Virus record (IMG/VR): IMGVR_UViG_3300042480_000654
Span: 1 to 55,551 of that record
DNA from: a virus
Reading direction: 5' to 3' (one strand)
DNA: 55,551 nt
Part shown: positions 1 to 55,551 of the stretch, one piece after another
Layout: every line of letters starts with the position of its first letter
How positions within the stretch are numbered: position 1 is the first letter of the stretch
Notes under the pieces: model-generated
The model's input: the letters and a program-made list of their open reading frames with translations, nothing else
What the model was told of the DNA's origin: nothing
Database searches by the model: none
Position numbers and translations under genes: made by a program

Positions 1-2
1 GG

Positions 3-1592
3 ATACCCCTGTCGGGAGACTGCAACTGTGCGGACCGGCGGACCACGCTGGCCCAGCTTGGGAACACCGTCCTGTTCACCAACGGGATTGACCCGGTGAT
101 GGCTTGGGAGATCGGGGAGACAGCCACTGGCTGCTACTACTGGTCGGCCGACTTCATCACCGAGCTTCAGGCGATTGGTATTTCCTATGCCCAGACGATT
201 GCCGTCTGGAACGGGTTCGTGTTTGTGGGGAACGTGATGGATTCCGGAGCCATCCGGTCCAGCCGGCTCTACTGGAGCGACTACAACGACCCCTACTCTT
301 GGATTCCCTCGGAGGATTCCCTGAGCGGGTTCCATGATTTTGGCCTTGGCGAGCAGATACGCTCCATGAAGCCCATCGGCGGGAGGCTCCGTATCTACAC
401 GGACAAGGCCATCTACGACTTGACCCCATCCAGCGACGCCACACTGGTCCACAACATCCAGGAAATCTACCGGGGCACCTCGATCCCCAAGTTTCCCCAT
501 GCGATTGTGGATACCGGGACAGCCCATGTGTGGCTGGGGGACGATGACATCTGGGGGATGAGCGAATACGACCGCTCCCCGCAGCGGGTGGAATGGATGA
601 GGCTGGCCGGGGCTGCCATCTACAAGGGCATCTCCTCGGAGTATCTGGCTGACCTACCAACGGGAATCCTTGGCAACTACGGCCCCATCAACAAGAGCCT
701 GTGTTCGCTGGCTTCGGGCTGGTGGAACCCGATTGACCAGTCCATCTGGTTCTCCTGGCCTTCAGCTTCTTCTACGTGCCCGAACCTGACGCTGGTGCTC
801 TGGGCTTCAACCCAGAAGGCCACCATCATCGACCACGGGATCACCGCCGCCACTACCCATCGTCCCGACACATCCCCATCGCTGCGGGATTGGTTGGGGA
901 CTAATGGGCTGTGTGACCCCGAAACCATCCGGGAAGCCAAGGAGGGGGTGCCTTGCCCGATTGAGTTTGTTGAAGGGAACTTTGACGGCCTCTTTAACGC
1001 TAACGAGTCCGCTTCTGACGGGGTGAGCGGGAGTTCCTTCTTCGGCCAGTTCTGCAACCTTACGGTGGCTGATCTGTGCGAGTCCTGTGATGCCGGGGAG
1101 CGGTGGTTGCTGGTGAGTGCCAGCGACAAGGGCATCAAGGAGTTCACGGACCAGACATATTCCCGGGAGCAAATCACCTCGGTTGATGAGGTTTCCTTCC
1201 CGGCTGTCGGGACTGCCACCTACGAGCAGGGGGGCTACGCCTCCTTGATGCAGTCGGATGCCACCAACTTCCGCACGAATACGGAGAAGATGGTGCAAGC
1301 CATTGCCGTGGAGTTCACTGCCGAGGACCAGACCACCGCCGGCCAGCTCAACTGCGCCATCGGGACAGGCTCCCAGCCGAAGTGTTTGGACTGGGAAACA
1401 TCGGACCCGGTTGATCTCGACTGCCTTGATGTAGATTCGACGGCGGGGACAAGGCCGATGGAGATTCCACGGTTCGCCTTCTGGTCCTCCGGGGTCCATG
1501 TGGCCTTCCGGTTGTGGACCACCGGCTCCGGGAATTCTTTTTGTATCAACAGCCTGACCATGAAGGGGCAGGGCATCAGCAAGTGCTGGTAG
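3..1592 (+). CDS. Tail nozzle / DNA-stabilisation protein (5' truncated)
   Basis: The frame is open to the left edge, so the start lies outside the window; 529 residues are visible. Segments such as FVFVGNVMDSG, SRLYWSDYNDPYSW and LRIYTDKAIYDL match the style of podoviral tail-hub and nozzle beta-propeller proteins (P22 gp10-like, T7 gp12-like), where a 'this looks like a site, compare with reference state, bias to value' blade pattern recurs. These proteins form the lower tail tube and keep packaged DNA inside. Many cysteines in the second half are unusual. Its position directly before internal-virion-type genes fits a short-tailed phage. The family is inferred from motif style, not from a search. 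Confidence 0.7.
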   Translation: MPLSGDCNCADRRTTLAQLGNTVLFTNGIDPVMAWEIGETATGCYYWSADFITELQAIGISYAQTIAVWNGFVFVGNVMDSGAIRSSRLYWSDYNDPYSWIPSEDSLSGFHDFGLGEQIRSMKPIGGRLRIYTDKAIYDLTPSSDATLVHNIQEIYRGTSIPKFPHAIVDTGTAHVWLGDDDIWGMSEYDRSPQRVEWMRLAGAAIYKGISSEYLADLPTGILGNYGPINKSLCSLASGWWNPIDQSIWFSWPSASSTCPNLTLVLWASTQKATIIDHGITAATTHRPDTSPSLRDWLGTNGLCDPETIREAKEGVPCPIEFVEGNFDGLFNANESASDGVSGSSFFGQFCNLTVADLCESCDAGERWLLVSASDKGIKEFTDQTYSREQITSVDEVSFPAVGTATYEQGGYASLMQSDATNFRTNTEKMVQAIAVEFTAEDQTTAGQLNCAIGTGSQPKCLDWETSDPVDLDCLDVDSTAGTRPMEIPRFAFWSSGVHVAFRLWTTGSGNSFCINSLTMKGQGISKCW

Positions 1593-1619
1593 TCGTTAGC
1601 GATAAAGTTATTGCATTCC

Positions 1620-1823
1620 ATGGCAACCAATCTGAATCTGAGGCGGACGGTGGCCAAACCAGAGGCGGCTGAGGAGTTTTCCTTGGAGCCCCTACCCGAA
1701 CTGCCAATCGCCCTGCGTAACCGGCTGCCCGATCTGGAGCTATGGGTGAAGCAGGTGCGGGGAAGGGACGAACGGAACGGGGCTCGGCTGCGGGCTATCT
1801 TGGTGAATCTGAAGGGGGAATAA
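1620..1823 (+). CDS. Small hypothetical virion-module protein
   Basis: A 67-residue protein beginning MATNLNLRRT. An upstream in-frame TTG at 1611 is possible, but the ATG at 1620 is preferred. The protein is charged, with a Pro/Leu-rich centre (LEPLPELPIALRNRLPDLE) and no membrane segment or known motif. It lies 27 bases after the nozzle gene and 3 bases before the next gene, so it is co-transcribed with virion genes. Function unknown. Confidence 0.65.
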   Translation: MATNLNLRRTVAKPEAAEEFSLEPLPELPIALRNRLPDLELWVKQVRGRDERNGARLRAILVNLKGE

Positions 1824-1826
1824 TCT

Positions 1827-2858
1827 ATGGCATTCAAGGACCCGCTTTTTAGCGCAATCGATATGTTCGGTGGAAAGACCGAATATGAGCCCCTCTATTA
1901 CTCCAAGCCGCTGAAGCAGGCCACGGAAGACTCCATCTCCCAGATGGCCGTGGACCGGGCTGGCTACAACCGGGACATCGGCAACATCGAGGGAGAGGTG
2001 GCAGGTGCCCAAGCCCTCTACAAGCAGATCACCCCCGAGGACGTATCCACGTTGGGCCGCATCGCCCAGCAATCCTCGATTAACCCGCAGGACCTGTTCG
2101 ATGTGCTAGCCTCCCGCTACCAAGGGATGGCTGACTCCTCGCTGGCCAAGCTGAACGCGGGTGGGCTGAGTGCGCTGGACAAGCTGAACCTCAGCCGGTC
2201 GGGCCGGGGAGGACGCGGGAATGCCCGTAGCCGCTACGAGAACATCCTGTCCGCCAACCGGTTCTCCCAGTCGGCAGTTCCTCTTTTCAGTCAGGCAATG
2301 GGGTCTGTCACGCCCGCCGTCACCGCTCTCTCCAACGTGGGTGCCCAGAACGCCCGGACGGCCATGGACGCCATCTCCCAGCGGGGCAACCTGCCGCTGC
2401 GTGGGGTGGGTCTTTCCTTCCTGCCGATGGATGCGAGGGGTCAAGCCTCGAACACGCAGGCAGACCTCCTCGGGAAGATCGGGGCTGCGAACGTCGCCAA
2501 CATCTTCGGCATCGAGTCCAAGGACAACTTCGCCCGGAAGCTCGGGAAGTATGGGAATGAACAGGCTGGCCAGATCATGGACCTCGCCAAGTCCGCAGCC
2601 TCCATGTATTTCACCGGAGGTTTGGGCGGGATGGGTGGGATGGGTGGGGGTGGTGGTGAGGGTGGTGGTGGATTCAGCCAAATCTTCGGAATGCTCAACA
2701 AGGGTAAGGGTGGTGGCGGCCAACAGCAAGGCGGCTACATCCCCTCCTACACGCCCGTCTACCAGCCCCAGCAGTATCAGCAGCCCAGTTTCGGATACAG
2801 CACACCGGCCTACGGGCAGCAGCAGCAACCTGGCTACTCCGGCTACTTCGGAGGCTAA
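1827..2858 (+). CDS. Putative internal virion protein with Gly/Gln-rich tail
   Basis: A 343-residue protein. The first 270 residues are mostly helical and include a basic turn (SRSGRGGRGNARSRYENIL) and Ala-rich helices. The last 75 residues are low complexity: a run of Gly/Met, then Gln, Tyr and Pro. Such proteins are often found between the tail nozzle and the giant internal protein of podoviruses and may be ejected with the DNA. No enzymatic motif is seen. It starts 3 bases after the previous gene and ends 12 bases before the next. The role is inferred from position and composition only. Confidence 0.65.
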   Translation: MAFKDPLFSAIDMFGGKTEYEPLYYSKPLKQATEDSISQMAVDRAGYNRDIGNIEGEVAGAQALYKQITPEDVSTLGRIAQQSSINPQDLFDVLASRYQGMADSSLAKLNAGGLSALDKLNLSRSGRGGRGNARSRYENILSANRFSQSAVPLFSQAMGSVTPAVTALSNVGAQNARTAMDAISQRGNLPLRGVGLSFLPMDARGQASNTQADLLGKIGAANVANIFGIESKDNFARKLGKYGNEQAGQIMDLAKSAASMYFTGGLGGMGGMGGGGGEGGGGFSQIFGMLNKGKGGGGQQQGGYIPSYTPVYQPQQYQQPSFGYSTPAYGQQQQPGYSGYFGG

Positions 2859-2870
2859 CCGCTAAATCTT

Positions 2871-3761
2871 ATGGCAGTCTACTTCAACAACCCGGTGATG
2901 GCCCAGCAGCGCATGGCGGACGACCAGCTCCCCATGCAGCAGGAAGCCCTGCGGCTCCAGGAGCTGGCCCAGTTGCTCCAAGCCTCCCAGCAGAACAAGC
3001 AGACCGATTCCCAGGAGCGCCAGAACCGGGAGCGGGTGGGCGCCCAGCGGTATCAGACGGATACCTACGGGGAAGTGGCGCGGGGACAGAATGAGATTGG
3101 CCGAAGGAATGCCGAGAACGACATCCTCAAGGGCATCAACGAGCTGTCCCTCAATCGCGACAGGCTCAACCAGCAAGCCGAGCAGTTCCGCATCCAAGCC
3201 GGACTCAGCAAGGAGCAGATGGTGAACGCCTTGGAGATTGCCAAGGTGAATGCGGGACGGAATCCGCTGCGCTCGCAAGATCAGGCGGACATCCTCCTGA
3301 ACAACGCCGAGGTTGAATCCGAGAACGCAGCCGCCCAGCGGGCCATTGCGGCAGTTCAATCTCTTGCCGGCCAGTTTCAGGCTCAGGATGAGGAGGCATT
3401 GGCGAACGAATGGCTCACATCCAAGACAGGCGCCAAGGAACAGGTGGCCAAGAAGGCTCCGACCGGATTCTACATCCAGCAGGCTATCAACCAGCTTTCC
3501 CAATCCAACCCGGAAATTGGGAAGATGCTTGTGCCTAGCGGGACCAACGCCGTTCAACTGAATCAACGACGGCCCATTACATTCGGCGGCAACCCGGCCC
3601 TGACAACCCCGCTGCAATCCACCAACGCACCAGCCTTGACCCAAGAGGACGTGCTGGCCAATGCCCTGCGACTGATGCAGGGGTCCTTGACCAACGGCGC
3701 ATCAGGCGGAAGGATCAACCGGGTTCGCTCTGGTCGATTCAGCATAAACGCTGTCAACTAG
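2871..3761 (+). CDS. Putative internal virion protein, coiled-coil
   Basis: A 296-residue protein, Gln-, Asn- and Ala-rich, predicted to be largely coiled coil over about residues 10-180 (for example QQEALRLQELAQLLQASQQ). It has no membrane segment or catalytic motif. The composition resembles gp14/gp15-type ejection proteins of short-tailed phages. It lies between a Gly/Gln-rich putative internal protein and the giant polyvalent protein, all on the same strand with short gaps. Function is inferred from context. Confidence 0.65.
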   Translation: MAVYFNNPVMAQQRMADDQLPMQQEALRLQELAQLLQASQQNKQTDSQERQNRERVGAQRYQTDTYGEVARGQNEIGRRNAENDILKGINELSLNRDRLNQQAEQFRIQAGLSKEQMVNALEIAKVNAGRNPLRSQDQADILLNNAEVESENAAAQRAIAAVQSLAGQFQAQDEEALANEWLTSKTGAKEQVAKKAPTGFYIQQAINQLSQSNPEIGKMLVPSGTNAVQLNQRRPITFGGNPALTTPLQSTNAPALTQEDVLANALRLMQGSLTNGASGGRINRVRSGRFSINAVN

Positions 3762-3808
3762 TTGTTGATTCCCCAAGTTGAAAGCGGCAATCCTTCGACC
3801 AGAAGGCT

Positions 3809-6800
3809 ATGCCGCAATATCAACTGGTTGACAACGAGACGGGCCGCGAACTTCTGGTAGAATCGGATTCCCCGCCAACGGAGGCGGAGGTTTCCAAGCT
3901 ATTCCAGAACCACGACGCCTTCAAGGTGGCCATTGCCGGCCCCAAAGGCTCGGAGGAACGCCGCCGGGTAATGGCGCGGGAGGTGGCTGACCAATCCCGC
4001 CAAACCTTCACCGAGGAATCGGGTGGATCAACTGCCGGCCCCCTGCTGAGCGGAACAGCATCGCTCGGCCAAAGCCTTTCCGCTGCTGGCACAAAGATTC
4101 TCGGTGGCGCAGCTTCCGGATTCGAGATGCTGAAGGAGGGCCTTGGTGCACCCGAGGGTGGATTTTCGCTTCCGGAGCCGGGCAAGCTACCAAGAACTCC
4201 AGCCGAAGTTGAGCAGGACATTCAGGCAAATCAGGTTCGCCAGCAGGCCAGAGAGCTTCAGGCCCAAGCTGAGGCGACTTACCCGGTAAACCCGAAATAT
4301 CCTTGGGCAAATCTTCCCGGTCAGGTTGTTGGGTCGGTGGCGCAAATGCTGGCGACTGGTCCTGCCAGAATCCCAGCCTACGCCCTGAGCGCATTGGAGG
4401 GTGGTATGGAGCAGGCCCGTGAGTCTGGAGCAACACCGGCCCAGGTCCAAGCCCAAGGACTCGTAGAGGCTGCTACTGGCGCCGTCAGCGAGAAGCTGCT
4501 GGGCCTTGCCCCATTCCTGAAGGATGCGGGGAAGATGACGGCCCGCCAATTTGCCCGTCAGGCCCTCACCCCCACTGCGGGGAAGGTTGCCCTTCAGGAA
4601 GCCATCCAAGAGCCCACTGAGGGCATCCTGAACCGATTGTCGTCCAAGTATGTGACGGGCGCGAATCCAGATGAGGCTGTGTGGGACCCGCAAACCCTCG
4701 CCATGGAAGCGGTTGGGGGTGGGTTAGGTGGTGCGGGCCTGTCAATCCCCACCCTCGCCGGGGCAAAGATTCAGCGGCAGCGGGATGTAATGGGGCGCCG
4801 GGAACTTGGATTGGCTGGCCGTTCCGAGCAGCAGCTCCAAGCTGAGCTGGAAGCGTTCAACCAAGGAATCCAGCAATCCCAACTGACCGGAGGTGGTGTG
4901 GAGCTTGTGCAACAGACGGGTGATCCTTACCGGAACCAGCTCAACCTGTCCGCCCAGAACGCCCCGCCGCAGTTTCAGATGGTAACGTCTCCGCGGACTG
5001 CCCGGGGATTGCTCAGAAGCGAAACCGACTCAGGGCTTGGAGACTTTGCGCCCCCGGATGGTCGCACCCCCATCGACCAGTTCATTGGCCGGACCCGCCA
5101 AGCTGCCGTCCCCAGTGCTGAGGATCGCCGGGCTGCCCTTGAGGCTGGCCTGACTCTCCCGCAGGATACTGGCAAGTTCGCTTCGGACGAGCCCCAAGTG
5201 GCTATCCCTCCCCGCTACGCCCAAGCCCCGCAGCTTGCCTCCCTCGGCACTACGCCCCGGACGGCAATGACCACCTCCCCGATTGATGAGGCCATCATGG
5301 GCGGACGGTTGCAGCGGTCTACTCTTCCCCCAATCAACCCGCAGCTCCAGCAGCTTCAGGACTTGGCGGAATCCGAGCTGAACGCGATTGAGCGGTTCCC
5401 GAACCGGGACACCAACCGCCGGGATTCCCTGCTTGGGGCAGCCCCGCAGGTGGTCCAGATGCTGGACACCCGAATCAACAACTCCATCGGCAAGGTGAGT
5501 GACGCGGAGGTTGGGCGGTTGATGGATTTGCGGGAACGGCTGGCCAAGTTCTACAACGACCAGACGGCCTACAATGAGCTGACGGCTGAGGCGATTGGGG
5601 TTGCCCGCGATACCCGCCGTCCGGCTCCGCAGATGGCGGCTGGTCTTTCCCAACTGGAACAATCCCGGCAAGCCCAGTTCCCTGCCGGCGGTGCGGCTGT
5701 CCAGCCTGAGCAGCCACAATCCATCCAACCCCAAGGCGACTTGATGGCTCGCCTCCGCGAGGCTCGCCAGATGGACGTTCTCCGCCAACCCTCCCCGATG
5801 AGCGCGGCCCAACTGGGGACTGGCCAGCCGGTGGGTGGGCCTCCCGCAGTGGCGGACCTGACCCCGTTCCTCCAGTTCTATGAGGCGCAGGCGTCTGCCC
5901 CGCAGGCTCCTGTTCAGGCAGCACCAGAAGCTCCCGTAACCCAATCCGCCCCCGTCCGTCGTGGGGTGCGGATGCGGGCCAAGACTTCCCGTTCAATCGG
6001 GATGAGTAGAAAGCCCTCGCAAACCATCACCGGCTCCAATGTGCAAACGGGCACTGAAATGCCGGTGCTCCCCACGGGAGGCGAGGCGCCCATTTCCCGC
6101 ACGGAATCGAAGCCAAGGCAGATGAGTGATGAGGAGCTTGCCGCCATGAAGGTGGCAAAGCTGAAGGGCGCCGAGCATCGTGGTGATGGAATCACGTTCG
6201 TTCCGGAAAAGTTGATGACTCCGGAGCGGCGTAAGGCAATGAAGCGCGGTGGCTCACTGATTGAGGTCAAGCCAATGGCTGATGTCACCGGCGTTCAAAC
6301 CGACCGAGGATACGCCATCTTGGACAGGCGGTCACGGATTGCATTCAGGGGCAATGAGCCGGTTCAAGCCGAAGCTGTTGACGCCTATGGAATAAAGCCC
6401 CCCAAAGGCTACGTTCGCCAAGGTGAACTCTACGTTTACCAACCCATTTCCCGCAGCGAACCTGCGGCGGCCCAAGGAGTCGCTACCGAGGGGGTCGGGG
6501 TTTCCTCATCCGAGGAGACCCCGGCTTTCGGGGTTCGTCGCTACGGGGATGCGCTGTTCATCTCCATCGCCGAATACAACCGGCTCCGCCCGCAGATTGA
6601 TGAGCGGCTGGCTGCCGGGGATGAGGTAGCCAAGCGGATTGACGACATCGAGGTGAACGCGGAGCAATACGTCCGCTCCTCGGCGGGCTTCGGAGCCCTG
6701 ACTCCCGAAGGGCAGGAGCAGGCCGTCGGGAACTTCAAGACCAAGCTCTACCAGTCGGCCGCCAAGTGGCTGGCTGGTGGGGAGTTCCAGTTCTCCCCTC

Positions 6801-9800
6801 CCGTCATCGCCAAGTCCGTCGCCATGGACATCGGCAAGAGCGTGGCTGAGAAAGACCGCAAGCGCACCCAGTCGGGTGAAACTTCCGAGGAAGATGGGGA
6901 GGAGGTTCGCGGGGACTTTGAGTCCCTCAGTGAACGGGTGATGCCCAAGCAACCCCTGAAGGCGCCTCCTGCCATCAGGAAGGCCGACCAGGACATTGTG
7001 TTGGTAGTTGCGAATGTTCGCCGACAATTCGGACTAAACGAGGCCCAGATGGCAAGAATCATGGGTGCATACGTTGACCCGGAGATGGAGGCCAATCTGG
7101 ACGACGAGGAGCTGGGTGTCCTTGAGCGGGTGCGGCCGATGCTGGCCCGGCTGGAGAATGTGAGGTATTCGGTTGCAGGTGGAATCCAGTTGACCGAGCA
7201 AGGCCCGTTCTACTCCCAGCTCACCCGCACAATTCAGGGGATGGGGCAGGAGACGATGACGGTGGGGCAGGCTCGCAGCGCCATTGAGAAGGGGGCCAAG
7301 AAGGACGAGGTTGCGATGAGCGGTATTTTCACCGACCCGCTGAGCCCTCTCTACGGGAAGCAGCCCGGGGATAAGGTGACCAAATCCGAGCTGATTGGCT
7401 ACGCGCTGGAGCGGCAGGCAAAGGTGGAGGATGTGGTGTTGGGTGAGCCCCGTGGGAAAAACCTATCCGGCACATATCAAGACCGAAAAACAGGGGAGTG
7501 GGTTGTTTCACAAAATGGACGCGAGGAGAGGTTTTCTTCACTCAATGAAGCGGCCCGGCGTGGTGATGAGTTGAACCGGATTGCTGATCAGTCCAGGGAG
7601 ACCAGCTTCTCCTCCTACCAACTCCCCGGCGCGGACGAGGGGAGCTACCGGGAGATGTTTGTGACGTGGCCTTACACCGGGAAAAGCCTGCGGGTGGATT
7701 TAACGCCCGACAACAAGTGGGGTGTTTTTAGTGGAAAAACATTGCTGGAGAAATACACGGACAAAATCTACGCGGAGCACGCGCTCAAGCATCGTCTAAA
7801 TTGGCGGGACGGCCATTCGCAATACGCTTCCATCGCGAACCCCATCGTCCGCATCCGCCGCAACATCCGCACGGACGCGAACGGGAAGAAGACCTACTTC
7901 ATCGAGGAGATTCAGGGGCCTCAGAAGGCCAACCAAGAGAAGATGCCGCCAGAGCTTCGCAAGCGCATCTACGAGATCGGAATGAAGCGGGCCATCCGGG
8001 ATGCCGTGGACAGCGGTGCGGACGCGATTGCTTGGACGACTGGGCAGCAGCAGGCTGACCGGTATGATTTGAGCAAGCAGGTTCTCCACGTCGCGTGGGA
8101 GAAGAACGACGACGGGACCTACAACATCAACGCCCCTCAGCCCGACGGGAGCCCGGGGGTTTACAAGGAAGACCTGTCGCTGGATCAGGTTGAGGAGCTG
8201 GTCGGGAAGGACCTCGCCAAGAAGATTGAGTCCGGGGAAGGCCGGCAGCAGGAAAAGGACGGCGGCTACCGTAGCTGGAAGATTCTGGAGGGAGTGGACC
8301 TGATTGGTGGAGATGGCCTCAGGCGCCTCTACGACCAGACCCTCCCCTCCATCGCGAATGATCTCGCCAAGAAGTTTGGGGTGAGGGTTGGGATGGGGGA
8401 GATTGCGACGGCTGCTAAATATCAATTCTCGCCACGAGCCGCCCGCGATGGAACAGGGAAGCCAATCCTGTTGAACGGCGTGCAGGCGTATGTTTTGCAG
8501 GACATCGCTTCCGGCGATTATCTCGCAGACAGGAACCAAAACACCTTCGCGCGAAGACCGCAGGATGGTCAGTTATTCTCAAAGGGTGAAGCTGACTCCA
8601 TTGCGGACAAGAAGACTTCTGACTTTAAGGCCAACGTCCACTCCCTGGCAATCCCCGAAGCCATGAAGGCTGCGGCGAAGACTGGCCTGCCGCTGTTCTC
8701 CCTCTCCTCCCTCATCCGCGAGCCCATCGGCCTTGCCCGTGCCCAGCAAGCGGTCGCCCGGTGGAAGCAGGAGAATGGGGTGGAGGGAGCCCTCATCGAG
8801 GTGGTGGATGATCCCGAGCTGATGACCCCCGACGGGCGGCCGGTCGCGGCGATGGTGAGGACAATCCCCGGGCAACCCCCGGTAATCACCGTCAACGCGG
8901 CCCAGATTTCCTCGGAGCAGGAGCTGATCGAGAAGCTGTGGCATGAGGCCCTCCATCCGGTCTGGGAAGATCAGGGAGTCCAGCGGGCTTGGCAGGAGGT
9001 CCTCCAGACCCTTCCCCGTAACGCCATCCAAGCTGAGCTGGCCCGTGGGTATAGCCCCCTTGAGGCCACGATGGAGGCGGCCATCAACTCCGCGGCTACG
9101 CAGGCTGCGAATACGCCCCTGCGGACGGCTTGGAAGAAGTTCCTTGATGCGGTGTGGGAGGCGATGGGGCGGGTATTTGGGTTCACCACGAAGCCCAAGG
9201 ATTTCGAGAAGCTGATGGAGGAGGCGCTGCGGTCGCTGAGCCGGCCGTATAATCAGGAAGGAGAATTGCGCTACTCCGTGGCCAACACCATCGCCATGGT
9301 CAGCTCCGCCAAGGCGACCAAGGCAACCCTGGAAACCTCAGGCGACCCACAGGCTGTGGCGATGATGGGACAGGCAGCCGCCTCCCTGATCAACCCGGCG
9401 TTCAGCGACCTGATGAACCGGCTGAGCGTAGCGGAACCGGGCACCGCGGACGCCACCACCTACACCTTCCTGAAGGCAGCGGACAATATGGCTGCGTCCG
9501 GGGCTGCGGTGGTGGAGTGGGCGCAATCCCATCAGGACCCAATCCCTGCGTTCACGAACCTGAGCGACCTCCCTACGGGCTGGCGGTCCGTGGTGGGGAA
9601 TGTGGTGATGGGCGCCCACCTTCAACTGGGCCAGCAGATGGGGTCCATTGACCGGGCGATTGAGCGGGAATCCGCCAAGCTGGTGGAGGCTGCCGCGGAC
9701 CTTGAGGATGCGAGCAAGGAGCGGCTGTCTGCTGAGGCGGCTGAGACTCAGGCGCTGGACCTACTGGACGGCCTGATGCGGACGATTGTGGTTGAGCGCA

Positions 9801-12800
9801 AGAAGATTGGCACCTCGTCGGCCACACTCAGCCGTCAACAGGCAGAGGACCAAGCCAAGGCAATCTTTGGCATCAAGCGCAACAAGCTGTCGGCCCTGAC
9901 CATTGCCATCCAGACGATGGCGCGGGAGATGCCGGTGGAAGGGTTCGTCAACAACGAGGCTGCCCTCGCTTGGTTCGATGAGCGTCAGAGCAAGAACCCA
10001 ATCCTAGGGGACAGCGCGGCGGATGTGGTGAAGGCTTTCCGGGAGGCCCTGTCCCGTCAGGCCGACCTCACCAAGCGCATCGAGCAAGTCCGGGCCTTCA
10101 CGCTGGACAGTGTGGATGCGGTGCGGGAGGTGGGGGAGATTGCCAAGCTGATCGGCAAGAACAAGAAGGCCACCATCAACAACTACGCCAAGCTCCGCAG
10201 CGAATACGAGGCTGGGTTCCGTCGGTTCAAGCTGGCATCCAAGAAAGCCACCGACGCCTCTACGCGCCTTGACGGGCTGCTGGCGGCCAAGGAAGCCCTG
10301 AGTGGGCTGATGGCCTCACCTGAGTATCTGGAGAAGACCAATGACGCCTTCCTGCGCGGCCGGGGCAGCCTCAGCGGGTTGATGAGCGAGGTGAAGAGTG
10401 ATGGGCGGCCGACCGGGGTGGTGGAGGTCTATGGTCCCTCTGCCTACGTGGCGGCCGGAAACCGGGTGGCCAAGGACAAGGACCTCGCGGCTCTCCGTCG
10501 CAACTCCACAATTGAGACGTGGGGGAAGAAGGGGAAGGAGAAGTCCGGCACCATCTACGAGATCGACTACCGACCTGACTTCGCCATCGAGGCCAAGAAT
10601 GTGGAGGCCATCGACCGGTTGTCCCAAGAAATCACGCAGGCCCTGAACGACGAGTCCTCCCCGTTCTACCTGACGGACCCGTTGGCTAGGTCGTCCTACA
10701 CCCAACTGGGAGCCTACCTTGCCCAGTTTGTGGCGACCAACCGCTACCTCATCGAGCAGCAGTTGTCGGACACGATGCTGCTGACCGTCCTGAAGGGCGG
10801 ACGAATCTTCTCCGGTAAGGCGGGAATCCTGAGTGCGTTCGGGGGCGCCCTCTACACCACCCGAATGAATGCTGCCCGTGCGATTGGTGGGCGGGGTGGG
10901 ATGGAATGGGAGAAGGCCAACCGGGCATCCGACCTCTTCGAGAAGAAGGCCGGCAACGTCCTCAAGGCGACCCGGGTTGAGAACGCAGTGGCCCGACGTA
11001 AGGCCATCGAATCCCACGGGCTGAACCCGGACAGCCGGGAAGGGATTGCCCAGTGGTCGGCCCATATCTCCTCCGTAATTGGCTCCTTCCAGAACCCGTC
11101 GCAGGACCGCCTAAAGGAAGGTGACTATGTGGGCGGGATGGTGGTGACAAAGGAGGACCTCAAGTCCGCCGAGATTCAGAAGAAGTTCTCCACCGGGGTA
11201 GTGGGCGACTTCTCGTCCATGACGGCTGACCTGAGCGAGGTGGTGAATCCCGAGGAGAAGTTTGGCAGCGGGGATTCCGCCGTCCTGTTCACCCGTGCGG
11301 CCGAGGATTACGGGCTGAAGACCCGCCGCCAGTTCTCCCAATGGGGCCGGCAGTTCAAGGAAGACTGGGCCACCGCATCCGAGAAGGACCTCGAAGCCTT
11401 CCGGCTTAATCAGGCTCAGTCGACCGGGGATGAACCGGTGCCAATGGTCTGGACTGAGCGCGAGAAGCTGGCCGACCGGGAGATCGAGGGGCCGGTGTAT
11501 TCCCACCTGACGGAGACGAACCAAGAATACTCCAGCAAGGCGCCCGCTTCCATCCGCCCGGCTTATGCGCGGCTCCGTAGCGCCATCAAGGCTGGCCGTG
11601 GACCCAAGACCGTCGAAGGTATCGGCGAAGCCATCTCCCAGCTCACGTCGGACGCGGAAGGCAATGCGACCATCGACCCCATCACGGCCAAGGAAGCCTT
11701 GCTTGGAGCGATTGATTTGGACGTGAATGCAATTGGCAAGGCCATCGGGGAATGGCACCAGTCCACCCTCGGAAACTCCGACCTTCCCGATGTCCTCATC
11801 GGCGTCAAGGCGGCCAACGGGGCACTCGCCCTAGCCCGTGGAAAGATGGTGGCCCCGACGTGGTTCTATGACTACGGCCTCCACGACGACATGGAGCGGG
11901 CGGTGTTTGTGGCGCAAGGCAAGCGCATCCTGCTGATGAAGGTCTACGAGACGATGGGGACCTTCAAGGAAGCGGTCCGCCGGAACCTTGATGAGGCCAA
12001 TCGGGAGATCGAGGAGAACGCCAAGAAGCGGAAGGCGAACGGGGATGTGGTTGGCTACGACGCAGCCGAGGCTGAATACGACAAGAAGTCCAAGGCCAAA
12101 TACCGGGACGGCGGGGAGTTTGCCACCCGGAAGGGACTCCAGCGTTCCTTCGACACGCTCGAAGCCCTCCAGTCCGAGCTGAAGTCGGTCCTTCAGGTGG
12201 CCAATGAGGCAGCGGTGGACCAGCTCAAGGCAAGGACGATTGGTTCGCTGGCTAGGCTCCAAATCTCCGTGCTGCTGTCCAGCGTATCGTCCATCCTGAA
12301 CAACATGACCGCGGTGGTTGCTGACCCATGGCGAACCTGGTCCCAGAGCGAGAGGTTCTTCCTGAAGGTTGGCAAGACCACCAAGGCGGTGAAGAACGCC
12401 TTCAAGTTCATGGCCAGCGACATGGTGGCAAGGCTCCCTGCATCAATCCGCAACAAGCTCACCAAGAAGCGGAAGATGGTGCTGATCTCAACCGTTAGCG
12501 ACTTCCTGAGAACCATGATGGCGGAGCGGGACATGATGGAGCAGACCGGCCAGTTCGAGGAATTCGAGTCCATCAAGGACAAGGTTGCCGCCATCCGGGC
12601 CAACCCCCTGTCGTTCGGCCAGTCCACCACCATGGAATCCTCCAAGTTCGAGCGGGCCATGAGCTGGCTGTATAGCAAGGCCATCTACGGGGTGGCTGTG
12701 GCTGAATGGGTGCGGGACCGGGCTCCCGGATACTTCGACAAGGTTATCAACCGGGTGCTGGCCGAGGATGCCAAGGAGTTCGAGCTGTGGCTGTCCCCCC

Positions 12801-14125
12801 ATCTGTGGAACTGGGCTCGTAACCAGCCCGGAGCAACCGTTGAAGAGAAGATCGAGAATGCCCGCAAGTCAGTCATCCGCGGCAGCGATCTTGGAATCAG
12901 TGACGAGAACATAGCCTCCATCCGCGACTTCATGAGTGCGGCTGGATCGCTGGAGTCGATGGCAATCCGGCTGCTGTCTGACAACGGGGACAAGAAGATG
13001 ACCACGAAGAAGTCCTCCCTGAGCGATGGCGAGCTTCAGTCCGTCCAGTATGATGCTGGCCGGAAATACAACGTCCGCGCTTCCTCAACCTCCCCCGACG
13101 TGATGAAGGGTGGGCCGGGCATCAAGGGCACGTTCAAGAATATCCTCCACACCTTCCTGAGCTGGACTTTCCACCGCATGGGGACGGACGCCAACCAGTT
13201 CTTCAAGAAGCGCGGCGGCGGATGGAAGAAGGAGGTAACGGCTGCATGGGGAGTCGCGATGCTGGTCTTGGCCACATTGCTCCTTGGCGCCATGGTAAAG
13301 ATTCCGAAGGACATCTGGCGCTGGGTCACAGGCGATCCCGCCACGACCCCCAATATCCTCCAGGCTGTGGACAGCCCTGAGATGGCCATGCGCTACATGG
13401 CGGCATCAACCGCCCCGGTATTCCCGATTGGTGGTCAGGTCATCGCCGAGATGATGGGCGGGTCTGGTATCTCCAGCCCGCTGGACAACAACGTGCTGGA
13501 CAACAACCCCCCAGCCCAGTTCCTCGCCTCCATGGTCCAGACGGGCCAACGCATCTACCAGACGGGCGACCTCAAGTATCCGCTGGTGGACTTTGCCCGG
13601 AAGAACTTCTGGCCCGCCGGACTGGTCCTGAACCGGGTAATGGAAGGGGATACCGAAGCCCGGGCTGCCAAGCGGGCTGTCCGGATGGCGGCTGCGGGGA
13701 TGGAGGTCAGGCCGTCCGGAAGTGGAATTGGTTCCCGGGAAACTCCCATCACCCCCATCACCCGGAACGCCATCGCAGCCCTCTACGAGGGGGACACCGG
13801 GGCCTTCAATACGGCCAGGGAGAAGGCGATTGCCCACTACGTGGGTCAGGGGAAGACGCCCAAGGAGGCGGCCAAGCGGTTTGATTCCTCGGTGAGTGGG
13901 CGGGACCCGCTGCGATCTGTCCTTGGCCGGAATCCCACCGAGGAGGAGGAAGCTACTATCCTCCGCCGGCTCAACCCCAGCCAGCGCCGGGCAGTCGGGA
14001 AGTCCCGGTCGCTGTTCCGCAAGCCCAAGAAGATCAGGTTGGGTAGGAGCAAGTCGCGGAAGGTCCGCCTTGGCAGGAAGCGGCCCGCTCGGCGTTCCTT
14101 GCGATTGCGGCGAGCTGCCTCTTAG
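3809..14125 (+). CDS. Giant polyvalent internal virion protein (3438 aa) with zincin-like motif
   Basis: This single 10.3-kb frame takes up nearly a fifth of the window. Residues 1-330 are helical with Gly/Ala-rich segments typical of ejected phage proteins. About residues 1270-1630 carry a domain common in phage polyvalent proteins: an FIEEIQG block near 1366, AWTTGQQQADRYDLSKQV near 1407, GLRRLYDQTLPS, and an ending VHSLAIPEAM...PLFSL. A metallopeptidase-type HEALH (HExxH) lies at 1712-1716. The next 1300 residues are long helices. A likely membrane helix (VAMLVLATLLLGAMV) lies near 3145-3165, and the last 30 residues are strongly basic. Such proteins are packaged and delivered with the DNA. 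Domain functions other than the zincin motif are unknown. Its 3' end overlaps a minus-strand gene by 92 bases. Confidence 0.9.
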   Translation: MPQYQLVDNETGRELLVESDSPPTEAEVSKLFQNHDAFKVAIAGPKGSEERRRVMAREVADQSRQTFTEESGGSTAGPLLSGTASLGQSLSAAGTKILGGAASGFEMLKEGLGAPEGGFSLPEPGKLPRTPAEVEQDIQANQVRQQARELQAQAEATYPVNPKYPWANLPGQVVGSVAQMLATGPARIPAYALSALEGGMEQARESGATPAQVQAQGLVEAATGAVSEKLLGLAPFLKDAGKMTARQFARQALTPTAGKVALQEAIQEPTEGILNRLSSKYVTGANPDEAVWDPQTLAMEAVGGGLGGAGLSIPTLAGAKIQRQRDVMGRRELGLAGRSEQQLQAELEAFNQGIQQSQLTGGGVELVQQTGDPYRNQLNLSAQNAPPQFQMVTSPRTARGLLRSETDSGLGDFAPPDGRTPIDQFIGRTRQAAVPSAEDRRAALEAGLTLPQDTGKFASDEPQVAIPPRYAQAPQLASLGTTPRTAMTTSPIDEAIMGGRLQRSTLPPINPQLQQLQDLAESELNAIERFPNRDTNRRDSLLGAAPQVVQMLDTRINNSIGKVSDAEVGRLMDLRERLAKFYNDQTAYNELTAEAIGVARDTRRPAPQMAAGLSQLEQSRQAQFPAGGAAVQPEQPQSIQPQGDLMARLREARQMDVLRQPSPMSAAQLGTGQPVGGPPAVADLTPFLQFYEAQASAPQAPVQAAPEAPVTQSAPVRRGVRMRAKTSRSIGMSRKPSQTITGSNVQTGTEMPVLPTGGEAPISRTESKPRQMSDEELAAMKVAKLKGAEHRGDGITFVPEKLMTPERRKAMKRGGSLIEVKPMADVTGVQTDRGYAILDRRSRIAFRGNEPVQAEAVDAYGIKPPKGYVRQGELYVYQPISRSEPAAAQGVATEGVGVSSSEETPAFGVRRYGDALFISIAEYNRLRPQIDERLAAGDEVAKRIDDIEVNAEQYVRSSAGFGALTPEGQEQAVGNFKTKLYQSAAKWLAGGEFQFSPPVIAKSVAMDIGKSVAEKDRKRTQSGETSEEDGEEVRGDFESLSERVMPKQPLKAPPAIRKADQDIVLVVANVRRQFGLNEAQMARIMGAYVDPEMEANLDDEELGVLERVRPMLARLENVRYSVAGGIQLTEQGPFYSQLTRTIQGMGQETMTVGQARSAIEKGAKKDEVAMSGIFTDPLSPLYGKQPGDKVTKSELIGYALERQAKVEDVVLGEPRGKNLSGTYQDRKTGEWVVSQNGREERFSSLNEAARRGDELNRIADQSRETSFSSYQLPGADEGSYREMFVTWPYTGKSLRVDLTPDNKWGVFSGKTLLEKYTDKIYAEHALKHRLNWRDGHSQYASIANPIVRIRRNIRTDANGKKTYFIEEIQGPQKANQEKMPPELRKRIYEIGMKRAIRDAVDSGADAIAWTTGQQQADRYDLSKQVLHVAWEKNDDGTYNINAPQPDGSPGVYKEDLSLDQVEELVGKDLAKKIESGEGRQQEKDGGYRSWKILEGVDLIGGDGLRRLYDQTLPSIANDLAKKFGVRVGMGEIATAAKYQFSPRAARDGTGKPILLNGVQAYVLQDIASGDYLADRNQNTFARRPQDGQLFSKGEADSIADKKTSDFKANVHSLAIPEAMKAAAKTGLPLFSLSSLIREPIGLARAQQAVARWKQENGVEGALIEVVDDPELMTPDGRPVAAMVRTIPGQPPVITVNAAQISSEQELIEKLWHEALHPVWEDQGVQRAWQEVLQTLPRNAIQAELARGYSPLEATMEAAINSAATQAANTPLRTAWKKFLDAVWEAMGRVFGFTTKPKDFEKLMEEALRSLSRPYNQEGELRYSVANTIAMVSSAKATKATLETSGDPQAVAMMGQAAASLINPAFSDLMNRLSVAEPGTADATTYTFLKAADNMAASGAAVVEWAQSHQDPIPAFTNLSDLPTGWRSVVGNVVMGAHLQLGQQMGSIDRAIERESAKLVEAAADLEDASKERLSAEAAETQALDLLDGLMRTIVVERKKIGTSSATLSRQQAEDQAKAIFGIKRNKLSALTIAIQTMAREMPVEGFVNNEAALAWFDERQSKNPILGDSAADVVKAFREALSRQADLTKRIEQVRAFTLDSVDAVREVGEIAKLIGKNKKATINNYAKLRSEYEAGFRRFKLASKKATDASTRLDGLLAAKEALSGLMASPEYLEKTNDAFLRGRGSLSGLMSEVKSDGRPTGVVEVYGPSAYVAAGNRVAKDKDLAALRRNSTIETWGKKGKEKSGTIYEIDYRPDFAIEAKNVEAIDRLSQEITQALNDESSPFYLTDPLARSSYTQLGAYLAQFVATNRYLIEQQLSDTMLLTVLKGGRIFSGKAGILSAFGGALYTTRMNAARAIGGRGGMEWEKANRASDLFEKKAGNVLKATRVENAVARRKAIESHGLNPDSREGIAQWSAHISSVIGSFQNPSQDRLKEGDYVGGMVVTKEDLKSAEIQKKFSTGVVGDFSSMTADLSEVVNPEEKFGSGDSAVLFTRAAEDYGLKTRRQFSQWGRQFKEDWATASEKDLEAFRLNQAQSTGDEPVPMVWTEREKLADREIEGPVYSHLTETNQEYSSKAPASIRPAYARLRSAIKAGRGPKTVEGIGEAISQLTSDAEGNATIDPITAKEALLGAIDLDVNAIGKAIGEWHQSTLGNSDLPDVLIGVKAANGALALARGKMVAPTWFYDYGLHDDMERAVFVAQGKRILLMKVYETMGTFKEAVRRNLDEANREIEENAKKRKANGDVVGYDAAEAEYDKKSKAKYRDGGEFATRKGLQRSFDTLEALQSELKSVLQVANEAAVDQLKARTIGSLARLQISVLLSSVSSILNNMTAVVADPWRTWSQSERFFLKVGKTTKAVKNAFKFMASDMVARLPASIRNKLTKKRKMVLISTVSDFLRTMMAERDMMEQTGQFEEFESIKDKVAAIRANPLSFGQSTTMESSKFERAMSWLYSKAIYGVAVAEWVRDRAPGYFDKVINRVLAEDAKEFELWLSPHLWNWARNQPGATVEEKIENARKSVIRGSDLGISDENIASIRDFMSAAGSLESMAIRLLSDNGDKKMTTKKSSLSDGELQSVQYDAGRKYNVRASSTSPDVMKGGPGIKGTFKNILHTFLSWTFHRMGTDANQFFKKRGGGWKKEVTAAWGVAMLVLATLLLGAMVKIPKDIWRWVTGDPATTPNILQAVDSPEMAMRYMAASTAPVFPIGGQVIAEMMGGSGISSPLDNNVLDNNPPAQFLASMVQTGQRIYQTGDLKYPLVDFARKNFWPAGLVLNRVMEGDTEARAAKRAVRMAAAGMEVRPSGSGIGSRETPITPITRNAIAALYEGDTGAFNTAREKAIAHYVGQGKTPKEAAKRFDSSVSGRDPLRSVLGRNPTEEEEATILRRLNPSQRRAVGKSRSLFRKPKKIRLGRSKSRKVRLGRKRPARRSLRLRRAAS

Positions 14126-14426
14126 TCAGCTTCTTGCTGGATAGATGGGAGAACGGGCGGTCCTTCGACTTGCTCGTTCTCCTGATGTATTTGCGGAGCT
14201 TGGATAGGTCCGAGAACTCGTAGCCACAACCCCGCAGGAAGTCGTCCACAACCCAAATTGGCTCGTCCGCCCATTCCGGTTGCTGGGAAATCCAAGAAAC
14301 AACCCCAACTGGAAGTCCAGACTTATTCGCGATCTCCTTCAGGGTCATGGGCTTCCCCCTCCCGCTCCGGGCGCTCATGCGGACTACGGGAGGGGGGAAC
14401 TCGTTCAGGATGGAGAGGAGGGTCAT
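14034..14426 (-). CDS. Putative helix-turn-helix protein, convergent with giant gene
   Basis: A 130-residue protein beginning MTLLSILNEF; the frame runs a little further upstream to a TTG, but the ATG at 14426 is preferred. The segment MTLKEIANKSGLPVGVVSWI reads as a helix-turn-helix, followed by a Trp/Asp-rich middle and a basic C-terminus (KKLTKRQLAAIARNAERAA). It could be a small DNA-binding regulator or a packaging-related DNA-binding protein. Its last 92 bases lie antisense to the end of the giant virion gene, so the two transcripts converge. It is the last gene of the 17.8-14.0 kb minus-strand module. Confidence 0.6.
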   Translation of the reverse strand: MTLLSILNEFPPPVVRMSARSGRGKPMTLKEIANKSGLPVGVVSWISQQPEWADEPIWVVDDFLRGCGYEFSDLSKLRKYIRRTSKSKDRPFSHLSSKKLTKRQLAAIARNAERAASCQGGPSATCSYPT

Positions 14427-14491
14427 TTGTGGTTGGTGGTGGTCTGGTAGCCAATATCGCCGCAATTTTGTGGCTCACTCAACTGTTCGGG

Positions 14492-14806
14492 CTATTCATC
14501 CGCGTAGTCCGCACAGTATTTTTCCCACGTTATCGGCGTCGCCTTCATGCCTTCGCATCCCGGCAGTCCGCTCGCCACGAGCTTTGCCACCGTGTCGGCG
14601 CATTGCTCGTCAGTCGGCACTTTTCCGCACGGGCCAATTTTCAGTTTCACGCCAGCCTCACAAGGATTGCCCTGCTCATCTTCTCCGAGGCCAAAGACCT
14701 CGAAGAGCAGCAGGATGCTTTGTTCGTCCGCAGCCCAGCGCCAGCCAAGCCCGAACCTGTCAGTGGATCCAACGGCTACGCCGTCGGCGGTTTCAGTGGT
14801 ATTCAT
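14492..14806 (-). CDS. Hypothetical acidic protein
   Basis: A 104-residue acidic protein with the blocks FGLGWRWAADEQSILLLFEVFGLGEDEQG and CADTVAKLVASGLPGCEG. There are four cysteines and no recognisable domain. The start ATG at 14806 has only a weak GAGAA-like upstream site. It is separated by short gaps from both neighbours in the minus-strand module. Function unknown. Confidence 0.6.
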   Translation of the reverse strand: MNTTETADGVAVGSTDRFGLGWRWAADEQSILLLFEVFGLGEDEQGNPCEAGVKLKIGPCGKVPTDEQCADTVAKLVASGLPGCEGMKATPITWEKYCADYADE

Positions 14807-14842
14807 AGTTTTTTCTCGGCGTAGCCGTGGCTCACTTCGGCG

Positions 14843-15199
14843 TTAGCTGCCTTGCGGTGCGTCCATCACCCACACGATGTCAGACAGTCGCACGTCCACG
14901 CCACGCTCGGCGGGATAGGCGATTCGGTTGGCCTCTGGCTGTTCGTCCATCGGCTTGATGTCGAGATGCACCCATTCCTTGTTCAGCACTTTCGCAAATG
15001 AGAAGTCTATCACTTCCCCTGTGCGAAGCTTCATGGCGTAGTCGAAAGGGTCTTGGCACGCCTTGGCGAGAGCCGCACTTCCGGTCAGGATTTCGATTAG
15101 TCTGCCTTCCTCATTTTCATACGGTTCACCGGCAGCTAACAAGTCGCTGGAGGCAACAGCGCCCCCGCCTTCTGTTTTCGTTTGGTCTTGGTTGTTCAT
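14843..15199 (-). CDS. Hypothetical protein
   Basis: A 118-residue protein. After a Gly/Ala-rich start it has a compact fold-like part (EEGRLIEILTGSAALAKACQDPFDYAMKL to VRLSDIVWVMD). The ATG overlaps the stop of the upstream gene as ATGA, so the two are probably translationally coupled. No known motif; function unknown. Confidence 0.6.
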   Translation of the reverse strand: MNNQDQTKTEGGGAVASSDLLAAGEPYENEEGRLIEILTGSAALAKACQDPFDYAMKLRTGEVIDFSFAKVLNKEWVHLDIKPMDEQPEANRIAYPAERGVDVRLSDIVWVMDAPQGS

Positions 15200-15537
15200 A
15201 TATTTTTGGTGTTGTCGGAGTCTTCCGCCGGGGCGCTGTGCCTCAGCTTGTCGTTAGGTGTCTCGCCGTAGATGCACGCAAAGTTTCCATCCGTCTCGAC
15301 GCTATCCACGGTTGCGCCTTCCCATCCGCCGGAAGCGGTGATCGTGATGCCGTGTCGCAGCCGCACACAGACGCCATCCCACCATCCCTTGTCTGGTTCT
15401 TGGTTTCGGTCATACATTTCGCCCCATTCAGGGTTTGGCGTTTTCCAGTGCTTGCAGTCCCGACACCTAACCAGGGCGGTGCAGCGAATGACGCCGGGCG
15501 CATCTGGTTTGCAATCAGGAATCTTGGGTGGCGTCAT
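15196..15537 (-). CDS. Cys-rich small phage protein (CxxCKHW)
   Basis: A 113-residue protein starting MTPPKIPDCK. The frame extends 45 codons upstream, but the ATG at 15537 overlaps the methyltransferase stop as ATGA, which fits the neighbouring gene joins and decides the start. The motif VRCRDCKHW and two later cysteines could bind zinc. CxxCKHW proteins are frequent, uncharacterised early phage proteins. The C-terminus overlaps the next gene as ATGA. Confidence 0.6.
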   Translation of the reverse strand: MTPPKIPDCKPDAPGVIRCTALVRCRDCKHWKTPNPEWGEMYDRNQEPDKGWWDGVCVRLRHGITITASGGWEGATVDSVETDGNFACIYGETPNDKLRHSAPAEDSDNTKNI

Positions 15538-16073
15538 CGCTGACCTTTCTCGTTCGGCTTCAAGAACGCGATCCAATGCGTCTGCGCCTGCTTGCCAGAC
15601 TTGTGACCATAGAGCGGCAACATCGGTGTGAGCTTCAAGATTTCCGAGACGGGGTTTTCCGTGGCCGTCCACTTAAAGATGAGCGTGCCGCCCGGCTTGA
15701 GCACGCGGAAGCCCTCCGCGAATCCGGCGGCAATCATCTTCCGCCAGTCACCATCGAGCCACCCGTATTTCATCGCGAGGAATCCGATTTTTCCCGACCG
15801 CTCGAAGTGCGGCGGGTCGAACACGACATGCAGGAAGGTTTCATCCTCGAACGGCAGGGCAGTGAAGTCCGCGAGGATGTCCGGGTCGGTTTCCGTCCAT
15901 TCTACCGTCCCGCGCTTCGGGCGGTTCATCGCGTGGCGTTCGCGGCGACGGTCAGAGAACACGGCCCGAGGGTCTTCTTTGTTGAACCACATCATGCGCG
16001 GGCCGCAGCACATATCCAGCACTGAAGCCGAACCATGCGTTGCACCGGACGCCGTGGGCGATTCCGCCATCAT
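15534..16073 (-). CDS. Class I SAM-dependent methyltransferase
   Basis: A 179-residue protein. SVLDMCCGPRMMWFNK is the SAM-binding motif I in the variant CCG-R-MxWF form found in a common phage methyltransferase family. VVFDPPHF is the motif IV position (DPP[YFH]), and a later strand FRVLKPGGTLIFKW matches the post-motif region of this fold. The DPPH motif resembles that of amino-methyltransferases acting on adenine or cytosine, but substrate and site are not known. It overlaps both neighbours by 4 bases (ATGA), between the exonuclease and the Cys-rich gene. It may modify phage DNA or another molecule. Confidence 0.8.
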   Translation of the reverse strand: MMAESPTASGATHGSASVLDMCCGPRMMWFNKEDPRAVFSDRRRERHAMNRPKRGTVEWTETDPDILADFTALPFEDETFLHVVFDPPHFERSGKIGFLAMKYGWLDGDWRKMIAAGFAEGFRVLKPGGTLIFKWTATENPVSEILKLTPMLPLYGHKSGKQAQTHWIAFLKPNEKGQR

Positions 16074-16720
16074 AGCATGATCCTCTCATACACCCCTGCC
16101 GTGGCCCGAAGATCATTCCGAAGATAATCCAGCGCACTTTCCGGGGCTTCCCGGTAAATACGGGCGAAGTGCGCCCCATTCCCGGTCTTCCCAGGAATCC
16201 CCAGCGCCTTGCAGACCGCATCCAGCCCATTCCCGGAGCGTTCCCGCCCCATCACCACCTCCTCCATGAGGTCAACGAAGTTGTCGTTCCAGTAGGAGCG
16301 ACCACGAAACCGGTCAAGGAATCGCCCGGTGGGAATCCCGTGGACCGCACAGCGGAAGCGGATGAAGGGGAGGTCGAAGCCCTTGATGTTGAACCCACCC
16401 ACCGCAATCTGCTGCTGTAGATACACGTTCAACTGGCTGACAATCTTCCGCAGCGTGTCCTTCTCGTCATCCCCGTGGGCCAGCAGCAGGTCGCCATTAG
16501 GCTTACGGACGCCGGCTGCGATGACGAACCCCGTCAGCGGACTTAGGGCTGCGTCGCGGATGCGGGCTTCCTTCTTCTCCTCGATGGATGCCTTGATCTT
16601 CTCGGGGTCCTTGAGGTTCGCGGCGGCCTTGAACTCCGGCATGGAGGCGGCCAGTTGATCCTCGGGGAGCGGGGAGGTTTCGATGTCGAAGACGGCGTAG
16701 TCTGAGTTTGCTTGTTCCAT
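16070..16720 (-). CDS. DnaQ-like 3'-5' exonuclease (DEDDy)
   Basis: A 216-residue protein with the three exonuclease motifs of the RNase-H-like DEDD family in order: VFDIETSPL (Exo I, residues 9-17), GFNIKGFDLPFIRF (Exo II, about 114-127) and YLRNDLRAT (Exo III, Tyr-x3-Asp, the DEDDy type). There is no polymerase domain, so it is a free-standing exonuclease comparable with proofreading subunits or replication-module exonucleases of other phages. Its gene lies downstream of the ssDNA-binding-like gene and overlaps the methyltransferase by ATGA. It probably works in replication or recombination. Confidence 0.85.
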   Translation of the reverse strand: MEQANSDYAVFDIETSPLPEDQLAASMPEFKAAANLKDPEKIKASIEEKKEARIRDAALSPLTGFVIAAGVRKPNGDLLLAHGDDEKDTLRKIVSQLNVYLQQQIAVGGFNIKGFDLPFIRFRCAVHGIPTGRFLDRFRGRSYWNDNFVDLMEEVVMGRERSGNGLDAVCKALGIPGKTGNGAHFARIYREAPESALDYLRNDLRATAGVYERIML

Positions 16721-16723
16721 AGG

Positions 16724-16900
16724 TCAGTTGATTTTGCGGATGTTGGATGGCCCGTAGATGTGGAGGAATCCAGGCTCATGCTCCACCACATACCGGGTCT
16801 TCCCCGCCTTGGTGGTGAATACGGAGCGGACTTCGCCCGTGAGTTGGAAATCTCCGGTGAACTTCTCCACCCGGTCGCCGATTTTGATTTGGTCTTCCAT
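16724..16900 (-). CDS. Small SH3/KOW-like protein
   Basis: A 58-residue protein from the ATG at 16900 (MEDQIKIGDRVEKFTG). The pattern IGDRVEKFTG...GEVRSVFTTKAGKTRYVVEH is the small beta-barrel signature often seen in short phage proteins. The frame continues upstream to 17044 with low-quality sequence, which I treat as non-coding. It precedes the exonuclease by 3 bases. Function unknown. Confidence 0.65.
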   Translation of the reverse strand: MEDQIKIGDRVEKFTGDFQLTGEVRSVFTTKAGKTRYVVEHEPGFLHIYGPSNIRKIN

Positions 16901-16914
16901 TTGTAGTTTGTCAG

Positions 16915-17010
16915 TCAAAAGTAAAACCCCCATTCCACGTAGTAACTGTCCAGAAACACCGCTTCCTGAGGGTATCCGCCCCACACGGGGAGGACAAATT
17001 GGATGGGCAC
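16915..17010 (-). CDS. Possible small ORF (31 aa)
   Basis: A GTG-initiated frame gives MPIQFVLPVWGGYPQEAV followed by a Tyr/Phe-rich end (LDSYYVEWGFYF). The amino-acid make-up and G/C-ending codons look coding. The same frame upstream, after a TGA, has another coding-like stretch (KDLSLKFSAFVNCRAVAAFW) without a clear start. The 245-base gap 16901-17144 may therefore hold one small gene broken by a stop, or two tiny ones. Low confidence. Confidence 0.3.
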   Translation of the reverse strand: MPIQFVLPVWGGYPQEAVFLDSYYVEWGFYF

Positions 17011-17144
17011 TTGCCCCAAGTTCAGCGCACTCCCGTCTTGTCACGGGCGGTCCAAACGCCAGAAGGCGGCAACAGCGCGGCAGTTGACGAATGCGCTGAA
17101 CTTGAGAGACAGGTCCTTGCCCGGCCTGTCAGCGGGATTGTGGA

Positions 17145-17759
17145 CTAGGCCCAGTCGTCCGGTTCGGTCTGGGACGTGGAACCTGCGGCGACGAGCTTCT
17201 TGTATTCCTCACTCGCAACAACCTTCTTCTCCAGCCACTCAGGCAGCTCGGCCACCTTCAAGTCCTCGGGGGATTCAAGTTGGGCGACGGTGAAGGTTGT
17301 GGGGACTGTCTTGGCGACAATCTGCTGGCCCTTAGGGGCGGGCAGGATCGCGGTGATGTTGGCGTAGGTCTTCCCATTGCTGTCCTCATGGAGGACGTTA
17401 ACCTGACAGGGACGACCCACCAGCTTGCTCACGTCGAAGGCGTTGGCCACCTCGTCGGACGGGAACGACTTGCCGAACCAGCTCTCAATGGAGGGACGCA
17501 GCATACCCTTCGGGTGCATGGAGGCGGTGAACGTCTTGCTCAGGCAGCGGGGCTCGTCCGGCTGGCCGTCCCGCTTGACGGGGGGCTGGTCGGGGAGCTC
17601 GAACTGGAGGACGTATTTGCGCTTGGTCTTGCCAAACTTCTCGTCGATGTGGGTGCCGATGTCGAACAGTCCGACACAGACTGCGGGGTGGACACCGGGC
17701 TCGACCGAGGGGCCTGAATTTGCACCGGCGCCGGGGATGAATGGGTTTGTGGTAGTCAT
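17145..17759 (-). CDS. Putative ssDNA-binding replication protein
   Basis: A 204-residue protein from the ATG at 17759 (MTTTNPFIPGAG). The blocks VGLFDIGTHIDEKFGKTKRKYVLQFELPD, SKTFTASMHPKGMLRPSIESWFGK and NVLHEDSNGKTYANI match a widespread phage family usually placed in replication or recombination modules and often annotated as ssDNA-binding or OB-fold-like. The acidic end (SQTEPDDWA) resembles the acidic tips of ssDNA-binding proteins. It is the first gene of the minus module and is divergent from the two-HTH gene. The leader before the ATG has no clear Shine-Dalgarno. The assignment rests on family resemblance and context. Confidence 0.65.
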   Translation of the reverse strand: MTTTNPFIPGAGANSGPSVEPGVHPAVCVGLFDIGTHIDEKFGKTKRKYVLQFELPDQPPVKRDGQPDEPRCLSKTFTASMHPKGMLRPSIESWFGKSFPSDEVANAFDVSKLVGRPCQVNVLHEDSNGKTYANITAILPAPKGQQIVAKTVPTTFTVAQLESPEDLKVAELPEWLEKKVVASEEYKKLVAAGSTSQTEPDDWA

Positions 17760-17867
17760 TGTGATTTTGAATTGAACCGTTGTTGACGACGTGAGGTTGG
17801 GTCGGATGACGGAAGTTGTCAATAGGCAACTTGACATTCCTTGGGATCGGACGCAGTTTTTCCGCCG
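17760..17867. promoter_or_regulatory. Divergent control region with inverted repeat and TTGCCTATTGACA element
   Basis: This 108-base gap separates the ssDNA-binding-like gene (minus) from the two-HTH gene (plus). An inverted repeat AAGTTG-N8-CAACTT spans 17813-17832. The overlapping 13-mer at 17817-17829 reads TTGCCTATTGACA on the minus strand; its TTGACA could be a -35 box for the minus module, but no good -10 is visible. The inverted repeat is a plausible operator for the neighbouring regulator. Regulation is inferred. Confidence 0.55.
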
Positions 17868-18140
17868 ATGAAGTTCGGTCGCAACTACATGAGCAAGGTG
17901 GACTGGAAGCTCCAGGATTCCGTCCTTGCCCGCAAACTGGGATGCAGCCCCACCACCGTATGGAGATGGCGGAAGGCCCTCCGGCAACCCAACCCGTTGA
18001 TGTATCGTGCCCATCCCGGCCTATCCAAGAACAACAGGCGGGAGGGGTGGGACTGGTCGCTGAGGGATGTGGACCTTGCCAAGAAATACAAGCTGAGCCG
18101 GGAGCGGGTGCGACAAATCAGAAAGGCCCTTGGGAAATGA
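17868..18140 (+). CDS. Small regulator with two helix-turn-helices
   Basis: A 90-residue basic protein. Two similar helix-turn-helix units are visible: DSVLARKLGCSPTTVWRWRK (about residues 16-35) and DVDLAKKYKLSRERVRQIRK (about 68-87). The second resembles the sigma-factor region 4 type. The ATG at 17868 is chosen over an upstream TTG. It heads a six-gene plus-strand island and is divergent from the replication module, the usual place for a repressor or activator. Whether it represses, activates or acts as a sigma-like factor cannot be told. It ends in an ATGA overlap with the next gene. Confidence 0.7.
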   Translation: MKFGRNYMSKVDWKLQDSVLARKLGCSPTTVWRWRKALRQPNPLMYRAHPGLSKNNRREGWDWSLRDVDLAKKYKLSRERVRQIRKALGK

Positions 18141-18502
18141 CCTTCAACCCCGAAACCATAGCGGCCGTGGAATCCCTCCTCGCCCACATCCGGGCTGGAA
18201 CTCCACGTCCAGAAACCATCGCCCACGAAACCCCCATCAACCCCGTGGAGCTGGAGGAGGTTGTCAACCACGGGTCCATGAAGTTCCTGCCTGCCGATCT
18301 GGACATCCTCGCCGAGGCGGGCAGTGAGTGGATGGTGAGGAACCGTAAGCCTGACAAGAACGGGATGATGCCCCCGCTTCAGGTCAAGCAGTGGAGGACC
18401 GTGATTCGCCATCGACTTTTTTGGGCCTCCCTCACAGCCCCATCTTCCGCGTGGGCAGCCTCAACCCTGTGCAATCCCATCGCGGCTCACACGAACCTGT
18501 GA
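18137..18502 (+). CDS. Hypothetical protein
   Basis: A 121-residue protein from the ATG of an ATGA overlap (MTFNPETIAAVESLLAHI). A helical N-terminus is followed by PVELEEVVNHGSMKFLPADLDILAEAG and a Trp-containing basic part (VKQWRTVIRHRLFW). No recognised domain. The stop overlaps a GTG start (GTGA) of the next gene, so the island is translationally coupled. Function unknown. Confidence 0.6.
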   Translation: MTFNPETIAAVESLLAHIRAGTPRPETIAHETPINPVELEEVVNHGSMKFLPADLDILAEAGSEWMVRNRKPDKNGMMPPLQVKQWRTVIRHRLFWASLTAPSSAWAASTLCNPIAAHTNL

Positions 18503-18681
18503 CCGCTGCGGAAGCCATCGCCTCCGTTGACGCTGGCAAACCCATCAACCCCGACGACTACGACCAACTCATCCGGGCTGCCACTGGCGACTACGGAAGT
18601 CCCGAACGATTCAAGCTGTCCGTCTACCGCAAACTGAACCAACTGCTATGGGAAAAACAGAAGCCAAAGAAATCCCGCTGA
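18499..18681 (+). CDS. Small hypothetical protein (GTG start)
   Basis: A 60-residue protein beginning at the GTG of a GTGA overlap (read VTAAEAIASVDAGKPINPDD). The frame runs further upstream, but that part is out of keeping. The end overlaps the kinase start by 34 bases. It is helical and acidic, then basic at the C-terminus (KQKPKKSR). Function unknown. Confidence 0.55.
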   Translation: MTAAEAIASVDAGKPINPDDYDQLIRAATGDYGSPERFKLSVYRKLNQLLWEKQKPKKSR

Positions 18682-19280
18682 TCGCCCTTACCGGCTACTC
18701 CCGCTCCGGGAAGGACACCGCTGCCGACCACCTCGTATCCTTGGGCTACGAGCGACGGGCCTTCGGGGACATCATCAAGGGGTTGGTGAGGGATGCTGGG
18801 CCGACAACCTTCCGGTTCTTCAAGGACTGGCTATTGGACACCGGCCGCAACCAGCTCCGCATCTCCGAGATCGCCTACGGGTGGAGCTTGGTGAAGCTGT
18901 GCGGGGTGGACCCGTTCACGCAGGACGACGAGGTGAAGCCGAACCTTCGAGCCCTGCTGGAGGACTACGGGATTTACCGCTACGATGAGGTGAACCGGCT
19001 ATTCTTCTCCACCCTGCCATCCAAATGTGTCAATAGTCGCCTCTGCCGGGCTCAGGAGGCCCGCGAATGGAGGGACCGAGGTGGTGTGCTGGTCGAGGTG
19101 GTCCGACCCGGTGGCAAGCCTCACACGGACCAGGAACGACGGTGGGTGGAGGAACTCCATGAGGCCGGCGCAATCGACACGATCCTGAAGAATGACGATT
19201 CCATCGACAGGTTGAACCGGGCCATCGCGGCCATTGCTTCCGGCAAGGCTTCAGGGATTGTCAGCGCATCCAGCCTATGA
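18648..19280 (+). CDS. P-loop nucleotide kinase, dNMP-kinase-like
   Basis: A 210-residue protein. LIALTGYSRSGKDTAADHLV is a Walker A motif of the GxxxSGKD type found in deoxynucleoside monophosphate kinases (T4 gp1 family). AFGDIIKGLVRD matches the following helix, and GGVLVEVVRPGG the later strand. Such enzymes phosphorylate dNMPs to supply precursors for phage DNA synthesis. Substrate choice cannot be read. It sits in the coupled plus-strand island and overlaps the next gene by ATGA. Confidence 0.75.
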   Translation: MGKTEAKEIPLIALTGYSRSGKDTAADHLVSLGYERRAFGDIIKGLVRDAGPTTFRFFKDWLLDTGRNQLRISEIAYGWSLVKLCGVDPFTQDDEVKPNLRALLEDYGIYRYDEVNRLFFSTLPSKCVNSRLCRAQEAREWRDRGGVLVEVVRPGGKPHTDQERRWVEELHEAGAIDTILKNDDSIDRLNRAIAAIASGKASGIVSASSL

Positions 19281-19474
19281 AAACCTTCCAGGACTACCTC
19301 GAATCCGTGGAGCGCAACAACCCGTCCATGGTGGGGAGGAAGCTCACCCTCCACTGGGATTCGCTGGAGCGGCTCCTTGAAAGCGCCTATCGTCAAGGGC
19401 GTGAGGACGGGACCGAGCCAATTCATGGGGCGAATAGCTCAATGCCGGACTTCATGAGGGGATTTTTCAAATGA
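19277..19474 (+). CDS. Small hypothetical protein
   Basis: A 65-residue protein (MKTFQDYLESVERNN...), helical, ending FMRGFFK. It starts in an ATGA overlap with the kinase and ends in another with the next gene. No known motif. Confidence 0.6.
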   Translation: MKTFQDYLESVERNNPSMVGRKLTLHWDSLERLLESAYRQGREDGTEPIHGANSSMPDFMRGFFK

Positions 19475-19731
19475 CTGCCGAACAACAAGACGACAACGAG
19501 CGCAACCAGTTGATGGCGATGATGACCGCTGTGGTCGCCAAGCTAGGGGAACACTTCGGCTCCGTCCGCATCATTGCTACCCGGGAGAATAACGGGGATA
19601 CCGAGTCATTCACTGTGGGTTCTGGAAACTACTTTGCCCAGCTAGGGTCCGCGTTGGAGTGGGTGGACAAGCAGCGTGAACAATCCCGGCTGGAGAAGCA
19701 GGATGAGTGGGATGGCGAGGATGAGGGCTAG
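19471..19731 (+). CDS. Hypothetical acidic protein
   Basis: An 86-residue acidic protein: helical start (NQLMAMMTAVVAKLGEHFG), a beta-strand middle (VRIIATRENNGDTESFTVGSGNYFAQLG) and an Asp/Glu-rich end. It is the last gene of the plus-strand island, and its stop overlaps by 4 bases the end of the convergent minus-strand frame. Function unknown. Confidence 0.6.
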   Translation: MTAEQQDDNERNQLMAMMTAVVAKLGEHFGSVRIIATRENNGDTESFTVGSGNYFAQLGSALEWVDKQREQSRLEKQDEWDGEDEG

Positions 19732-19949
19732 TCGCAGTCGGGTGGATCGAAAACCCAGCTAGCCACCTCCTCGGGATTCGCTGATGTCCCCGTCGTCTCG
19801 TCCAGATACGGGTTGGCCGTCGAGCACTCCAGGCTGTCCTCCCTCAGCGGCAGGCACTCGCTCAAGCAGACGCAGCAAGTGGGTTGCGGCAAGTCGTTGG
19901 TGGGCAAGCCCATTGGCCGACACTCCACCCAGCCACCGCTCGATGGCAA
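19728..19949 (-). CDS. Small Cys-rich protein, start uncertain
   Basis: A 73-residue frame with a TTG start; the first ATG is at 19913. It contains the cysteine cluster TCCVCLSECLPL and an ending ASWVFDPPDCD. Codons end mostly in G or C, as in the other genes, which supports this frame. An overlapping frame (19759-19968) has a good ATG start, MNNKERLAIERWLGG, but then loses coding character. The true gene may begin in that frame and shift into this one near 19905. Function unknown. Confidence 0.45.
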   Translation of the reverse strand: MPSSGGWVECRPMGLPTNDLPQPTCCVCLSECLPLREDSLECSTANPYLDETTGTSANPEEVASWVFDPPDCD

Positions 19950-19971
19950 GCCTTTCCTTGTTGTTCATTGG

Positions 19972-20247
19972 TCAGCCCTTTCTGATTGGGCGGTAGTGGG
20001 GGATTGAGGCGACCTTGCCAAGGGTCCTAATGCGGAATCTGCGCGACTCCATCTTGCCAGCGCGGACCGCATCGGCAAGGAAGTGGGAGGTCGTGGAGAT
20101 TGCCTTTTCCATCTCACGGGCGATCTCGTTCGAGGTCAGCCAACCCTCTGGAACCTCATCGGTTGAGGACTGCTTAATCTCCTTATGAATCCTCAGCAGG
20201 AGGTCCTTTGTTGAAATGGCTTTCGGGTTCAAATTGGGAATCTCCAT
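19972..20247 (-). CDS. Winged-helix-like small DNA-binding protein
   Basis: A 91-residue protein from the ATG at 20247 (MEIPNLNPKAIS). GWLTSNEIAREMEKAISTTS reads as a helix-turn-helix, and the following FLADAVRAGKMESRRFRIRTLG as recognition helix and wing. It overlaps the metallophosphoesterase end by 19 bases. It could be a regulator or a replication accessory factor. Confidence 0.6.
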   Translation of the reverse strand: MEIPNLNPKAISTKDLLLRIHKEIKQSSTDEVPEGWLTSNEIAREMEKAISTTSHFLADAVRAGKMESRRFRIRTLGKVASIPHYRPIRKG

Positions 20248-20963
20248 TCGGTTGACCAACGGGGCTGCTCGAAGAGGTGGAGGCGGGCATCATCATCGCA
20301 CACCTCCCCATAACACCAGCCAGCCGACCAGGCCAGCGTGTTGAACCGACGGCGGGCATAGCCCATTGCCGGCTGGTTGCACAGGGTTCCAACCCCAATC
20401 ACATGGCTGCCATCAATGGATGGTGAACCGATCTGCCCGGCGACGTGGGCGTGGGCAACCACTGCCCTCCGCATCACCTTCGCCGTATTCTGGAGGTAGT
20501 TGGCACCGAACGCGAAGCCGTGGCCGAAGTGGTATCCACCGAGCTTGACCCAGTTCTTCTCAACGTCGTAGGGAGTGACCTTGATCTTCAGCAGGGCGCA
20601 CTTGGTTTCAATCCTGCGAACCACCTCCTCCGCACACATCTGGACGATGGCGTTGTGGTGGCGGAGATGGTCCCAGAACCTGGCTTCGTGGTTGCCGAGG
20701 GTCAGGTAGTCCGGCTCCAGTCGATCAAGGAACCTGAAGCCAGCCTCAAGGTCCTGTAAGATTGGCTCACCCTCATCAGGGGTGCCCTTCGCTCCGGAGC
20801 GGAAGGCGGCTGAGTCGAAGTTGTCCCCGAGGTGGATGGTTATGTCCGGCTTCCACTTCTTCTTGAACTCCACCAGCTTTTCCACCGCGATGGGGTCGGC
20901 CAGTTCTCCGTGGTTGCAGCCGAAGGCGAGGACTCGCTTCCATCGTCGGGTGATTGTCGCCAT
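20229..20963 (-). CDS. Calcineurin-like metallophosphoesterase
   Basis: A 244-residue protein. Metallophosphoesterase motifs appear in order: GCNHG (residues 15-19, the DxH position with Asp replaced by Cys), HLGDNFD (44-50, GDxxD), LGNHEARFWDHL (GNHE), FGHGFAFG (GH) and VVAHAHVAG (HxH-type). Three of the metal-binding motifs are intact, while the first ligand is altered. Such phage enzymes may act on nucleic acid or nucleotide phosphates; the substrate is unknown. It lies between the clamp and a winged-helix gene in the minus module. Confidence 0.8.
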   Translation of the reverse strand: MATITRRWKRVLAFGCNHGELADPIAVEKLVEFKKKWKPDITIHLGDNFDSAAFRSGAKGTPDEGEPILQDLEAGFRFLDRLEPDYLTLGNHEARFWDHLRHHNAIVQMCAEEVVRRIETKCALLKIKVTPYDVEKNWVKLGGYHFGHGFAFGANYLQNTAKVMRRAVVAHAHVAGQIGSPSIDGSHVIGVGTLCNQPAMGYARRRFNTLAWSAGWCYGEVCDDDARLHLFEQPRWSTEWRFPI

Positions 20964-21005
20964 CGGGATTCTTATGCCATCCGGGTTGGTTGATTTGCAA
21001 GGCTT

Positions 21006-21233
21006 TTAGGGAAACTCATCCCACCCATCCTCGCGTGGGGCGGGTCGTCCCTCCTCATTCACAATCGCTGCCCCAATCACCGCCCAATCCCGGTCGCCCA
21101 CCCGGACCGCGTAGTTCCAAGTCTTCGTCCCCAATAGGAACGCCTTGGACACCACGCCCCGTTGCAGGTCTCGCTTACCGGTCACCTTGAAGTCCACGGT
21201 GGTTCCGGCTGGGATTGGGTGGGCGATGGTCAC
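21006..21233 (-). CDS. Small beta-barrel-like hypothetical protein
   Basis: A 75-residue protein starting at a GTG directly after the clamp stop (VTIAHPIPAGTTVDFKVTGK). Alternating hydrophobic strands (GVVSKAFLLGTKTWNYAVRVG, WAVIGAAIVNEEG) suggest a small SH3-like barrel. No gap separates it from the clamp gene, so the two are coupled. Function unknown. Confidence 0.6.
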   Translation of the reverse strand: MTIAHPIPAGTTVDFKVTGKRDLQRGVVSKAFLLGTKTWNYAVRVGDRDWAVIGAAIVNEEGRPAPREDGWDEFP

Positions 21234-22280
21234 CTACTGTCTCCTCATCGGCGCCATCATCGCCAGCCGCCCATCCGGGACAGCCGCCTCAATCGAGATG
21301 GGGGATTTTGGATCACTGAATCCTACCGCCACCTCGTCACAATCGAACGCAGCGAGGGCGGCAATGAGCGGGATAGCATTGGCCATGATGGTCGCCCCAT
21401 CCACTGACTCCTTGAGCGTGGCGGACCCGTCGAAGCTCTCGCCTTCCCCGAGTAGATGCAGGGCCTCACCCATGACCTTCAGCTCCACATCGCAGCTCAG
21501 GCTCATACCCTTCCCGGAGGGAGCGTGGATGCCCATGTAGGCCCGAAGAAGGCCAAGGAGTTCCTCGCGGTTGGCAATCCCGGCAATGGGCTGCTTGAGC
21601 GCAAGGAGCTTCGAGTAGCTCATCGAGCGGCGGTCGTGGAACAGGGGGATGGTGAAGCCGCAATCAGGTGAGGTGACCCGCAGCTTGTCCCCATCCGAGT
21701 CCACCACCACATCGCCCTCCATCGCCTTGAGCAACGGGAGGACGGAGGTTGGGATGAAGAGGTCTTCCCGACCCCAAGGAAGCTCCGTCAACTGGACGGA
21801 GAAGTTCATCCGGTCTGTCCCGAACGCCACCAAATTGCCATTGTGGGACTGGATGTTGATGTGGTCGAAGTCGCTGTTCTCATCCGGGTGGCTCATCAGG
21901 GCACCAAACCCAACCGCCTCCACGAACATATGGGGGAGTGAGATTGGGGAGTTCTTAACGTCCGCCCATTTGACCAGCTCCGCGGAGTCCAACGTGGGGG
22001 CCTTGATCTTCAGGGAGCCGCTCTTGATGAGGGCGGAGGATTCGCCTGCGTCGATGACGATTTCCTCCCCGCCGGCCGCGAGGGCTGATTCAAGCGGGGC
22101 CTGCTTGATACAGGTGGAGCCAAGGAAGTCCCCGACCTTGAACCAAGCCTCGCCCTTCGCGGACGTTGCCATAACTACCCCATCGACCAACTGGATGGCC
22201 CCGATGGATTGGCGGGTGATGATGCGGCTGACGAAGCTGAGCCCCTTCTCCAGCAGCCGGGAGTTGATGGTGGTCTTCAT
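21234..22280 (-). CDS. dnaN: DNA polymerase sliding clamp (DnaN-like)
   Basis: A 348-residue protein, close to the usual length of bacterial beta clamps (about 365). N-terminal INSRLLEKGLSFVSRIITR, mid-part SVLPLLKAMEGDVVVDSDGDKL followed by FHDRRSMSYSKLLALKQP, and the C-terminus VAVGFSDPKSPISIEA...MAPMRRQ follow the three-domain clamp pattern, ending in the typical P-M/V-R motif. The clamp encircles DNA and tethers polymerase. The ATG at 22280 overlaps the upstream stop as TAATG. No polymerase gene is seen in the window, so this clamp may serve a host polymerase. Confidence 0.8.
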   Translation of the reverse strand: MKTTINSRLLEKGLSFVSRIITRQSIGAIQLVDGVVMATSAKGEAWFKVGDFLGSTCIKQAPLESALAAGGEEIVIDAGESSALIKSGSLKIKAPTLDSAELVKWADVKNSPISLPHMFVEAVGFGALMSHPDENSDFDHINIQSHNGNLVAFGTDRMNFSVQLTELPWGREDLFIPTSVLPLLKAMEGDVVVDSDGDKLRVTSPDCGFTIPLFHDRRSMSYSKLLALKQPIAGIANREELLGLLRAYMGIHAPSGKGMSLSCDVELKVMGEALHLLGEGESFDGSATLKESVDGATIMANAIPLIAALAAFDCDEVAVGFSDPKSPISIEAAVPDGRLAMMAPMRRQ

Positions 22281-22486
22281 TAGTCGATAAGGAAGAGGGC
22301 GCACCGGATTTGGCTGTTCCCGCCGGGGGTGGCGAGGTGCACCTGCTTTATGTCGCCCGGGAACAGCGGCTCGGCCTTGTTGTTGAGCCAGCAAACCTTC
22401 GCAGACGGGTCAATCTGGGGCTGGCTGAGGCGCTCGATGAGGTCGTGGACGGTGAGGTAGGGCTGGTTTGTGGATGTGTTGATCAT
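22280..22486 (-). CDS. Small hypothetical protein upstream of clamp
   Basis: A 68-residue protein (MINTSTNQPYLTVHDLIERL...PGDIKQVHLATPGG). It starts after a leader whose last bases, AAAATCACAATGA, match those before the ssDNA-binding-like gene. The TTGCCTATTGACA element lies about 60 bases upstream. It overlaps the clamp start by TAATG. Function unknown. Confidence 0.65.
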   Translation of the reverse strand: MINTSTNQPYLTVHDLIERLSQPQIDPSAKVCWLNNKAEPLFPGDIKQVHLATPGGNSQIRCALFLID

Positions 22487-22527
22487 TGTGATTTTCAGTT
22501 ATGGTTTCTAGCTACGGTTTCGACTCT

Positions 22528-22794
22528 CTACTTTTTCTTCTTCTTGTCAATAGGCAATTCACTCTCAAGGGTTTCCTTGATGTCCTCCGCGGTGATTCCC
22601 ATCACACACAGCAGGTGGGCGAAGATGGCTGCCCCGCAGACCTGCTGCTGCTCGTCAAGGAGCGGCAGCAACCCCGCCGCCACGCATTGCTCATTGCAGC
22701 TCTCGGTGATGGTGATGGCCTGAAGGCGGACCAGCTCCAGGGTGGCCTTGAGTTCCTCGGGGTCCAGCTTCTCGGGTTGCTCGTCGCTGCTCAC
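22528..22794 (-). CDS. Hypothetical helical protein
   Basis: An 88-residue protein if it starts at the GTG of the GTGA overlap (VSSDEQPEKLDPEELKATLE); an ATG at 22821 would add nine residues. It is helical with three cysteines (ESCNEQCVAAG, QQVCGAAIFAH) and a poly-lysine end. Function unknown. Confidence 0.6.
   Translation of the reverse strand: MSSDEQPEKLDPEELKATLELVRLQAITITESCNEQCVAAGLLPLLDEQQQVCGAAIFAHLLCVMGITAEDIKETLESELPIDKKKKK
22545..22557 (-). promoter_or_regulatory. TTGCCTATTGACA element, clamp module
   Basis: Exact second copy of the 13-mer, reading toward the clamp genes. It lies inside the last codons of the upstream gene, where it encodes part of LPIDKKKKK. TTGACA could serve as a -35 box; no convincing -10 is seen 16-19 bases downstream. 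Confidence 0.5.
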
Positions 22795-23039
22795 GGCTTG
22801 GCCTCCTTGGCTTGGGTCCATTGGTGAGTTTGTAACGTCGGGTGGTGAAATTGCTGGAACAACGCATCCCCCGCCTCCACCACCCGGCGGATGCGCTCGT
22901 TGACTGCGGCCAGCTCGCGTTCGAGCCTTTCAATCTCCCGATGCGCCCACCACTCGGATTCCCCCTTTGGGATACGGCTGTCCATGATGCGGCTTCGCAG
23001 TTCGGCTGCTGGCGTTGCGTTGCAAGGTTTGCCATCCAT
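22791..23039 (-). CDS. Small coiled-coil protein
   Basis: An 82-residue protein with a clear heptad-like helix (WWAHREIERLERELAAVNER). Short proteins of this kind are common in phage early regions. It starts 3 bases after the glycosyltransferase-like gene and joins the next gene by GTGA. Function unknown. Confidence 0.6.
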   Translation of the reverse strand: MDGKPCNATPAAELRSRIMDSRIPKGESEWWAHREIERLERELAAVNERIRRVVEAGDALFQQFHHPTLQTHQWTQAKEAKP

Positions 23040-23042
23040 AGT

Positions 23043-23810
23043 TTACACTTTCGTTGCTAGTCCCAGATACGTGTCCCGACCCTCCATGTGAATCCACTCG
23101 GCCACCGGGAAATCCCCGGCAATCCCGTGGGCGGCTGCCAATGCCCCATACTCATGGGCTGGCGTCTGCGCTTTCCTGAGATATTTCTTGGCCTTCCCGA
23201 TCTGCGGGTTGGCCAGCTCCTCAACCGCCCGGTGGTTATTCGGCAGGAGATCGTTGCAGATGTGGCCCCAGACCACCTCGCAAAACTGGTCGCTCGGCTT
23301 CTCCGCCTTGGCAACCCGGTCCCGGTAGATTTCCATCAGCCTCTCCGCACTGAGGCTATCCGTCCGCCAAGCCACACAATCGCTGAGGATGGTGAATTTG
23401 CTGAAGAACCTAGCCGATGAACGGGCGAACGTGTGGAGCTTGGGCTGGCCCGGGACCACCACCTTCACCGACTCATCCGCGAACGGGTCAAGGATCAGCT
23501 CCTTGAAGCCGGCCAAGGGGATGAAGCGTTGGCTTAGTTTCACCACCACATCGGCCCCTACCTGCCCCGCCATGACCGCGCCGTTGATAAAGGCGCTCCA
23601 ATCCCCGGACGTATGGGAGCGACGCCTTGGTGGGCATGTGTAGGCGCAACCGTGACGGTCCGCAACGGCCTTGATCTGCGGGGATTCCAAGGAAGCATCG
23701 TCCGAGACGAGGATGGGAACGTCCTGCCCGAAGACCTTCCTGCATTGGACCACGCACAGCTCCACAAACTGGGGCAGCCGGTAGGCCCCGATGGTGATGG
23801 CGATAGTCAT
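23043..23810 (-). CDS. Glycosyltransferase-like protein (GT-A fold)
   Basis: A 255-residue protein. The N-terminal pattern ITIGAYRLPQFVELCVVQCRKVFG then VPILVSDDASLES is that of nucleotide-sugar-binding GT-A glycosyltransferases, with SDDAS at the usual acidic site. GADVVVKLSQRFIPL fits the next strand. Later blocks (FTILSDCVAWRTDSL, WGHICNDLLPNNHRA, WIHMEGRDTYLG) are consistent with a sugar-transfer domain. A canonical DxD metal motif is not obvious. It could glycosylate phage DNA or a host surface or protein target. It overlaps its upstream neighbour by ATGA. Confidence 0.6.
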   Translation of the reverse strand: MTIAITIGAYRLPQFVELCVVQCRKVFGQDVPILVSDDASLESPQIKAVADRHGCAYTCPPRRRSHTSGDWSAFINGAVMAGQVGADVVVKLSQRFIPLAGFKELILDPFADESVKVVVPGQPKLHTFARSSARFFSKFTILSDCVAWRTDSLSAERLMEIYRDRVAKAEKPSDQFCEVVWGHICNDLLPNNHRAVEELANPQIGKAKKYLRKAQTPAHEYGALAAAHGIAGDFPVAEWIHMEGRDTYLGLATKV

Positions 23811-24112
23811 TTGAAGAAGGAGATGACTTGGAATATCGACTCCGCCCGCTCGGCTGCGGTGGCTCGGTGGTTTCGCTTGAGCGCGAAGTAATACTCCTCG
23901 TCCAACTGTGGCGTTGTCAGGAGCGTGTTCTCAAGAATATGGCATTCATCCAGCGAGTTGAAGTAGTCGGGGATGTGGTGATGGGCGTCTGAAAGCAGGA
24001 CGTGGCCGCCTTCGGGGCTATAAAGCACCTCCTTGCCCATCCGAACTAACCTCTTCCACCCCGCCCACTCGGCCAGTTTGATCCGCTTCTCTTCTTGGGT
24101 GAGTTGGCTCAT
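23807..24112 (-). CDS. Phage ABA-sandwich domain protein
   Basis: A 101-residue protein. AEWAGWKRL at the start, IPDYFNSLDECHILENTLL in the middle and HRATAAERAESIFQVISFF at the end match the common small phage ABA-sandwich family, whose function is unknown. Both ends join neighbours by ATGA overlaps. Confidence 0.75.
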   Translation of the reverse strand: MSQLTQEEKRIKLAEWAGWKRLVRMGKEVLYSPEGGHVLLSDAHHHIPDYFNSLDECHILENTLLTTPQLDEEYYFALKRNHRATAAERAESIFQVISFFK

Positions 24113-24249
24113 TTGAGTTTCATTATCCGGCGTTTCTGGAATCTCTGGAAATGCTTCTCTCCGGTGGCCTCAAGGTATTCGCGGCTCGGATTGCGGCAGA
24201 TGGATTTCCATCCCATTTCTGTCTTCACTTGTAATTCGTAGGTGCTCAT
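24109..24249 (-). CDS. Small basic protein (46 aa)
   Basis: This gene is short. It starts at the ATG overlapping the upstream stop (ATGA) and ends in an ATGA with the ABA-sandwich gene. The sequence begins MSTYELQVKTEMGWKSICR and ends in a basic helix (HFQRFQKRRIMKLK). The exact overlaps at both ends are the main evidence that it is real. Function unknown. Confidence 0.65.
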   Translation of the reverse strand: MSTYELQVKTEMGWKSICRNPSREYLEATGEKHFQRFQKRRIMKLK

Positions 24250-24440
24250 TCGTGGCTCCTCTTGAAAATCTCCGGAATCTTCCCCAGCACACTCGGCCAG
24301 TCGAACTTGTTGCGCTTCCGTTTCCGGGGCAGCTTGGTGGAGCCCCAGTCGATCTCGTCGTAGTTGGAGCCGTAGTGGTAGCGGTTGACCCGGCGGGGTG
24401 TGTCGCCCTTGCCGGAGCCTTCGGTGGGTATCGTGCTCAT
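24246..24440 (-). CDS. Small basic hypothetical protein
   Basis: A 64-residue protein from the ATG overlapping the integrase stop (TAATG). It has a basic patch (STKLPRKRKRNKFDWPS) and no known domain. It might be a small DNA-binding accessory, but this is a guess. Confidence 0.6.
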   Translation of the reverse strand: MSTIPTEGSGKGDTPRRVNRYHYGSNYDEIDWGSTKLPRKRKRNKFDWPSVLGKIPEIFKRSHE

Positions 24441-25468
24441 TACTGTCCTTTCCTTCCCATTGCCTTCATTGCTGATTCCTGAAGTGCCCGGTCCATCTCC
24501 TCGCGAACCCGTTCCGGGTCCATCGTGGCGTAGGCCAGGAAAGTGGAGGGGTTGCTGTGGCCGGTGATGGCGCACCCAATCAACGGGTTCACCCCGCCCT
24601 CGACCAGCTTGGTCACAAACCCCCTGCGGAAGCAATGGGGGGAGTATTCGGGACTGATACCAGCCAGTTCCCGGGCGGCCGTCCAAGCATTGCCCCACCG
24701 TGAGTGCTCCCGCATCCGGGCAGCGTCAGGCTCAACGTATTCGCTGCGGTTGTATTCGGGATGGAACTTCCTGACCCTTTCCTGATCCAGCAGGCTCTTG
24801 TCGTTCAAGCGGATAAGCTCCGAGGCAAGAACTCCCGACGGGTCCACGGGGATGATGCAGGGGCGGGTGAAAGCCTTGGTCTTCCGTCTCACCTTGGAAA
24901 TCACCATCCGCTCAAGGTCCACCTCGTCCCACCGCAGCTCCTGGGCATCTACCAAGGCCATTCCCGTATGCCACATGACCGTGACCAGCCAGCGGACCAT
25001 CGGATGGACCCCCTTGGTTTCCATGAGCTTCCGGTAGTGGTGGTCGCGGATAGGAGGACGGCTAGGCGGACGCTTCGGGGGAGGCGGGGAGATGGACTCG
25101 ATGACGTTCGGCTCCACCCACCGGTTCCTCACCAGCCAGCCAATGAAGGACCGGCAGATGGACCATTCGATCTGCGTGACTCCCCCGTTGCGGTAGGCTG
25201 CGAGGTAGTCCCGGTAGTCCACCATCGTCTGCCGGCTCAACTGCCGCCCATTAAGCCACCGCTCGAAGATTTTCAGGGCAGCGATGGTGCGGCTGATGGT
25301 GGATTCCGTCCAAGCCCCCTTCTTCTCGGCCAGATACCAGCCGATGACGACGTGGGCGGGGGGCAGCTCGTAGACTCCCCGCTTCAGCTTGGCGGGTTCC
25401 TGCGAGGGCATCACCACCTCCCACCGGCCTTCGATGGCGAGGGGTTGGATGGGGTTGTCCATGGTCAT
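24440..25468 (-). CDS. int: Tyrosine recombinase / integrase
   Basis: A 342-residue protein with an N-terminal SAM-like core-binding domain (ESTISRTIAALKIFERWLNG, about 55-74) and a C-terminal catalytic domain. Seen catalytic positions: a Lys in the beta-hairpin (SKVRRKTKA, 191-199), HCFRRG (HxxR, H278 and R281), GH at 303-304 and Tyr313 (LAYATMD). The first catalytic arginine is missing: TGMALVDAQEL has Ala where TGxR is expected. Some active integrases, such as IntDOT, also lack this Arg. It overlaps the excisionase-like gene by ATGA. It supports integration into a host chromosome; no attP core could be identified. Confidence 0.85.
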   Translation of the reverse strand: MTMDNPIQPLAIEGRWEVVMPSQEPAKLKRGVYELPPAHVVIGWYLAEKKGAWTESTISRTIAALKIFERWLNGRQLSRQTMVDYRDYLAAYRNGGVTQIEWSICRSFIGWLVRNRWVEPNVIESISPPPPKRPPSRPPIRDHHYRKLMETKGVHPMVRWLVTVMWHTGMALVDAQELRWDEVDLERMVISKVRRKTKAFTRPCIIPVDPSGVLASELIRLNDKSLLDQERVRKFHPEYNRSEYVEPDAARMREHSRWGNAWTAARELAGISPEYSPHCFRRGFVTKLVEGGVNPLIGCAITGHSNPSTFLAYATMDPERVREEMDRALQESAMKAMGRKGQ

Positions 25469-25839
25469 GGGGTTCCTTTCGATTTCAGGTATCTCGTCAA
25501 CTCCTCCTCATCAATCCGGACTGTCCGATGGCCCAGCCGGGTGGCCTTGATCTTCCCCCTCCCCACATCCTTGCTCAATGTGGCAGGCAGCATACCCGCC
25601 AACTTGGCGGCCTCCGCTACCGAGAGTCCCGGAGCGTCTCCCAATCGCTTGGCGGGCCGTTTACGGCGCAAGGCGGTGGCCTTATTCGAGCCAGCCCTGA
25701 ACCCACAGGGAGCATCATTGCCCGTCCGCTTGGCCCATTGGTTGAACCGGAGCCGGAACAGCTTCATCGAGGACGGCCCGAACCCCCAGTCAAGGCCGGC
25801 CGGGGATTGGTCAATTGAGGGGAAGGTTGGCTGGCTCAT
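25465..25839 (-). CDS. Excisionase-like MerR/HTH_17 protein
   Basis: A 124-residue protein. The C-terminal half, LSVAEAAKLAGMLPATLSKD then GKIKATRLGHRTVRIDEEEL, is the excisionase-type helix-turn-helix with a wing that ends in the usual I-D-E-x-x-L. The N-terminal half is basic and unmatched. Directly upstream of the integrase with an ATGA overlap, it is the likely recombination directionality factor or a regulator of integrase. Confidence 0.75.
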   Translation of the reverse strand: MSQPTFPSIDQSPAGLDWGFGPSSMKLFRLRFNQWAKRTGNDAPCGFRAGSNKATALRRKRPAKRLGDAPGLSVAEAAKLAGMLPATLSKDVGRGKIKATRLGHRTVRIDEEELTRYLKSKGTP

Positions 25840-26306
25840 TGGGTTCCCTTCGCTTCCCCGGATTCCTTGTTCCTTCCCGCCTCATTCAAAACCAACGGGA
25901 GGGTTGTTCCAAAGCCTCCCCTACCCCTCATGGAGATGAGGGGATCGGGAGCCTTGGATGATGCCTCAAAACCAGACGGTATGGGCGTTCCATAGACCCG
26001 TGGATTAAAAGCCTTGCGGCTCCCTAGCGTCGGCCCCACGGGAACAATTGCTCCTGCCGATGTAGCTTCGCTGGCTGCTACCGTCAGAACCGGGAGCCAC
26101 CCCGGGACGTTTGTGACTGAAGGAAAGAAGCCCCATCCCAAAGTGACGCCCGAAGTGTCCGGCAAAGAAGGACGAAGATTCGGCTTTGGGATGGGGGCTG
26201 AAGTCTTGTAGGAGCATCGCCCGATCTTTGCCAAACCGCCATCGTCTTTGCTGGGCGTCAACCCAGGGAAGCCTTTGCTTCCGTAACGTGGAGAGTTTTT
26301 GTTCAT
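25836..26306 (-). CDS. Hypothetical protein upstream of excisionase
   Basis: A 156-residue frame, Pro/Gly/Ser-rich, with no recognisable motif. It starts at an ATG about 65 bases after a TTGCCTATTGACA element and ends in an ATGA with the excisionase gene, which argues that it is translated. Codon third positions are less G/C-biased than in neighbours. It may be a transferred gene, or non-coding DNA holding an attachment site. Uncertain. Confidence 0.45.
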   Translation of the reverse strand: MNKNSPRYGSKGFPGLTPSKDDGGLAKIGRCSYKTSAPIPKPNLRPSLPDTSGVTLGWGFFPSVTNVPGWLPVLTVAASEATSAGAIVPVGPTLGSRKAFNPRVYGTPIPSGFEASSKAPDPLISMRGRGGFGTTLPLVLNEAGRNKESGEAKGTQ

Positions 26307-26330
26307 CAGATTGAAAATTGCAAGGTGTTT

Positions 26331-26561
26331 CTATTTCGTTGAAGGACAATCGCATTCAGGCTGCCCATCTGTCAATAGGCAACTTTCCTTTTCATGGGGG
26401 AACTGGACTCCCGGGCACGTCATCTGCGGCTCACCGACAATCTTCCCCTGCCGCCACAGGCGCCGTAGCTGGATGAACTCCTCAACGGCCACGCTCCCTG
26501 AGGCGATGGTCCGCATCTCCCCCTTGCCGGGCAGGTAGATTCGGTAGTGGGTGGGGTTCAC
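26331..26561 (-). CDS. Small hypothetical protein (GTG start)
   Basis: A 76-residue protein from the GTG of a GTGA overlap (VNPTHYRIYLPGKGEMRTIA...FIQLRRLWRQGKIVGEPQ). The upstream part of the longer frame looks non-coding. The C-terminus has three cysteines. Its end contains the TTGCCTATTGACA element. Function unknown. Confidence 0.6.
   Translation of the reverse strand: MNPTHYRIYLPGKGEMRTIASGSVAVEEFIQLRRLWRQGKIVGEPQMTCPGVQFPHEKESCLLTDGQPECDCPSTK
26370..26382 (-). promoter_or_regulatory. TTGCCTATTGACA element, excisionase-integrase module
   Basis: Third exact copy of the 13-mer, reading toward the excisionase and integrase genes. It lies within the 3' end of the upstream small gene. No clear -10 box is seen. 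Confidence 0.5.
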
Positions 26562-26704
26562 AGTGCAACCTCCACCACCTTGCAGATGGTTTTCCGGTGG
26601 CCTTTCCACAGCGATCTCGCCTCCTTCATGGTGTGGCACATGCCGATCAGGTTCCGCTTCTGGTAATCGCACCAGACAATGACGCGGTATTTCGGCGGTT
26701 TCAC
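26558..26704 (-). CDS. Small basic protein (48 aa)
   Basis: A short gene with GTGA overlaps at both ends. It reads VKPPKYRVIVWCDYQKRN then MCHTMKEARSLWKGH, with a beta-alpha pattern and three cysteines. The paired overlaps and codon use support it. Function unknown. Confidence 0.65.
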   Translation of the reverse strand: MKPPKYRVIVWCDYQKRNLIGMCHTMKEARSLWKGHRKTICKVVEVAL

Positions 26705-26958
26705 TGGGTTCCTTTCTCGCGCTCAGCAAGCATGGCGTCGGCGAATACGTAGGCCATCTTGGCAATATCGGATGGTGGTTTCCTGACCATCGCCCCGTCG
26801 GCCAGTATGCCAACCAATGCCTGCCCCGCGAACCAGTCGCGGAGGGTCATGCCTACACTGGCTTGGTATTGATGCCAAACCCGACCGTCTTCGCCGTGCA
26901 TGGTGTCGCCGAGTGGTCCATGTGGAAAAGCGGGTCCGCCTGTTGGGTCAGTGCTCAC
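26701..26958 (-). CDS. Conserved small phage protein (GMxLRDWFAGQAL)
   Basis: An 85-residue protein starting at the GTG of a GTGA overlap. TGGPAFPHG, GMTLRDWFAGQALVGI and AKMAYVFADAMLAERE are the blocks of a very widespread small phage protein of unknown function. Length and motif order fit that family. Confidence 0.75.
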   Translation of the reverse strand: MSTDPTGGPAFPHGPLGDTMHGEDGRVWHQYQASVGMTLRDWFAGQALVGILADGAMVRKPPSDIAKMAYVFADAMLAEREKGTQ

Positions 26959-27125
26959 TTGCTCCCTCCCTTGTTCTTCCGTCTCCGCGAATAGGCGCTG
27001 GCCGGGTCGGGGTGGAGGCGTGCCCAAGCCGCGGCGGCCTTGTAGATGCTCATGGGTGAGCCCATTTCCGGATGGCCGGCGGGCAGGGACTTGCCTAGGT
27101 GGCCGGCTTCAATTCTGACTTTCAT
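26955..27125 (-). CDS. Small basic hypothetical protein
   Basis: A 56-residue protein from the ATG at 27125 (MKVRIEAGHLGKSLPAG), ending in a basic tail (YSRRRKNKGGSK). It overlaps the preceding gene's end by 17 bases and the next gene by GTGA. Function unknown. Confidence 0.6.
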   Translation of the reverse strand: MKVRIEAGHLGKSLPAGHPEMGSPMSIYKAAAAWARLHPDPASAYSRRRKNKGGSK

Positions 27126-27390
27126 TGGTTTCCTTTGGTTCGTTGTGGAGGACTGACTTCGTTGCTTCCTTGGCGCCCTGCTGGAAAAGGGGGTAGACCC
27201 CGAATCGCTTGGCGTCGCTGGCCGCAAACTGGAACCCCAGCTTCCGGAGGCGATCAATCTGCCTGTCCGGGTGGGTGGTCCGGCCCGACTGGATGGCCAG
27301 GGCCAGACTCATGCCCATATGCCAGCCGAAGGCGGTGATGGCGGACTCGTAGTTGGGCGTAGGCGCCCATTTGGTGGGTGGGTTGGTCAC
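27109..27390 (-). CDS. Hypothetical protein (GTG start)
   Basis: A 93-residue protein from the GTG of a GTGA overlap (VTNPPTKWAPTPNYESAIT). SAITAFGWHMGMSLALAIQS then HPDRQIDRLRKLGFQF suggest two helices. Function unknown. Confidence 0.6.
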   Translation of the reverse strand: MTNPPTKWAPTPNYESAITAFGWHMGMSLALAIQSGRTTHPDRQIDRLRKLGFQFAASDAKRFGVYPLFQQGAKEATKSVLHNEPKETNESQN

Positions 27391-27551
27391 TTGTTTCCTT
27401 TCCTGTAGTTCTTCCGATAGTTCCGCATAAACTGGATGGCCACCGCATACCGTTCCGGGCTGGCCCATTTCTCCCGGAATCTTTCCCCGCGCTTCTCGTA
27501 TGCAAGGAACCGATAGCCGTCGGCCCTCGTATCGCCTTGCTTGAAATCCAT
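27387..27551 (-). CDS. Small basic protein (54 aa)
   Basis: A short gene with its stop in a GTGA overlap with the next gene. It reads MDFKQGDTRADGYRFLAYEK, then WASPERYAVAIQFMRNYRKN, with a strongly basic end. Related Trp-x-Ser-Pro-Glu peptides occur in phages and plasmids, without known function. Confidence 0.65.
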   Translation of the reverse strand: MDFKQGDTRADGYRFLAYEKRGERFREKWASPERYAVAIQFMRNYRKNYRKGNK

Positions 27552-27574
27552 TGGCTACTTTTGGTTGGAGTTCC

Positions 27575-27916
27575 CTATGCCCATCTTTCCCGCCCGGCCC
27601 AATCGAGCCCGCGGAAAACCTTCCCGTCCCTCACATCCCCGCGGACAGGCAGCCCATTGGCCCGCTTGACCAGCGTAATAGTGCGGGCCGTTACCCCCAT
27701 ATCCTGGATGATCCGGACGTATTCCTCCCCAGCCTCCAGTCGCCTAAGGATTTCCGGGGTGACTTCCTTCATCCGGGCCGGCGACAAGGGCGCCCCGTTG
27801 CGGTGGGAACGCTTGCCCCGTGGTGCTGAGTGAGAAGACGGGGCAGTGTGGCGGATAAGCCCCTTGGCCGCACAGGCTTTGGCGGCGTTGGCCAGTTCTA
27901 GGAGGGCGGGGTTCAT
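27575..27916 (-). CDS. Putative HTH protein
   Basis: A 113-residue protein from the ATG of an ATGA overlap (MNPALLELANAAKACAAKGL). A basic Ser/Arg-rich middle is followed by VTPEILRRLEAGEEYVRI and MGVTARTITLVKRANGLPVR, a plausible resolvase-type helix-turn-helix. It may be a DNA-binding regulator. Confidence 0.55.
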   Translation of the reverse strand: MNPALLELANAAKACAAKGLIRHTAPSSHSAPRGKRSHRNGAPLSPARMKEVTPEILRRLEAGEEYVRIIQDMGVTARTITLVKRANGLPVRGDVRDGKVFRGLDWAGRERWA

Positions 27917-28158
27917 TTCAGTGATACGGTGAAGTGGATGTTGCTGCCGGTGGTTTCGGATTGACCGCTTTTGTAGCCGACGAAGGCCGTGAACTCGGCG
28001 AACCGCATACGGGGATCGTATCCGCCCATATTCGGGCTGAAGGCAATCCCGCGCTTCCCCCACTTCCGGCGGGCCATCCGGTCCGCGAAGATTTGGGCGG
28101 CCTCCCGCATTCCTTCCGCCTTCACATTCCTCATCCCGGAGCATAGGTAGGTATTCAC
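27913..28158 (-). CDS. Hypothetical protein (GTG start)
   Basis: An 81-residue protein starting at the GTG of a GTGA overlap. A helix MREAAQIFADRMARRKWGKR is followed by strands (FAEFTAFVGYKSG). The pattern of a basic helix followed by sheet is seen in small phage and plasmid proteins. Function unknown. Confidence 0.55.
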   Translation of the reverse strand: MNTYLCSGMRNVKAEGMREAAQIFADRMARRKWGKRGIAFSPNMGGYDPRMRFAEFTAFVGYKSGQSETTGSNIHFTVSLK

Positions 28159-28511
28159 AGGGAGCCTTTCGCCTTCAGGAGGACACGCCTTGCTTTCGCA
28201 ATTGTCTCATCGGAAGGCATTTCGTTCTCCGTTTCATCTATCCATTTCAGGAACAACTCAAGCGCCTCAACCATCTCCGGCGTAAGGTTTACCACCTTCA
28301 CGATATACTCCGCATTGGCCGCCGCGACCAGCTTGTTTGGGTTCCCCATGTTCACCACGGGCGCCCCGTCCTTGTCGGCCACAAAGCGGCGGTCGTGGAC
28401 GAACCAAGGGAGCGGGCTATGGGCCGGCAGCTCCCCATACGCATCCGCCTTGGCCTTGGCGTGGGCGGTTGAGGAGTAGAGATTGGCGGACTGGATTGCT
28501 TTGGTTTTCAT
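28155..28511 (-). CDS. HxPLPW-type conserved protein
   Basis: A 118-residue protein. SPLPWFVHDRRFVADKDG, then NKLVAAANAEYIVKVVNLTPEMVEALELF, follows the pattern of the common phage proteins that read 'H-x-P-x-P-W ... N-A-x-x-I'. Function unknown. It overlaps the next gene by GTGA. Confidence 0.6.
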   Translation of the reverse strand: MKTKAIQSANLYSSTAHAKAKADAYGELPAHSPLPWFVHDRRFVADKDGAPVVNMGNPNKLVAAANAEYIVKVVNLTPEMVEALELFLKWIDETENEMPSDETIAKARRVLLKAKGSL

Positions 28512-28523
28512 TGGCTTGGCAGG

Positions 28524-28964
28524 TTAGTAGCGGACGAGGTAGGTAGTGCCCTGATATTTCACTTCCGAATAGTCAACGCGGAGGTTGTCGGCCGTTTTGT
28601 CCCAGTCGATTGCGATGTAGCCGGGCAAGTCTTTCGGCAAGTCGCCAATGTCCTCCAGAAGCTCCATACAGTAGTCAACGAACTCGCTTTCCGGGATCAT
28701 CGTCGCCCCGTCTTTCCAGTCGCTGATTTCCTCGCTGAGGGATTCCAGTTCCGCGAGTTCCTTCTGTTCGTCCTCGTCAAAGTCGGCCTCCAGCTTTTCG
28801 AGTTCTTCAACCGCCTTCTCGAATGCTTCCGGACTGGCCGTCTCGTCTGCCTCCGTCTCGTCCCGTTGCTCAATGGCTTCGTCGATGGCGTCCCGCTTGG
28901 CCTCCAGTTCTTCAAGCCGTTCCTGAAGGTCGCGGGTGTCAATGATTCCAGAATTACGTGGCAT
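28524..28964 (-). CDS. Acidic coiled-coil protein
   Basis: A 146-residue, very acidic protein. Residues 10-90 are a Glu-rich coiled coil (LQERLEELEAKRDAIDEAIE). The C-terminal part, LPGYIAIDWDKTADNLRVDY, is a conserved block of proteins carried on plasmids and phages. Such acidic proteins are sometimes DNA mimics, but nothing here proves that. Confidence 0.6.
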   Translation of the reverse strand: MPRNSGIIDTRDLQERLEELEAKRDAIDEAIEQRDETEADETASPEAFEKAVEELEKLEADFDEDEQKELAELESLSEEISDWKDGATMIPESEFVDYCMELLEDIGDLPKDLPGYIAIDWDKTADNLRVDYSEVKYQGTTYLVRY

Positions 28965-29057
28965 AGCTTTGTCTTTCCTGTCGCCCGGCCTCCGCGTAAT
29001 TGCCGAGGGCGGGCCGCAAGAGCCGGAAGGATTCGCTCCGGCGGGCGGGGCGCTGGA

Positions 29058-29447
29058 TCAATCCTCCGCCAAGTCCTGAAGGACGAGCTTCTGGCAATCC
29101 GGCGGCAAGTCGGCAAACCGGATGCGCTTGCCAAGGTGGTTACGCCCGCCAAGGCGGCAAGGCGGGAAGTCTGCCGGCCCACGGTCGCTTTCCCCATGCT
29201 GGCCGAATCCCTGAGGATGGAATGGCTCCGTGCTCATGCCCGCGTAGGCGAAGCTGTCCGGAGAGTAGCGGGTGCCATCCTTCTGGATCATCGGCTTCAG
29301 GTAGACGGCGGTGTAGCGGTCAAACGTGCCGCCCCTGTTTGGCCCACCGTTATCGTAAAACCTGGCCAGCTTGTTGCGGGTGTTGACGAGGCGGGCGCGG
29401 ATTGCCATATGGTCGGTTTGCTTTTGGGATTTGGTTAGAGAGTTCAT
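29058..29447 (-). CDS. Plasmid-type conserved hypothetical protein
   Basis: A 129-residue protein. NTRNKLARFYDNGGPNRGGT, FDRYTAVYLKPMI and RIRFADLPPDCQKLVLQDL are typical of a family seen on plasmids and phages. It is the first gene, going leftward, after the ATGA-linked train changes to spaced genes. Function unknown. Confidence 0.6.
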   Translation of the reverse strand: MNSLTKSQKQTDHMAIRARLVNTRNKLARFYDNGGPNRGGTFDRYTAVYLKPMIQKDGTRYSPDSFAYAGMSTEPFHPQGFGQHGESDRGPADFPPCRLGGRNHLGKRIRFADLPPDCQKLVLQDLAED

Positions 29448-29483
29448 CGGTTTTGCAGTTGTTCGTTATGGTCTAGGAAATTG

Positions 29484-30032
29484 TCACTTGGCTTCCATTT
29501 CAAAGTCTTCGCGGCAAGCCCTGGCGGCCTCTTCACGACTAGGAAATTCCTCTTCACTTGCCCACTGCTCAACCTCGGAATCGGACGTCTCGAAATACCA
29601 GCGGCCCGTCTCCGGATTGCGGGTAACGGCCCGCCCGTTACCCTGAAGCCATTCGTCGCTCACCTGCCCGAAATCTTCCGGAAGCAGGTAGTGCTCCCCG
29701 AAAATCTTGGCCGCATCTTGCAAAGCATCCCCGATTTCGTCCGGATATCCACGGTCCCAGAAGCCTACGCCGTGGCCGTTCCGGCTAAACCAGAAGTCCC
29801 GCCCGTTTTGATCATCGTCGCCGGCCTTGGCCAGCAATTCAGCGTTGGCTTCCTGGAATGACCGGCAAGCCACGTCCGCTTCCAGAATCCACCAAGCGGG
29901 GAGTTCGGGCGCCAGTTCATCGGCCCGCCCACATTCGGCGTAATCGCAGCCGGAAGGCGGGTAGGCGTCGGTTGTAAACAGGGCGGCCTCTACGTAGCCG
30001 CGGAGGAATGGGGAGGCTTCGGAGAGTTTCAT
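29484..30032 (-). CDS. Plasmid-type conserved hypothetical protein
   Basis: A 182-residue protein from the ATG at 30032 (MKLSEASPFLRGYVEAAL). The block FWFSRNGHGVGFWDRGY is the hallmark of a family found on plasmids, integrative elements and phages; its role is unknown. A C-terminal Glu-rich part (SEVEQWASEEEF) follows. The CTAGGAAAT motif lies just after its stop. Confidence 0.65.
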   Translation of the reverse strand: MKLSEASPFLRGYVEAALFTTDAYPPSGCDYAECGRADELAPELPAWWILEADVACRSFQEANAELLAKAGDDDQNGRDFWFSRNGHGVGFWDRGYPDEIGDALQDAAKIFGEHYLLPEDFGQVSDEWLQGNGRAVTRNPETGRWYFETSDSEVEQWASEEEFPSREEAARACREDFEMEAK

Positions 30033-30045
30033 TTGGTAAAGTGGG

Positions 30046-30198
30046 TTATGGGTTACGGCTGGAAATCCAAATTGCAGAGTCATTCCGGGCATCCCGCTTG
30101 GTCCGGCAGTAGCCGCCGGCCAGTAGGTTGCCCGCGTTGTCGGTGACGGACCAGAGCCAAGCCCGGCCGGTTTTCGTAAAGGTTGCGTTCATTGTCAT
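30046..30198 (-). CDS. Small hypothetical protein (50 aa)
   Basis: A short gene with a good upstream site: TAGGAGACA precedes the ATG at 30198. It reads MTMNATFTKTGRAWLWSVTD then AGGYCRTKRDARNDSAIWIS, a beta-rich pattern. It fills the gap between two plasmid-type genes. Function unknown. Confidence 0.6.
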   Translation of the reverse strand: MTMNATFTKTGRAWLWSVTDNAGNLLAGGYCRTKRDARNDSAIWISSRNP

Positions 30199-30212
30199 TG
30201 TCTCCTAGGAAA

Positions 30213-30419
30213 TTACAGGCCCAAAAGTTCCCGCTGGCGGGCCGTCCCGAACTGGCGGACGTAGGCGTTGACCTCCCCGGCAGTTTCGGGGCAGATGCCG
30301 TTACGGTGGGTTTCGGGAAGGTCGCCGTTCGTTTGGATAGTGAAGGGGCGGGCGCCGGGGATAGTTACCCGGACGATTCGGTTTCCGTTGCGGTCGCGGT
30401 CGGTGGTGCAGGTTGTCAT
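30213..30419 (-). CDS. Small hypothetical protein
   Basis: A 68-residue protein: MTTCTTDRDRNGNRIVRVTI, then PFTIQTNGDLPETHRNG and a basic C-terminal helix. The pattern resembles small proteins of plasmid accessory regions. Its stop overlaps the CTAGGAAATT motif. Function unknown. Confidence 0.6.
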   Translation of the reverse strand: MTTCTTDRDRNGNRIVRVTIPGARPFTIQTNGDLPETHRNGICPETAGEVNAYVRQFGTARQRELLGL

Positions 30420-30428
30420 GGGATAGCC

Positions 30429-30692
30429 TTAGGAATTGACGGGGACGTTGGTAGCGGTGGCGATGGCGGCGCGAAGCCCGGCCTTTGCGTCCCCGTCCAT
30501 TGGCCCGGGGCTTGTGTTATCTTCCAACGCCCGCAATGCGGAGAGGCAAGCGGCCAGCAATTCCGGGGCGGAGGCGATTAGGCGGGCGTTGGCTTCGGAT
30601 TTCGGCCCGGTGTCGCAACTGATCACGCCGTCTTGCGTGTCCACAAGGTCGCCGTCGTTTAGCCAAGGCCCGGGAGTGTGGGTCAATTTCAT
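30429..30692 (-). CDS. HTPGPW-type conserved small protein
   Basis: An 87-residue protein from the ATG at 30692. HTPGPWLNDGDLVDTQDG and ANARLIASAPELLAACLSAL are the blocks of one of the commonest small phage protein families. The function is unknown. The frame upstream of 30692 is not coding-like. Confidence 0.75.
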   Translation of the reverse strand: MKLTHTPGPWLNDGDLVDTQDGVISCDTGPKSEANARLIASAPELLAACLSALRALEDNTSPGPMDGDAKAGLRAAIATATNVPVNS

Positions 30693-30773
30693 TCTAGTTT
30701 TCCAGTTAGGGGTCCGGCTAATTCCGGCCCGCCTTGCCCGCCGACCTGAGCCGGAAGGCAACGCGGGGCGGGA

Positions 30774-31637
30774 CTACCAAGCCATCGCCTTGGCGAACCG
30801 TTCAATCTCCGGCCAAGCTATCCGGTGGCAACCGGCGACGATTCCCTGATCATTCACGGCGTCCAATTGGTAGCCGCCGACAGTGTGGGCTTCCCCGTTC
30901 TTATGCCATCCCCGGGAACGGAGCGCGGAAGCAAAGCGGAAAGTCCGTTCCGCATCGGCCAAGGGAACCCGGGCGCCCTTAGTTGTCACAAGCTCCAATC
31001 CCTCCGCCCGGAGCATTACGGGCCAATGGTAGGAAGGCCGCACGGCAGCATCCCCGGCCAGCCAAGCCGCGATTTCCTCTGCGTCACGGGCAAGCCTAGC
31101 CTTCTCCCGTTCCCGGGCCAGCTTGGCCGCCTTGGCCTTGGCGCGAGTCTCCGCCGCGGCCAGCCGGGAAACCGTCTTTTCGTCCACCTTGCGACGGAGC
31201 CCGAAGAAAGCGGAGATTTCCCCGGCCTTGCGGATACAGGCCGCTTGCGCCGCAAGGTAGCTGTCCCTGCCCGTCCGCGCCTTGGCGGCCTTGCTGGCGT
31301 GGATTGCCGCCGTCTTTACCGCATGATCAAACAATTCGCTTGGCTTCACGTCCGCCAAGCTCATTCCGCGCCCGATTCCGTCAGCAACAAACACGGGAAC
31401 TCCGCCCGGAATTGCGCGGCGAACTTCGTTTTGTGCCTTGGCTGTGGTGACGGAGTAGCTTGTCGCGTTGAAAATGACGAAAGGCTTGCCCTTGTGCTCG
31501 CAATGGCGGGCGATTTCCGTCGCGTAGCTGAGAATTGCTGGCCCGTTGAATGAGAGATTGCCGGGGCATCGGCCATGCGGGGCGGACTTGTGAGCCCAAA
31601 CGTGGGGGAGTTCTGCGGAAGTGAAGACTGTTTTCAT
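30774..31637 (-). CDS. Conserved plasmid/phage protein with central coiled coil
   Basis: A 287-residue protein. ELPHVWAHKSAPHGRCPGNLSFNGPAI, PFVIFNATSYSVTTAKAQNEVRRAI and the C-terminal VGGYQLDAVNDQGIVAGCHRI match a family widely seen on plasmids and large phages. The middle (about 145-195) is an Ala/Lys/Arg coiled coil. Function unknown, though its spread suggests a general mobile-element role. Confidence 0.65.
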   Translation of the reverse strand: MKTVFTSAELPHVWAHKSAPHGRCPGNLSFNGPAILSYATEIARHCEHKGKPFVIFNATSYSVTTAKAQNEVRRAIPGGVPVFVADGIGRGMSLADVKPSELFDHAVKTAAIHASKAAKARTGRDSYLAAQAACIRKAGEISAFFGLRRKVDEKTVSRLAAAETRAKAKAAKLAREREKARLARDAEEIAAWLAGDAAVRPSYHWPVMLRAEGLELVTTKGARVPLADAERTFRFASALRSRGWHKNGEAHTVGGYQLDAVNDQGIVAGCHRIAWPEIERFAKAMAW

Positions 31638-31656
31638 TGCTTTGAGGGATTGGAGG

Positions 31657-31755
31657 TTACAGGGGCAGGAAAATGAGGGCGATGGAGTAGGCTAGCAGGC
31701 TCGCCACTACGGCGAAGACCAGGAAGGCGACAAGGAAGGAAAGGATGGGGCGCAT
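31657..31755 (-). CDS. Single-span membrane microprotein (32 aa)
   Basis: A 33-codon frame from an ATG in a 125-base gap. It reads MRPILSFLVAFLVFAVVASL and then more hydrophobic residues, one membrane helix with a basic N-terminus. Codon use fits the neighbours. Possible roles are toxin, holin-like or membrane regulator; none can be assigned. Confidence 0.5.
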   Translation of the reverse strand: MRPILSFLVAFLVFAVVASLLAYSIALIFLPL

Positions 31756-31762
31756 ATGTGGA

Positions 31763-32089
31763 TTAACGGTTAGATTTAAGGATGCCGGCCGCTTCCATCG
31801 CCTTCCGCCAATACTTGGCAAGGCGGGGCGGATTTGATCGGCAAAAATGGATTGATTCGGATTCGTAAGCGCCAGTCCGGAAATCCTGCTCTGCGTAGCT
31901 GGTCAGCCATTCCCCAACGCGGCCCGATGCTGGCCGATCTGAGCATTCCGGGAAGCCTTCCATTTCGCGGACAAGCTCCCGGAAGGTGAATTCCCGCTCT
32001 TCAAAAACGAATCCGCGCTCCGCGGCTTCGCCATAGCTGGCCGATTCGTCCGTCACAATCTCAAATGTTTTGCTGATCAGGATGGGCAT
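31763..32089 (-). CDS. Plasmid-type conserved hypothetical protein
   Basis: A 108-residue protein from the ATG at 32089 (MPILISKTFEIVTDESASYG). EAAERGFVFEEREFTFRELVREM and SIHFCRSNPPRLAKYWRKAM match a family well known from plasmids and integrative elements. Function unknown. Confidence 0.65.
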   Translation of the reverse strand: MPILISKTFEIVTDESASYGEAAERGFVFEEREFTFRELVREMEGFPECSDRPASGRVGEWLTSYAEQDFRTGAYESESIHFCRSNPPRLAKYWRKAMEAAGILKSNR

Positions 32090-32109
32090 AACAAGGGGAG
32101 GTTTGGCGG

Positions 32110-32445
32110 TTAGGGTGCGAGCTTGCGATCCGTCGCATTGGAACCGACGAAATAGGGGCGCATATTGTGGGACCAATAGTGGCCGGAAATTCCGAGGTCC
32201 GTGATTTCCTTCTTTTCCCATTCGGCCATGGCCGGGTCAAACTTCACAAGCCGTCCGTCGCTTAGGGTGTAAAGGAAAGTGAGTTTATCAAAATACCAAC
32301 GGTCCCGCCGGCAATCCATGTATCCGGAAAGGTAGGCCCATTCGTATGCCGGGAGGTTGAATTCCTTTCGCAATTCAAGCCAGCGACGTGTAAGCTCTTC
32401 GCTGGCCATGCCGTAGCATTCGGCCCTTGAAAGCAAGCCTTGCAC
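32110..32445 (-). CDS. Hypothetical protein, start uncertain
   Basis: A 111-residue frame from a GTG at 32445; an ATG at 32409 (MASEELTRRW) is equally likely. YEWAYLSGYMDCRRDRWYFD and ITDLGISGHYWSHNM are distinctive, Trp/Tyr-rich and beta-like. Function unknown. Confidence 0.55.
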   Translation of the reverse strand: MQGLLSRAECYGMASEELTRRWLELRKEFNLPAYEWAYLSGYMDCRRDRWYFDKLTFLYTLSDGRLVKFDPAMAEWEKKEITDLGISGHYWSHNMRPYFVGSNATDRKLAP

Positions 32446-32577
32446 GCGAGTCTTCGCGGCGGACGGGGAACGGGGACGGAGTTTTCATTGGTAGGGATAG
32501 CTAGGAAAAGGAGCGGTTCATTCCGCCCCCACCATAACCCCCGGCCGGTTAGGCCAGAGGCTAGGGCGGGAGTCCGG

Positions 32578-32814
32578 TTAGATTTGCCCCTCTTGCCAGA
32601 AGGAAAGGCCAGAAAAACTACCGTCCGCCCGGTATGTGAAGGCCAAGCGGGAAACGTGGGCGCGAGGGTTCTCTAGGACAATTTCAACGTCGCCTTCCGC
32701 TTCCGGGGAGGAAATTCGGCAAACTCGGTAGGTTGCGCCGTCCTCCTTCTGGAAGGCGAGAACTTGGGAAGTGACAGCTTGAGCGAATGTGACAAGGTTT
32801 GTGGTGCGCTTCAT
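32578..32814 (-). CDS. Small hypothetical protein
   Basis: A 78-residue protein from the ATG at 32814 (MKRTTNLVTFAQAVTSQVL). Alternating strands (ATYRVCRISSPEAEGDVEIV, SRLAFTYRADGSFSG) suggest a small beta protein. It is the first gene of the long minus-strand region, so its promoter should lie in 32815-33208. Function unknown. Confidence 0.6.
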   Translation of the reverse strand: MKRTTNLVTFAQAVTSQVLAFQKEDGATYRVCRISSPEAEGDVEIVLENPRAHVSRLAFTYRADGSFSGLSFWQEGQI

Positions 32815-33208
32815 GAGTGTGATGTGTGAGATGTGATTTGTTGCGACGAGAGATACTAGGAAATGGCGATCCCCGCTTGCGCCGCGTTCGCGACACTCCA
32901 ATCGCATCAACGCATCCGGATACGTGGATATGTTGCAAATGTTTTACCCCTAAAACAAATTGCCGCAGAACACGACAACAGGCCCGCCACCGTTGGATTG
33001 CAAGCACTTACAAAAGGAGCCTTTCCGGGCAAATCCGGGAGCGCGAAGAGCCCCCCGGAGTCCCCTTTGGCCTGGCCGGTAGGTGCGTGTGGTATCAAAT
33101 ACATAGGTTTGTAACGGTCACGGCTTGTTTTGGATTTTGGCTTTGGGTTTTTTGGGCTCATTTCCATTTCTTGATTTACTTGTGGGGGCCTTTGGGGACA
33201 CTTCTTGC
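32815..33208. promoter_or_regulatory. 394-base divergent gap
   Basis: This is the longest gap. It separates the leftward accessory genes from the rightward HNH and replication genes. It holds a perfect inverted repeat GTTTTA-CCCC-TAAAAC at 32941-32956, a CTAGGAAAT motif at 32856-32864, and repeated CACA/CTCACA-like words just before the minus start. Promoters for both directions are expected, but I could not place them with confidence. Confidence 0.45.
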
Positions 33209-33829
33209 ATGACTAAAAAAGAACGCAAGAAGCTATATCTTGCCCGCCGATTATCTTCCGGGAAATGCGCCCACTGCAAAAGCCCGGTGGCCCCCGGTAA
33301 GACGTGCTGCCAGCGCCATCTGGACATACTCAAGACAAACCACGCCATAAGGCTAAAGAACCGTGATCTGCTTGGGCTTTGCGTGAAATGCGGAGGGGCC
33401 GTGTCTAAGGGTCGCTATTGTGATCGGCATCACCTAATGAGGAGGGCAATCCGGTCCGCGAGAAAGCTAACGGCGATTGGCAGGGTTGAGCGGAGCATAA
33501 AGAAGCGACTGAGGGCAGTAACGCGCCATGCCGCCCCAGTCCCATTCAAGGAGCTGGTTGGATGTTCCTCTCGGGAACTAGTCACCCACCTCGAATCCCT
33601 GTGGAAGCCGGGAATGAGCTGGTCGAACTACGGCTGGGGGACTGGAAAGTGGCAGTTGGACCATATCCGCCCGATCTGCTCATTTGACCGGACTTCCCGG
33701 GAGGGCCTGAAGGAAGCCTTCCACTTCAGCAATACCCAGCCATTGTGGCATGAGGAGAACATGGCGAAGGCTGCTTCCATTCCTGAGGAGTCCTCTGGAG
33801 ATTTGTCTATGCGTTCGTGCCCTGCCTGA
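33209..33829 (+). CDS. HNH endonuclease with zinc knuckles
   Basis: A 206-residue protein from the ATG at 33209. Two zinc-knuckle-like units (GKCAHCKSPVAPGKTCCQRHL and LCVKCGGAVSKGRYCDRHH) are followed by an HNH domain: THLESLWKPGMSWSNYG, QLDHIRPICSFD and FHFSNTQPLWHEENM. Catalytic His/Asn positions appear present. The domain is homologous to that of the gene at 50246. It is probably a mobile, self-standing homing-type nuclease at a module joint. Confidence 0.8.
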   Translation: MTKKERKKLYLARRLSSGKCAHCKSPVAPGKTCCQRHLDILKTNHAIRLKNRDLLGLCVKCGGAVSKGRYCDRHHLMRRAIRSARKLTAIGRVERSIKKRLRAVTRHAAPVPFKELVGCSSRELVTHLESLWKPGMSWSNYGWGTGKWQLDHIRPICSFDRTSREGLKEAFHFSNTQPLWHEENMAKAASIPEESSGDLSMRSCPA

Positions 33830-33832
33830 GAT

Positions 33833-33845
33833 TTGCCCCTTGACA
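33833..33845 (+). promoter_or_regulatory. TTGCCCCTTGACA element, early module
   Basis: A two-mismatch variant of the 13-mer found at three minus-strand sites, here reading rightward just after the HNH stop and 32 bases before the next start. TTGACA is followed after 17 bases by AACCCTCCCCC, nearly the same as downstream of the 38587 copy. Confidence 0.4.
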
Positions 33846-33877
33846 AGGAATCCCCTCCCGCCAACCCTCCCCCAACA

Positions 33878-34108
33878 ATGAGCGACAAGGAATCAAAAGC
33901 AATTCCGCCCTCCGTTGAGACTGGGCGGCTGATCTACGGCCAACCCAACGACTGCTGCGACGACGGGACGCTGGGTCAGCAGATCGAAATCGAAACCCAC
34001 GACGGCGGTGGCGGAAAGTATCTGACCATCAAGACGGACCGCTGGTCGTTTGATTCGGCGGAGCAACTGGTTGAACTGCTGGAAGAGGCGAAAAGGAGAC
34101 TGCTATGA
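33878..34108 (+). CDS. Hypothetical protein
   Basis: A 76-residue protein from the ATG at 33878 (MSDKESKAIPPSVETG). The second half, KYLTIKTDRWSFDSAEQLVELLEEAKRRL, is a strand-helix unit seen in many small phage proteins. It overlaps the next gene by ATGA. Function unknown. Confidence 0.6.
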   Translation: MSDKESKAIPPSVETGRLIYGQPNDCCDDGTLGQQIEIETHDGGGGKYLTIKTDRWSFDSAEQLVELLEEAKRRLL

Positions 34109-34491
34109 CCACTGAACCTACAAAAATGACCAAGGAACTCCACCTGAAGCTGGTGGCGGCATGGTGGGATGGGGAGCTGGAGTTCAACTATTCCGATACG
34201 GGCTGGTCGAAAGCAAAAGGCACTCCCGCCAGCGATAGCTCTCTCGCTTGCTACCGCATCCGCCCCAAACCCACCCTGCGCCCGTGGAAGCCGGAGGAGG
34301 TGCCGGTTGGGGCGCAGATAAAGCTGAAGGGCTCGAAGGCAATCCGCCATTTGCTTGTTTGCACCACCGACCACGAAATCGAGGCTGGCCGGACATTCCG
34401 AGGACCCCACAAGTGGGCGTTTGATGAGTGCGTCCACTCCCTCGACAATGGTAAAACCTGGCTGCCCTGCGGCGTGGAGGAATCCAGATGA
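34105..34491 (+). CDS. Hypothetical protein
   Basis: A 128-residue protein. LKLVAAWWDGELEFNY, LACYRIRPKP and the C-terminal HKWAFDECVHSLDNGKTWLP suggest a beta-rich small domain often present in phage accessory regions. ATGA overlaps at both ends. Function unknown. Confidence 0.6.
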   Translation: MTTEPTKMTKELHLKLVAAWWDGELEFNYSDTGWSKAKGTPASDSSLACYRIRPKPTLRPWKPEEVPVGAQIKLKGSKAIRHLLVCTTDHEIEAGRTFRGPHKWAFDECVHSLDNGKTWLPCGVEESR

Positions 34492-34715
34492 CCCCCCAAG
34501 ACCACCTCAACCGGGCTGCCCAACACGGAGCGCCTGGCCTATACCCTTCCATCCACGCATCTGGATGGCCCACAACTCACTGGAATGCGATGCGGAATGC
34601 GGCTCCCAGCGTTGGGTATCGTCCAATCCGGGATACGGTGGCCTATCCGGACCCCAAACCCGGTGAACTCGGAGCGTCCCTTGTTCGGGCCGGATCACTG
34701 AGGAGGATTCCATGA
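34488..34715 (+). CDS. Small hypothetical protein
   Basis: A 75-residue protein (MTPQDHLNRAAQHGAPG), rich in Pro, Gly and Arg, without a clear fold signature. It begins at an ATGA overlap and ends 4 bases into the next start. Function unknown. Confidence 0.5.
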   Translation: MTPQDHLNRAAQHGAPGLYPSIHASGWPTTHWNAMRNAAPSVGYRPIRDTVAYPDPKPGELGASLVRAGSLRRIP

Positions 34716-34843
34716 CCTACGACCCTGAAACCGCCGGCCCTTCCGGCCCCAACTGGGGGCTGCTCTTGCTGCTGGCCCTGAGCGCCCTGATGTTTGGATT
34801 GGCCGTCTTCGGGGCCTTCACCCTCGCCAAGCTGATCCTATGA
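34712..34843 (+). CDS. Single-span membrane protein (43 aa)
   Basis: A 44-codon gene with a strong AGGAGG site 7 bases before the ATG. After a polar Pro/Gly N-terminus it has one hydrophobic helix (LLLLLALSALMFGLAVFGAF). It could be a small membrane modulator or holin-like protein. It overlaps the next gene by ATGA. Confidence 0.6.
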   Translation: MTYDPETAGPSGPNWGLLLLLALSALMFGLAVFGAFTLAKLIL

Positions 34844-34995
34844 CGGCCGATCTGAGGGCCTTCAAGGTCGTTTCCGGTAAGTTGGTAGCCAATCTGCCTC
34901 CCGAGCCCGTGGCGGACCTGCCAGAGCCCGAGGAAGGGCCTTCTAGGAAGACAAGGAATGACGAGGAGGACGTGGGGTGGAGGCAGTGGGATTGA
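34840..34995 (+). CDS. Small acidic protein (51 aa)
   Basis: A 52-codon gene from the ATG of an ATGA overlap: MTADLRAFKVVSGKLVANLP, then Pro/Glu-rich, ending WRQWD. Its last bases lie in a 22-bp repeat shared with 35345-35366. Function unknown. Confidence 0.55.
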   Translation: MTADLRAFKVVSGKLVANLPPEPVADLPEPEEGPSRKTRNDEEDVGWRQWD

Positions 34996-35000
34996 AGACC
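34979..35000 (+). repeat. 22-bp direct repeat, copy 1
   Basis: The repeat begins GGAGGCAGTGGGATTGAAG. It contains a Shine-Dalgarno, the end RQWD-stop of one gene and the TTG start of the next. The identical second copy is at 35345-35366. Confidence 0.8.
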
Positions 35001-35168
35001 GCCTCAAGCTGCTGCGGCCAGGAATGCCGGGTTGAAGGGAAGACGACCAACTACTACGTGTGCGTATGGTGCGGGAAGACGTGTGATGATTTGATTGGGT
35101 TGATGGAGGATTGGGATAGGAAGGAAGACCATGAAGAAGGAAAAGACCGTGAAGATTCCAGAGGCTGA
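34992..35168 (+). CDS. Small zinc-finger-like protein (TTG start)
   Basis: A 58-residue protein. A TTG overlaps the previous stop (TTGA) and sits 9 bases after a GGAGG site, which decides the start. CCGQECRVEGKTTNYYVCVW then CGKTC form a four-cysteine zinc-ribbon-like unit, followed by an acidic tail. A GTG at 34977 is an alternative start. It may bind nucleic acid or protein. Confidence 0.6.
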   Translation: MKTASSCCGQECRVEGKTTNYYVCVWCGKTCDDLIGLMEDWDRKEDHEEGKDREDSRG

Positions 35169-35361
35169 ATACCGCTGCCTCGTAAACTCATCGCAGATGC
35201 TGGGCAGGATTGCTGCTACGGTGGGCGACTGGTGCCGGACCCCGGAATCCACCACCTACGAGGCTGTGCTGGCCATGAAGGCGGAGCTGTATCGGCTACG
35301 GGCCGACGGGCTGGAGCGTGATTTGCAGGATGAGATCGAGCGGAGGAGGCAGTGGGATTGA
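35131..35361 (+). CDS. Small helical protein
   Basis: A 76-residue protein (MKKEKTVKIPEAEYRCLVNS), with a C-terminal helix AVLAMKAELYRLRADGLERD and ending RRRQWD. It overlaps the zinc-finger-like gene by 38 bases. Its end carries the second copy of the 22-bp repeat. Function unknown. Confidence 0.55.
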   Translation: MKKEKTVKIPEAEYRCLVNSSQMLGRIAATVGDWCRTPESTTYEAVLAMKAELYRLRADGLERDLQDEIERRRQWD

Positions 35362-35366
35362 AGACC
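35345..35366 (+). repeat. 22-bp direct repeat, copy 2
   Basis: Identical to 34979-35000 and used in the same way: end of one gene (RQWD-stop), GGAGG site and TTG start of the next. It probably arose by duplication of a gene junction. Confidence 0.8.
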
Positions 35367-35600
35367 ATCGCCACAATCGTTCAGGGAGGTGTCCGCACTG
35401 GGATAATCAGTGGCCCGGACGCCTGCAACCAGACCATCCGGGTAAACGGGCACATCTGGCGCTTCGACTACGACCGCTGGGGCGGCCCGCTGTGGCTCAA
35501 GAAGGATTTCCATACCCCCAGGAAGTGCCAGTGCCCAAACAAGGCCGTCTGGAAGGCTTGGGAGCGGTGGTTGAAGCGGTGGGAGAGGAAGAGTCAATGA
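35358..35600 (+). CDS. Small hypothetical protein (TTG start)
   Basis: An 80-residue protein from a TTG in a TTGA overlap with a GGAGG site upstream, the same arrangement as at 34992. It reads LKTIATIVQGGVRTGIISGP, then HIWRFDYDRWGGPLWLKKD and a basic Trp-rich end. The second half is HNH-like in Trp/Cys spacing, but no catalytic motif is seen. It joins the next gene by ATGA. Confidence 0.55.
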   Translation: MKTIATIVQGGVRTGIISGPDACNQTIRVNGHIWRFDYDRWGGPLWLKKDFHTPRKCQCPNKAVWKAWERWLKRWERKSQ

Positions 35601-35845
35601 TCATCATCAAACCAGACGGGATCATCCACCACGGCTACGGACGCGACCGATTCAACCCGGACCAGGAACCGGTGGGGCAGGTAACCAACGGGCCGCCCAG
35701 TGAGTGGTGGTGCGTCCGGCGGGGCGGCAAGATGGCCAGTGGCTGGATTCGCCAGCCGGACCACTGCTCCTACCATTGGCAGGTGCTGGCCTACGCGGCC
35801 AATAGCTGCGACGAGTTTCTGGAGGAGTTGAGGAAATCCAGTTGA
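35597..35845 (+). CDS. Hypothetical protein
   Basis: An 82-residue protein from the ATG of an ATGA overlap (MIIIKPDGIIHHGYGRD). WWCVRRGGKMASGWIRQPD and HWQVLAYAANSCDEFLEEL are notable. It ends the coupled block 33878-35845. Function unknown. Confidence 0.55.
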   Translation: MIIIKPDGIIHHGYGRDRFNPDQEPVGQVTNGPPSEWWCVRRGGKMASGWIRQPDHCSYHWQVLAYAANSCDEFLEELRKSS

Positions 35846-35938
35846 CCCGGCCCGGGCGGTCGGGGTAGTTGTGGGGGCGTTGCGAGTGGACTGAGAGACC
35901 ACTTTCAGCGAATTGTCATGAGTTTGGGTGAAAATTTT

Positions 35939-36004
35939 AACCGTCCGTTGCGTGCGTTGCCGTTCCAAATTCCGGCACTCTCAATTTGCACGCAGCGGGC
36001 GGTT
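35939..36004 (+). terminator. 17-bp stem-loop followed by U-rich tract
   Basis: The arms AACCGTCCGTTGCGTGC (35939-35955) and GCACGCAGCGGGCGGTT (35988-36004) pair over 17 positions, 15 Watson-Crick and 2 G-U in RNA. The 32-base loop contains a smaller GCCG/CGGC hairpin. TTTTCTGTTTC overlaps and follows the right arm. It is best read as an intrinsic terminator or structured element in the gap between the coupled early genes and an HNH gene. Confidence 0.5.
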
Positions 36005-36020
36005 TTCTGTTTCTACGACT

Positions 36021-36314
36021 ATGATGTATTCTGAGAAGTTGCGTGACCCGCGCTGGCAGAAGTTGAGGCTCAAGATTTTTGAGCGGGACGGGTGGAAGTG
36101 CGTGGTGTGTTCGGCCAGTGACAAAACACTCGAAGTCCACCACATGCGCTACCGGCGGCATCCGTGGGATGTGCCGCAGAAGTATCTCCAGACGCTTTGC
36201 AGCCAGTGCCACCGCAGCAAGCACTTCAAGAAGCCAGAGCCTCCGGACCCGAACGCATTGAGCGGAGAGGAAATGCGCGGCGCCTTTGAGGCGATGATGA
36301 GGGCACTCGAATGA
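36021..36314 (+). CDS. HNH endonuclease-like protein
   Basis: A 97-residue protein from the ATG at 36021 (MMYSEKLRDPRWQKLRLKIF). ERDGWKCVVCSASDKTLEVHHMRYRR is a CxxC-LxVHH unit, and LCSQCHRSKH carries the second Cys pair and the catalytic-type His of compact HNH nucleases. Small HNH proteins of this kind assist packaging or replication, or act as selfish nucleases. It overlaps the initiator gene by ATGA. Confidence 0.75.
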   Translation: MMYSEKLRDPRWQKLRLKIFERDGWKCVVCSASDKTLEVHHMRYRRHPWDVPQKYLQTLCSQCHRSKHFKKPEPPDPNALSGEEMRGAFEAMMRALE

Positions 36315-37228
36315 GCATCCAGATCATGAGCCTCGCGTGGAAGGCTAAGCTCGGAAGCCACACCAAGAAAATCGTCCTGCTCGCGCTTTCTGACAACGCG
36401 AATGACGACGGGTTCTGCTGGCCGTCACTGGATACGATTCAGGAGAAGTGCGACCTTTCCAGGCAGTGCGTCCTCAACCAAATTGAGGCGCTTGCTGAGT
36501 CGGGAATCTTGCTGGTCGAGAAGAGCCACCGGAGGAACAACCGATACCAAATCCTGTCCGGACCGCTCTCGAAATTGGCGGCCGTTGAGTCTACGGCGTT
36601 GACCCAAGAGGATGCGTCTAGGGTCTACCGCGTAGACCCAGTTGAGTCTACGGCGTTGACCCATAGAGTCTACGGCGTAGACTCCAACCGTAAAGAACCA
36701 TCAATTAAACCATCAGGGAAGGAATGGCCGGACGAGGAGAACATCGAGACTGCTTCCCTAAAAGCTGCTCCTTCCCAAGGCGAAGCCCCCCACGTTCCGC
36801 CGCCCCCCCCGTCGAAGTCTCGGGAGAAGTTCACGCCGCCAACCCGGGCCGAGCTTGACCTTGAGGCTGCCAAGCACGGCCTTCCCGAAACTCAGGTTAC
36901 CCAGTTTGAGTGTTTCTACGGGAGCAAGGGCTGGGTGGTTGGTAAGTCTCCAATGAAATCGTGGAAGCTCGCGCTCGCAGGATGGGCAAACCGGTGGCGT
37001 GAGAGCGGTGGGCGATTCCAAAGCCAATCCACCACTCCGAAACCCAAACCATTCCACCCCCACCAGAAGCTGATCGACGAGATTCGCTCGAAGCTGGCAA
37101 CCCACCCGGCGGACATGGAGCGGGTTCTCGATAGCGGCCGGCAACCCACCCAGGAGGAATCCCGGGAATACAACCAGCTCCGGGACAAGATGGCGGAGCT
37201 GATGATGGACAACGGAGGTGGTAAGTGA
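36311..37228 (+). CDS. Replication initiator (O-like, winged helix)
   Basis: A 305-residue protein. Residues 1-90 form the HTH_36-type winged helix of phage replication proteins: WKAKLGSHTKKIVLLALSDN, CWPSLDTIQEKCDLSRQCVL and ILLVEKSHRRNNRYQIL. The following 40 residues (VESTALTQ...VYRVDP...VESTALTHRVYGVDS) are encoded by four palindromic iterons, so the origin lies inside the gene as in lambda O. A Pro-rich linker leads to a C-terminal helical part. It overlaps the helicase gene by GTGA. The initiator presumably binds the iterons and loads DnaB. Confidence 0.8.
   Translation: MSIQIMSLAWKAKLGSHTKKIVLLALSDNANDDGFCWPSLDTIQEKCDLSRQCVLNQIEALAESGILLVEKSHRRNNRYQILSGPLSKLAAVESTALTQEDASRVYRVDPVESTALTHRVYGVDSNRKEPSIKPSGKEWPDEENIETASLKAAPSQGEAPHVPPPPPSKSREKFTPPTRAELDLEAAKHGLPETQVTQFECFYGSKGWVVGKSPMKSWKLALAGWANRWRESGGRFQSQSTTPKPKPFHPHQKLIDEIRSKLATHPADMERVLDSGRQPTQEESREYNQLRDKMAELMMDNGGGK
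36587..36684. repeat. Iteron array, candidate replication origin
   Basis: There are four 19-bp imperfect to perfect palindromes, consensus GRGTCTACSGCGTWGACYC, at 36587-36605, 36621-36639, 36644-36662 and 36666-36684. Copies 2 and 4 are perfect (8-bp arms around a 3-bp centre). Copies 1 and 3 are identical to each other. An A/T-richer stretch (36689-36715) follows and could be the unwinding element. They lie within the initiator gene. Confidence 0.75.
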
Positions 37229-38577
37229 AGGACCCAACGATCCCGCCCCACTCCATCGAGGCTGAGGAGGGAATCCTCGCCTGCTGCCTGCTATCCCCGA
37301 CGGAATCCATCGGCAAGTGCCTTGAATCCCTGAAGGCCGGCCCGGATTGCTTCTACGACATCCGCAACCGCGACATCTACTCGGCGCTGCTGGAGATGTA
37401 TGAGGCCCGCCAGCCGGTAGACATCATCACCCTCCACCAGAAGCTCAAGGCGGACGGGACGCTGGACATGTGCGGCGGAATGGCCCGTCTGTCCGAAATC
37501 CCAAACCGGGTGCCCAGCGCGGCCAACCTGTCCTACTACATCGACATCCTGCGGGAGAAGCACGTCCTCCGGTCCGTCATCGCAACCTGCACCACCACCA
37601 TCGCTTCCGCCAGCCAGTGCGAGGGCGGGGTTGAGGAACTGGTCAGCGGGTTCGAGCAGAACGTGATGGCCATCGGGGCCTTCCGGGTTTCCTCGGAGGC
37701 TGAGGACCACGATGGGAAGTCGGTGGCCATCGCTTCCTTCGCGGCCATCAACGAGCGCATCCGCGGGAATGTGGATGCCCTGCGGACGGGCTGGAGCAAT
37801 TTCGACGGCATCACCAAGGGCGGGCTCAAGCCCAGCCGCTACTACGTGATTGCCGGCCGCCCCGGGACGGGAAAGACGGCGGTTCTGGTGAGCCTGCTGA
37901 TGAGCGTCTGCCGGACCAGTGGGGCGAGTGTAGGGCTGATCGAGCTGGAGATGGATGCGGCGGAATTGGGCGACCGGATGCTGTCCGTTGAGTCCGAGAT
38001 CGACGTGACCGCGTTCCACCAGCAGAACCATCCGTCCGATGAGCAGGGCAAGCAGATGGCCGGAGCGGCCCGACGGATGAAGGCCATGAAGTTCTCCATC
38101 TCCGACCGACCGAACTCCTCGGTGGCCGCCATTGCGGCCAAGGCGCGGAGGTGGGTGGTGTCGAAGAAGATTCAGGTCCTCGGCATCGACTACCTACAAC
38201 TCGTCGAATCCCACAAGGGCAAGGACCGGCGTGAGCAGGTGGATCACATCAGTCGGTCCATCAAGCTGCTCGCCAAGGAGCTGAAAATCCCCATCATCGT
38301 GCTGGCCCAGTTGAACCGGGAGTTCGACAAGGAGAAGAAGCGGAAGCCCCGCCTGAGCGACCTCCGGGAAAGCGGAAGCATCGAGCAGGATGCGGACTTC
38401 GTGGGGATGCTCTACGACCCGAGCGAAAAGGAGGAGGATGATAAGCGGGACCGCCTCAGCCCCGTGTCCATCAACATGCTTGTAGCCAAGCAGCGCGGCG
38501 GCATTGCCGGGATTGACCTGAAATTCAAGTTCCGCCCATGGCTCACCCGCTTCGACCCCGAATCCCCCATCCTCTAA
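37225..38577 (+). CDS. dnaB: DnaB-like replicative helicase
   Basis: A 450-residue protein from the GTG of a GTGA overlap. The N-terminal DnaB domain (SIEAEEGILACCLLSPTESI) and the RecA-like core follow the family layout: Walker A GRPGTGKT, Walker B with IQVLGIDYLQLV, and LKIPIIVLAQLNRE then SDLRESGSIEQDAD, typical of DnaB motifs 3 and 4. The length matches bacterial DnaB. It should unwind the fork as a hexamer, loaded by the upstream initiator. Confidence 0.9.
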   Translation: MKDPTIPPHSIEAEEGILACCLLSPTESIGKCLESLKAGPDCFYDIRNRDIYSALLEMYEARQPVDIITLHQKLKADGTLDMCGGMARLSEIPNRVPSAANLSYYIDILREKHVLRSVIATCTTTIASASQCEGGVEELVSGFEQNVMAIGAFRVSSEAEDHDGKSVAIASFAAINERIRGNVDALRTGWSNFDGITKGGLKPSRYYVIAGRPGTGKTAVLVSLLMSVCRTSGASVGLIELEMDAAELGDRMLSVESEIDVTAFHQQNHPSDEQGKQMAGAARRMKAMKFSISDRPNSSVAAIAAKARRWVVSKKIQVLGIDYLQLVESHKGKDRREQVDHISRSIKLLAKELKIPIIVLAQLNREFDKEKKRKPRLSDLRESGSIEQDADFVGMLYDPSEKEEDDKRDRLSPVSINMLVAKQRGGIAGIDLKFKFRPWLTRFDPESPIL

Positions 38578-38586
38578 CCCCGTAAA

Positions 38587-38599
38587 TTCCCCATTGACA
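38587..38599 (+). promoter_or_regulatory. TTCCCCATTGACA element, post-helicase
   Basis: A two-mismatch variant of the 13-mer, directly abutting the ATG at 38600. TTGACA is followed after 17 bases by AACCTCCCCC. If it is a promoter, transcription would begin inside the next gene, so it may instead be an operator or another signal. Confidence 0.35.
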
Positions 38600-38911
38600 A
38601 TGAACCCCCAGGAATCAACCTCCCCCAACGACTGGAAGGTGGAGCGGCTGGACGGCGAATACTTCCGGTTTCGCGTGGGCAGCAAGTCAAGACCCGGCAA
38701 GTCCCACTTCGTAGACCTCGAAGAGGCTGCGTGGGCAGGCCAGTGCGACTGTGAGCGGTTTGCGTTCGTGGTGGGTGTGGAGCGGAGGGCCGGCAAGAAA
38801 TCGGAATGCCGCCACATCCGCGTGGCCCGCGAGGCTTGCAAGGATTGGCTATGGTCCGAGATAGCGCCGATGATTTCCAAGCAGATGAACCAACAGAATA
38901 CGATTCAATGA
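38600..38911 (+). CDS. SWIM-type zinc-finger protein
   Basis: A 103-residue protein from the ATG at 38600 (MNPQESTSPNDWKVERLDG). GQCDCERFAFVV...SECRHIRVARE has the CxC-xn-CxH layout of SWIM zinc fingers, which bind DNA or protein. It overlaps the MazG-like gene by ATGA. Confidence 0.7.
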   Translation: MNPQESTSPNDWKVERLDGEYFRFRVGSKSRPGKSHFVDLEEAAWAGQCDCERFAFVVGVERRAGKKSECRHIRVAREACKDWLWSEIAPMISKQMNQQNTIQ

Positions 38912-39429
38912 GCGAAGATTCCCCCGACTACAAGGTTTCCACCTACGACTCCCTGAAGGCCCGCATCCGCGACTGGCAACTGGCGATGGGACAGCCTCTG
39001 CAAGACCCGAAGTTCCCCACCCAGCAGTTCCAATACGTCCGCGAGGAGTGGGATGAGCTGCTGGAGGCCCAGCTCTACGGGACGCTCAAGGACGAGGTGG
39101 ACGCCATCGGCGACATCGCCTTCACGCTGGTCGGCCTTGAGAACGCTGGCGGGCCTTCCCATGTGAACAAGGCGTGGTTCACGCTGGAGCTGATCTGCGG
39201 CCAGCGGGGATTCAGCCTTGCCCAAATCCTTGAGCGCATCTGCGACTCCAACGAGACGAAGTTCTGGTCCGAGGAGGATGCGCTGAAAACGTATCCGGGC
39301 GGGGTTGACAGCGGTGGCGGCCACATCGTTGACAAGGTGAACGGGCGTTGGGTTGTCCGGGGCGCCTACACGAACAAGGTCGTCAAGCCGCCCACCTACA
39401 AGGCCCCCGACTTCACGGGGATCATCTGA
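38908..39429 (+). CDS. MazG-like NTP pyrophosphohydrolase
   Basis: A 173-residue protein from the ATG of an ATGA overlap. VREEWDELLEAQLYGTLKDE and then VDAIGDIAFTLVGL give the ExxE-xn-ExxD metal-binding pattern of the MazG and dUTPase-like all-alpha family. ERICDSNETKFWSEEDALKT is also typical of the phage subfamily. Such enzymes hydrolyse nucleotide triphosphates and may alter host ppGpp or nucleotide pools. Its stop overlaps the next start as TGATG. Confidence 0.75.
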   Translation: MSEDSPDYKVSTYDSLKARIRDWQLAMGQPLQDPKFPTQQFQYVREEWDELLEAQLYGTLKDEVDAIGDIAFTLVGLENAGGPSHVNKAWFTLELICGQRGFSLAQILERICDSNETKFWSEEDALKTYPGGVDSGGGHIVDKVNGRWVVRGAYTNKVVKPPTYKAPDFTGII

Positions 39430-39749
39430 TGGCAATCAACCAGAACCCCAAATGCCTCGCCCGCAAGCCCCGTCCGCGCATCCCGTCGATCAGCAAGGCC
39501 CGCCATGCTCGTCTTCGCGAATACGCTACGCTGCGGAAGCAGTTCTTGCACGCCAGACCGCGCTGCGAAAGGTGCAAGAAGAAATCGACCGACATCCACC
39601 ACAAGCGCGGCCGGGTTGGCCGCCTGCTCTGCATGAGTGAGCACTGGGCATCCGTATGCCGCTCCTGTCATAATTGGATCGGCGAGAATCCCAAGGAAGC
39701 CCGGGAGCTGGGGCTGCTGTGTGAGTTGGGGAAATGGAATACGCCGTGA
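39429..39749 (+). CDS. HNH-fold protein (recombination-type)
   Basis: A 106-residue protein. LHARPRCERCKKKSTDIHHK carries a CxxC and an IHH catalytic-type pair, and VCRSCHNWIGENP a second CxxCH. It is basic at the N-terminus. The layout is that of small phage HNH or NinG-like nucleases. It sits between MazG and RusA, so a recombination or packaging role is plausible. Confidence 0.7.
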   Translation: MAINQNPKCLARKPRPRIPSISKARHARLREYATLRKQFLHARPRCERCKKKSTDIHHKRGRVGRLLCMSEHWASVCRSCHNWIGENPKEARELGLLCELGKWNTP

Positions 39750-39776
39750 GCATAACCAGTAAGTGGTTCAAGGATT

Positions 39777-40132
39777 ATGAGCGAAGACAACGTGGAGAGC
39801 CTACTCCCAAAAAACCTGATGCAGGTGGGAGACAAGATGGCCATCACGGTGAAGTATGTGGTCCCGTCCCTGAATGCGTTGTTCGCGATGAACCACTGGC
39901 AAAGGGCAAAGGCAAGAAAGCTGACGGCCGCCGCTTTCGCGTCAGCGTTGTCTCCCGAAGGAGTCGCCTTCTTGACCCCGACAATCTCTGTGGAAAGGGC
40001 CTCGTTGATTGTCTCCGCTATGCGGGAGCAATTGAGCAGGACGATCCAGGATCGGTCGAGTATCGCATTAGCCAGGAAAAAGTTGCGAAAGGCGCGGAAG
40101 AAACCGTAGTTACGGTCGAGCGAATTGAATAA
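39777..40132 (+). CDS. rusA: RusA-like Holliday-junction resolvase split by a -1 frame change
   Basis: Two frames together give one RusA-like protein. From the ATG at 39777 the first frame reads to VPSLNALFAMNHWQRAKARK (about 39910), the substrate-side N-terminus of the family. The -1 frame then continues to FRVSVVSRRSRLLDPDNL and LRYAGAIEQDDPG, ending at 40132, and contains the metal-binding DPDN and QDD residues. Codon bias switches frame at the same point, at GGCAAGAAAGC. Either this is a frameshift mutation or sequence error, or a programmed slip. If functional, it resolves recombination junctions. Confidence 0.7.
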
Positions 40133-40142
40133 AGGAGGTGAT
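40132..40142 (+). promoter_or_regulatory. Very strong ribosome-binding site
   Basis: AAGGAGGTGAT here is complementary to the full anti-Shine-Dalgarno of 16S rRNA. Most starts in this window have weak or no such sites, so this one stands out and favours translation of the Lys/Gly peptide. Confidence 0.55.
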
Positions 40143-40148
40143 TATGAC

Positions 40149-40205
40149 GTGAAGGGCACCAAGAAAGGTGGTAAGAAGGGTGGCAAGAAGGGCTGCGGCT
40201 ACTGA
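40149..40205 (+). CDS. 18-residue Lys/Gly peptide
   Basis: A GTG-initiated frame encodes VKGTKKGGKKGGKKGCGY. An AAAGGAGGTGAT sequence, the full complement of the 16S rRNA 3' end, ends 6 bases before the GTG. A closer ATG would give only two codons before a stop. The repeated KKGG unit suggests a nucleic-acid-binding peptide. Its 3' end overlaps the convergent 425-residue gene. Confidence 0.5.
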   Translation: MKGTKKGGKKGGKKGCGY

Positions 40206-41476
40206 CTTGCCGGAGCGCCGTCCAGATTGGGCGGCGTTTCTGCCTCTACTCCACCCAGCCCACCCCCGGAACCCCCATCTCCTGGAGCCAGCACTGCTTC
40301 CTTGAATCCCTCGCCGCCTGAGGAACTGGACACCAGCACCCGATCCGCATCTCCACCTTCCCATTGGATGCGCGTAAGACTTCCCCTGGGGTTCCGCATG
40401 TCCGCAAGGCGGAATTGTAAAATTGGCAATGATGACACGTTCTTAGTCTTAGCCACCAGCGCCCTCCGACCTCTGTCGTCAACAAGTTCGTCCCCGCCCG
40501 CAGTGACAGGATCGACCTGACATAAATCCACCCCAACCGGAGTGCCTCGGCGGTTCCCAGTGTAAGGAAGGAGGTAACTGCCACCCGGCCCATCACCCTT
40601 AGATAATGCGCCAGCCGGGAGAGCCGTTTGCGCCACAAACCTGTGGAAAACCGAGAGTATTTTCGGATAGAGGCGGGTGATGATGGAGCCCCATGACGTT
40701 GTGTATCCATGACGATTGACGAGTTTTGCGCGGTCAGCCTCCACATTCCTTGTGTAGGCAAACCATTCCGGGTTGGGAGTGACCTCCAGAGTCCACTGGA
40801 AGCTGCTCACTGGCCCCTGTGATTCGATGGCGCAGTTGACGACGTTGCGGAGGAGGGCCGGAAGCTCAGTCTCCTCGGCGGACTTCCTCAGCTCCTTGTC
40901 GCGGAGGCGGCGGAGAGCGTTGGGAAATCTGCTGAGCACTATCTGCTTCCAATTTGCCCTATACGGGAAGGCGTGGAGCTGGCCGAACCCGAAGTCTACG
41001 TGCCTGAGGTCCCCCACCATCCACCGTGGCATCTCCTGCGTAATGGCGATCCAGACGGCCTTGAAGGTGGCAAGGTCGGCGATGGCGGACCGTTTCCACG
41101 CGGCCTTGACGAACGCCTCATCACTCACCTCGTCGTCCTCGCTGCATTTCAGCTTGTCGAACTTGATGGCCTTGGCGGACTTGTTGATGCCCTCGTAGCG
41201 TTCGTGGTATCGCGGCGTGATACCGTAGACCGGATGGGCCACCTCCTTCCACCATTCGTCAGCCACGATGGGCATGGAGGCGTTACCGGAGATGGAGTTG
41301 GCGCGGACCAGCTCCCCGACCAGCTTGCGAATCTTAATGGGGACGGCTCCGGTGAGCAGGACGGCCCAATGGGGCTTCCCATCGACGGTGCCCCCGGTGG
41401 CGTAGAAGGGGACGGCCCATTCCGGGCACTCCATGACCCAGAGTTGGCGGTCGGTGGTTATGGCGAATTCACTCAC
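40199..41476 (-). CDS. Terminase-neighbouring protein of unknown function
   Basis: A 425-residue protein. The N-terminal 200 residues are globular with Trp-rich parts (TDRQLWVMECPEWAVPFYATG, WWKEVAHPVYGITPRYHERY). The middle carries SSFQWTLEVTPNPEWFAYTR, and the C-terminal 70 residues are Gly/Ser/Pro-rich and probably flexible. It joins the large terminase by ATGA and is the last gene of the minus block, so a packaging or maturation role is possible. No known family recognised. Confidence 0.65.
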   Translation of the reverse strand: MSEFAITTDRQLWVMECPEWAVPFYATGGTVDGKPHWAVLLTGAVPIKIRKLVGELVRANSISGNASMPIVADEWWKEVAHPVYGITPRYHERYEGINKSAKAIKFDKLKCSEDDEVSDEAFVKAAWKRSAIADLATFKAVWIAITQEMPRWMVGDLRHVDFGFGQLHAFPYRANWKQIVLSRFPNALRRLRDKELRKSAEETELPALLRNVVNCAIESQGPVSSFQWTLEVTPNPEWFAYTRNVEADRAKLVNRHGYTTSWGSIITRLYPKILSVFHRFVAQTALPAGALSKGDGPGGSYLLPYTGNRRGTPVGVDLCQVDPVTAGGDELVDDRGRRALVAKTKNVSSLPILQFRLADMRNPRGSLTRIQWEGGDADRVLVSSSSGGEGFKEAVLAPGDGGSGGGLGGVEAETPPNLDGAPASQ

Positions 41477-42930
41477 AGGATCATTACCGTCGGCTTGGGC
41501 TTGCTGGCTCCGGGGACGCGCTTGTTCAGCTCGCTCGGGACAGCGCAGGAAAGCATGTAGGTCAGCGCGTCGAAAATGTGCTTGTGTTCGGAGTGGGGGT
41601 CAATCGCATTAGTGCCAGTTCCGGGCCGTATCTGCTCCAGCATCGACTGGACGCGCTGGCAGTTTGACCCCACAAAGATGCGCTGCTCGAACAGGAGCCG
41701 GTGGAGGAGGTCCCGCCGGGCTGCAACGGAGTGGCGTCCCTTGCGGACGGGCAGCAGCCGAATCTTCCCCTCGGAATACTTCTCGATCAGCATGGCTTCC
41801 GTGCCGTTGATGGTCATCGACTGGTTCATGGACGACGTGTCCGACCAATGCTGCCAGAGGACCGGGGCTTTCCCGTGGCAGGCTGACCGCCTTTCCTCCC
41901 AATACCCCATCTTCTCCAGCACTACCTCCGTGAAGTTGCTGAGCCCCCGCTTGGTTTCCTGAAGCCACACCTGCTCGTCGATGATGTCGAAGGCAATCTC
42001 CCCGTCCACCGACCGTGGAACCCCCATCACCCAGGCGGTGTTGAGGTTGCCGATGTCCCAGCCCGTGTGGAATACGTGGGATTCCCGGGGTGGGTCAATC
42101 AGCTCCCATTCCATCTTGTCCCGCTCCGAGGTGAGCGTGGGGACGATGTGGGTTTCCTCTCGATACACATCCTCGAACGTAGTTCCTTCCGTGACGAAAT
42201 CCACCCACTCCCCGTAGTAGTAGCGGGCCAGCTTGTTCTGGTCGTTCGCGTAGGTGTCGTGGATTTCCTGCTTCTCCTCGGCCGTCAGGAAGGCGTTGTC
42301 GTCAATCGTCCAGTGGATGCGGTCGTGGTCCTTGATCTTGTTCTCGATGAACCGCTTGTAAATCCAGTGACGCTTTCCCTCTTGGGCTGGGTTGGTATCC
42401 AGCAGGAATTGCTGGCGTTCCCGGGGAACCACCATCGACCGCAAGCACTGGCTGATGGTGGCGAATACGTTCTCGTCCTTGAAGTTGTCCGCTTCGACAA
42501 GATTCGCCAGCGAGAATTTCACACCCTTCAGCTTCTGCTCCACCTCATGGTCATGCTCCAGCGAATGAAGCTGGACCTCTGATTCCCCGCCGTAGTAGTT
42601 ACGGACGCGGAAGTAGCACATCTTGGTTGTGGCCGAGATGGATGGCTCCTTGCTGATCTTCAGGCCGGCATATTTTGCCCATGCGTAGAGCCGTCCAGAC
42701 CCTGTGTTTACCAAGTCACCCCATACACCAAGCTCACCGTTACGCAGGGTGCGGGCTATGATTCCAACAACAGCCCCGTCATTTTCCCAAGCGTGGCGGA
42801 TGATCTTGTCCGCAACAGCAATAGTCTTTCCCACACGACGCGGGCCATCAATTAGCAAGAACCGGCTGTAATTGTTCAGAACATCAACCCCCTTTGGGTT
42901 CATTGGAGGAAGATTGAATTCGTCAGGCAT
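41473..42930 (-). CDS. terL: Large terminase subunit
   Basis: A 485-residue protein. The ATPase half has LIDGPRRVGKTIAVADKI (Walker A) and SLANLVEADNF (Walker B-like). DTNPAQEGKRHWIYKRFIE follows as in other terminases, in the place of the coupling motif. The nuclease half has GWDIGNLNTAWVMG (first acidic residue) and HIFDALTYMLSC (last acidic residue). It cuts and pumps phage DNA into the prohead through the portal. No small-subunit gene was recognised. It lies on the opposite strand to the portal, which is unusual. Confidence 0.9.
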   Translation of the reverse strand: MPDEFNLPPMNPKGVDVLNNYSRFLLIDGPRRVGKTIAVADKIIRHAWENDGAVVGIIARTLRNGELGVWGDLVNTGSGRLYAWAKYAGLKISKEPSISATTKMCYFRVRNYYGGESEVQLHSLEHDHEVEQKLKGVKFSLANLVEADNFKDENVFATISQCLRSMVVPRERQQFLLDTNPAQEGKRHWIYKRFIENKIKDHDRIHWTIDDNAFLTAEEKQEIHDTYANDQNKLARYYYGEWVDFVTEGTTFEDVYREETHIVPTLTSERDKMEWELIDPPRESHVFHTGWDIGNLNTAWVMGVPRSVDGEIAFDIIDEQVWLQETKRGLSNFTEVVLEKMGYWEERRSACHGKAPVLWQHWSDTSSMNQSMTINGTEAMLIEKYSEGKIRLLPVRKGRHSVAARRDLLHRLLFEQRIFVGSNCQRVQSMLEQIRPGTGTNAIDPHSEHKHIFDALTYMLSCAVPSELNKRVPGASKPKPTVMIL

Positions 42931-42935
42931 TGTCG

Positions 42936-43448
42936 TTAGGCTTCACAAGCCGCTGTAGTTGTTTTTCGACTGATGTGCGATGCGAACTCGCCGTGGTGAA
43001 TGACCTCTGCGGCTATTCTGGCGGCGGATGCTTCTTCTTTGGAACCGAAGAACCCTAGGTGTATATTCTTGCTGTTGATCCCGATTTGAGCTTGGTATTT
43101 CTTGAGCGCCCTACTCCAGCTAACGCCCAAAATACCAGTCGTTGAGTTGCGCTTCCCGAGGGTATTTCGCCCGTTCTCGGATACGGATGCCTCGCGAAGA
43201 TTTTCAATCCTATTGTCAGACGAATCCCCATTGATATGGTCTATGCACTTGGATGGAAAACGTCCATTCACTATCGCAAACGCAACCCGATGGATGAGCA
43301 TATTCCTACCCAGGACACGAACCACCAAGTGGCCCCATGGACTCACCACCGACCCAGCTACAGCCTTCCCGTTCTTTCTCCGCCTCAGAATGCCAGTGTC
43401 AGGGTTGTAATCAAAAACCTCCCGCAGTATTTCTGGAGTAATTTCCAT
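42936..43448 (-). CDS. HNH-AP2 homing endonuclease
   Basis: A 170-residue protein. LREVFDYNPDTGILRRRKNG is the usual N-terminal lead. VVRVLGRNMLIHRVAFAIVN, KCIDHINGDSSDNRIENLRE form the HNH core. TGILGVSWSRALKKYQAQIG then IHLGFFGSKEEASAARIAAE is an AP2 DNA-binding domain. It lies 5 bases before the terminase gene on the same strand, a common site for free-standing homing nucleases. Confidence 0.85.
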   Translation of the reverse strand: MEITPEILREVFDYNPDTGILRRRKNGKAVAGSVVSPWGHLVVRVLGRNMLIHRVAFAIVNGRFPSKCIDHINGDSSDNRIENLREASVSENGRNTLGKRNSTTGILGVSWSRALKKYQAQIGINSKNIHLGFFGSKEEASAARIAAEVIHHGEFASHISRKTTTAACEA

Positions 43449-43666
43449 GTGAACAAAAAGCAGCCCTCACGAAGCCCTGGAGGTGCATACGCACTAAGCG
43501 TAATCAGGGCCACGGAGGGCAAAATTTGCTTGTCTAAACACAGGCCCAGAAAGCACCACACCTCCAGACCCAACGACCGCAGCTTGACGCTAAATTCCAC
43601 AGATGCAAGGCTGGAGCTGCTGGATTTGCTGCGACAACATCTTGTCTGGACTTTGCAAACTGACGG
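43449..43666. promoter_or_regulatory. Divergent gap between HNH-terminase and portal blocks
   Basis: This 218-base stretch separates leftward packaging genes from rightward morphogenesis genes and must hold promoters for both. TTGACGCTAAATTC (about 43585) is the only -35-like word seen, without a good -10. No gene recognised. Confidence 0.35.
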
Positions 43667-43981
43667 ATGCAGCCTTCCACCCCAGATATGAAGGATTTAG
43701 GCGAATCTTACGAAAAGACGGTTCCCATGCCGGAACCTTCTACGGACAATTCAAAGAAGAAGACCTACCCCAAGCTGTGCTTGCGCGACAAGACGCTGGC
43801 GGCGGTATTCGGCAAGGACTTGCCCAAGGTCGGAACCGAGATCGAGGGCGAAATCATGCTGAAGGTCACCGGCATCCGGGACGACGAATACGGCAAGAGC
43901 GTGGATTTCGACGTGGTTTCCATGGAGTTGGAGGGAGCTGAATCGGAGGAGGATTCCGAGGAAGATGGCCAAGAATCATAA
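43667..43981 (+). CDS. Small conserved morphogenesis-module protein
   Basis: A 104-residue protein. KKTYPKLCLRDKTLAAVFGK and GEIMLKVTGIRDDEYGKSVDFDVVSMEL form a small beta-domain, with an acidic tail (EEDSEEDGQES). Proteins with this pattern occur just before portal genes in podovirus-like phages. It may be a capsid or portal accessory. It overlaps the next gene by 17 bases. Confidence 0.6.
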   Translation: MQPSTPDMKDLGESYEKTVPMPEPSTDNSKKKTYPKLCLRDKTLAAVFGKDLPKVGTEIEGEIMLKVTGIRDDEYGKSVDFDVVSMELEGAESEEDSEEDGQES

Positions 43982-44318
43982 GATTCTGGTCCAGACCTCC
44001 AAGGATGGGTCGCTTGCCATCGGCATCCACGCATCCAAGTTGGTTCCTAAACGGGTAGCGAACAAGCTGGTATGGTCGCTTGCAGCCATCAACGAATTAG
44101 CGGGGTTCCTGATCGAACCAGTTCCGGGCGTCATAATCCGCCCGCGCATTGTTGTCCGTATCGAGGGGCGAGCCTCGCGGCAGGCAATGGAAGCCTACGC
44201 AATCCACCTCGCACGTAACCGCAAGCTGTCCCTATGCTCGATCTCAAAGAACTTGAAAAGAAGGGTTATTCAGAAGAGGCCCTCAAGACCATCTTCCAAA
44301 AGGATACCCATGTCCTGA
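43965..44318 (+). CDS. Hypothetical basic protein overlapping portal start
   Basis: A 117-residue protein (MAKNHKILVQTSKDGSLAIG). The first 90 residues look structured (KLVWSLAAINELAGFLIEPV, ASRQAMEAYAIHLARN), and the end is Arg/Lys-rich. The last 85 bases overlap the portal gene in another frame. The long overlap lowers confidence in the C-terminus. Function unknown. Confidence 0.55.
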   Translation: MAKNHKILVQTSKDGSLAIGIHASKLVPKRVANKLVWSLAAINELAGFLIEPVPGVIIRPRIVVRIEGRASRQAMEAYAIHLARNRKLSLCSISKNLKRRVIQKRPSRPSSKRIPMS

Positions 44319-46699
44319 AGAAGTCCCACCCGAAGGTGGCCGAGCTGATTGATCTCCACGTCAGCCGCATCGACGACGGGGTTCTCCGCTCCCTCCAGCG
44401 GTCCCGGGAGTTCTGGGCCATCGACAAGGCTTACGATGTCAGCCAGGACCAGATTCCCTACACGTTGGTCAAGGGCCTCATCAGCAAGAACGTCGGCCCC
44501 GAGGAGCTGCTGAATGTCGCCAAGGACTGGGGGCTGGACCACATGCTCACCGGCAAGGCGGACGCCAACGGGAATCCGATTGGCTGTGACGGGAAGCGGT
44601 GCGACAAGGCGGCCCAAGCCTACGAGCTCCATCTCCCCACCTTCTTCACCATCTACGTGCCGTTGGTGATGGCCTACCACAAAGCCCGGTGGGCCAAGCT
44701 GTTCAATGATCGCAACGTGGACCCGCTCTACAAGCTGGAGCCCACGATGCTGTCGATGAAGCGGAAGCTGCAAACCCGCATCATCACCTCCCGAATTCGG
44801 CGGATGACGCAGGACATGGGCTACCAAGCCTACGAGCGGGATTCCATCCACAACAGCCTCCTCTACGGCGTGTGCATGAACTTCGCCGAGGACTCCTGGT
44901 TCTCTGAAAAGCACGTCTTTAACGGTAAAGAAACAGTAACCAAGTCGGGCATCCCGTTCACCATCCCCCACCCGGGCCGGACTTTCTGGGACCTGACCAA
45001 GCCGCTCCATACCCTCAACACCGATTCGGGTGTCAGCTATGCCGGATACTGGACCATCCAGCGTCTGATAGATGTCAATGCCGAGCCGGCCTACTGGAAC
45101 AAAGAGAAGATCGAGATTGGCTCGAACTCCAAGTGGCGCTCCTCCGGGCTCTTCCAGCTCTATCAGGAGCTTTACCCCTGTGCGGCCAAGTTCCCGGACA
45201 AGCTGATCGGGCCTCAGAACGACCGAATCCAGGAAGCCTTCCGCTACAACTACTCGTCCGACAAGGATTCCGCCATCGACGTGACGGTGATGTTCCACCG
45301 CATCATCCCGAAGGATTGGGGCCTGTATGACTACGACCGCCCGGTGTGGCATCGCTTCGTCTACGCCGGCTGCAAGGTCATCCACGTCAAGCCGTTCCCA
45401 TATTGCCCGGCCAACGTCTACCAATACGACGCTGACGGGAACCGGGGCCGGGTCACCGGCATCGGCCTTGAGCTGCTTCCGTATCAGGACCACATGGGCA
45501 ACCTGTTGTCCCAATACCTGCTGTCGGTGAAGAAGAACCTGACCCGCATCGTCGCCTACGATCAGGACATCCTCTCCAAGGACACCATCGACACCATCCG
45601 CAACGACGCGGAGAACGCCCTGCGTGGCATCCAGTTCGTCCCCTACGACGCCCGGGAGCTTCGCAACATGGGCAAGGGCGGGGTCGGTGAGGCCCTCACT
45701 CCCCTTCCGCTCCAGCCCCAGTCAACCCAGGAAGTCCTGAACGCCGTGACAGCCCTGCTGTCGATGGTGGAACGGGCGCTCGGGTTTTCCCCGCAGGAAA
45801 TCGGAGCCTCAGCTTCCCATCAACAGTCCGCCACGGAGGTCATCACGATCTCCAACAACACCTCCCAACGCCTCCAGCTCACCGGCTCCTATATCGACGA
45901 GGCGATGGCAGCCCGGGCGAAGATGCTATACGAGGCGATGCTGGCCTACGATTCCGACGAGGTGCTGGCAGAAGTAGCCGACCTCACTGAAGATGGGGCG
46001 AAGATTCTCAAGGAGATGGGCTTTGAGCTGGAAGAGGACGGAACCCACTCGGTTGGTGTCCGCGGTCCCAAGTCCGCCCTCATCCTTGAAGGCATCGGCA
46101 TGTTTAAGGACCCGTCCGGCCGCATCAACGAGCCAAAGGTGGCTGAGCTGATGACAACCTTCTTCGACCGGATGCTGAGCAACCAAGCCATCGTCCAGAC
46201 CGTCGGCGTGAAGTTCCTGTTCGACCGGTTCAACGACATCACCCAATGGTTCCAGCTCCCGGTGGACTTCCGCCTCCCGAGCAACTTCAAGGACCCGAAC
46301 GCCGCCGAGAACCAGCAGCAGGCCCAGGAAGCCCAAGCCCAACAGCAGCAAGCCGCTATGCAGGCAATGCAGCAGATCGCCGCCGAGGTCAGCCAGCAGG
46401 TGGTGGGTCAGGCCCTCCAACAGGCTGGCCAGCAGATTCAGGAAGCTGTGGCTGTCCCGCTGGCTGAGAAGCAGGCCCAGCTTGAACAGGCCCTCATGGG
46501 CATCATGCAGCAAGTCCAGCCCACCCAGCAGGCCCTTGCCCAGATTGCCCAGCAGATGCAGGTGGACCAGCAAGCCAACCAGCAAGCCATCACGCAGGTT
46601 GCCGGCGTCACAGCTTCCCAGCAGGGGCAGATTGACCAGATTGCCGGGGTGCTTAAGGGGATTGACCAGACGATTACCGGGCAAGCCCCGATGCAATGA
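44234..46699 (+). CDS. Portal protein
   Basis: An 821-residue protein, the large size typical of podoviral portals. The core shows DIDVTVMFHRIIPKDWGLYD-like wing segments, GIGLELLPYQDHMGNLLSQY before the stem, and KSALILEGIGM after it. SQEIGASASHQQSATEV-type stem/crown helices follow the family pattern. The last 120 residues are Gln/Ala-rich (QQQAQEAQAQQQQAAMQAMQ), a barrel-like crown common in short-tailed phages. The dodecameric portal is the DNA channel and the tail attachment site. It starts the capsid block and overlaps the next gene by ATGA. Confidence 0.8.
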   Translation: MLDLKELEKKGYSEEALKTIFQKDTHVLKKSHPKVAELIDLHVSRIDDGVLRSLQRSREFWAIDKAYDVSQDQIPYTLVKGLISKNVGPEELLNVAKDWGLDHMLTGKADANGNPIGCDGKRCDKAAQAYELHLPTFFTIYVPLVMAYHKARWAKLFNDRNVDPLYKLEPTMLSMKRKLQTRIITSRIRRMTQDMGYQAYERDSIHNSLLYGVCMNFAEDSWFSEKHVFNGKETVTKSGIPFTIPHPGRTFWDLTKPLHTLNTDSGVSYAGYWTIQRLIDVNAEPAYWNKEKIEIGSNSKWRSSGLFQLYQELYPCAAKFPDKLIGPQNDRIQEAFRYNYSSDKDSAIDVTVMFHRIIPKDWGLYDYDRPVWHRFVYAGCKVIHVKPFPYCPANVYQYDADGNRGRVTGIGLELLPYQDHMGNLLSQYLLSVKKNLTRIVAYDQDILSKDTIDTIRNDAENALRGIQFVPYDARELRNMGKGGVGEALTPLPLQPQSTQEVLNAVTALLSMVERALGFSPQEIGASASHQQSATEVITISNNTSQRLQLTGSYIDEAMAARAKMLYEAMLAYDSDEVLAEVADLTEDGAKILKEMGFELEEDGTHSVGVRGPKSALILEGIGMFKDPSGRINEPKVAELMTTFFDRMLSNQAIVQTVGVKFLFDRFNDITQWFQLPVDFRLPSNFKDPNAAENQQQAQEAQAQQQQAAMQAMQQIAAEVSQQVVGQALQQAGQQIQEAVAVPLAEKQAQLEQALMGIMQQVQPTQQALAQIAQQMQVDQQANQQAITQVAGVTASQQGQIDQIAGVLKGIDQTITGQAPMQ

Positions 46700-47001
46700 T
46701 AACCGTCAAGAAGCGGGAGCTTACAAGGTCCTCAACCGACCCCATCCAGATGTGGTTGGCGGAGGACGCAGCCTTCAAGTTCCGGGCAGTCCTCGCGGGC
46801 AGGATAGCAGAGCTGGAAGCTGAGTTCGTAAACGAGTCCATGAGATGGTCCACGAAGCTCGTTTCCGGTGAGGTTCCCCAGAGCGCCCAAAGTAAATTGA
46901 GCCTTGCAACTCGCTATCAGATAGCCCTAGATGTCCTCAACGAAATGGGCCAAGCAGACGCGCCCATGAGCCATGTAACGCTGGAATTGCCGTATGCCTG
47001 A
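46696..47001 (+). CDS. Small hypothetical capsid-module protein
   Basis: A 101-residue protein (MITVKKRELTRSSTDPIQMW). It is helical (ELEAEFVNESMRWSTKLVSG), with ATGA-type and 8-base overlaps to neighbours. It lies between portal and scaffold. It may be an assembly accessory; no family recognised. Confidence 0.6.
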   Translation: MITVKKRELTRSSTDPIQMWLAEDAAFKFRAVLAGRIAELEAEFVNESMRWSTKLVSGEVPQSAQSKLSLATRYQIALDVLNEMGQADAPMSHVTLELPYA

Positions 47002-48400
47002 TCCTATCGAAGCCGCAGCCGAATCAAAGATCGCCACTACCCCGCCCGCCGAGGAAAAACCAAAGGTCCGGGAGACACGCGAGGAGGCCGCCGGGAAAGC
47101 CGTGAACGCAGCACGGTCCCTGTTCAGCCGGATGAACAACGCCCCCGAGGAGAAGAAGGAAGACGATAAGCCCGTCGAGCCCAAGGCTGAAAAGAAAGCC
47201 GAGGCGCCCAAGGCTGAGAAGAAGGAACAGCCACCCGAGGAAGAGAAGGTGGTCAAGCGCAAGGCCAAGAAGGAGACGAAGGAAGATTTGGTGGATGCCC
47301 TTGCTGAGGCCCAGAAGCCCCTTGTAGAGGCCATCCGAAAGCAATCCGAGAAGGCAGCCCCGGAGAAGCCCGAGGCCGCCAAGCCCCAGCTCAGCAAGTC
47401 CGACGAGAAGATGGTCGCCCGGCTCAAGAAGCTGGAGGAGATCAATCCCAACTACAAGGAGGCGTCCAAGGCATTCCTGGACTTCAAGGAGAAGGAACGC
47501 GCCTACCAAGCCGAGTGGGAGAAGCGCAACCCGGACAGCGAGTTCGAGCCGGATGACGATTCCCATTCCCGTTTCTACGAGAAGAACGAGCCGCAGGTGG
47601 ACGAGGAGGATTTCGAGGAAGCCAAGGAAGCCCTTATCCGCGAGCAGGCCGAGAAATCCGTCGAGGAGCGTGTCCGTAAGGAGCTTGAGCCCGTCCGGCG
47701 CAAGCAGCAGGAGGACACCGCCAAGGCATCCGCAGCCCCGAAGATCGAGAAGACATTGGTGGAAATTGGTCGCAATGCCGCCGCCGCCATCGACCCTGAA
47801 TTCGCCAAGCTCAAGGACCTGAGCAAGTTGGCCGAGGAAGACCCCATTGCCGCGGAGATTCTCACGGAGTCCGCAAATCGCTGGTTCCCGCTGGCTCAAG
47901 GCGCATCTCTGCTCTACTCCGGCCATCCAGCCGATGCCTCCAACCCAGTGTTCCAAGCTGTTGGCGAGCTGGTCAGCAGCCTTGAGGAGCAGATTTCCTC
48001 CATGGATGCCGACGACCAAGTGCGCGACGGCAAGCGGTTCGCCACCATCTCCGCCTATTCCAAGATGGACGACCGCCAGCGTGCCCGCCACTGGTATATC
48101 GGTGAGAACGAAGTCGTCGAGTTTGTCAACAAACGGATGGCTTATGAGGCCAAGGAAACCTACGCCGCCGAGGTAAAACGGGCCGATGCACTGGCCAAGC
48201 GCCGTGGGTATGTCCAGAATACGGCACCAAATGCTTCCCGATCCACCACCCCAAAACAGGAGGGTAAGCCGCCCCAGCAGCCCTACGAGCAGCGTTCCGT
48301 CCGGGTGGGTGGCTCAGGCGCACCCCCACCAGCCCCGTCCGCTGGGGAGTCCGAGGCGCTAAAAGGCAAGGGCGGCTTCGCAAAGAAGTTCGGCTGGTGA
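46994..48400 (+). CDS. Scaffolding-like protein
   Basis: A 468-residue protein, charged and helical. Residues 1-150 are Lys/Glu/Ala/Pro-rich and probably disordered (EEKPKVRETREEAAGKAVNA). Residues 150-300 form long coiled coils (VARLKKLEEINPNYKEASKA). The basic C-terminal end is typical of scaffolds that bind coat protein. It lies directly before the major capsid gene, as scaffold genes usually do. No protease motif is seen. Confidence 0.7.
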   Translation: MPDPIEAAAESKIATTPPAEEKPKVRETREEAAGKAVNAARSLFSRMNNAPEEKKEDDKPVEPKAEKKAEAPKAEKKEQPPEEEKVVKRKAKKETKEDLVDALAEAQKPLVEAIRKQSEKAAPEKPEAAKPQLSKSDEKMVARLKKLEEINPNYKEASKAFLDFKEKERAYQAEWEKRNPDSEFEPDDDSHSRFYEKNEPQVDEEDFEEAKEALIREQAEKSVEERVRKELEPVRRKQQEDTAKASAAPKIEKTLVEIGRNAAAAIDPEFAKLKDLSKLAEEDPIAAEILTESANRWFPLAQGASLLYSGHPADASNPVFQAVGELVSSLEEQISSMDADDQVRDGKRFATISAYSKMDDRQRARHWYIGENEVVEFVNKRMAYEAKETYAAEVKRADALAKRRGYVQNTAPNASRSTTPKQEGKPPQQPYEQRSVRVGGSGAPPPAPSAGESEALKGKGGFAKKFGW

Positions 48401-48403
48401 AAA

Positions 48404-48427
48404 GTGGGTCCTGTAACAAGGACCTAC
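48404..48427 (+). promoter_or_regulatory. Hairpin directly before the capsid start
   Basis: GTGGGTCC and GGACCTAC pair over 8 positions, including one G-U, around the loop TGTAACAA. The hairpin fills the 28-base gap after the scaffold gene and ends 1 base before the capsid ATG. No other Shine-Dalgarno is present, so it may tune capsid translation. Confidence 0.45.
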
Positions 48428-48428
48428 T

Positions 48429-50156
48429 ATGGCTGATTATTTCGAGAAGTGCTCTCCGCTGCTGCGGACCGATTACGATTCGTGCGGTGGCCTGACGCTG
48501 TGCAACGTCGCCCCCGTTTCGGATACCCAACTGGACTCCATCTTCACGGACGGCGGTGGCCGCTTCCGTGGCATCGGCACCCTGCTAGAAGCCGACATGA
48601 TGGGCAAGGCGTGTCAGGTTGAAGAGAATGCTCTCTACAACTTCATCATCGCCAACGTCGAGTCCTACCAGACCGCAGTGAAGGCGAACAAGCGCCTCAA
48701 CTCCGGCATCACCGAGGTTGAACCGTTCCTGCGCGTCCGCCGCAAGGGCATCATCAACAACCTGTTCTGGTCCGTGAAGACCGCCACCAACGGCTCCGTG
48801 AGCGTCAATGGCACCACCGCCGATGCGTTCTTCGACCTCCAGTCCCAGACCTCCATCCCCTCGGATGTCGCCTGGTTCGCCGTGGGTGACGAAATCATGA
48901 TCTCCGGCAAGTCCACCGCCGGCCTCGCTACCCGCACCAACTGGCGCGTCGTATACTCGAAGATTCAGGGCGATTACGTCCGCGTGTATGTGAAGTCCCG
49001 CAATACCGGTTCGGCCCTCGCGTCCGGCAAGCTGGAGTTCCCCACCGCAGGCGTCGCCATCACGCTGGCCAACAACAGCTCGCCCTACGAGTCCCGCTGC
49101 AACAACCTGCCGCGCCTCAACACCACCAGCGATTACCTCATCTGGCTCCAGAACAGCCGCTGGTCGATCTGCAACGACGAGCACACCCAGAAGTTCCGCA
49201 AGTATCTCCTGGAGAACAACCCGCTCTACCGGGAATACTACAACGTGGAAGAGGGCGAATACAACCGGCAGGTCCTCACCGACTTCCGGAACAAGCTCAC
49301 CCACTCCTTCCTGTTCGGCAAGAAGGACGCTAACCAGACCGAATCCCTCTGGCCGAATCTGGAGCAGATCAACTCCGGCTCCGATCAGGTGTTCGGGGAA
49401 TACATCTACCTCCCGGGAATCGAAGGCCGCTGCGTTGAGCGCCGCGCCTACTCTCAGGGTGTGTATGAGCAGTTGGCTGATTGCGGTCGCGTGCTGGACC
49501 TCCAGGGTGACATGATTAACTGGCCCGAACTTCAGGACTACATCTACACGATGTATCGTATCCGGAAGTCCAACGGCCTCCAGAGCAAGATCATCGAGAT
49601 CGTCACGGATTCGGCGTTCCGGCAGTTGTTCGTCAAGGGCCTCTACCAGTATCTCCGTAGCCAATACGGCGGCGATCTGCGTGTCCAAGCGAACTTCCCG
49701 GCGTTCCCGAAGGCCGAGAAGACCCCGCTGGGCTTCCTGTTTACTGACTTCGAGCTGGATTACCCGGCCGGCGTCACGCTGCGTGTCGTCTCCCATGAGT
49801 CCTTCGACGACATCGTTAACGCCCACACCCGCGAGTCCGCTGCGCTGTCCAATTCTGGCCGGTGGTTGTGGATTCTGGCATGGGACACCATTGAAATGGG
49901 CGTCATTGACTCTCGCTACCGCGATCTGTCCAGCGGTGGGATTGAGGACCTTGCGCGCATAAATGGGGACTACTTTTGTAGGATGGATAATCCCGTGCGT
50001 TCCATCCGGCACTATTTGCTGAAGTGGACTACAAATGTGTCATGCCCAGCAGCTTCGCTGATCCTGGAGAACTTTGCGTTCCAGACCCCGGAAAGCGAGT
50101 TCAAGGTTGGTTCTTATTCGGACGTGAAGGGTAACGACCCTAGCAACGACGCCTAA
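48429..50156 (+). CDS. Major capsid protein
   Basis: A 575-residue protein. It follows the scaffold gene and is followed by a strong terminator, as highly expressed capsid genes often are. Strand-rich blocks such as IINNLFWSVKTATNGSVSVN, DVAWFAVGDEIMISG and GVTLRVVSHESFDDIVNA, plus the long helix region QSKIIEIVTDSAFRQLF, suit an HK97-type shell protein with insertions. The length is greater than the usual 300-420, suggesting an extra domain (perhaps about 120-230). The name is inferred from position and size. Confidence 0.7.
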   Translation: MADYFEKCSPLLRTDYDSCGGLTLCNVAPVSDTQLDSIFTDGGGRFRGIGTLLEADMMGKACQVEENALYNFIIANVESYQTAVKANKRLNSGITEVEPFLRVRRKGIINNLFWSVKTATNGSVSVNGTTADAFFDLQSQTSIPSDVAWFAVGDEIMISGKSTAGLATRTNWRVVYSKIQGDYVRVYVKSRNTGSALASGKLEFPTAGVAITLANNSSPYESRCNNLPRLNTTSDYLIWLQNSRWSICNDEHTQKFRKYLLENNPLYREYYNVEEGEYNRQVLTDFRNKLTHSFLFGKKDANQTESLWPNLEQINSGSDQVFGEYIYLPGIEGRCVERRAYSQGVYEQLADCGRVLDLQGDMINWPELQDYIYTMYRIRKSNGLQSKIIEIVTDSAFRQLFVKGLYQYLRSQYGGDLRVQANFPAFPKAEKTPLGFLFTDFELDYPAGVTLRVVSHESFDDIVNAHTRESAALSNSGRWLWILAWDTIEMGVIDSRYRDLSSGGIEDLARINGDYFCRMDNPVRSIRHYLLKWTTNVSCPAASLILENFAFQTPESEFKVGSYSDVKGNDPSNDA

Positions 50157-50179
50157 GAATCTCAGCTAGACTGAGCGAC

Positions 50180-50209
50180 AGCCCTCGGCGAAAGCCGGGG
50201 GCTTTTTGT
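50180..50209 (+). terminator. Rho-independent terminator after capsid
   Basis: AGCCCTCGGC and GCCGGGGGCT form a 10-bp stem (one G-U pair) with a GAAA tetraloop, followed by TTTTTGTT. A smaller CTCAG/CTGAG hairpin lies just before it. It should stop much of the capsid transcript. Confidence 0.85.
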
Positions 50210-50245
50210 TTGACTCCAAATGGGTTTCAGAACAACGCTGCGCCA

Positions 50246-50971
50246 GTGGAATCTCAGTCTATTTTGGAAAGTAAATCAGCGAAGAAGGATTACAATAAGG
50301 CGTGGCTTGAAAAGGTTCGAGGAGACGAAAAGCTGAGGCTGGCATTGAAGTCCAAAAAGCAGTGGAACTACATCAAGCGAAGGATTGACGAAGACGGAGA
50401 CGCAATCGGAGCTGACGAGTTCAGGACACCAGACGGACTCATTTACTACGCGGCCGGAATGTTGGTGCTCATTAAGGCGATTCGGGATCACAAGGAATTC
50501 ATGCGGGAGCGCGACAAGTTGATTCGTAGGCGGAAATACGCGGAGCGGATTAAGAATCCTGAGTGGCTGGATCGTCGCAGGAAAAGAACCAACGCATACC
50601 AGAAGAAGATGCGGGCTGAGTCGGCGCATCACAAGATCGCTGGAGTTCTTAGAATTAGGCTGTGCAATGTGGTTCGTTGCCACGGCGGCAAGAAGCTCAC
50701 CTCCACAGTGGCCCTCCTCGGCTGCTCAATCGAGGACCTCAAACTCCACCTCGAATCCCAATTCAAACCCGGGATGACTTGGGAGAATTACGGCCGGAAG
50801 AAGGGAATCCAGTGCTGGGAGATAGACCACATCCTCCCCTGCGCCTCGTTCGACCTGACCGACCCGGAGCAGCAGAAGCGATGCTTCAACTACACGAACC
50901 TCCAACCCCTGTGGGCGAAGGACAACCAATCCAAATCCTCGTCGCTCCCTGCGAATCCCGCTTGCCTATAA
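50246..50971 (+). CDS. HNH endonuclease, homologous to the gene at 33209
   Basis: A 241-residue protein if it starts at the GTG (50246); a TTG at 50210 would place the start inside the terminator T-run. The basic helical N-terminal half (DKLIRRRKYAERIKNPEWLD) probably binds DNA. The HNH part (HLESQFKPGMTWENYG, CWEIDHILPCASFD, FNYTNLQPLWAKDN) parallels the 33209 protein block by block. It is inserted between capsid terminator and the next virion gene, typical of a mobile endonuclease. Confidence 0.8.
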   Translation: MESQSILESKSAKKDYNKAWLEKVRGDEKLRLALKSKKQWNYIKRRIDEDGDAIGADEFRTPDGLIYYAAGMLVLIKAIRDHKEFMRERDKLIRRRKYAERIKNPEWLDRRRKRTNAYQKKMRAESAHHKIAGVLRIRLCNVVRCHGGKKLTSTVALLGCSIEDLKLHLESQFKPGMTWENYGRKKGIQCWEIDHILPCASFDLTDPEQQKRCFNYTNLQPLWAKDNQSKSSSLPANPACL

Positions 50972-51011
50972 CGATAAAGCGTAGGAGGCTTCCTGCCGGA
51001 GGTTCAACCCA

Positions 51012-51350
51012 ATGGCACTCGACATAGAAAATCTAGGATCAACCGGAGTAGCGGTTGTTGAAACCCGTGTAGACAGGACCACTGTGGACCCGGCTGTGGA
51101 TGGGATTCCAAATGTGACCCACCAGGCCACTATCGGGCTTCAGGGCCTTGTGCTGCTGGGGACAGGAACCTTGCTCAAGGGGAACTATTGCAAGATTCGG
51201 GTCATCACGGCCGCAACCTTCAGCGTGGTTGTTGGCCACAAGCTGGACGGGACGTTCACCGGGGTTGCATTCCCTGTCGGCTTTGAGATCGAGGGCCACT
51301 TCACCCAGCTTGCCCTGAGCGGCGGGTCCGTTGTCGTTTACAAAGCCTGA
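51012..51350 (+). CDS. Small virion-like beta protein
   Basis: A 112-residue protein (MALDIENLGSTGVAVVETRV), rich in Val, Gly and Thr strands (ATIGLQGLVLLGTGTLLKGN, TFSVVVGHKLDG). AGGAGG and GGAGG sites precede the ATG. It could be a capsid decoration or head-fibre protein. No family recognised. Confidence 0.55.
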   Translation: MALDIENLGSTGVAVVETRVDRTTVDPAVDGIPNVTHQATIGLQGLVLLGTGTLLKGNYCKIRVITAATFSVVVGHKLDGTFTGVAFPVGFEIEGHFTQLALSGGSVVVYKA

Positions 51351-51364
51351 TAACCCAAACCATT

Positions 51365-51634
51365 ATGGCTCCACAGAACCAGAATGATGCACTGGACTCC
51401 GCGATGAGGCGGCTGGACTCACTGCAATCGTGTCTCAACGGGATTCTGGCGGAGAACGTCCGAACTAACACGATCCTTGAGAAGGTTGTCCAGCCAAAGC
51501 TGGACTTGGTGGACAAGCATGAGGGATTCCTGAACAGGGCTTGGGGCTGGCTGGTGGGGCTTTCGGTTGGAAGCGGGATGATTGGGGCCAAGGCCGCCAA
51601 GACGTTTGGGCTGTTGGGGGACACACACAAATGA
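51365..51634 (+). CDS. Coiled-coil protein with possible membrane segment
   Basis: An 89-residue protein with an N-terminal coiled coil (AMRRLDSLQSCLNGILAENV) and a hydrophobic Gly-rich segment (WGWLVGLSVGSGMIGAKAAK, about 60-79). The layout resembles XhlA/holin-like or tail-associated small proteins. It joins the next gene by ATGA. Confidence 0.5.
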   Translation: MAPQNQNDALDSAMRRLDSLQSCLNGILAENVRTNTILEKVVQPKLDLVDKHEGFLNRAWGWLVGLSVGSGMIGAKAAKTFGLLGDTHK

Positions 51635-52002
51635 GCGAACAATCTTCAGGGCCGTTCAAGAACCAGGACTGGGGGCTTAAATTCCGCGACAAGTGGTCGT
51701 GCAAGGTCACGATGGACTGCATTCGTGCGAATGCAGAAGCCATTGCTGCGCTGATTGAGCCGATGCTTAACGGGGTTCCTCCTAGTGGGACGGCAAGTGG
51801 CGACCTGAAGGGAACGTATCCAAGCCCGCGGATTGACTCGATTGTTGGCTACGACGGTCATGGTATTGTTCTCTCTAGGGGCGCATTCTTCATCTACGAC
51901 ATCAGCAGTGGATTCTACCATAGGCTCTACATCGACTCGGACGAGACTGGGTTCCCGCAGACAATCCTTGGCCCGGCAAAGACTTACGCAGAAATCATCT
52001 GA
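51631..52002 (+). CDS. Tail-fibre-like small protein
   Basis: A 123-residue protein from the ATG of an ATGA overlap. The block PPSGTASGDLKGTYPSPRID is the GDLxGTYPxPxI repeat typical of phage tail fibres. The C-terminal IVLSRGAFFIYDISSGFYHR is beta-rich. It probably forms part of a receptor-binding apparatus. Confidence 0.65.
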   Translation: MSEQSSGPFKNQDWGLKFRDKWSCKVTMDCIRANAEAIAALIEPMLNGVPPSGTASGDLKGTYPSPRIDSIVGYDGHGIVLSRGAFFIYDISSGFYHRLYIDSDETGFPQTILGPAKTYAEII

Positions 52003-52006
52003 TCCC

Positions 52007-55000
52007 ATGAGGAAACTTCTACCATTTTTACTGGCTGCGTTTTCCGCCCTTGGCGCGGACGTGCTTACCCCCGGGCTGTTCTATCGGACGGACACCAGGG
52101 TTGTTGGTGCTACCAATCTTTACTTCGTAAACCAGCACATCACCAACTCCACGATCAATGGGGTGTCCAGCGCGGCCATCGCGACCAACAGCGCGGCCAA
52201 CAAACTCGACATCACCAACGGCACCGCCGTTAACCTCACGGGTGTTTTGACCGGCGTGCGGTTGGACGGCACCACGCTTTACGGCGGCGACGGGAGCAAC
52301 AATCTGACCGCCAACACCATGTTTGCCCTCGGGCTGCGCGGCGTCAACGGTGAAACGGTCAGCGTGTATCCAACAGCGCACACAACCAAAAACATCGCCA
52401 GCCTCGTTGGACTCAACACCGGACTGGTAACCACCAACGCGACCGTCGAAGTGCGCGGTTATTACGAGCCCGGCGACGGTGGCGGCGGGACGTTCTATTA
52501 CGCGCCGTTTGAGGCGACCAACAGCGGCACAGTGTTTCAGGCCGGCAGCGCCTCCTTCGTGTGGAAGCGGCTGCTCGAAGGCCCCGCCATCGACATTCGC
52601 TGGTTTGGCGCCCGCAACAACGGTTTCCAGACCAACGAGGTTTACGATTCGACTGCCGCCATTGAGGCCGCGGTGGATTATGCGAACGCCACCGGCTCGG
52701 CTGTATTCATTCCCGAAGGTGAGTGGATTTCCAGCGGCGGCCACGAACTTGACGGAATCCGCATGTATGGAATCAAGGAGTTGAACCGCTTCGGTGTGGG
52801 CGGTCCGAGCCCGTTTAACACCAACGCCACGTCGGTTTTGAGGCACAAAATCGGCGCGACCAATCACATGGTTCGGCTGTTGCGCGGCGCTCAGACAGAC
52901 ACGTTCAGCATGCTTGGCCGGCGTTGGTATAACCGCCGCAACGAATACACGATTACGGCGTCAAGCTCGTCCACAATCACCGTCGCCACCAACGGCTTGC
53001 CGGCGGACCCGGCAAACCCGGCAATTCTTCCATATTACGGTGTTGGACTTCTTTACACCGCCGAGGGCGTCAACGCGGGAACGATGGTCTTCACCGACAT
53101 CAATCAGACAACTGGTGTGCTTACGTTCTCATCGACGTTTGACTATTTTTGCACCGCGACCAACGGCCTGATTCCTGCCGGCTGGAAGGTAAGCATAAGC
53201 CCGACAGCCAACCTCTACAATCCGCGCACCGATGCCTACACGACCGATTTCATTGACCCCACGCAAGCGGGGTGGAATGCCATTCAGGTAGATGGCGACC
53301 ATTGCCGCATTTACGACATGACCCTCTACGGGTTCCACGTCGGCGTGAGCATTGGAAACGTTTACTGCACCCGCGTTGAAAATCTCACGTCGCAGGGCAT
53401 GGCGCTGGCCAACATTGCAAAATCCAATCCGTTCTACGGTTTCGACAGCTACATTTCCGGGCTTTCGCTGCAATGCAGCTACACCGAGGATTTATACAAT
53501 CCGCAGGCGAGCGGGGCGCCGCTGGAATACATCGGTTCGCTGCTGGTTGGCACCGACATCATGGACGTGGCCGCCCGCTACACGCCGTTTGGCATCATGT
53601 TCCCGTCCAACGCGGACCAGTTCAACGGGCGCACGGTCATCGACCTGCCCATCACGGGCGTTTGGTTCGGTTCGCCGAATACGCTGACGTTCGACGACCT
53701 ATTGTCCGACAGCGCGTTGCATTTCGGTGTGTTTGGAGAATATGGCAACAGCGCTCAAACCAGCTTCATCATCAACAACGCCAAGTTGCGAAGCCCGGCC
53801 GAGGCCAGCCCATCCGTTCCGCCGTATCAACTCGCCCGCCCGACGAAGTGGACCAACCCGACGGCGATGTGGGTGAACAATCCCAGCGCGACGCGATTCA
53901 ATATTGGTGTGTTGGACATTCCCGACCTAGGACTTGGCAGCGGGCAACGCTTTACTAGCGGGCTTTACTTCGCGCCGGGCGGCACCGGCACCCGGTCAGT
54001 CGGCACGCTGGCAAGCACCCAAGGCGCCACCAACTTGCTCAACGGTTCCTCCGACGGCGTGACGTTCGGCATCGGTCACAACGGCTCGTTTGACGTGACT
54101 TTGGATGACTTGACGGCAACCAACAGCGTGACAGCCGCGACGGTGACCGCGACTGGTTCCGCAACCGTGGGCACGGCCGCAAACGGTCTTTCGCTCACAG
54201 TGAACGGCGGCACCAGCGGCACGGGAATGTTGCGTCTGGTGCGCGACGGCGTGGGGACTAATTCCATCGGCGTGGGAACGCGGGCGCTGACGTTTCGCGA
54301 GACGACGCAAAACCGGACCTTCGCCCAATTCGATACGGACGGTTCCACGCTCAACCGCCTCACGTTCGGCGGCAGCGCCACCACGACTCCTCGGGATGCC
54401 TATATCGTCGGCGAAAATGCCAGCGGAACGGACCAAGCGGGCAAGATACTCTACGTCCGCCCCGGCGCCGGCACGGGCAACTCGACCAGCGGAGGTTCGA
54501 TTACATTCCAGACGCCGGACGCGACGAGTTCCGGGTCAACCCTTCAATCCCACACGTCCAAATTCACCATCCAGCGCGACGGCGACATTGCGATTGGTGA
54601 CGCCGCCCAGATTGAGTTCGGCACCCGCGCCGCGCTGTCGTCGCCTTCGACGGGCGTGTTGAGTGTGAGCGGGGTGAAGCTGGCCACGCAGCCCGCCACG
54701 GAGACGCTCACCTACTCAACTACCAACGTGACCATCACCGCGGGCAAAGGGCCGATGCAACGCAGCCTGCTGACGGTCACGAACGACTTCCAGTTGCTCT
54801 GGTCGGGATTGACGGACAACGACGGCGGCGTGGTGCATCTGATTCCAGCGACCACCAACGTCAACGTGCTCGTCAGTTCACCCGGCCGCGCCGCGGGCAG
54901 CTCCGCCGCGACGGCAACGGGCTCAACCACGCTCACCATTACCGGCGCCACGAACGGCTGGGCGGAACTCGCGTGGAGCGTCGTGTCGGTCGGTGGAACC

Positions 55001-55033
55001 AACCGTGTGTCGGTCAACCTTGGAGCTTACTGA
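52007..55033 (+). CDS. Tail spike / fibre with beta-helix and signal-peptide-like start
   Basis: A 1008-residue protein from the ATG at 52007. The first 17 residues (MRKLLPFLLAAFSALGA) look like a secretion signal, odd for a phage fibre. VEVRGYYEPGDGGGGTFYYA then DIRWFGARNNG and ST-AAIEAAVDYA mark the pectate-lyase-like beta-helix entry common in tail spikes. The remainder is Thr/Asn/Gly-rich with repeated TNSVTAATVTATGS-type words and a C-terminal domain that may trimerise. Codon and base use differ from upstream genes. It probably binds or degrades a host polysaccharide. Confidence 0.7.
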   Translation: MRKLLPFLLAAFSALGADVLTPGLFYRTDTRVVGATNLYFVNQHITNSTINGVSSAAIATNSAANKLDITNGTAVNLTGVLTGVRLDGTTLYGGDGSNNLTANTMFALGLRGVNGETVSVYPTAHTTKNIASLVGLNTGLVTTNATVEVRGYYEPGDGGGGTFYYAPFEATNSGTVFQAGSASFVWKRLLEGPAIDIRWFGARNNGFQTNEVYDSTAAIEAAVDYANATGSAVFIPEGEWISSGGHELDGIRMYGIKELNRFGVGGPSPFNTNATSVLRHKIGATNHMVRLLRGAQTDTFSMLGRRWYNRRNEYTITASSSSTITVATNGLPADPANPAILPYYGVGLLYTAEGVNAGTMVFTDINQTTGVLTFSSTFDYFCTATNGLIPAGWKVSISPTANLYNPRTDAYTTDFIDPTQAGWNAIQVDGDHCRIYDMTLYGFHVGVSIGNVYCTRVENLTSQGMALANIAKSNPFYGFDSYISGLSLQCSYTEDLYNPQASGAPLEYIGSLLVGTDIMDVAARYTPFGIMFPSNADQFNGRTVIDLPITGVWFGSPNTLTFDDLLSDSALHFGVFGEYGNSAQTSFIINNAKLRSPAEASPSVPPYQLARPTKWTNPTAMWVNNPSATRFNIGVLDIPDLGLGSGQRFTSGLYFAPGGTGTRSVGTLASTQGATNLLNGSSDGVTFGIGHNGSFDVTLDDLTATNSVTAATVTATGSATVGTAANGLSLTVNGGTSGTGMLRLVRDGVGTNSIGVGTRALTFRETTQNRTFAQFDTDGSTLNRLTFGGSATTTPRDAYIVGENASGTDQAGKILYVRPGAGTGNSTSGGSITFQTPDATSSGSTLQSHTSKFTIQRDGDIAIGDAAQIEFGTRAALSSPSTGVLSVSGVKLATQPATETLTYSTTNVTITAGKGPMQRSLLTVTNDFQLLWSGLTDNDGGVVHLIPATTNVNVLVSSPGRAAGSSAATATGSTTLTITGATNGWAELAWSVVSVGGTNRVSVNLGAY

Positions 55034-55034
55034 G

Positions 55035-55551
55035 ATGACCCGCATCCTCCTTTCCCTCCTGCTCGCGCTCACCTGCTACGCGCCGACGCCGCTTTTCTTC
55101 GCGCAGAATGGGGCGATGACGGCGGCGTTTAGCCCGGCGGATGTCAGCGGGCTCAAGCTATGGCTGGTCGCAGGCGACGTGTCGGGGGCCGATGGCGACA
55201 CGGTGCAAACTTGGTCAGCGCGCACCCCGACCACGATCAATGCGACGCAATCCACGTTGGCATCTCGCCCAACGCTTCAACTTTCTGAGATCAAAGGGCA
55301 GTCGGCCATCCTGAGCGACGGGGTAAATGACTTCATGACGCTCAGTGCGTCAATCGTGACAACGGGAAGCTGGACGGTGATTACCGTGCAGAAGCGACTT
55401 TCGTCCGGCGGGCTCGGCGGAAGTCTTGGCAATAACGTCGGCGTTGTTCCACCATTTGCGGCACTCGAATACGGATCGCTTTCTCGGATGTATATCGCGA
55501 GCCGGACAGACCAGAAATACTCCACAATTCCGTCGCACGCCTACCATGTCA
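55035..55551 (+). CDS. LamG-like secreted or fibre protein (3' truncated)
   Basis: 172 residues are visible, and the frame continues past the window. A signal-like start (MTRILLSLLLALTCYAPTPL) is followed by VSGLKLWLVAGDVSGADGDT, ASRPTLQLSEIKGQSAILSD and GVNDFMTLS, the layout of concanavalin/LamG-type carbohydrate-binding domains. It begins 1 base after the spike stop. It may be part of the fibre complex or a moron-type secreted protein. Confidence 0.6.
   Translation, partial: MTRILLSLLLALTCYAPTPLFFAQNGAMTAAFSPADVSGLKLWLVAGDVSGADGDTVQTWSARTPTTINATQSTLASRPTLQLSEIKGQSAILSDGVNDFMTLSASIVTTGSWTVITVQKRLSSGGLGGSLGNNVGVVPPFAALEYGSLSRMYIASRTDQKYSTIPSHAYHV

Follow-up and report, generated by a model that had tools for sequence, protein, structure and literature searches.

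In the window (the whole stretch of DNA analysed, 55,551 nucleotides, positions 1 to 55,551 of the IMG/VR virus record IMGVR_UViG_3300042480_000654), a RusA-like resolvase is encoded in two overlapping reading frames, here called A and B. Both frames have RusA homology, the offset between them is conserved among relatives, both are under selection, and both are kept open. The sequence argues with good confidence that these are two overlapping genes, each of which probably specifies one piece of a divided RusA-like resolvase.

Gene A is wholly nested in gene B in another frame, and both frames are open on either side of the junction (Table 1); neither feature was noted in the preliminary description. 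The sequence of frame A includes VPSLNALFAMNHWQRAKARK, and that of frame B includes RLLDPDNLCGKGLVDCLRYAGAIEQDD and LLDPDNLCGKGLVDCLRYAGAIEQDD. Gene B encodes, in order, an N-terminal helix (SITSKWFKDYERR), a linker, and RusA from strand 2 to the C-terminus. Gene A contains RusA strand 1 and helix 1; its selected part ends at ca. 39956–39962, and the rest is a K/R-rich tail that is shortened in the relatives L028, L094 and L145. The TGA stop of the HNH gene and the GTG start of B overlap as GTGA. A DnaB-like helicase gene and the HNH gene adjoin the pair, a neighbourhood that would fit a function in replication or recombination. The window was found to contain no second RusA.

Table 1. Positions of the two RusA-like genes and associated features in the window
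Feature	Position	Strand	Description
HNH endonuclease-like gene	39429..39749	+	directly upstream of B; phrog_740, 7.1e-7
Gene B	39746..40132	+	128 aa from GTG 39746; ATG 39734 also in frame
Gene A start region	39770..39779	+	AAGGA TT ATG; weak Shine-Dalgarno-like match, short spacing
Gene A	39777..40109	+	ATG 39777, stop 40107–40109; 110 aa; codons at positions divisible by 3
Junction of the preliminary description, GGCAAGAAAGC	39911..39921	+	frame A reading is A AGA AAG
Dual-coding core	39921..39956	+	frame A: LTAAAFASALSP, end of helix 1; frame B: ADGRRFRVSVVS, strand 2
Gene B stop	40130–40132	+	frame one base back from A

Two other reading frames in the window were recorded. At 40149–40205 (+), there is a tiny frame behind a strong Shine-Dalgarno sequence (AAAGGAGGTGATT), with the product V-KGTKKGGKKGGKKGCGY; a similar Lys/Gly-rich peptide is found at the matching place in relative L002. 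A very long open frame, of ca. 3447 codons, occupies 3782–14125 (+).

A RusA-like identity in two frames offset by −1 had been proposed from the sequence of the window, and it is upheld: both frames can be read, and B matches phrog_34 (RusA) in the window, at 6.6e-5, and in 27 of 32 relatives, with a best value of 6.9e-9. With Pfam, RusA was absent from the window proteins and was found among the relatives in one B only, and when solved structures were searched with a sequence profile, the matches were due to chance only. Alignment with hhalign to a reference profile of 12 annotated or clear single-chain RusA proteins placed A on RusA residues 1–45 (P 1.9e-6), covering strand 1 and helix 1; B fell on residues 49–120 (P 5.8e-8), from strand 2 onward to the end. 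These stretches adjoin in the protein, but their coding DNA overlaps by ca. 45 nt (ca. 39914–39959).

The predicted structures agree with this division. The AF2 model of B (pLDDT 82) has an N-terminal helix followed by a RusA core from strand 2, and it resembles solved RusA only from strand 2 onward. Its nearest RusA is 1q8r_B, with a Foldseek probability of 0.97 and an rmsd of 2.4 over 69 columns, though the E-value of 0.28 is weak. In the AF2 model of A, a helix at residues 40–58 spans the junction at K48. The invariant residues of B are D77, D79, K84, D88, D99 and Q110 (D77, D79, K84, D88 and D99 across 31 loci). The catalytic residues of E. coli RusA are D70, D72, K76 and D91, and every invariant residue expected of the putative active site is in B.

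Relatives of the pair were not easily found. Phage tblastn searches with A alone or B alone gave no matches, nor did a genome-contig search with the joined window sequence; the family was reached with a joined query built from a relative. The resulting set contains ca. 300 IMG/VR loci, many of them the same contigs fetched repeatedly, two metagenome-assembled bacterial contigs (Verrucomicrobiaceae and SAR324), and the GenBank methanogen virus vir555. A second contig, L001, is identical to the window over 3 kb, and L002, with ca. 90% protein identity to the window, has the same layout. In vir555, the one annotated relative that has this layout, only frame A is listed as a CDS, annotated as 'hypothetical'.

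The −1 offset is conserved without exception in this set. Both parts were present in 311 of the 312 loci tested, representing 100 distinct C-part sequences, and the C-part was in the −1 frame of the N-part in all 311. None had both parts in one frame; the remaining locus, in Caulobacter phage S2B, encodes an ordinary single-chain RusA. A search with B only, which is not biased towards loci with A, still gave no exception. The frame break itself is conserved among the homologues, and the same offset across 100 distinct viral sequences is not explained by sequencing error, nor, in most of them, by a plausible ribosomal slip.

Side observations were made downstream of the pair in some relatives. 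In L066 and L067 (ca. 2100–3057 of L066), the region downstream of a divergent split RusA contains a GIY-YIG endonuclease-like frame. This frame is joined to the end of a further RusA B gene (RKAAKGEEEHTQITITYP), which looks like the insertion of a mobile element into the gene. A small conserved gene (M/V-RAELIEAYW...LRQYIQMGTT) is found downstream of B in L028, L080, L093, L102 and L278. In some loci the reading continues into it from B, and in L102 from A; its frame with respect to the pair is therefore not constant. The C-terminal extension in L102 had been considered as jumping from B to A, but it is better described as a small gene in its own right, starting at an ATG or GTG.

Selection on the shared bases was measured by randomising the synonymous codons of B with the B protein held fixed, and scoring conservation in frame A over the next 12 codons. 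Past the junction, frame A had a z of 19.9 over 32 loci, against 7.8 for the control frame, and a z of 9.3 against 2.0 in the 14 strict loci; the control-frame values of 2–8 indicate that shared ancestry inflates z, so it is the contrast with the control that counts. Conservation in frame A peaks at the F (z 12), A (z 10) and L (z 10) of the helix pattern Q..AFxSAL and fades after ca. codon 20, the helix being kept for ca. 12 codons beyond the proposed slip point.

The distribution of substitutions is consistent with this result. There are no substitutions between the window and L002 in the 36-nt dual-coding core. In clade 2, the A1/B2 positions of the core are unchanged and the other two positions have similarly low rates; upstream of the junction, A3 has 2.88 substitutions per site vs 0.8–1.2, and since the upstream substitutions track frame A, B is weakly constrained there. 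Within one clade, substitutions follow the pattern of frame A before the junction, are low everywhere from +24 to +59, and follow the pattern of frame B afterwards. This is the pattern of a dual-coding segment, not of a point switch.

The two frames are also open for longer than expected. Frame B is open upstream of the junction in all 32 representatives (12.2 expected), and frame A is open downstream to +189 in 28 of the 32 (3.3 expected). The third frame is open upstream in none of the 32. Taken together with the conservation past the junction, these counts point to selection on both frames in a shared segment, and the earlier claim of coding selection on both parts is borne out. The accompanying claim, that codon bias changes frame at the junction, is only partly correct: codon usage does move from A to B, but gradually, with no switch at 39910. 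Frame A is favoured at ca. 39770–39845, the two are about equal at ca. 39860–40010, and B is clearly favoured only from ca. 40025.

In-frame starts are present for both A and B in nearly all loci. Shine-Dalgarno sequences are weak at most of these starts; at A, a match of at least 5 nt was found in 8 of 33 representatives, and in some lineages the sequence is strong (AGGAGG in vir555). Because it is strong in some relatives and weak in many, separate initiation is suggested by the starts rather than established. The N-terminal peptides of B are conserved in many lineages, including FPNAS.S.IAAN, MKEIPAGYVEV and ITSKWF..YERR, and the type found in the window recurs in the B proteins of other lineages. 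One locus differs: in L152, at the end of a SAR324 metagenome contig, stops in frame B extend to within 37 nt of the NxW motif, leaving no obvious B start, and a peptide resembling the usual B N-terminus ends at its own stop upstream. This locus, the weak upstream constraint on B and a possible fusion in the clades with A AAA AAG limit confidence in the split-gene reading.

Other explanations of the pair were weighed; the probabilities given to the split-gene reading and to the first three alternatives overlap and do not divide up a whole. One alternative is that B alone is a working resolvase, an N-terminally rebuilt RusA, with A a separate small protein of RusA N-terminal origin, for example one that regulates or inhibits. 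The location of all the invariant catalytic residues in B would fit, as would the differences in the N-terminal peptide between lineages. However, B is without strand 1 and helix 1 of the fold, and A is never missing in the 311 loci, which makes this reading unlikely.

A programmed −1 slip near the Lys-Lys codons, joining A and B into one RusA chain with unshifted A as a by-product, was initially attractive, since A AAA AAG was found at the junction of the first relatives. The exact −1 position of B relative to A at every locus also speaks for it. Slippery sequences were counted within 14 codons after the conserved NxW motif in 75 distinct loci. A canonical heptamer was present in 31 of these, 30 of them A AAA AAG, which is found in clades 1 and 2 and was first noticed in L005–L011; an AGG lies shortly upstream of it in some clade 2 loci. 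The other 44 loci have no canonical heptamer, among them the window, L021, L028, L047, L071 and L136. Downstream RNA structure gives no help to the slip either: eight stretches at or after the junction, folded without pseudoknots, were no better than shuffles (z of 0.23 in the window, −0.9 to 1.4 elsewhere).

The arrangement of the pieces is a further difficulty. Because they abut in the protein and overlap in the DNA, a single −1 slip would cost the protein part of its fold, at the end of helix 1 or else at the start of strand 2. In the joined chain, the second half of helix 1 would be missing, precisely the part that is conserved past the junction. Nor does a slip need frame B open upstream or frame A open downstream, yet both are kept. 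Three results led to the slip being dropped as a general mechanism, namely the heptamer count, the conservation of frame A beyond the junction and the open-frame test, and it is now considered quite unlikely; for the window, as for most relatives, it is unsupported. The preliminary description had linked the fate of the slip to homologues being all in one frame. The opposite was found, and the slip is weakened instead by the missing heptamers, the conservation of frame A past the slip point, and the separate starts in most loci. A double shift, from the B peptide to A and back to B, was rejected, since starts are present for both genes in most loci.

In the two clades that have A AAA AAG, a slip could still operate in addition. 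There, separate chains made everywhere would be accompanied by a slipped fusion, as in the two-product system of dnaX. The heptamer in 30 of the 75 distinct loci is compatible with this, and conservation of A past the junction is what would be expected of a functional unshifted product. However, the run of A may arise simply because both frames code for Lys-Lys there, and the layout is unchanged in loci with variant heptamers (A AAG AAA in L048 and L062 of clade 2, G AAA AAG in L055). A combination of separate chains and fusion is thus judged very improbable.

A recent inactivating frameshift or an assembly indel, the other possibilities raised in the preliminary description, has nothing in its favour except the frame break itself and can be set aside with near certainty, since the same break is found in 100 distinct sequences, many only 30–40% identical, with codon-level selection in both frames and an identical second contig.

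The split-gene reading suggests the following model. B would have a start of its own, with translation coupled to that of the HNH gene upstream, giving a helical N-terminal peptide, a linker and a catalytic core made of strand 2, the D-x-D-N...K motif, and the last helix and strands. A would be translated from its own start and would supply strand 1 and helix 1. The two chains may associate non-covalently into a complete RusA-like fold. The assembled enzyme probably dimerises as RusA does, and its substrates may be branched intermediates of recombination or replication, which it would cut. That the genes are initiated separately, that the chains associate and that the product is a nuclease are all inferred. 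It is reasonably likely that interlocked genes have split one domain into two chains that are obligate partners, with 36 bases serving both the end of helix 1 and the start of strand 2, and that the overlap, kept across many phage lineages and a methanogen-assigned virus, locks the subunits together genetically.

Several known systems resemble parts of this arrangement. B shares the catalytic motif of RusA and its fold from strand 2 (E. coli DLP12 RusA, PDB 1q8r and 2h8c; PF05866; phrog_34 and phrog_1682), and A matches the N-terminal strand and helix. Known RusA is one chain in one frame, whereas here the domain is divided over two overlapping frames in every relative found. In lambda Rz/Rz1, one gene is nested in another in a different frame and the products act together. 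This nested two-frame phage gene pair is like A in B, but Rz and Rz1 are separate proteins, while A and B would be two pieces of one ancestral single domain. The A AAA AAG heptamer of −1 frameshifting in dnaX and IS3-type elements is also found at the junction in some A/B clades. Unlike in those systems, most A/B loci have no heptamer, no stimulator was found, frame A continues beyond the site both open and conserved, and a separate start for frame B is present in most loci.

Conserved reading-frame transitions in prokaryotes, including gene fission and overlapping pairs, have been collected by gene comparison (Antonov et al. 2013, PMC3711429); the text of that paper has no mention of RusA, Holliday or resolvase. 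The PRFect paper (PMC10274946) has 'RusA/RuvC' in its listing of genes known to shift, and among its references 34–41, the one on a resolvase (39) only identifies ruvC. Among the open-licence literature, no paper on a RusA frameshift or overlap was found. The enzyme family is known; its division into two interlocked frames is not described in the open-licence papers found.

If the split-gene reading is true, a widespread branch of a well-known resolvase family has been missed or half-annotated by current gene callers, and some viral genomes that seemingly have no resolvase may encode a split RusA. It would also show how one domain can be divided between two chains with no additional DNA, one half being overprinted on the other, and the family would be a clean test case for telling overlapping genes from programmed frameshifts.
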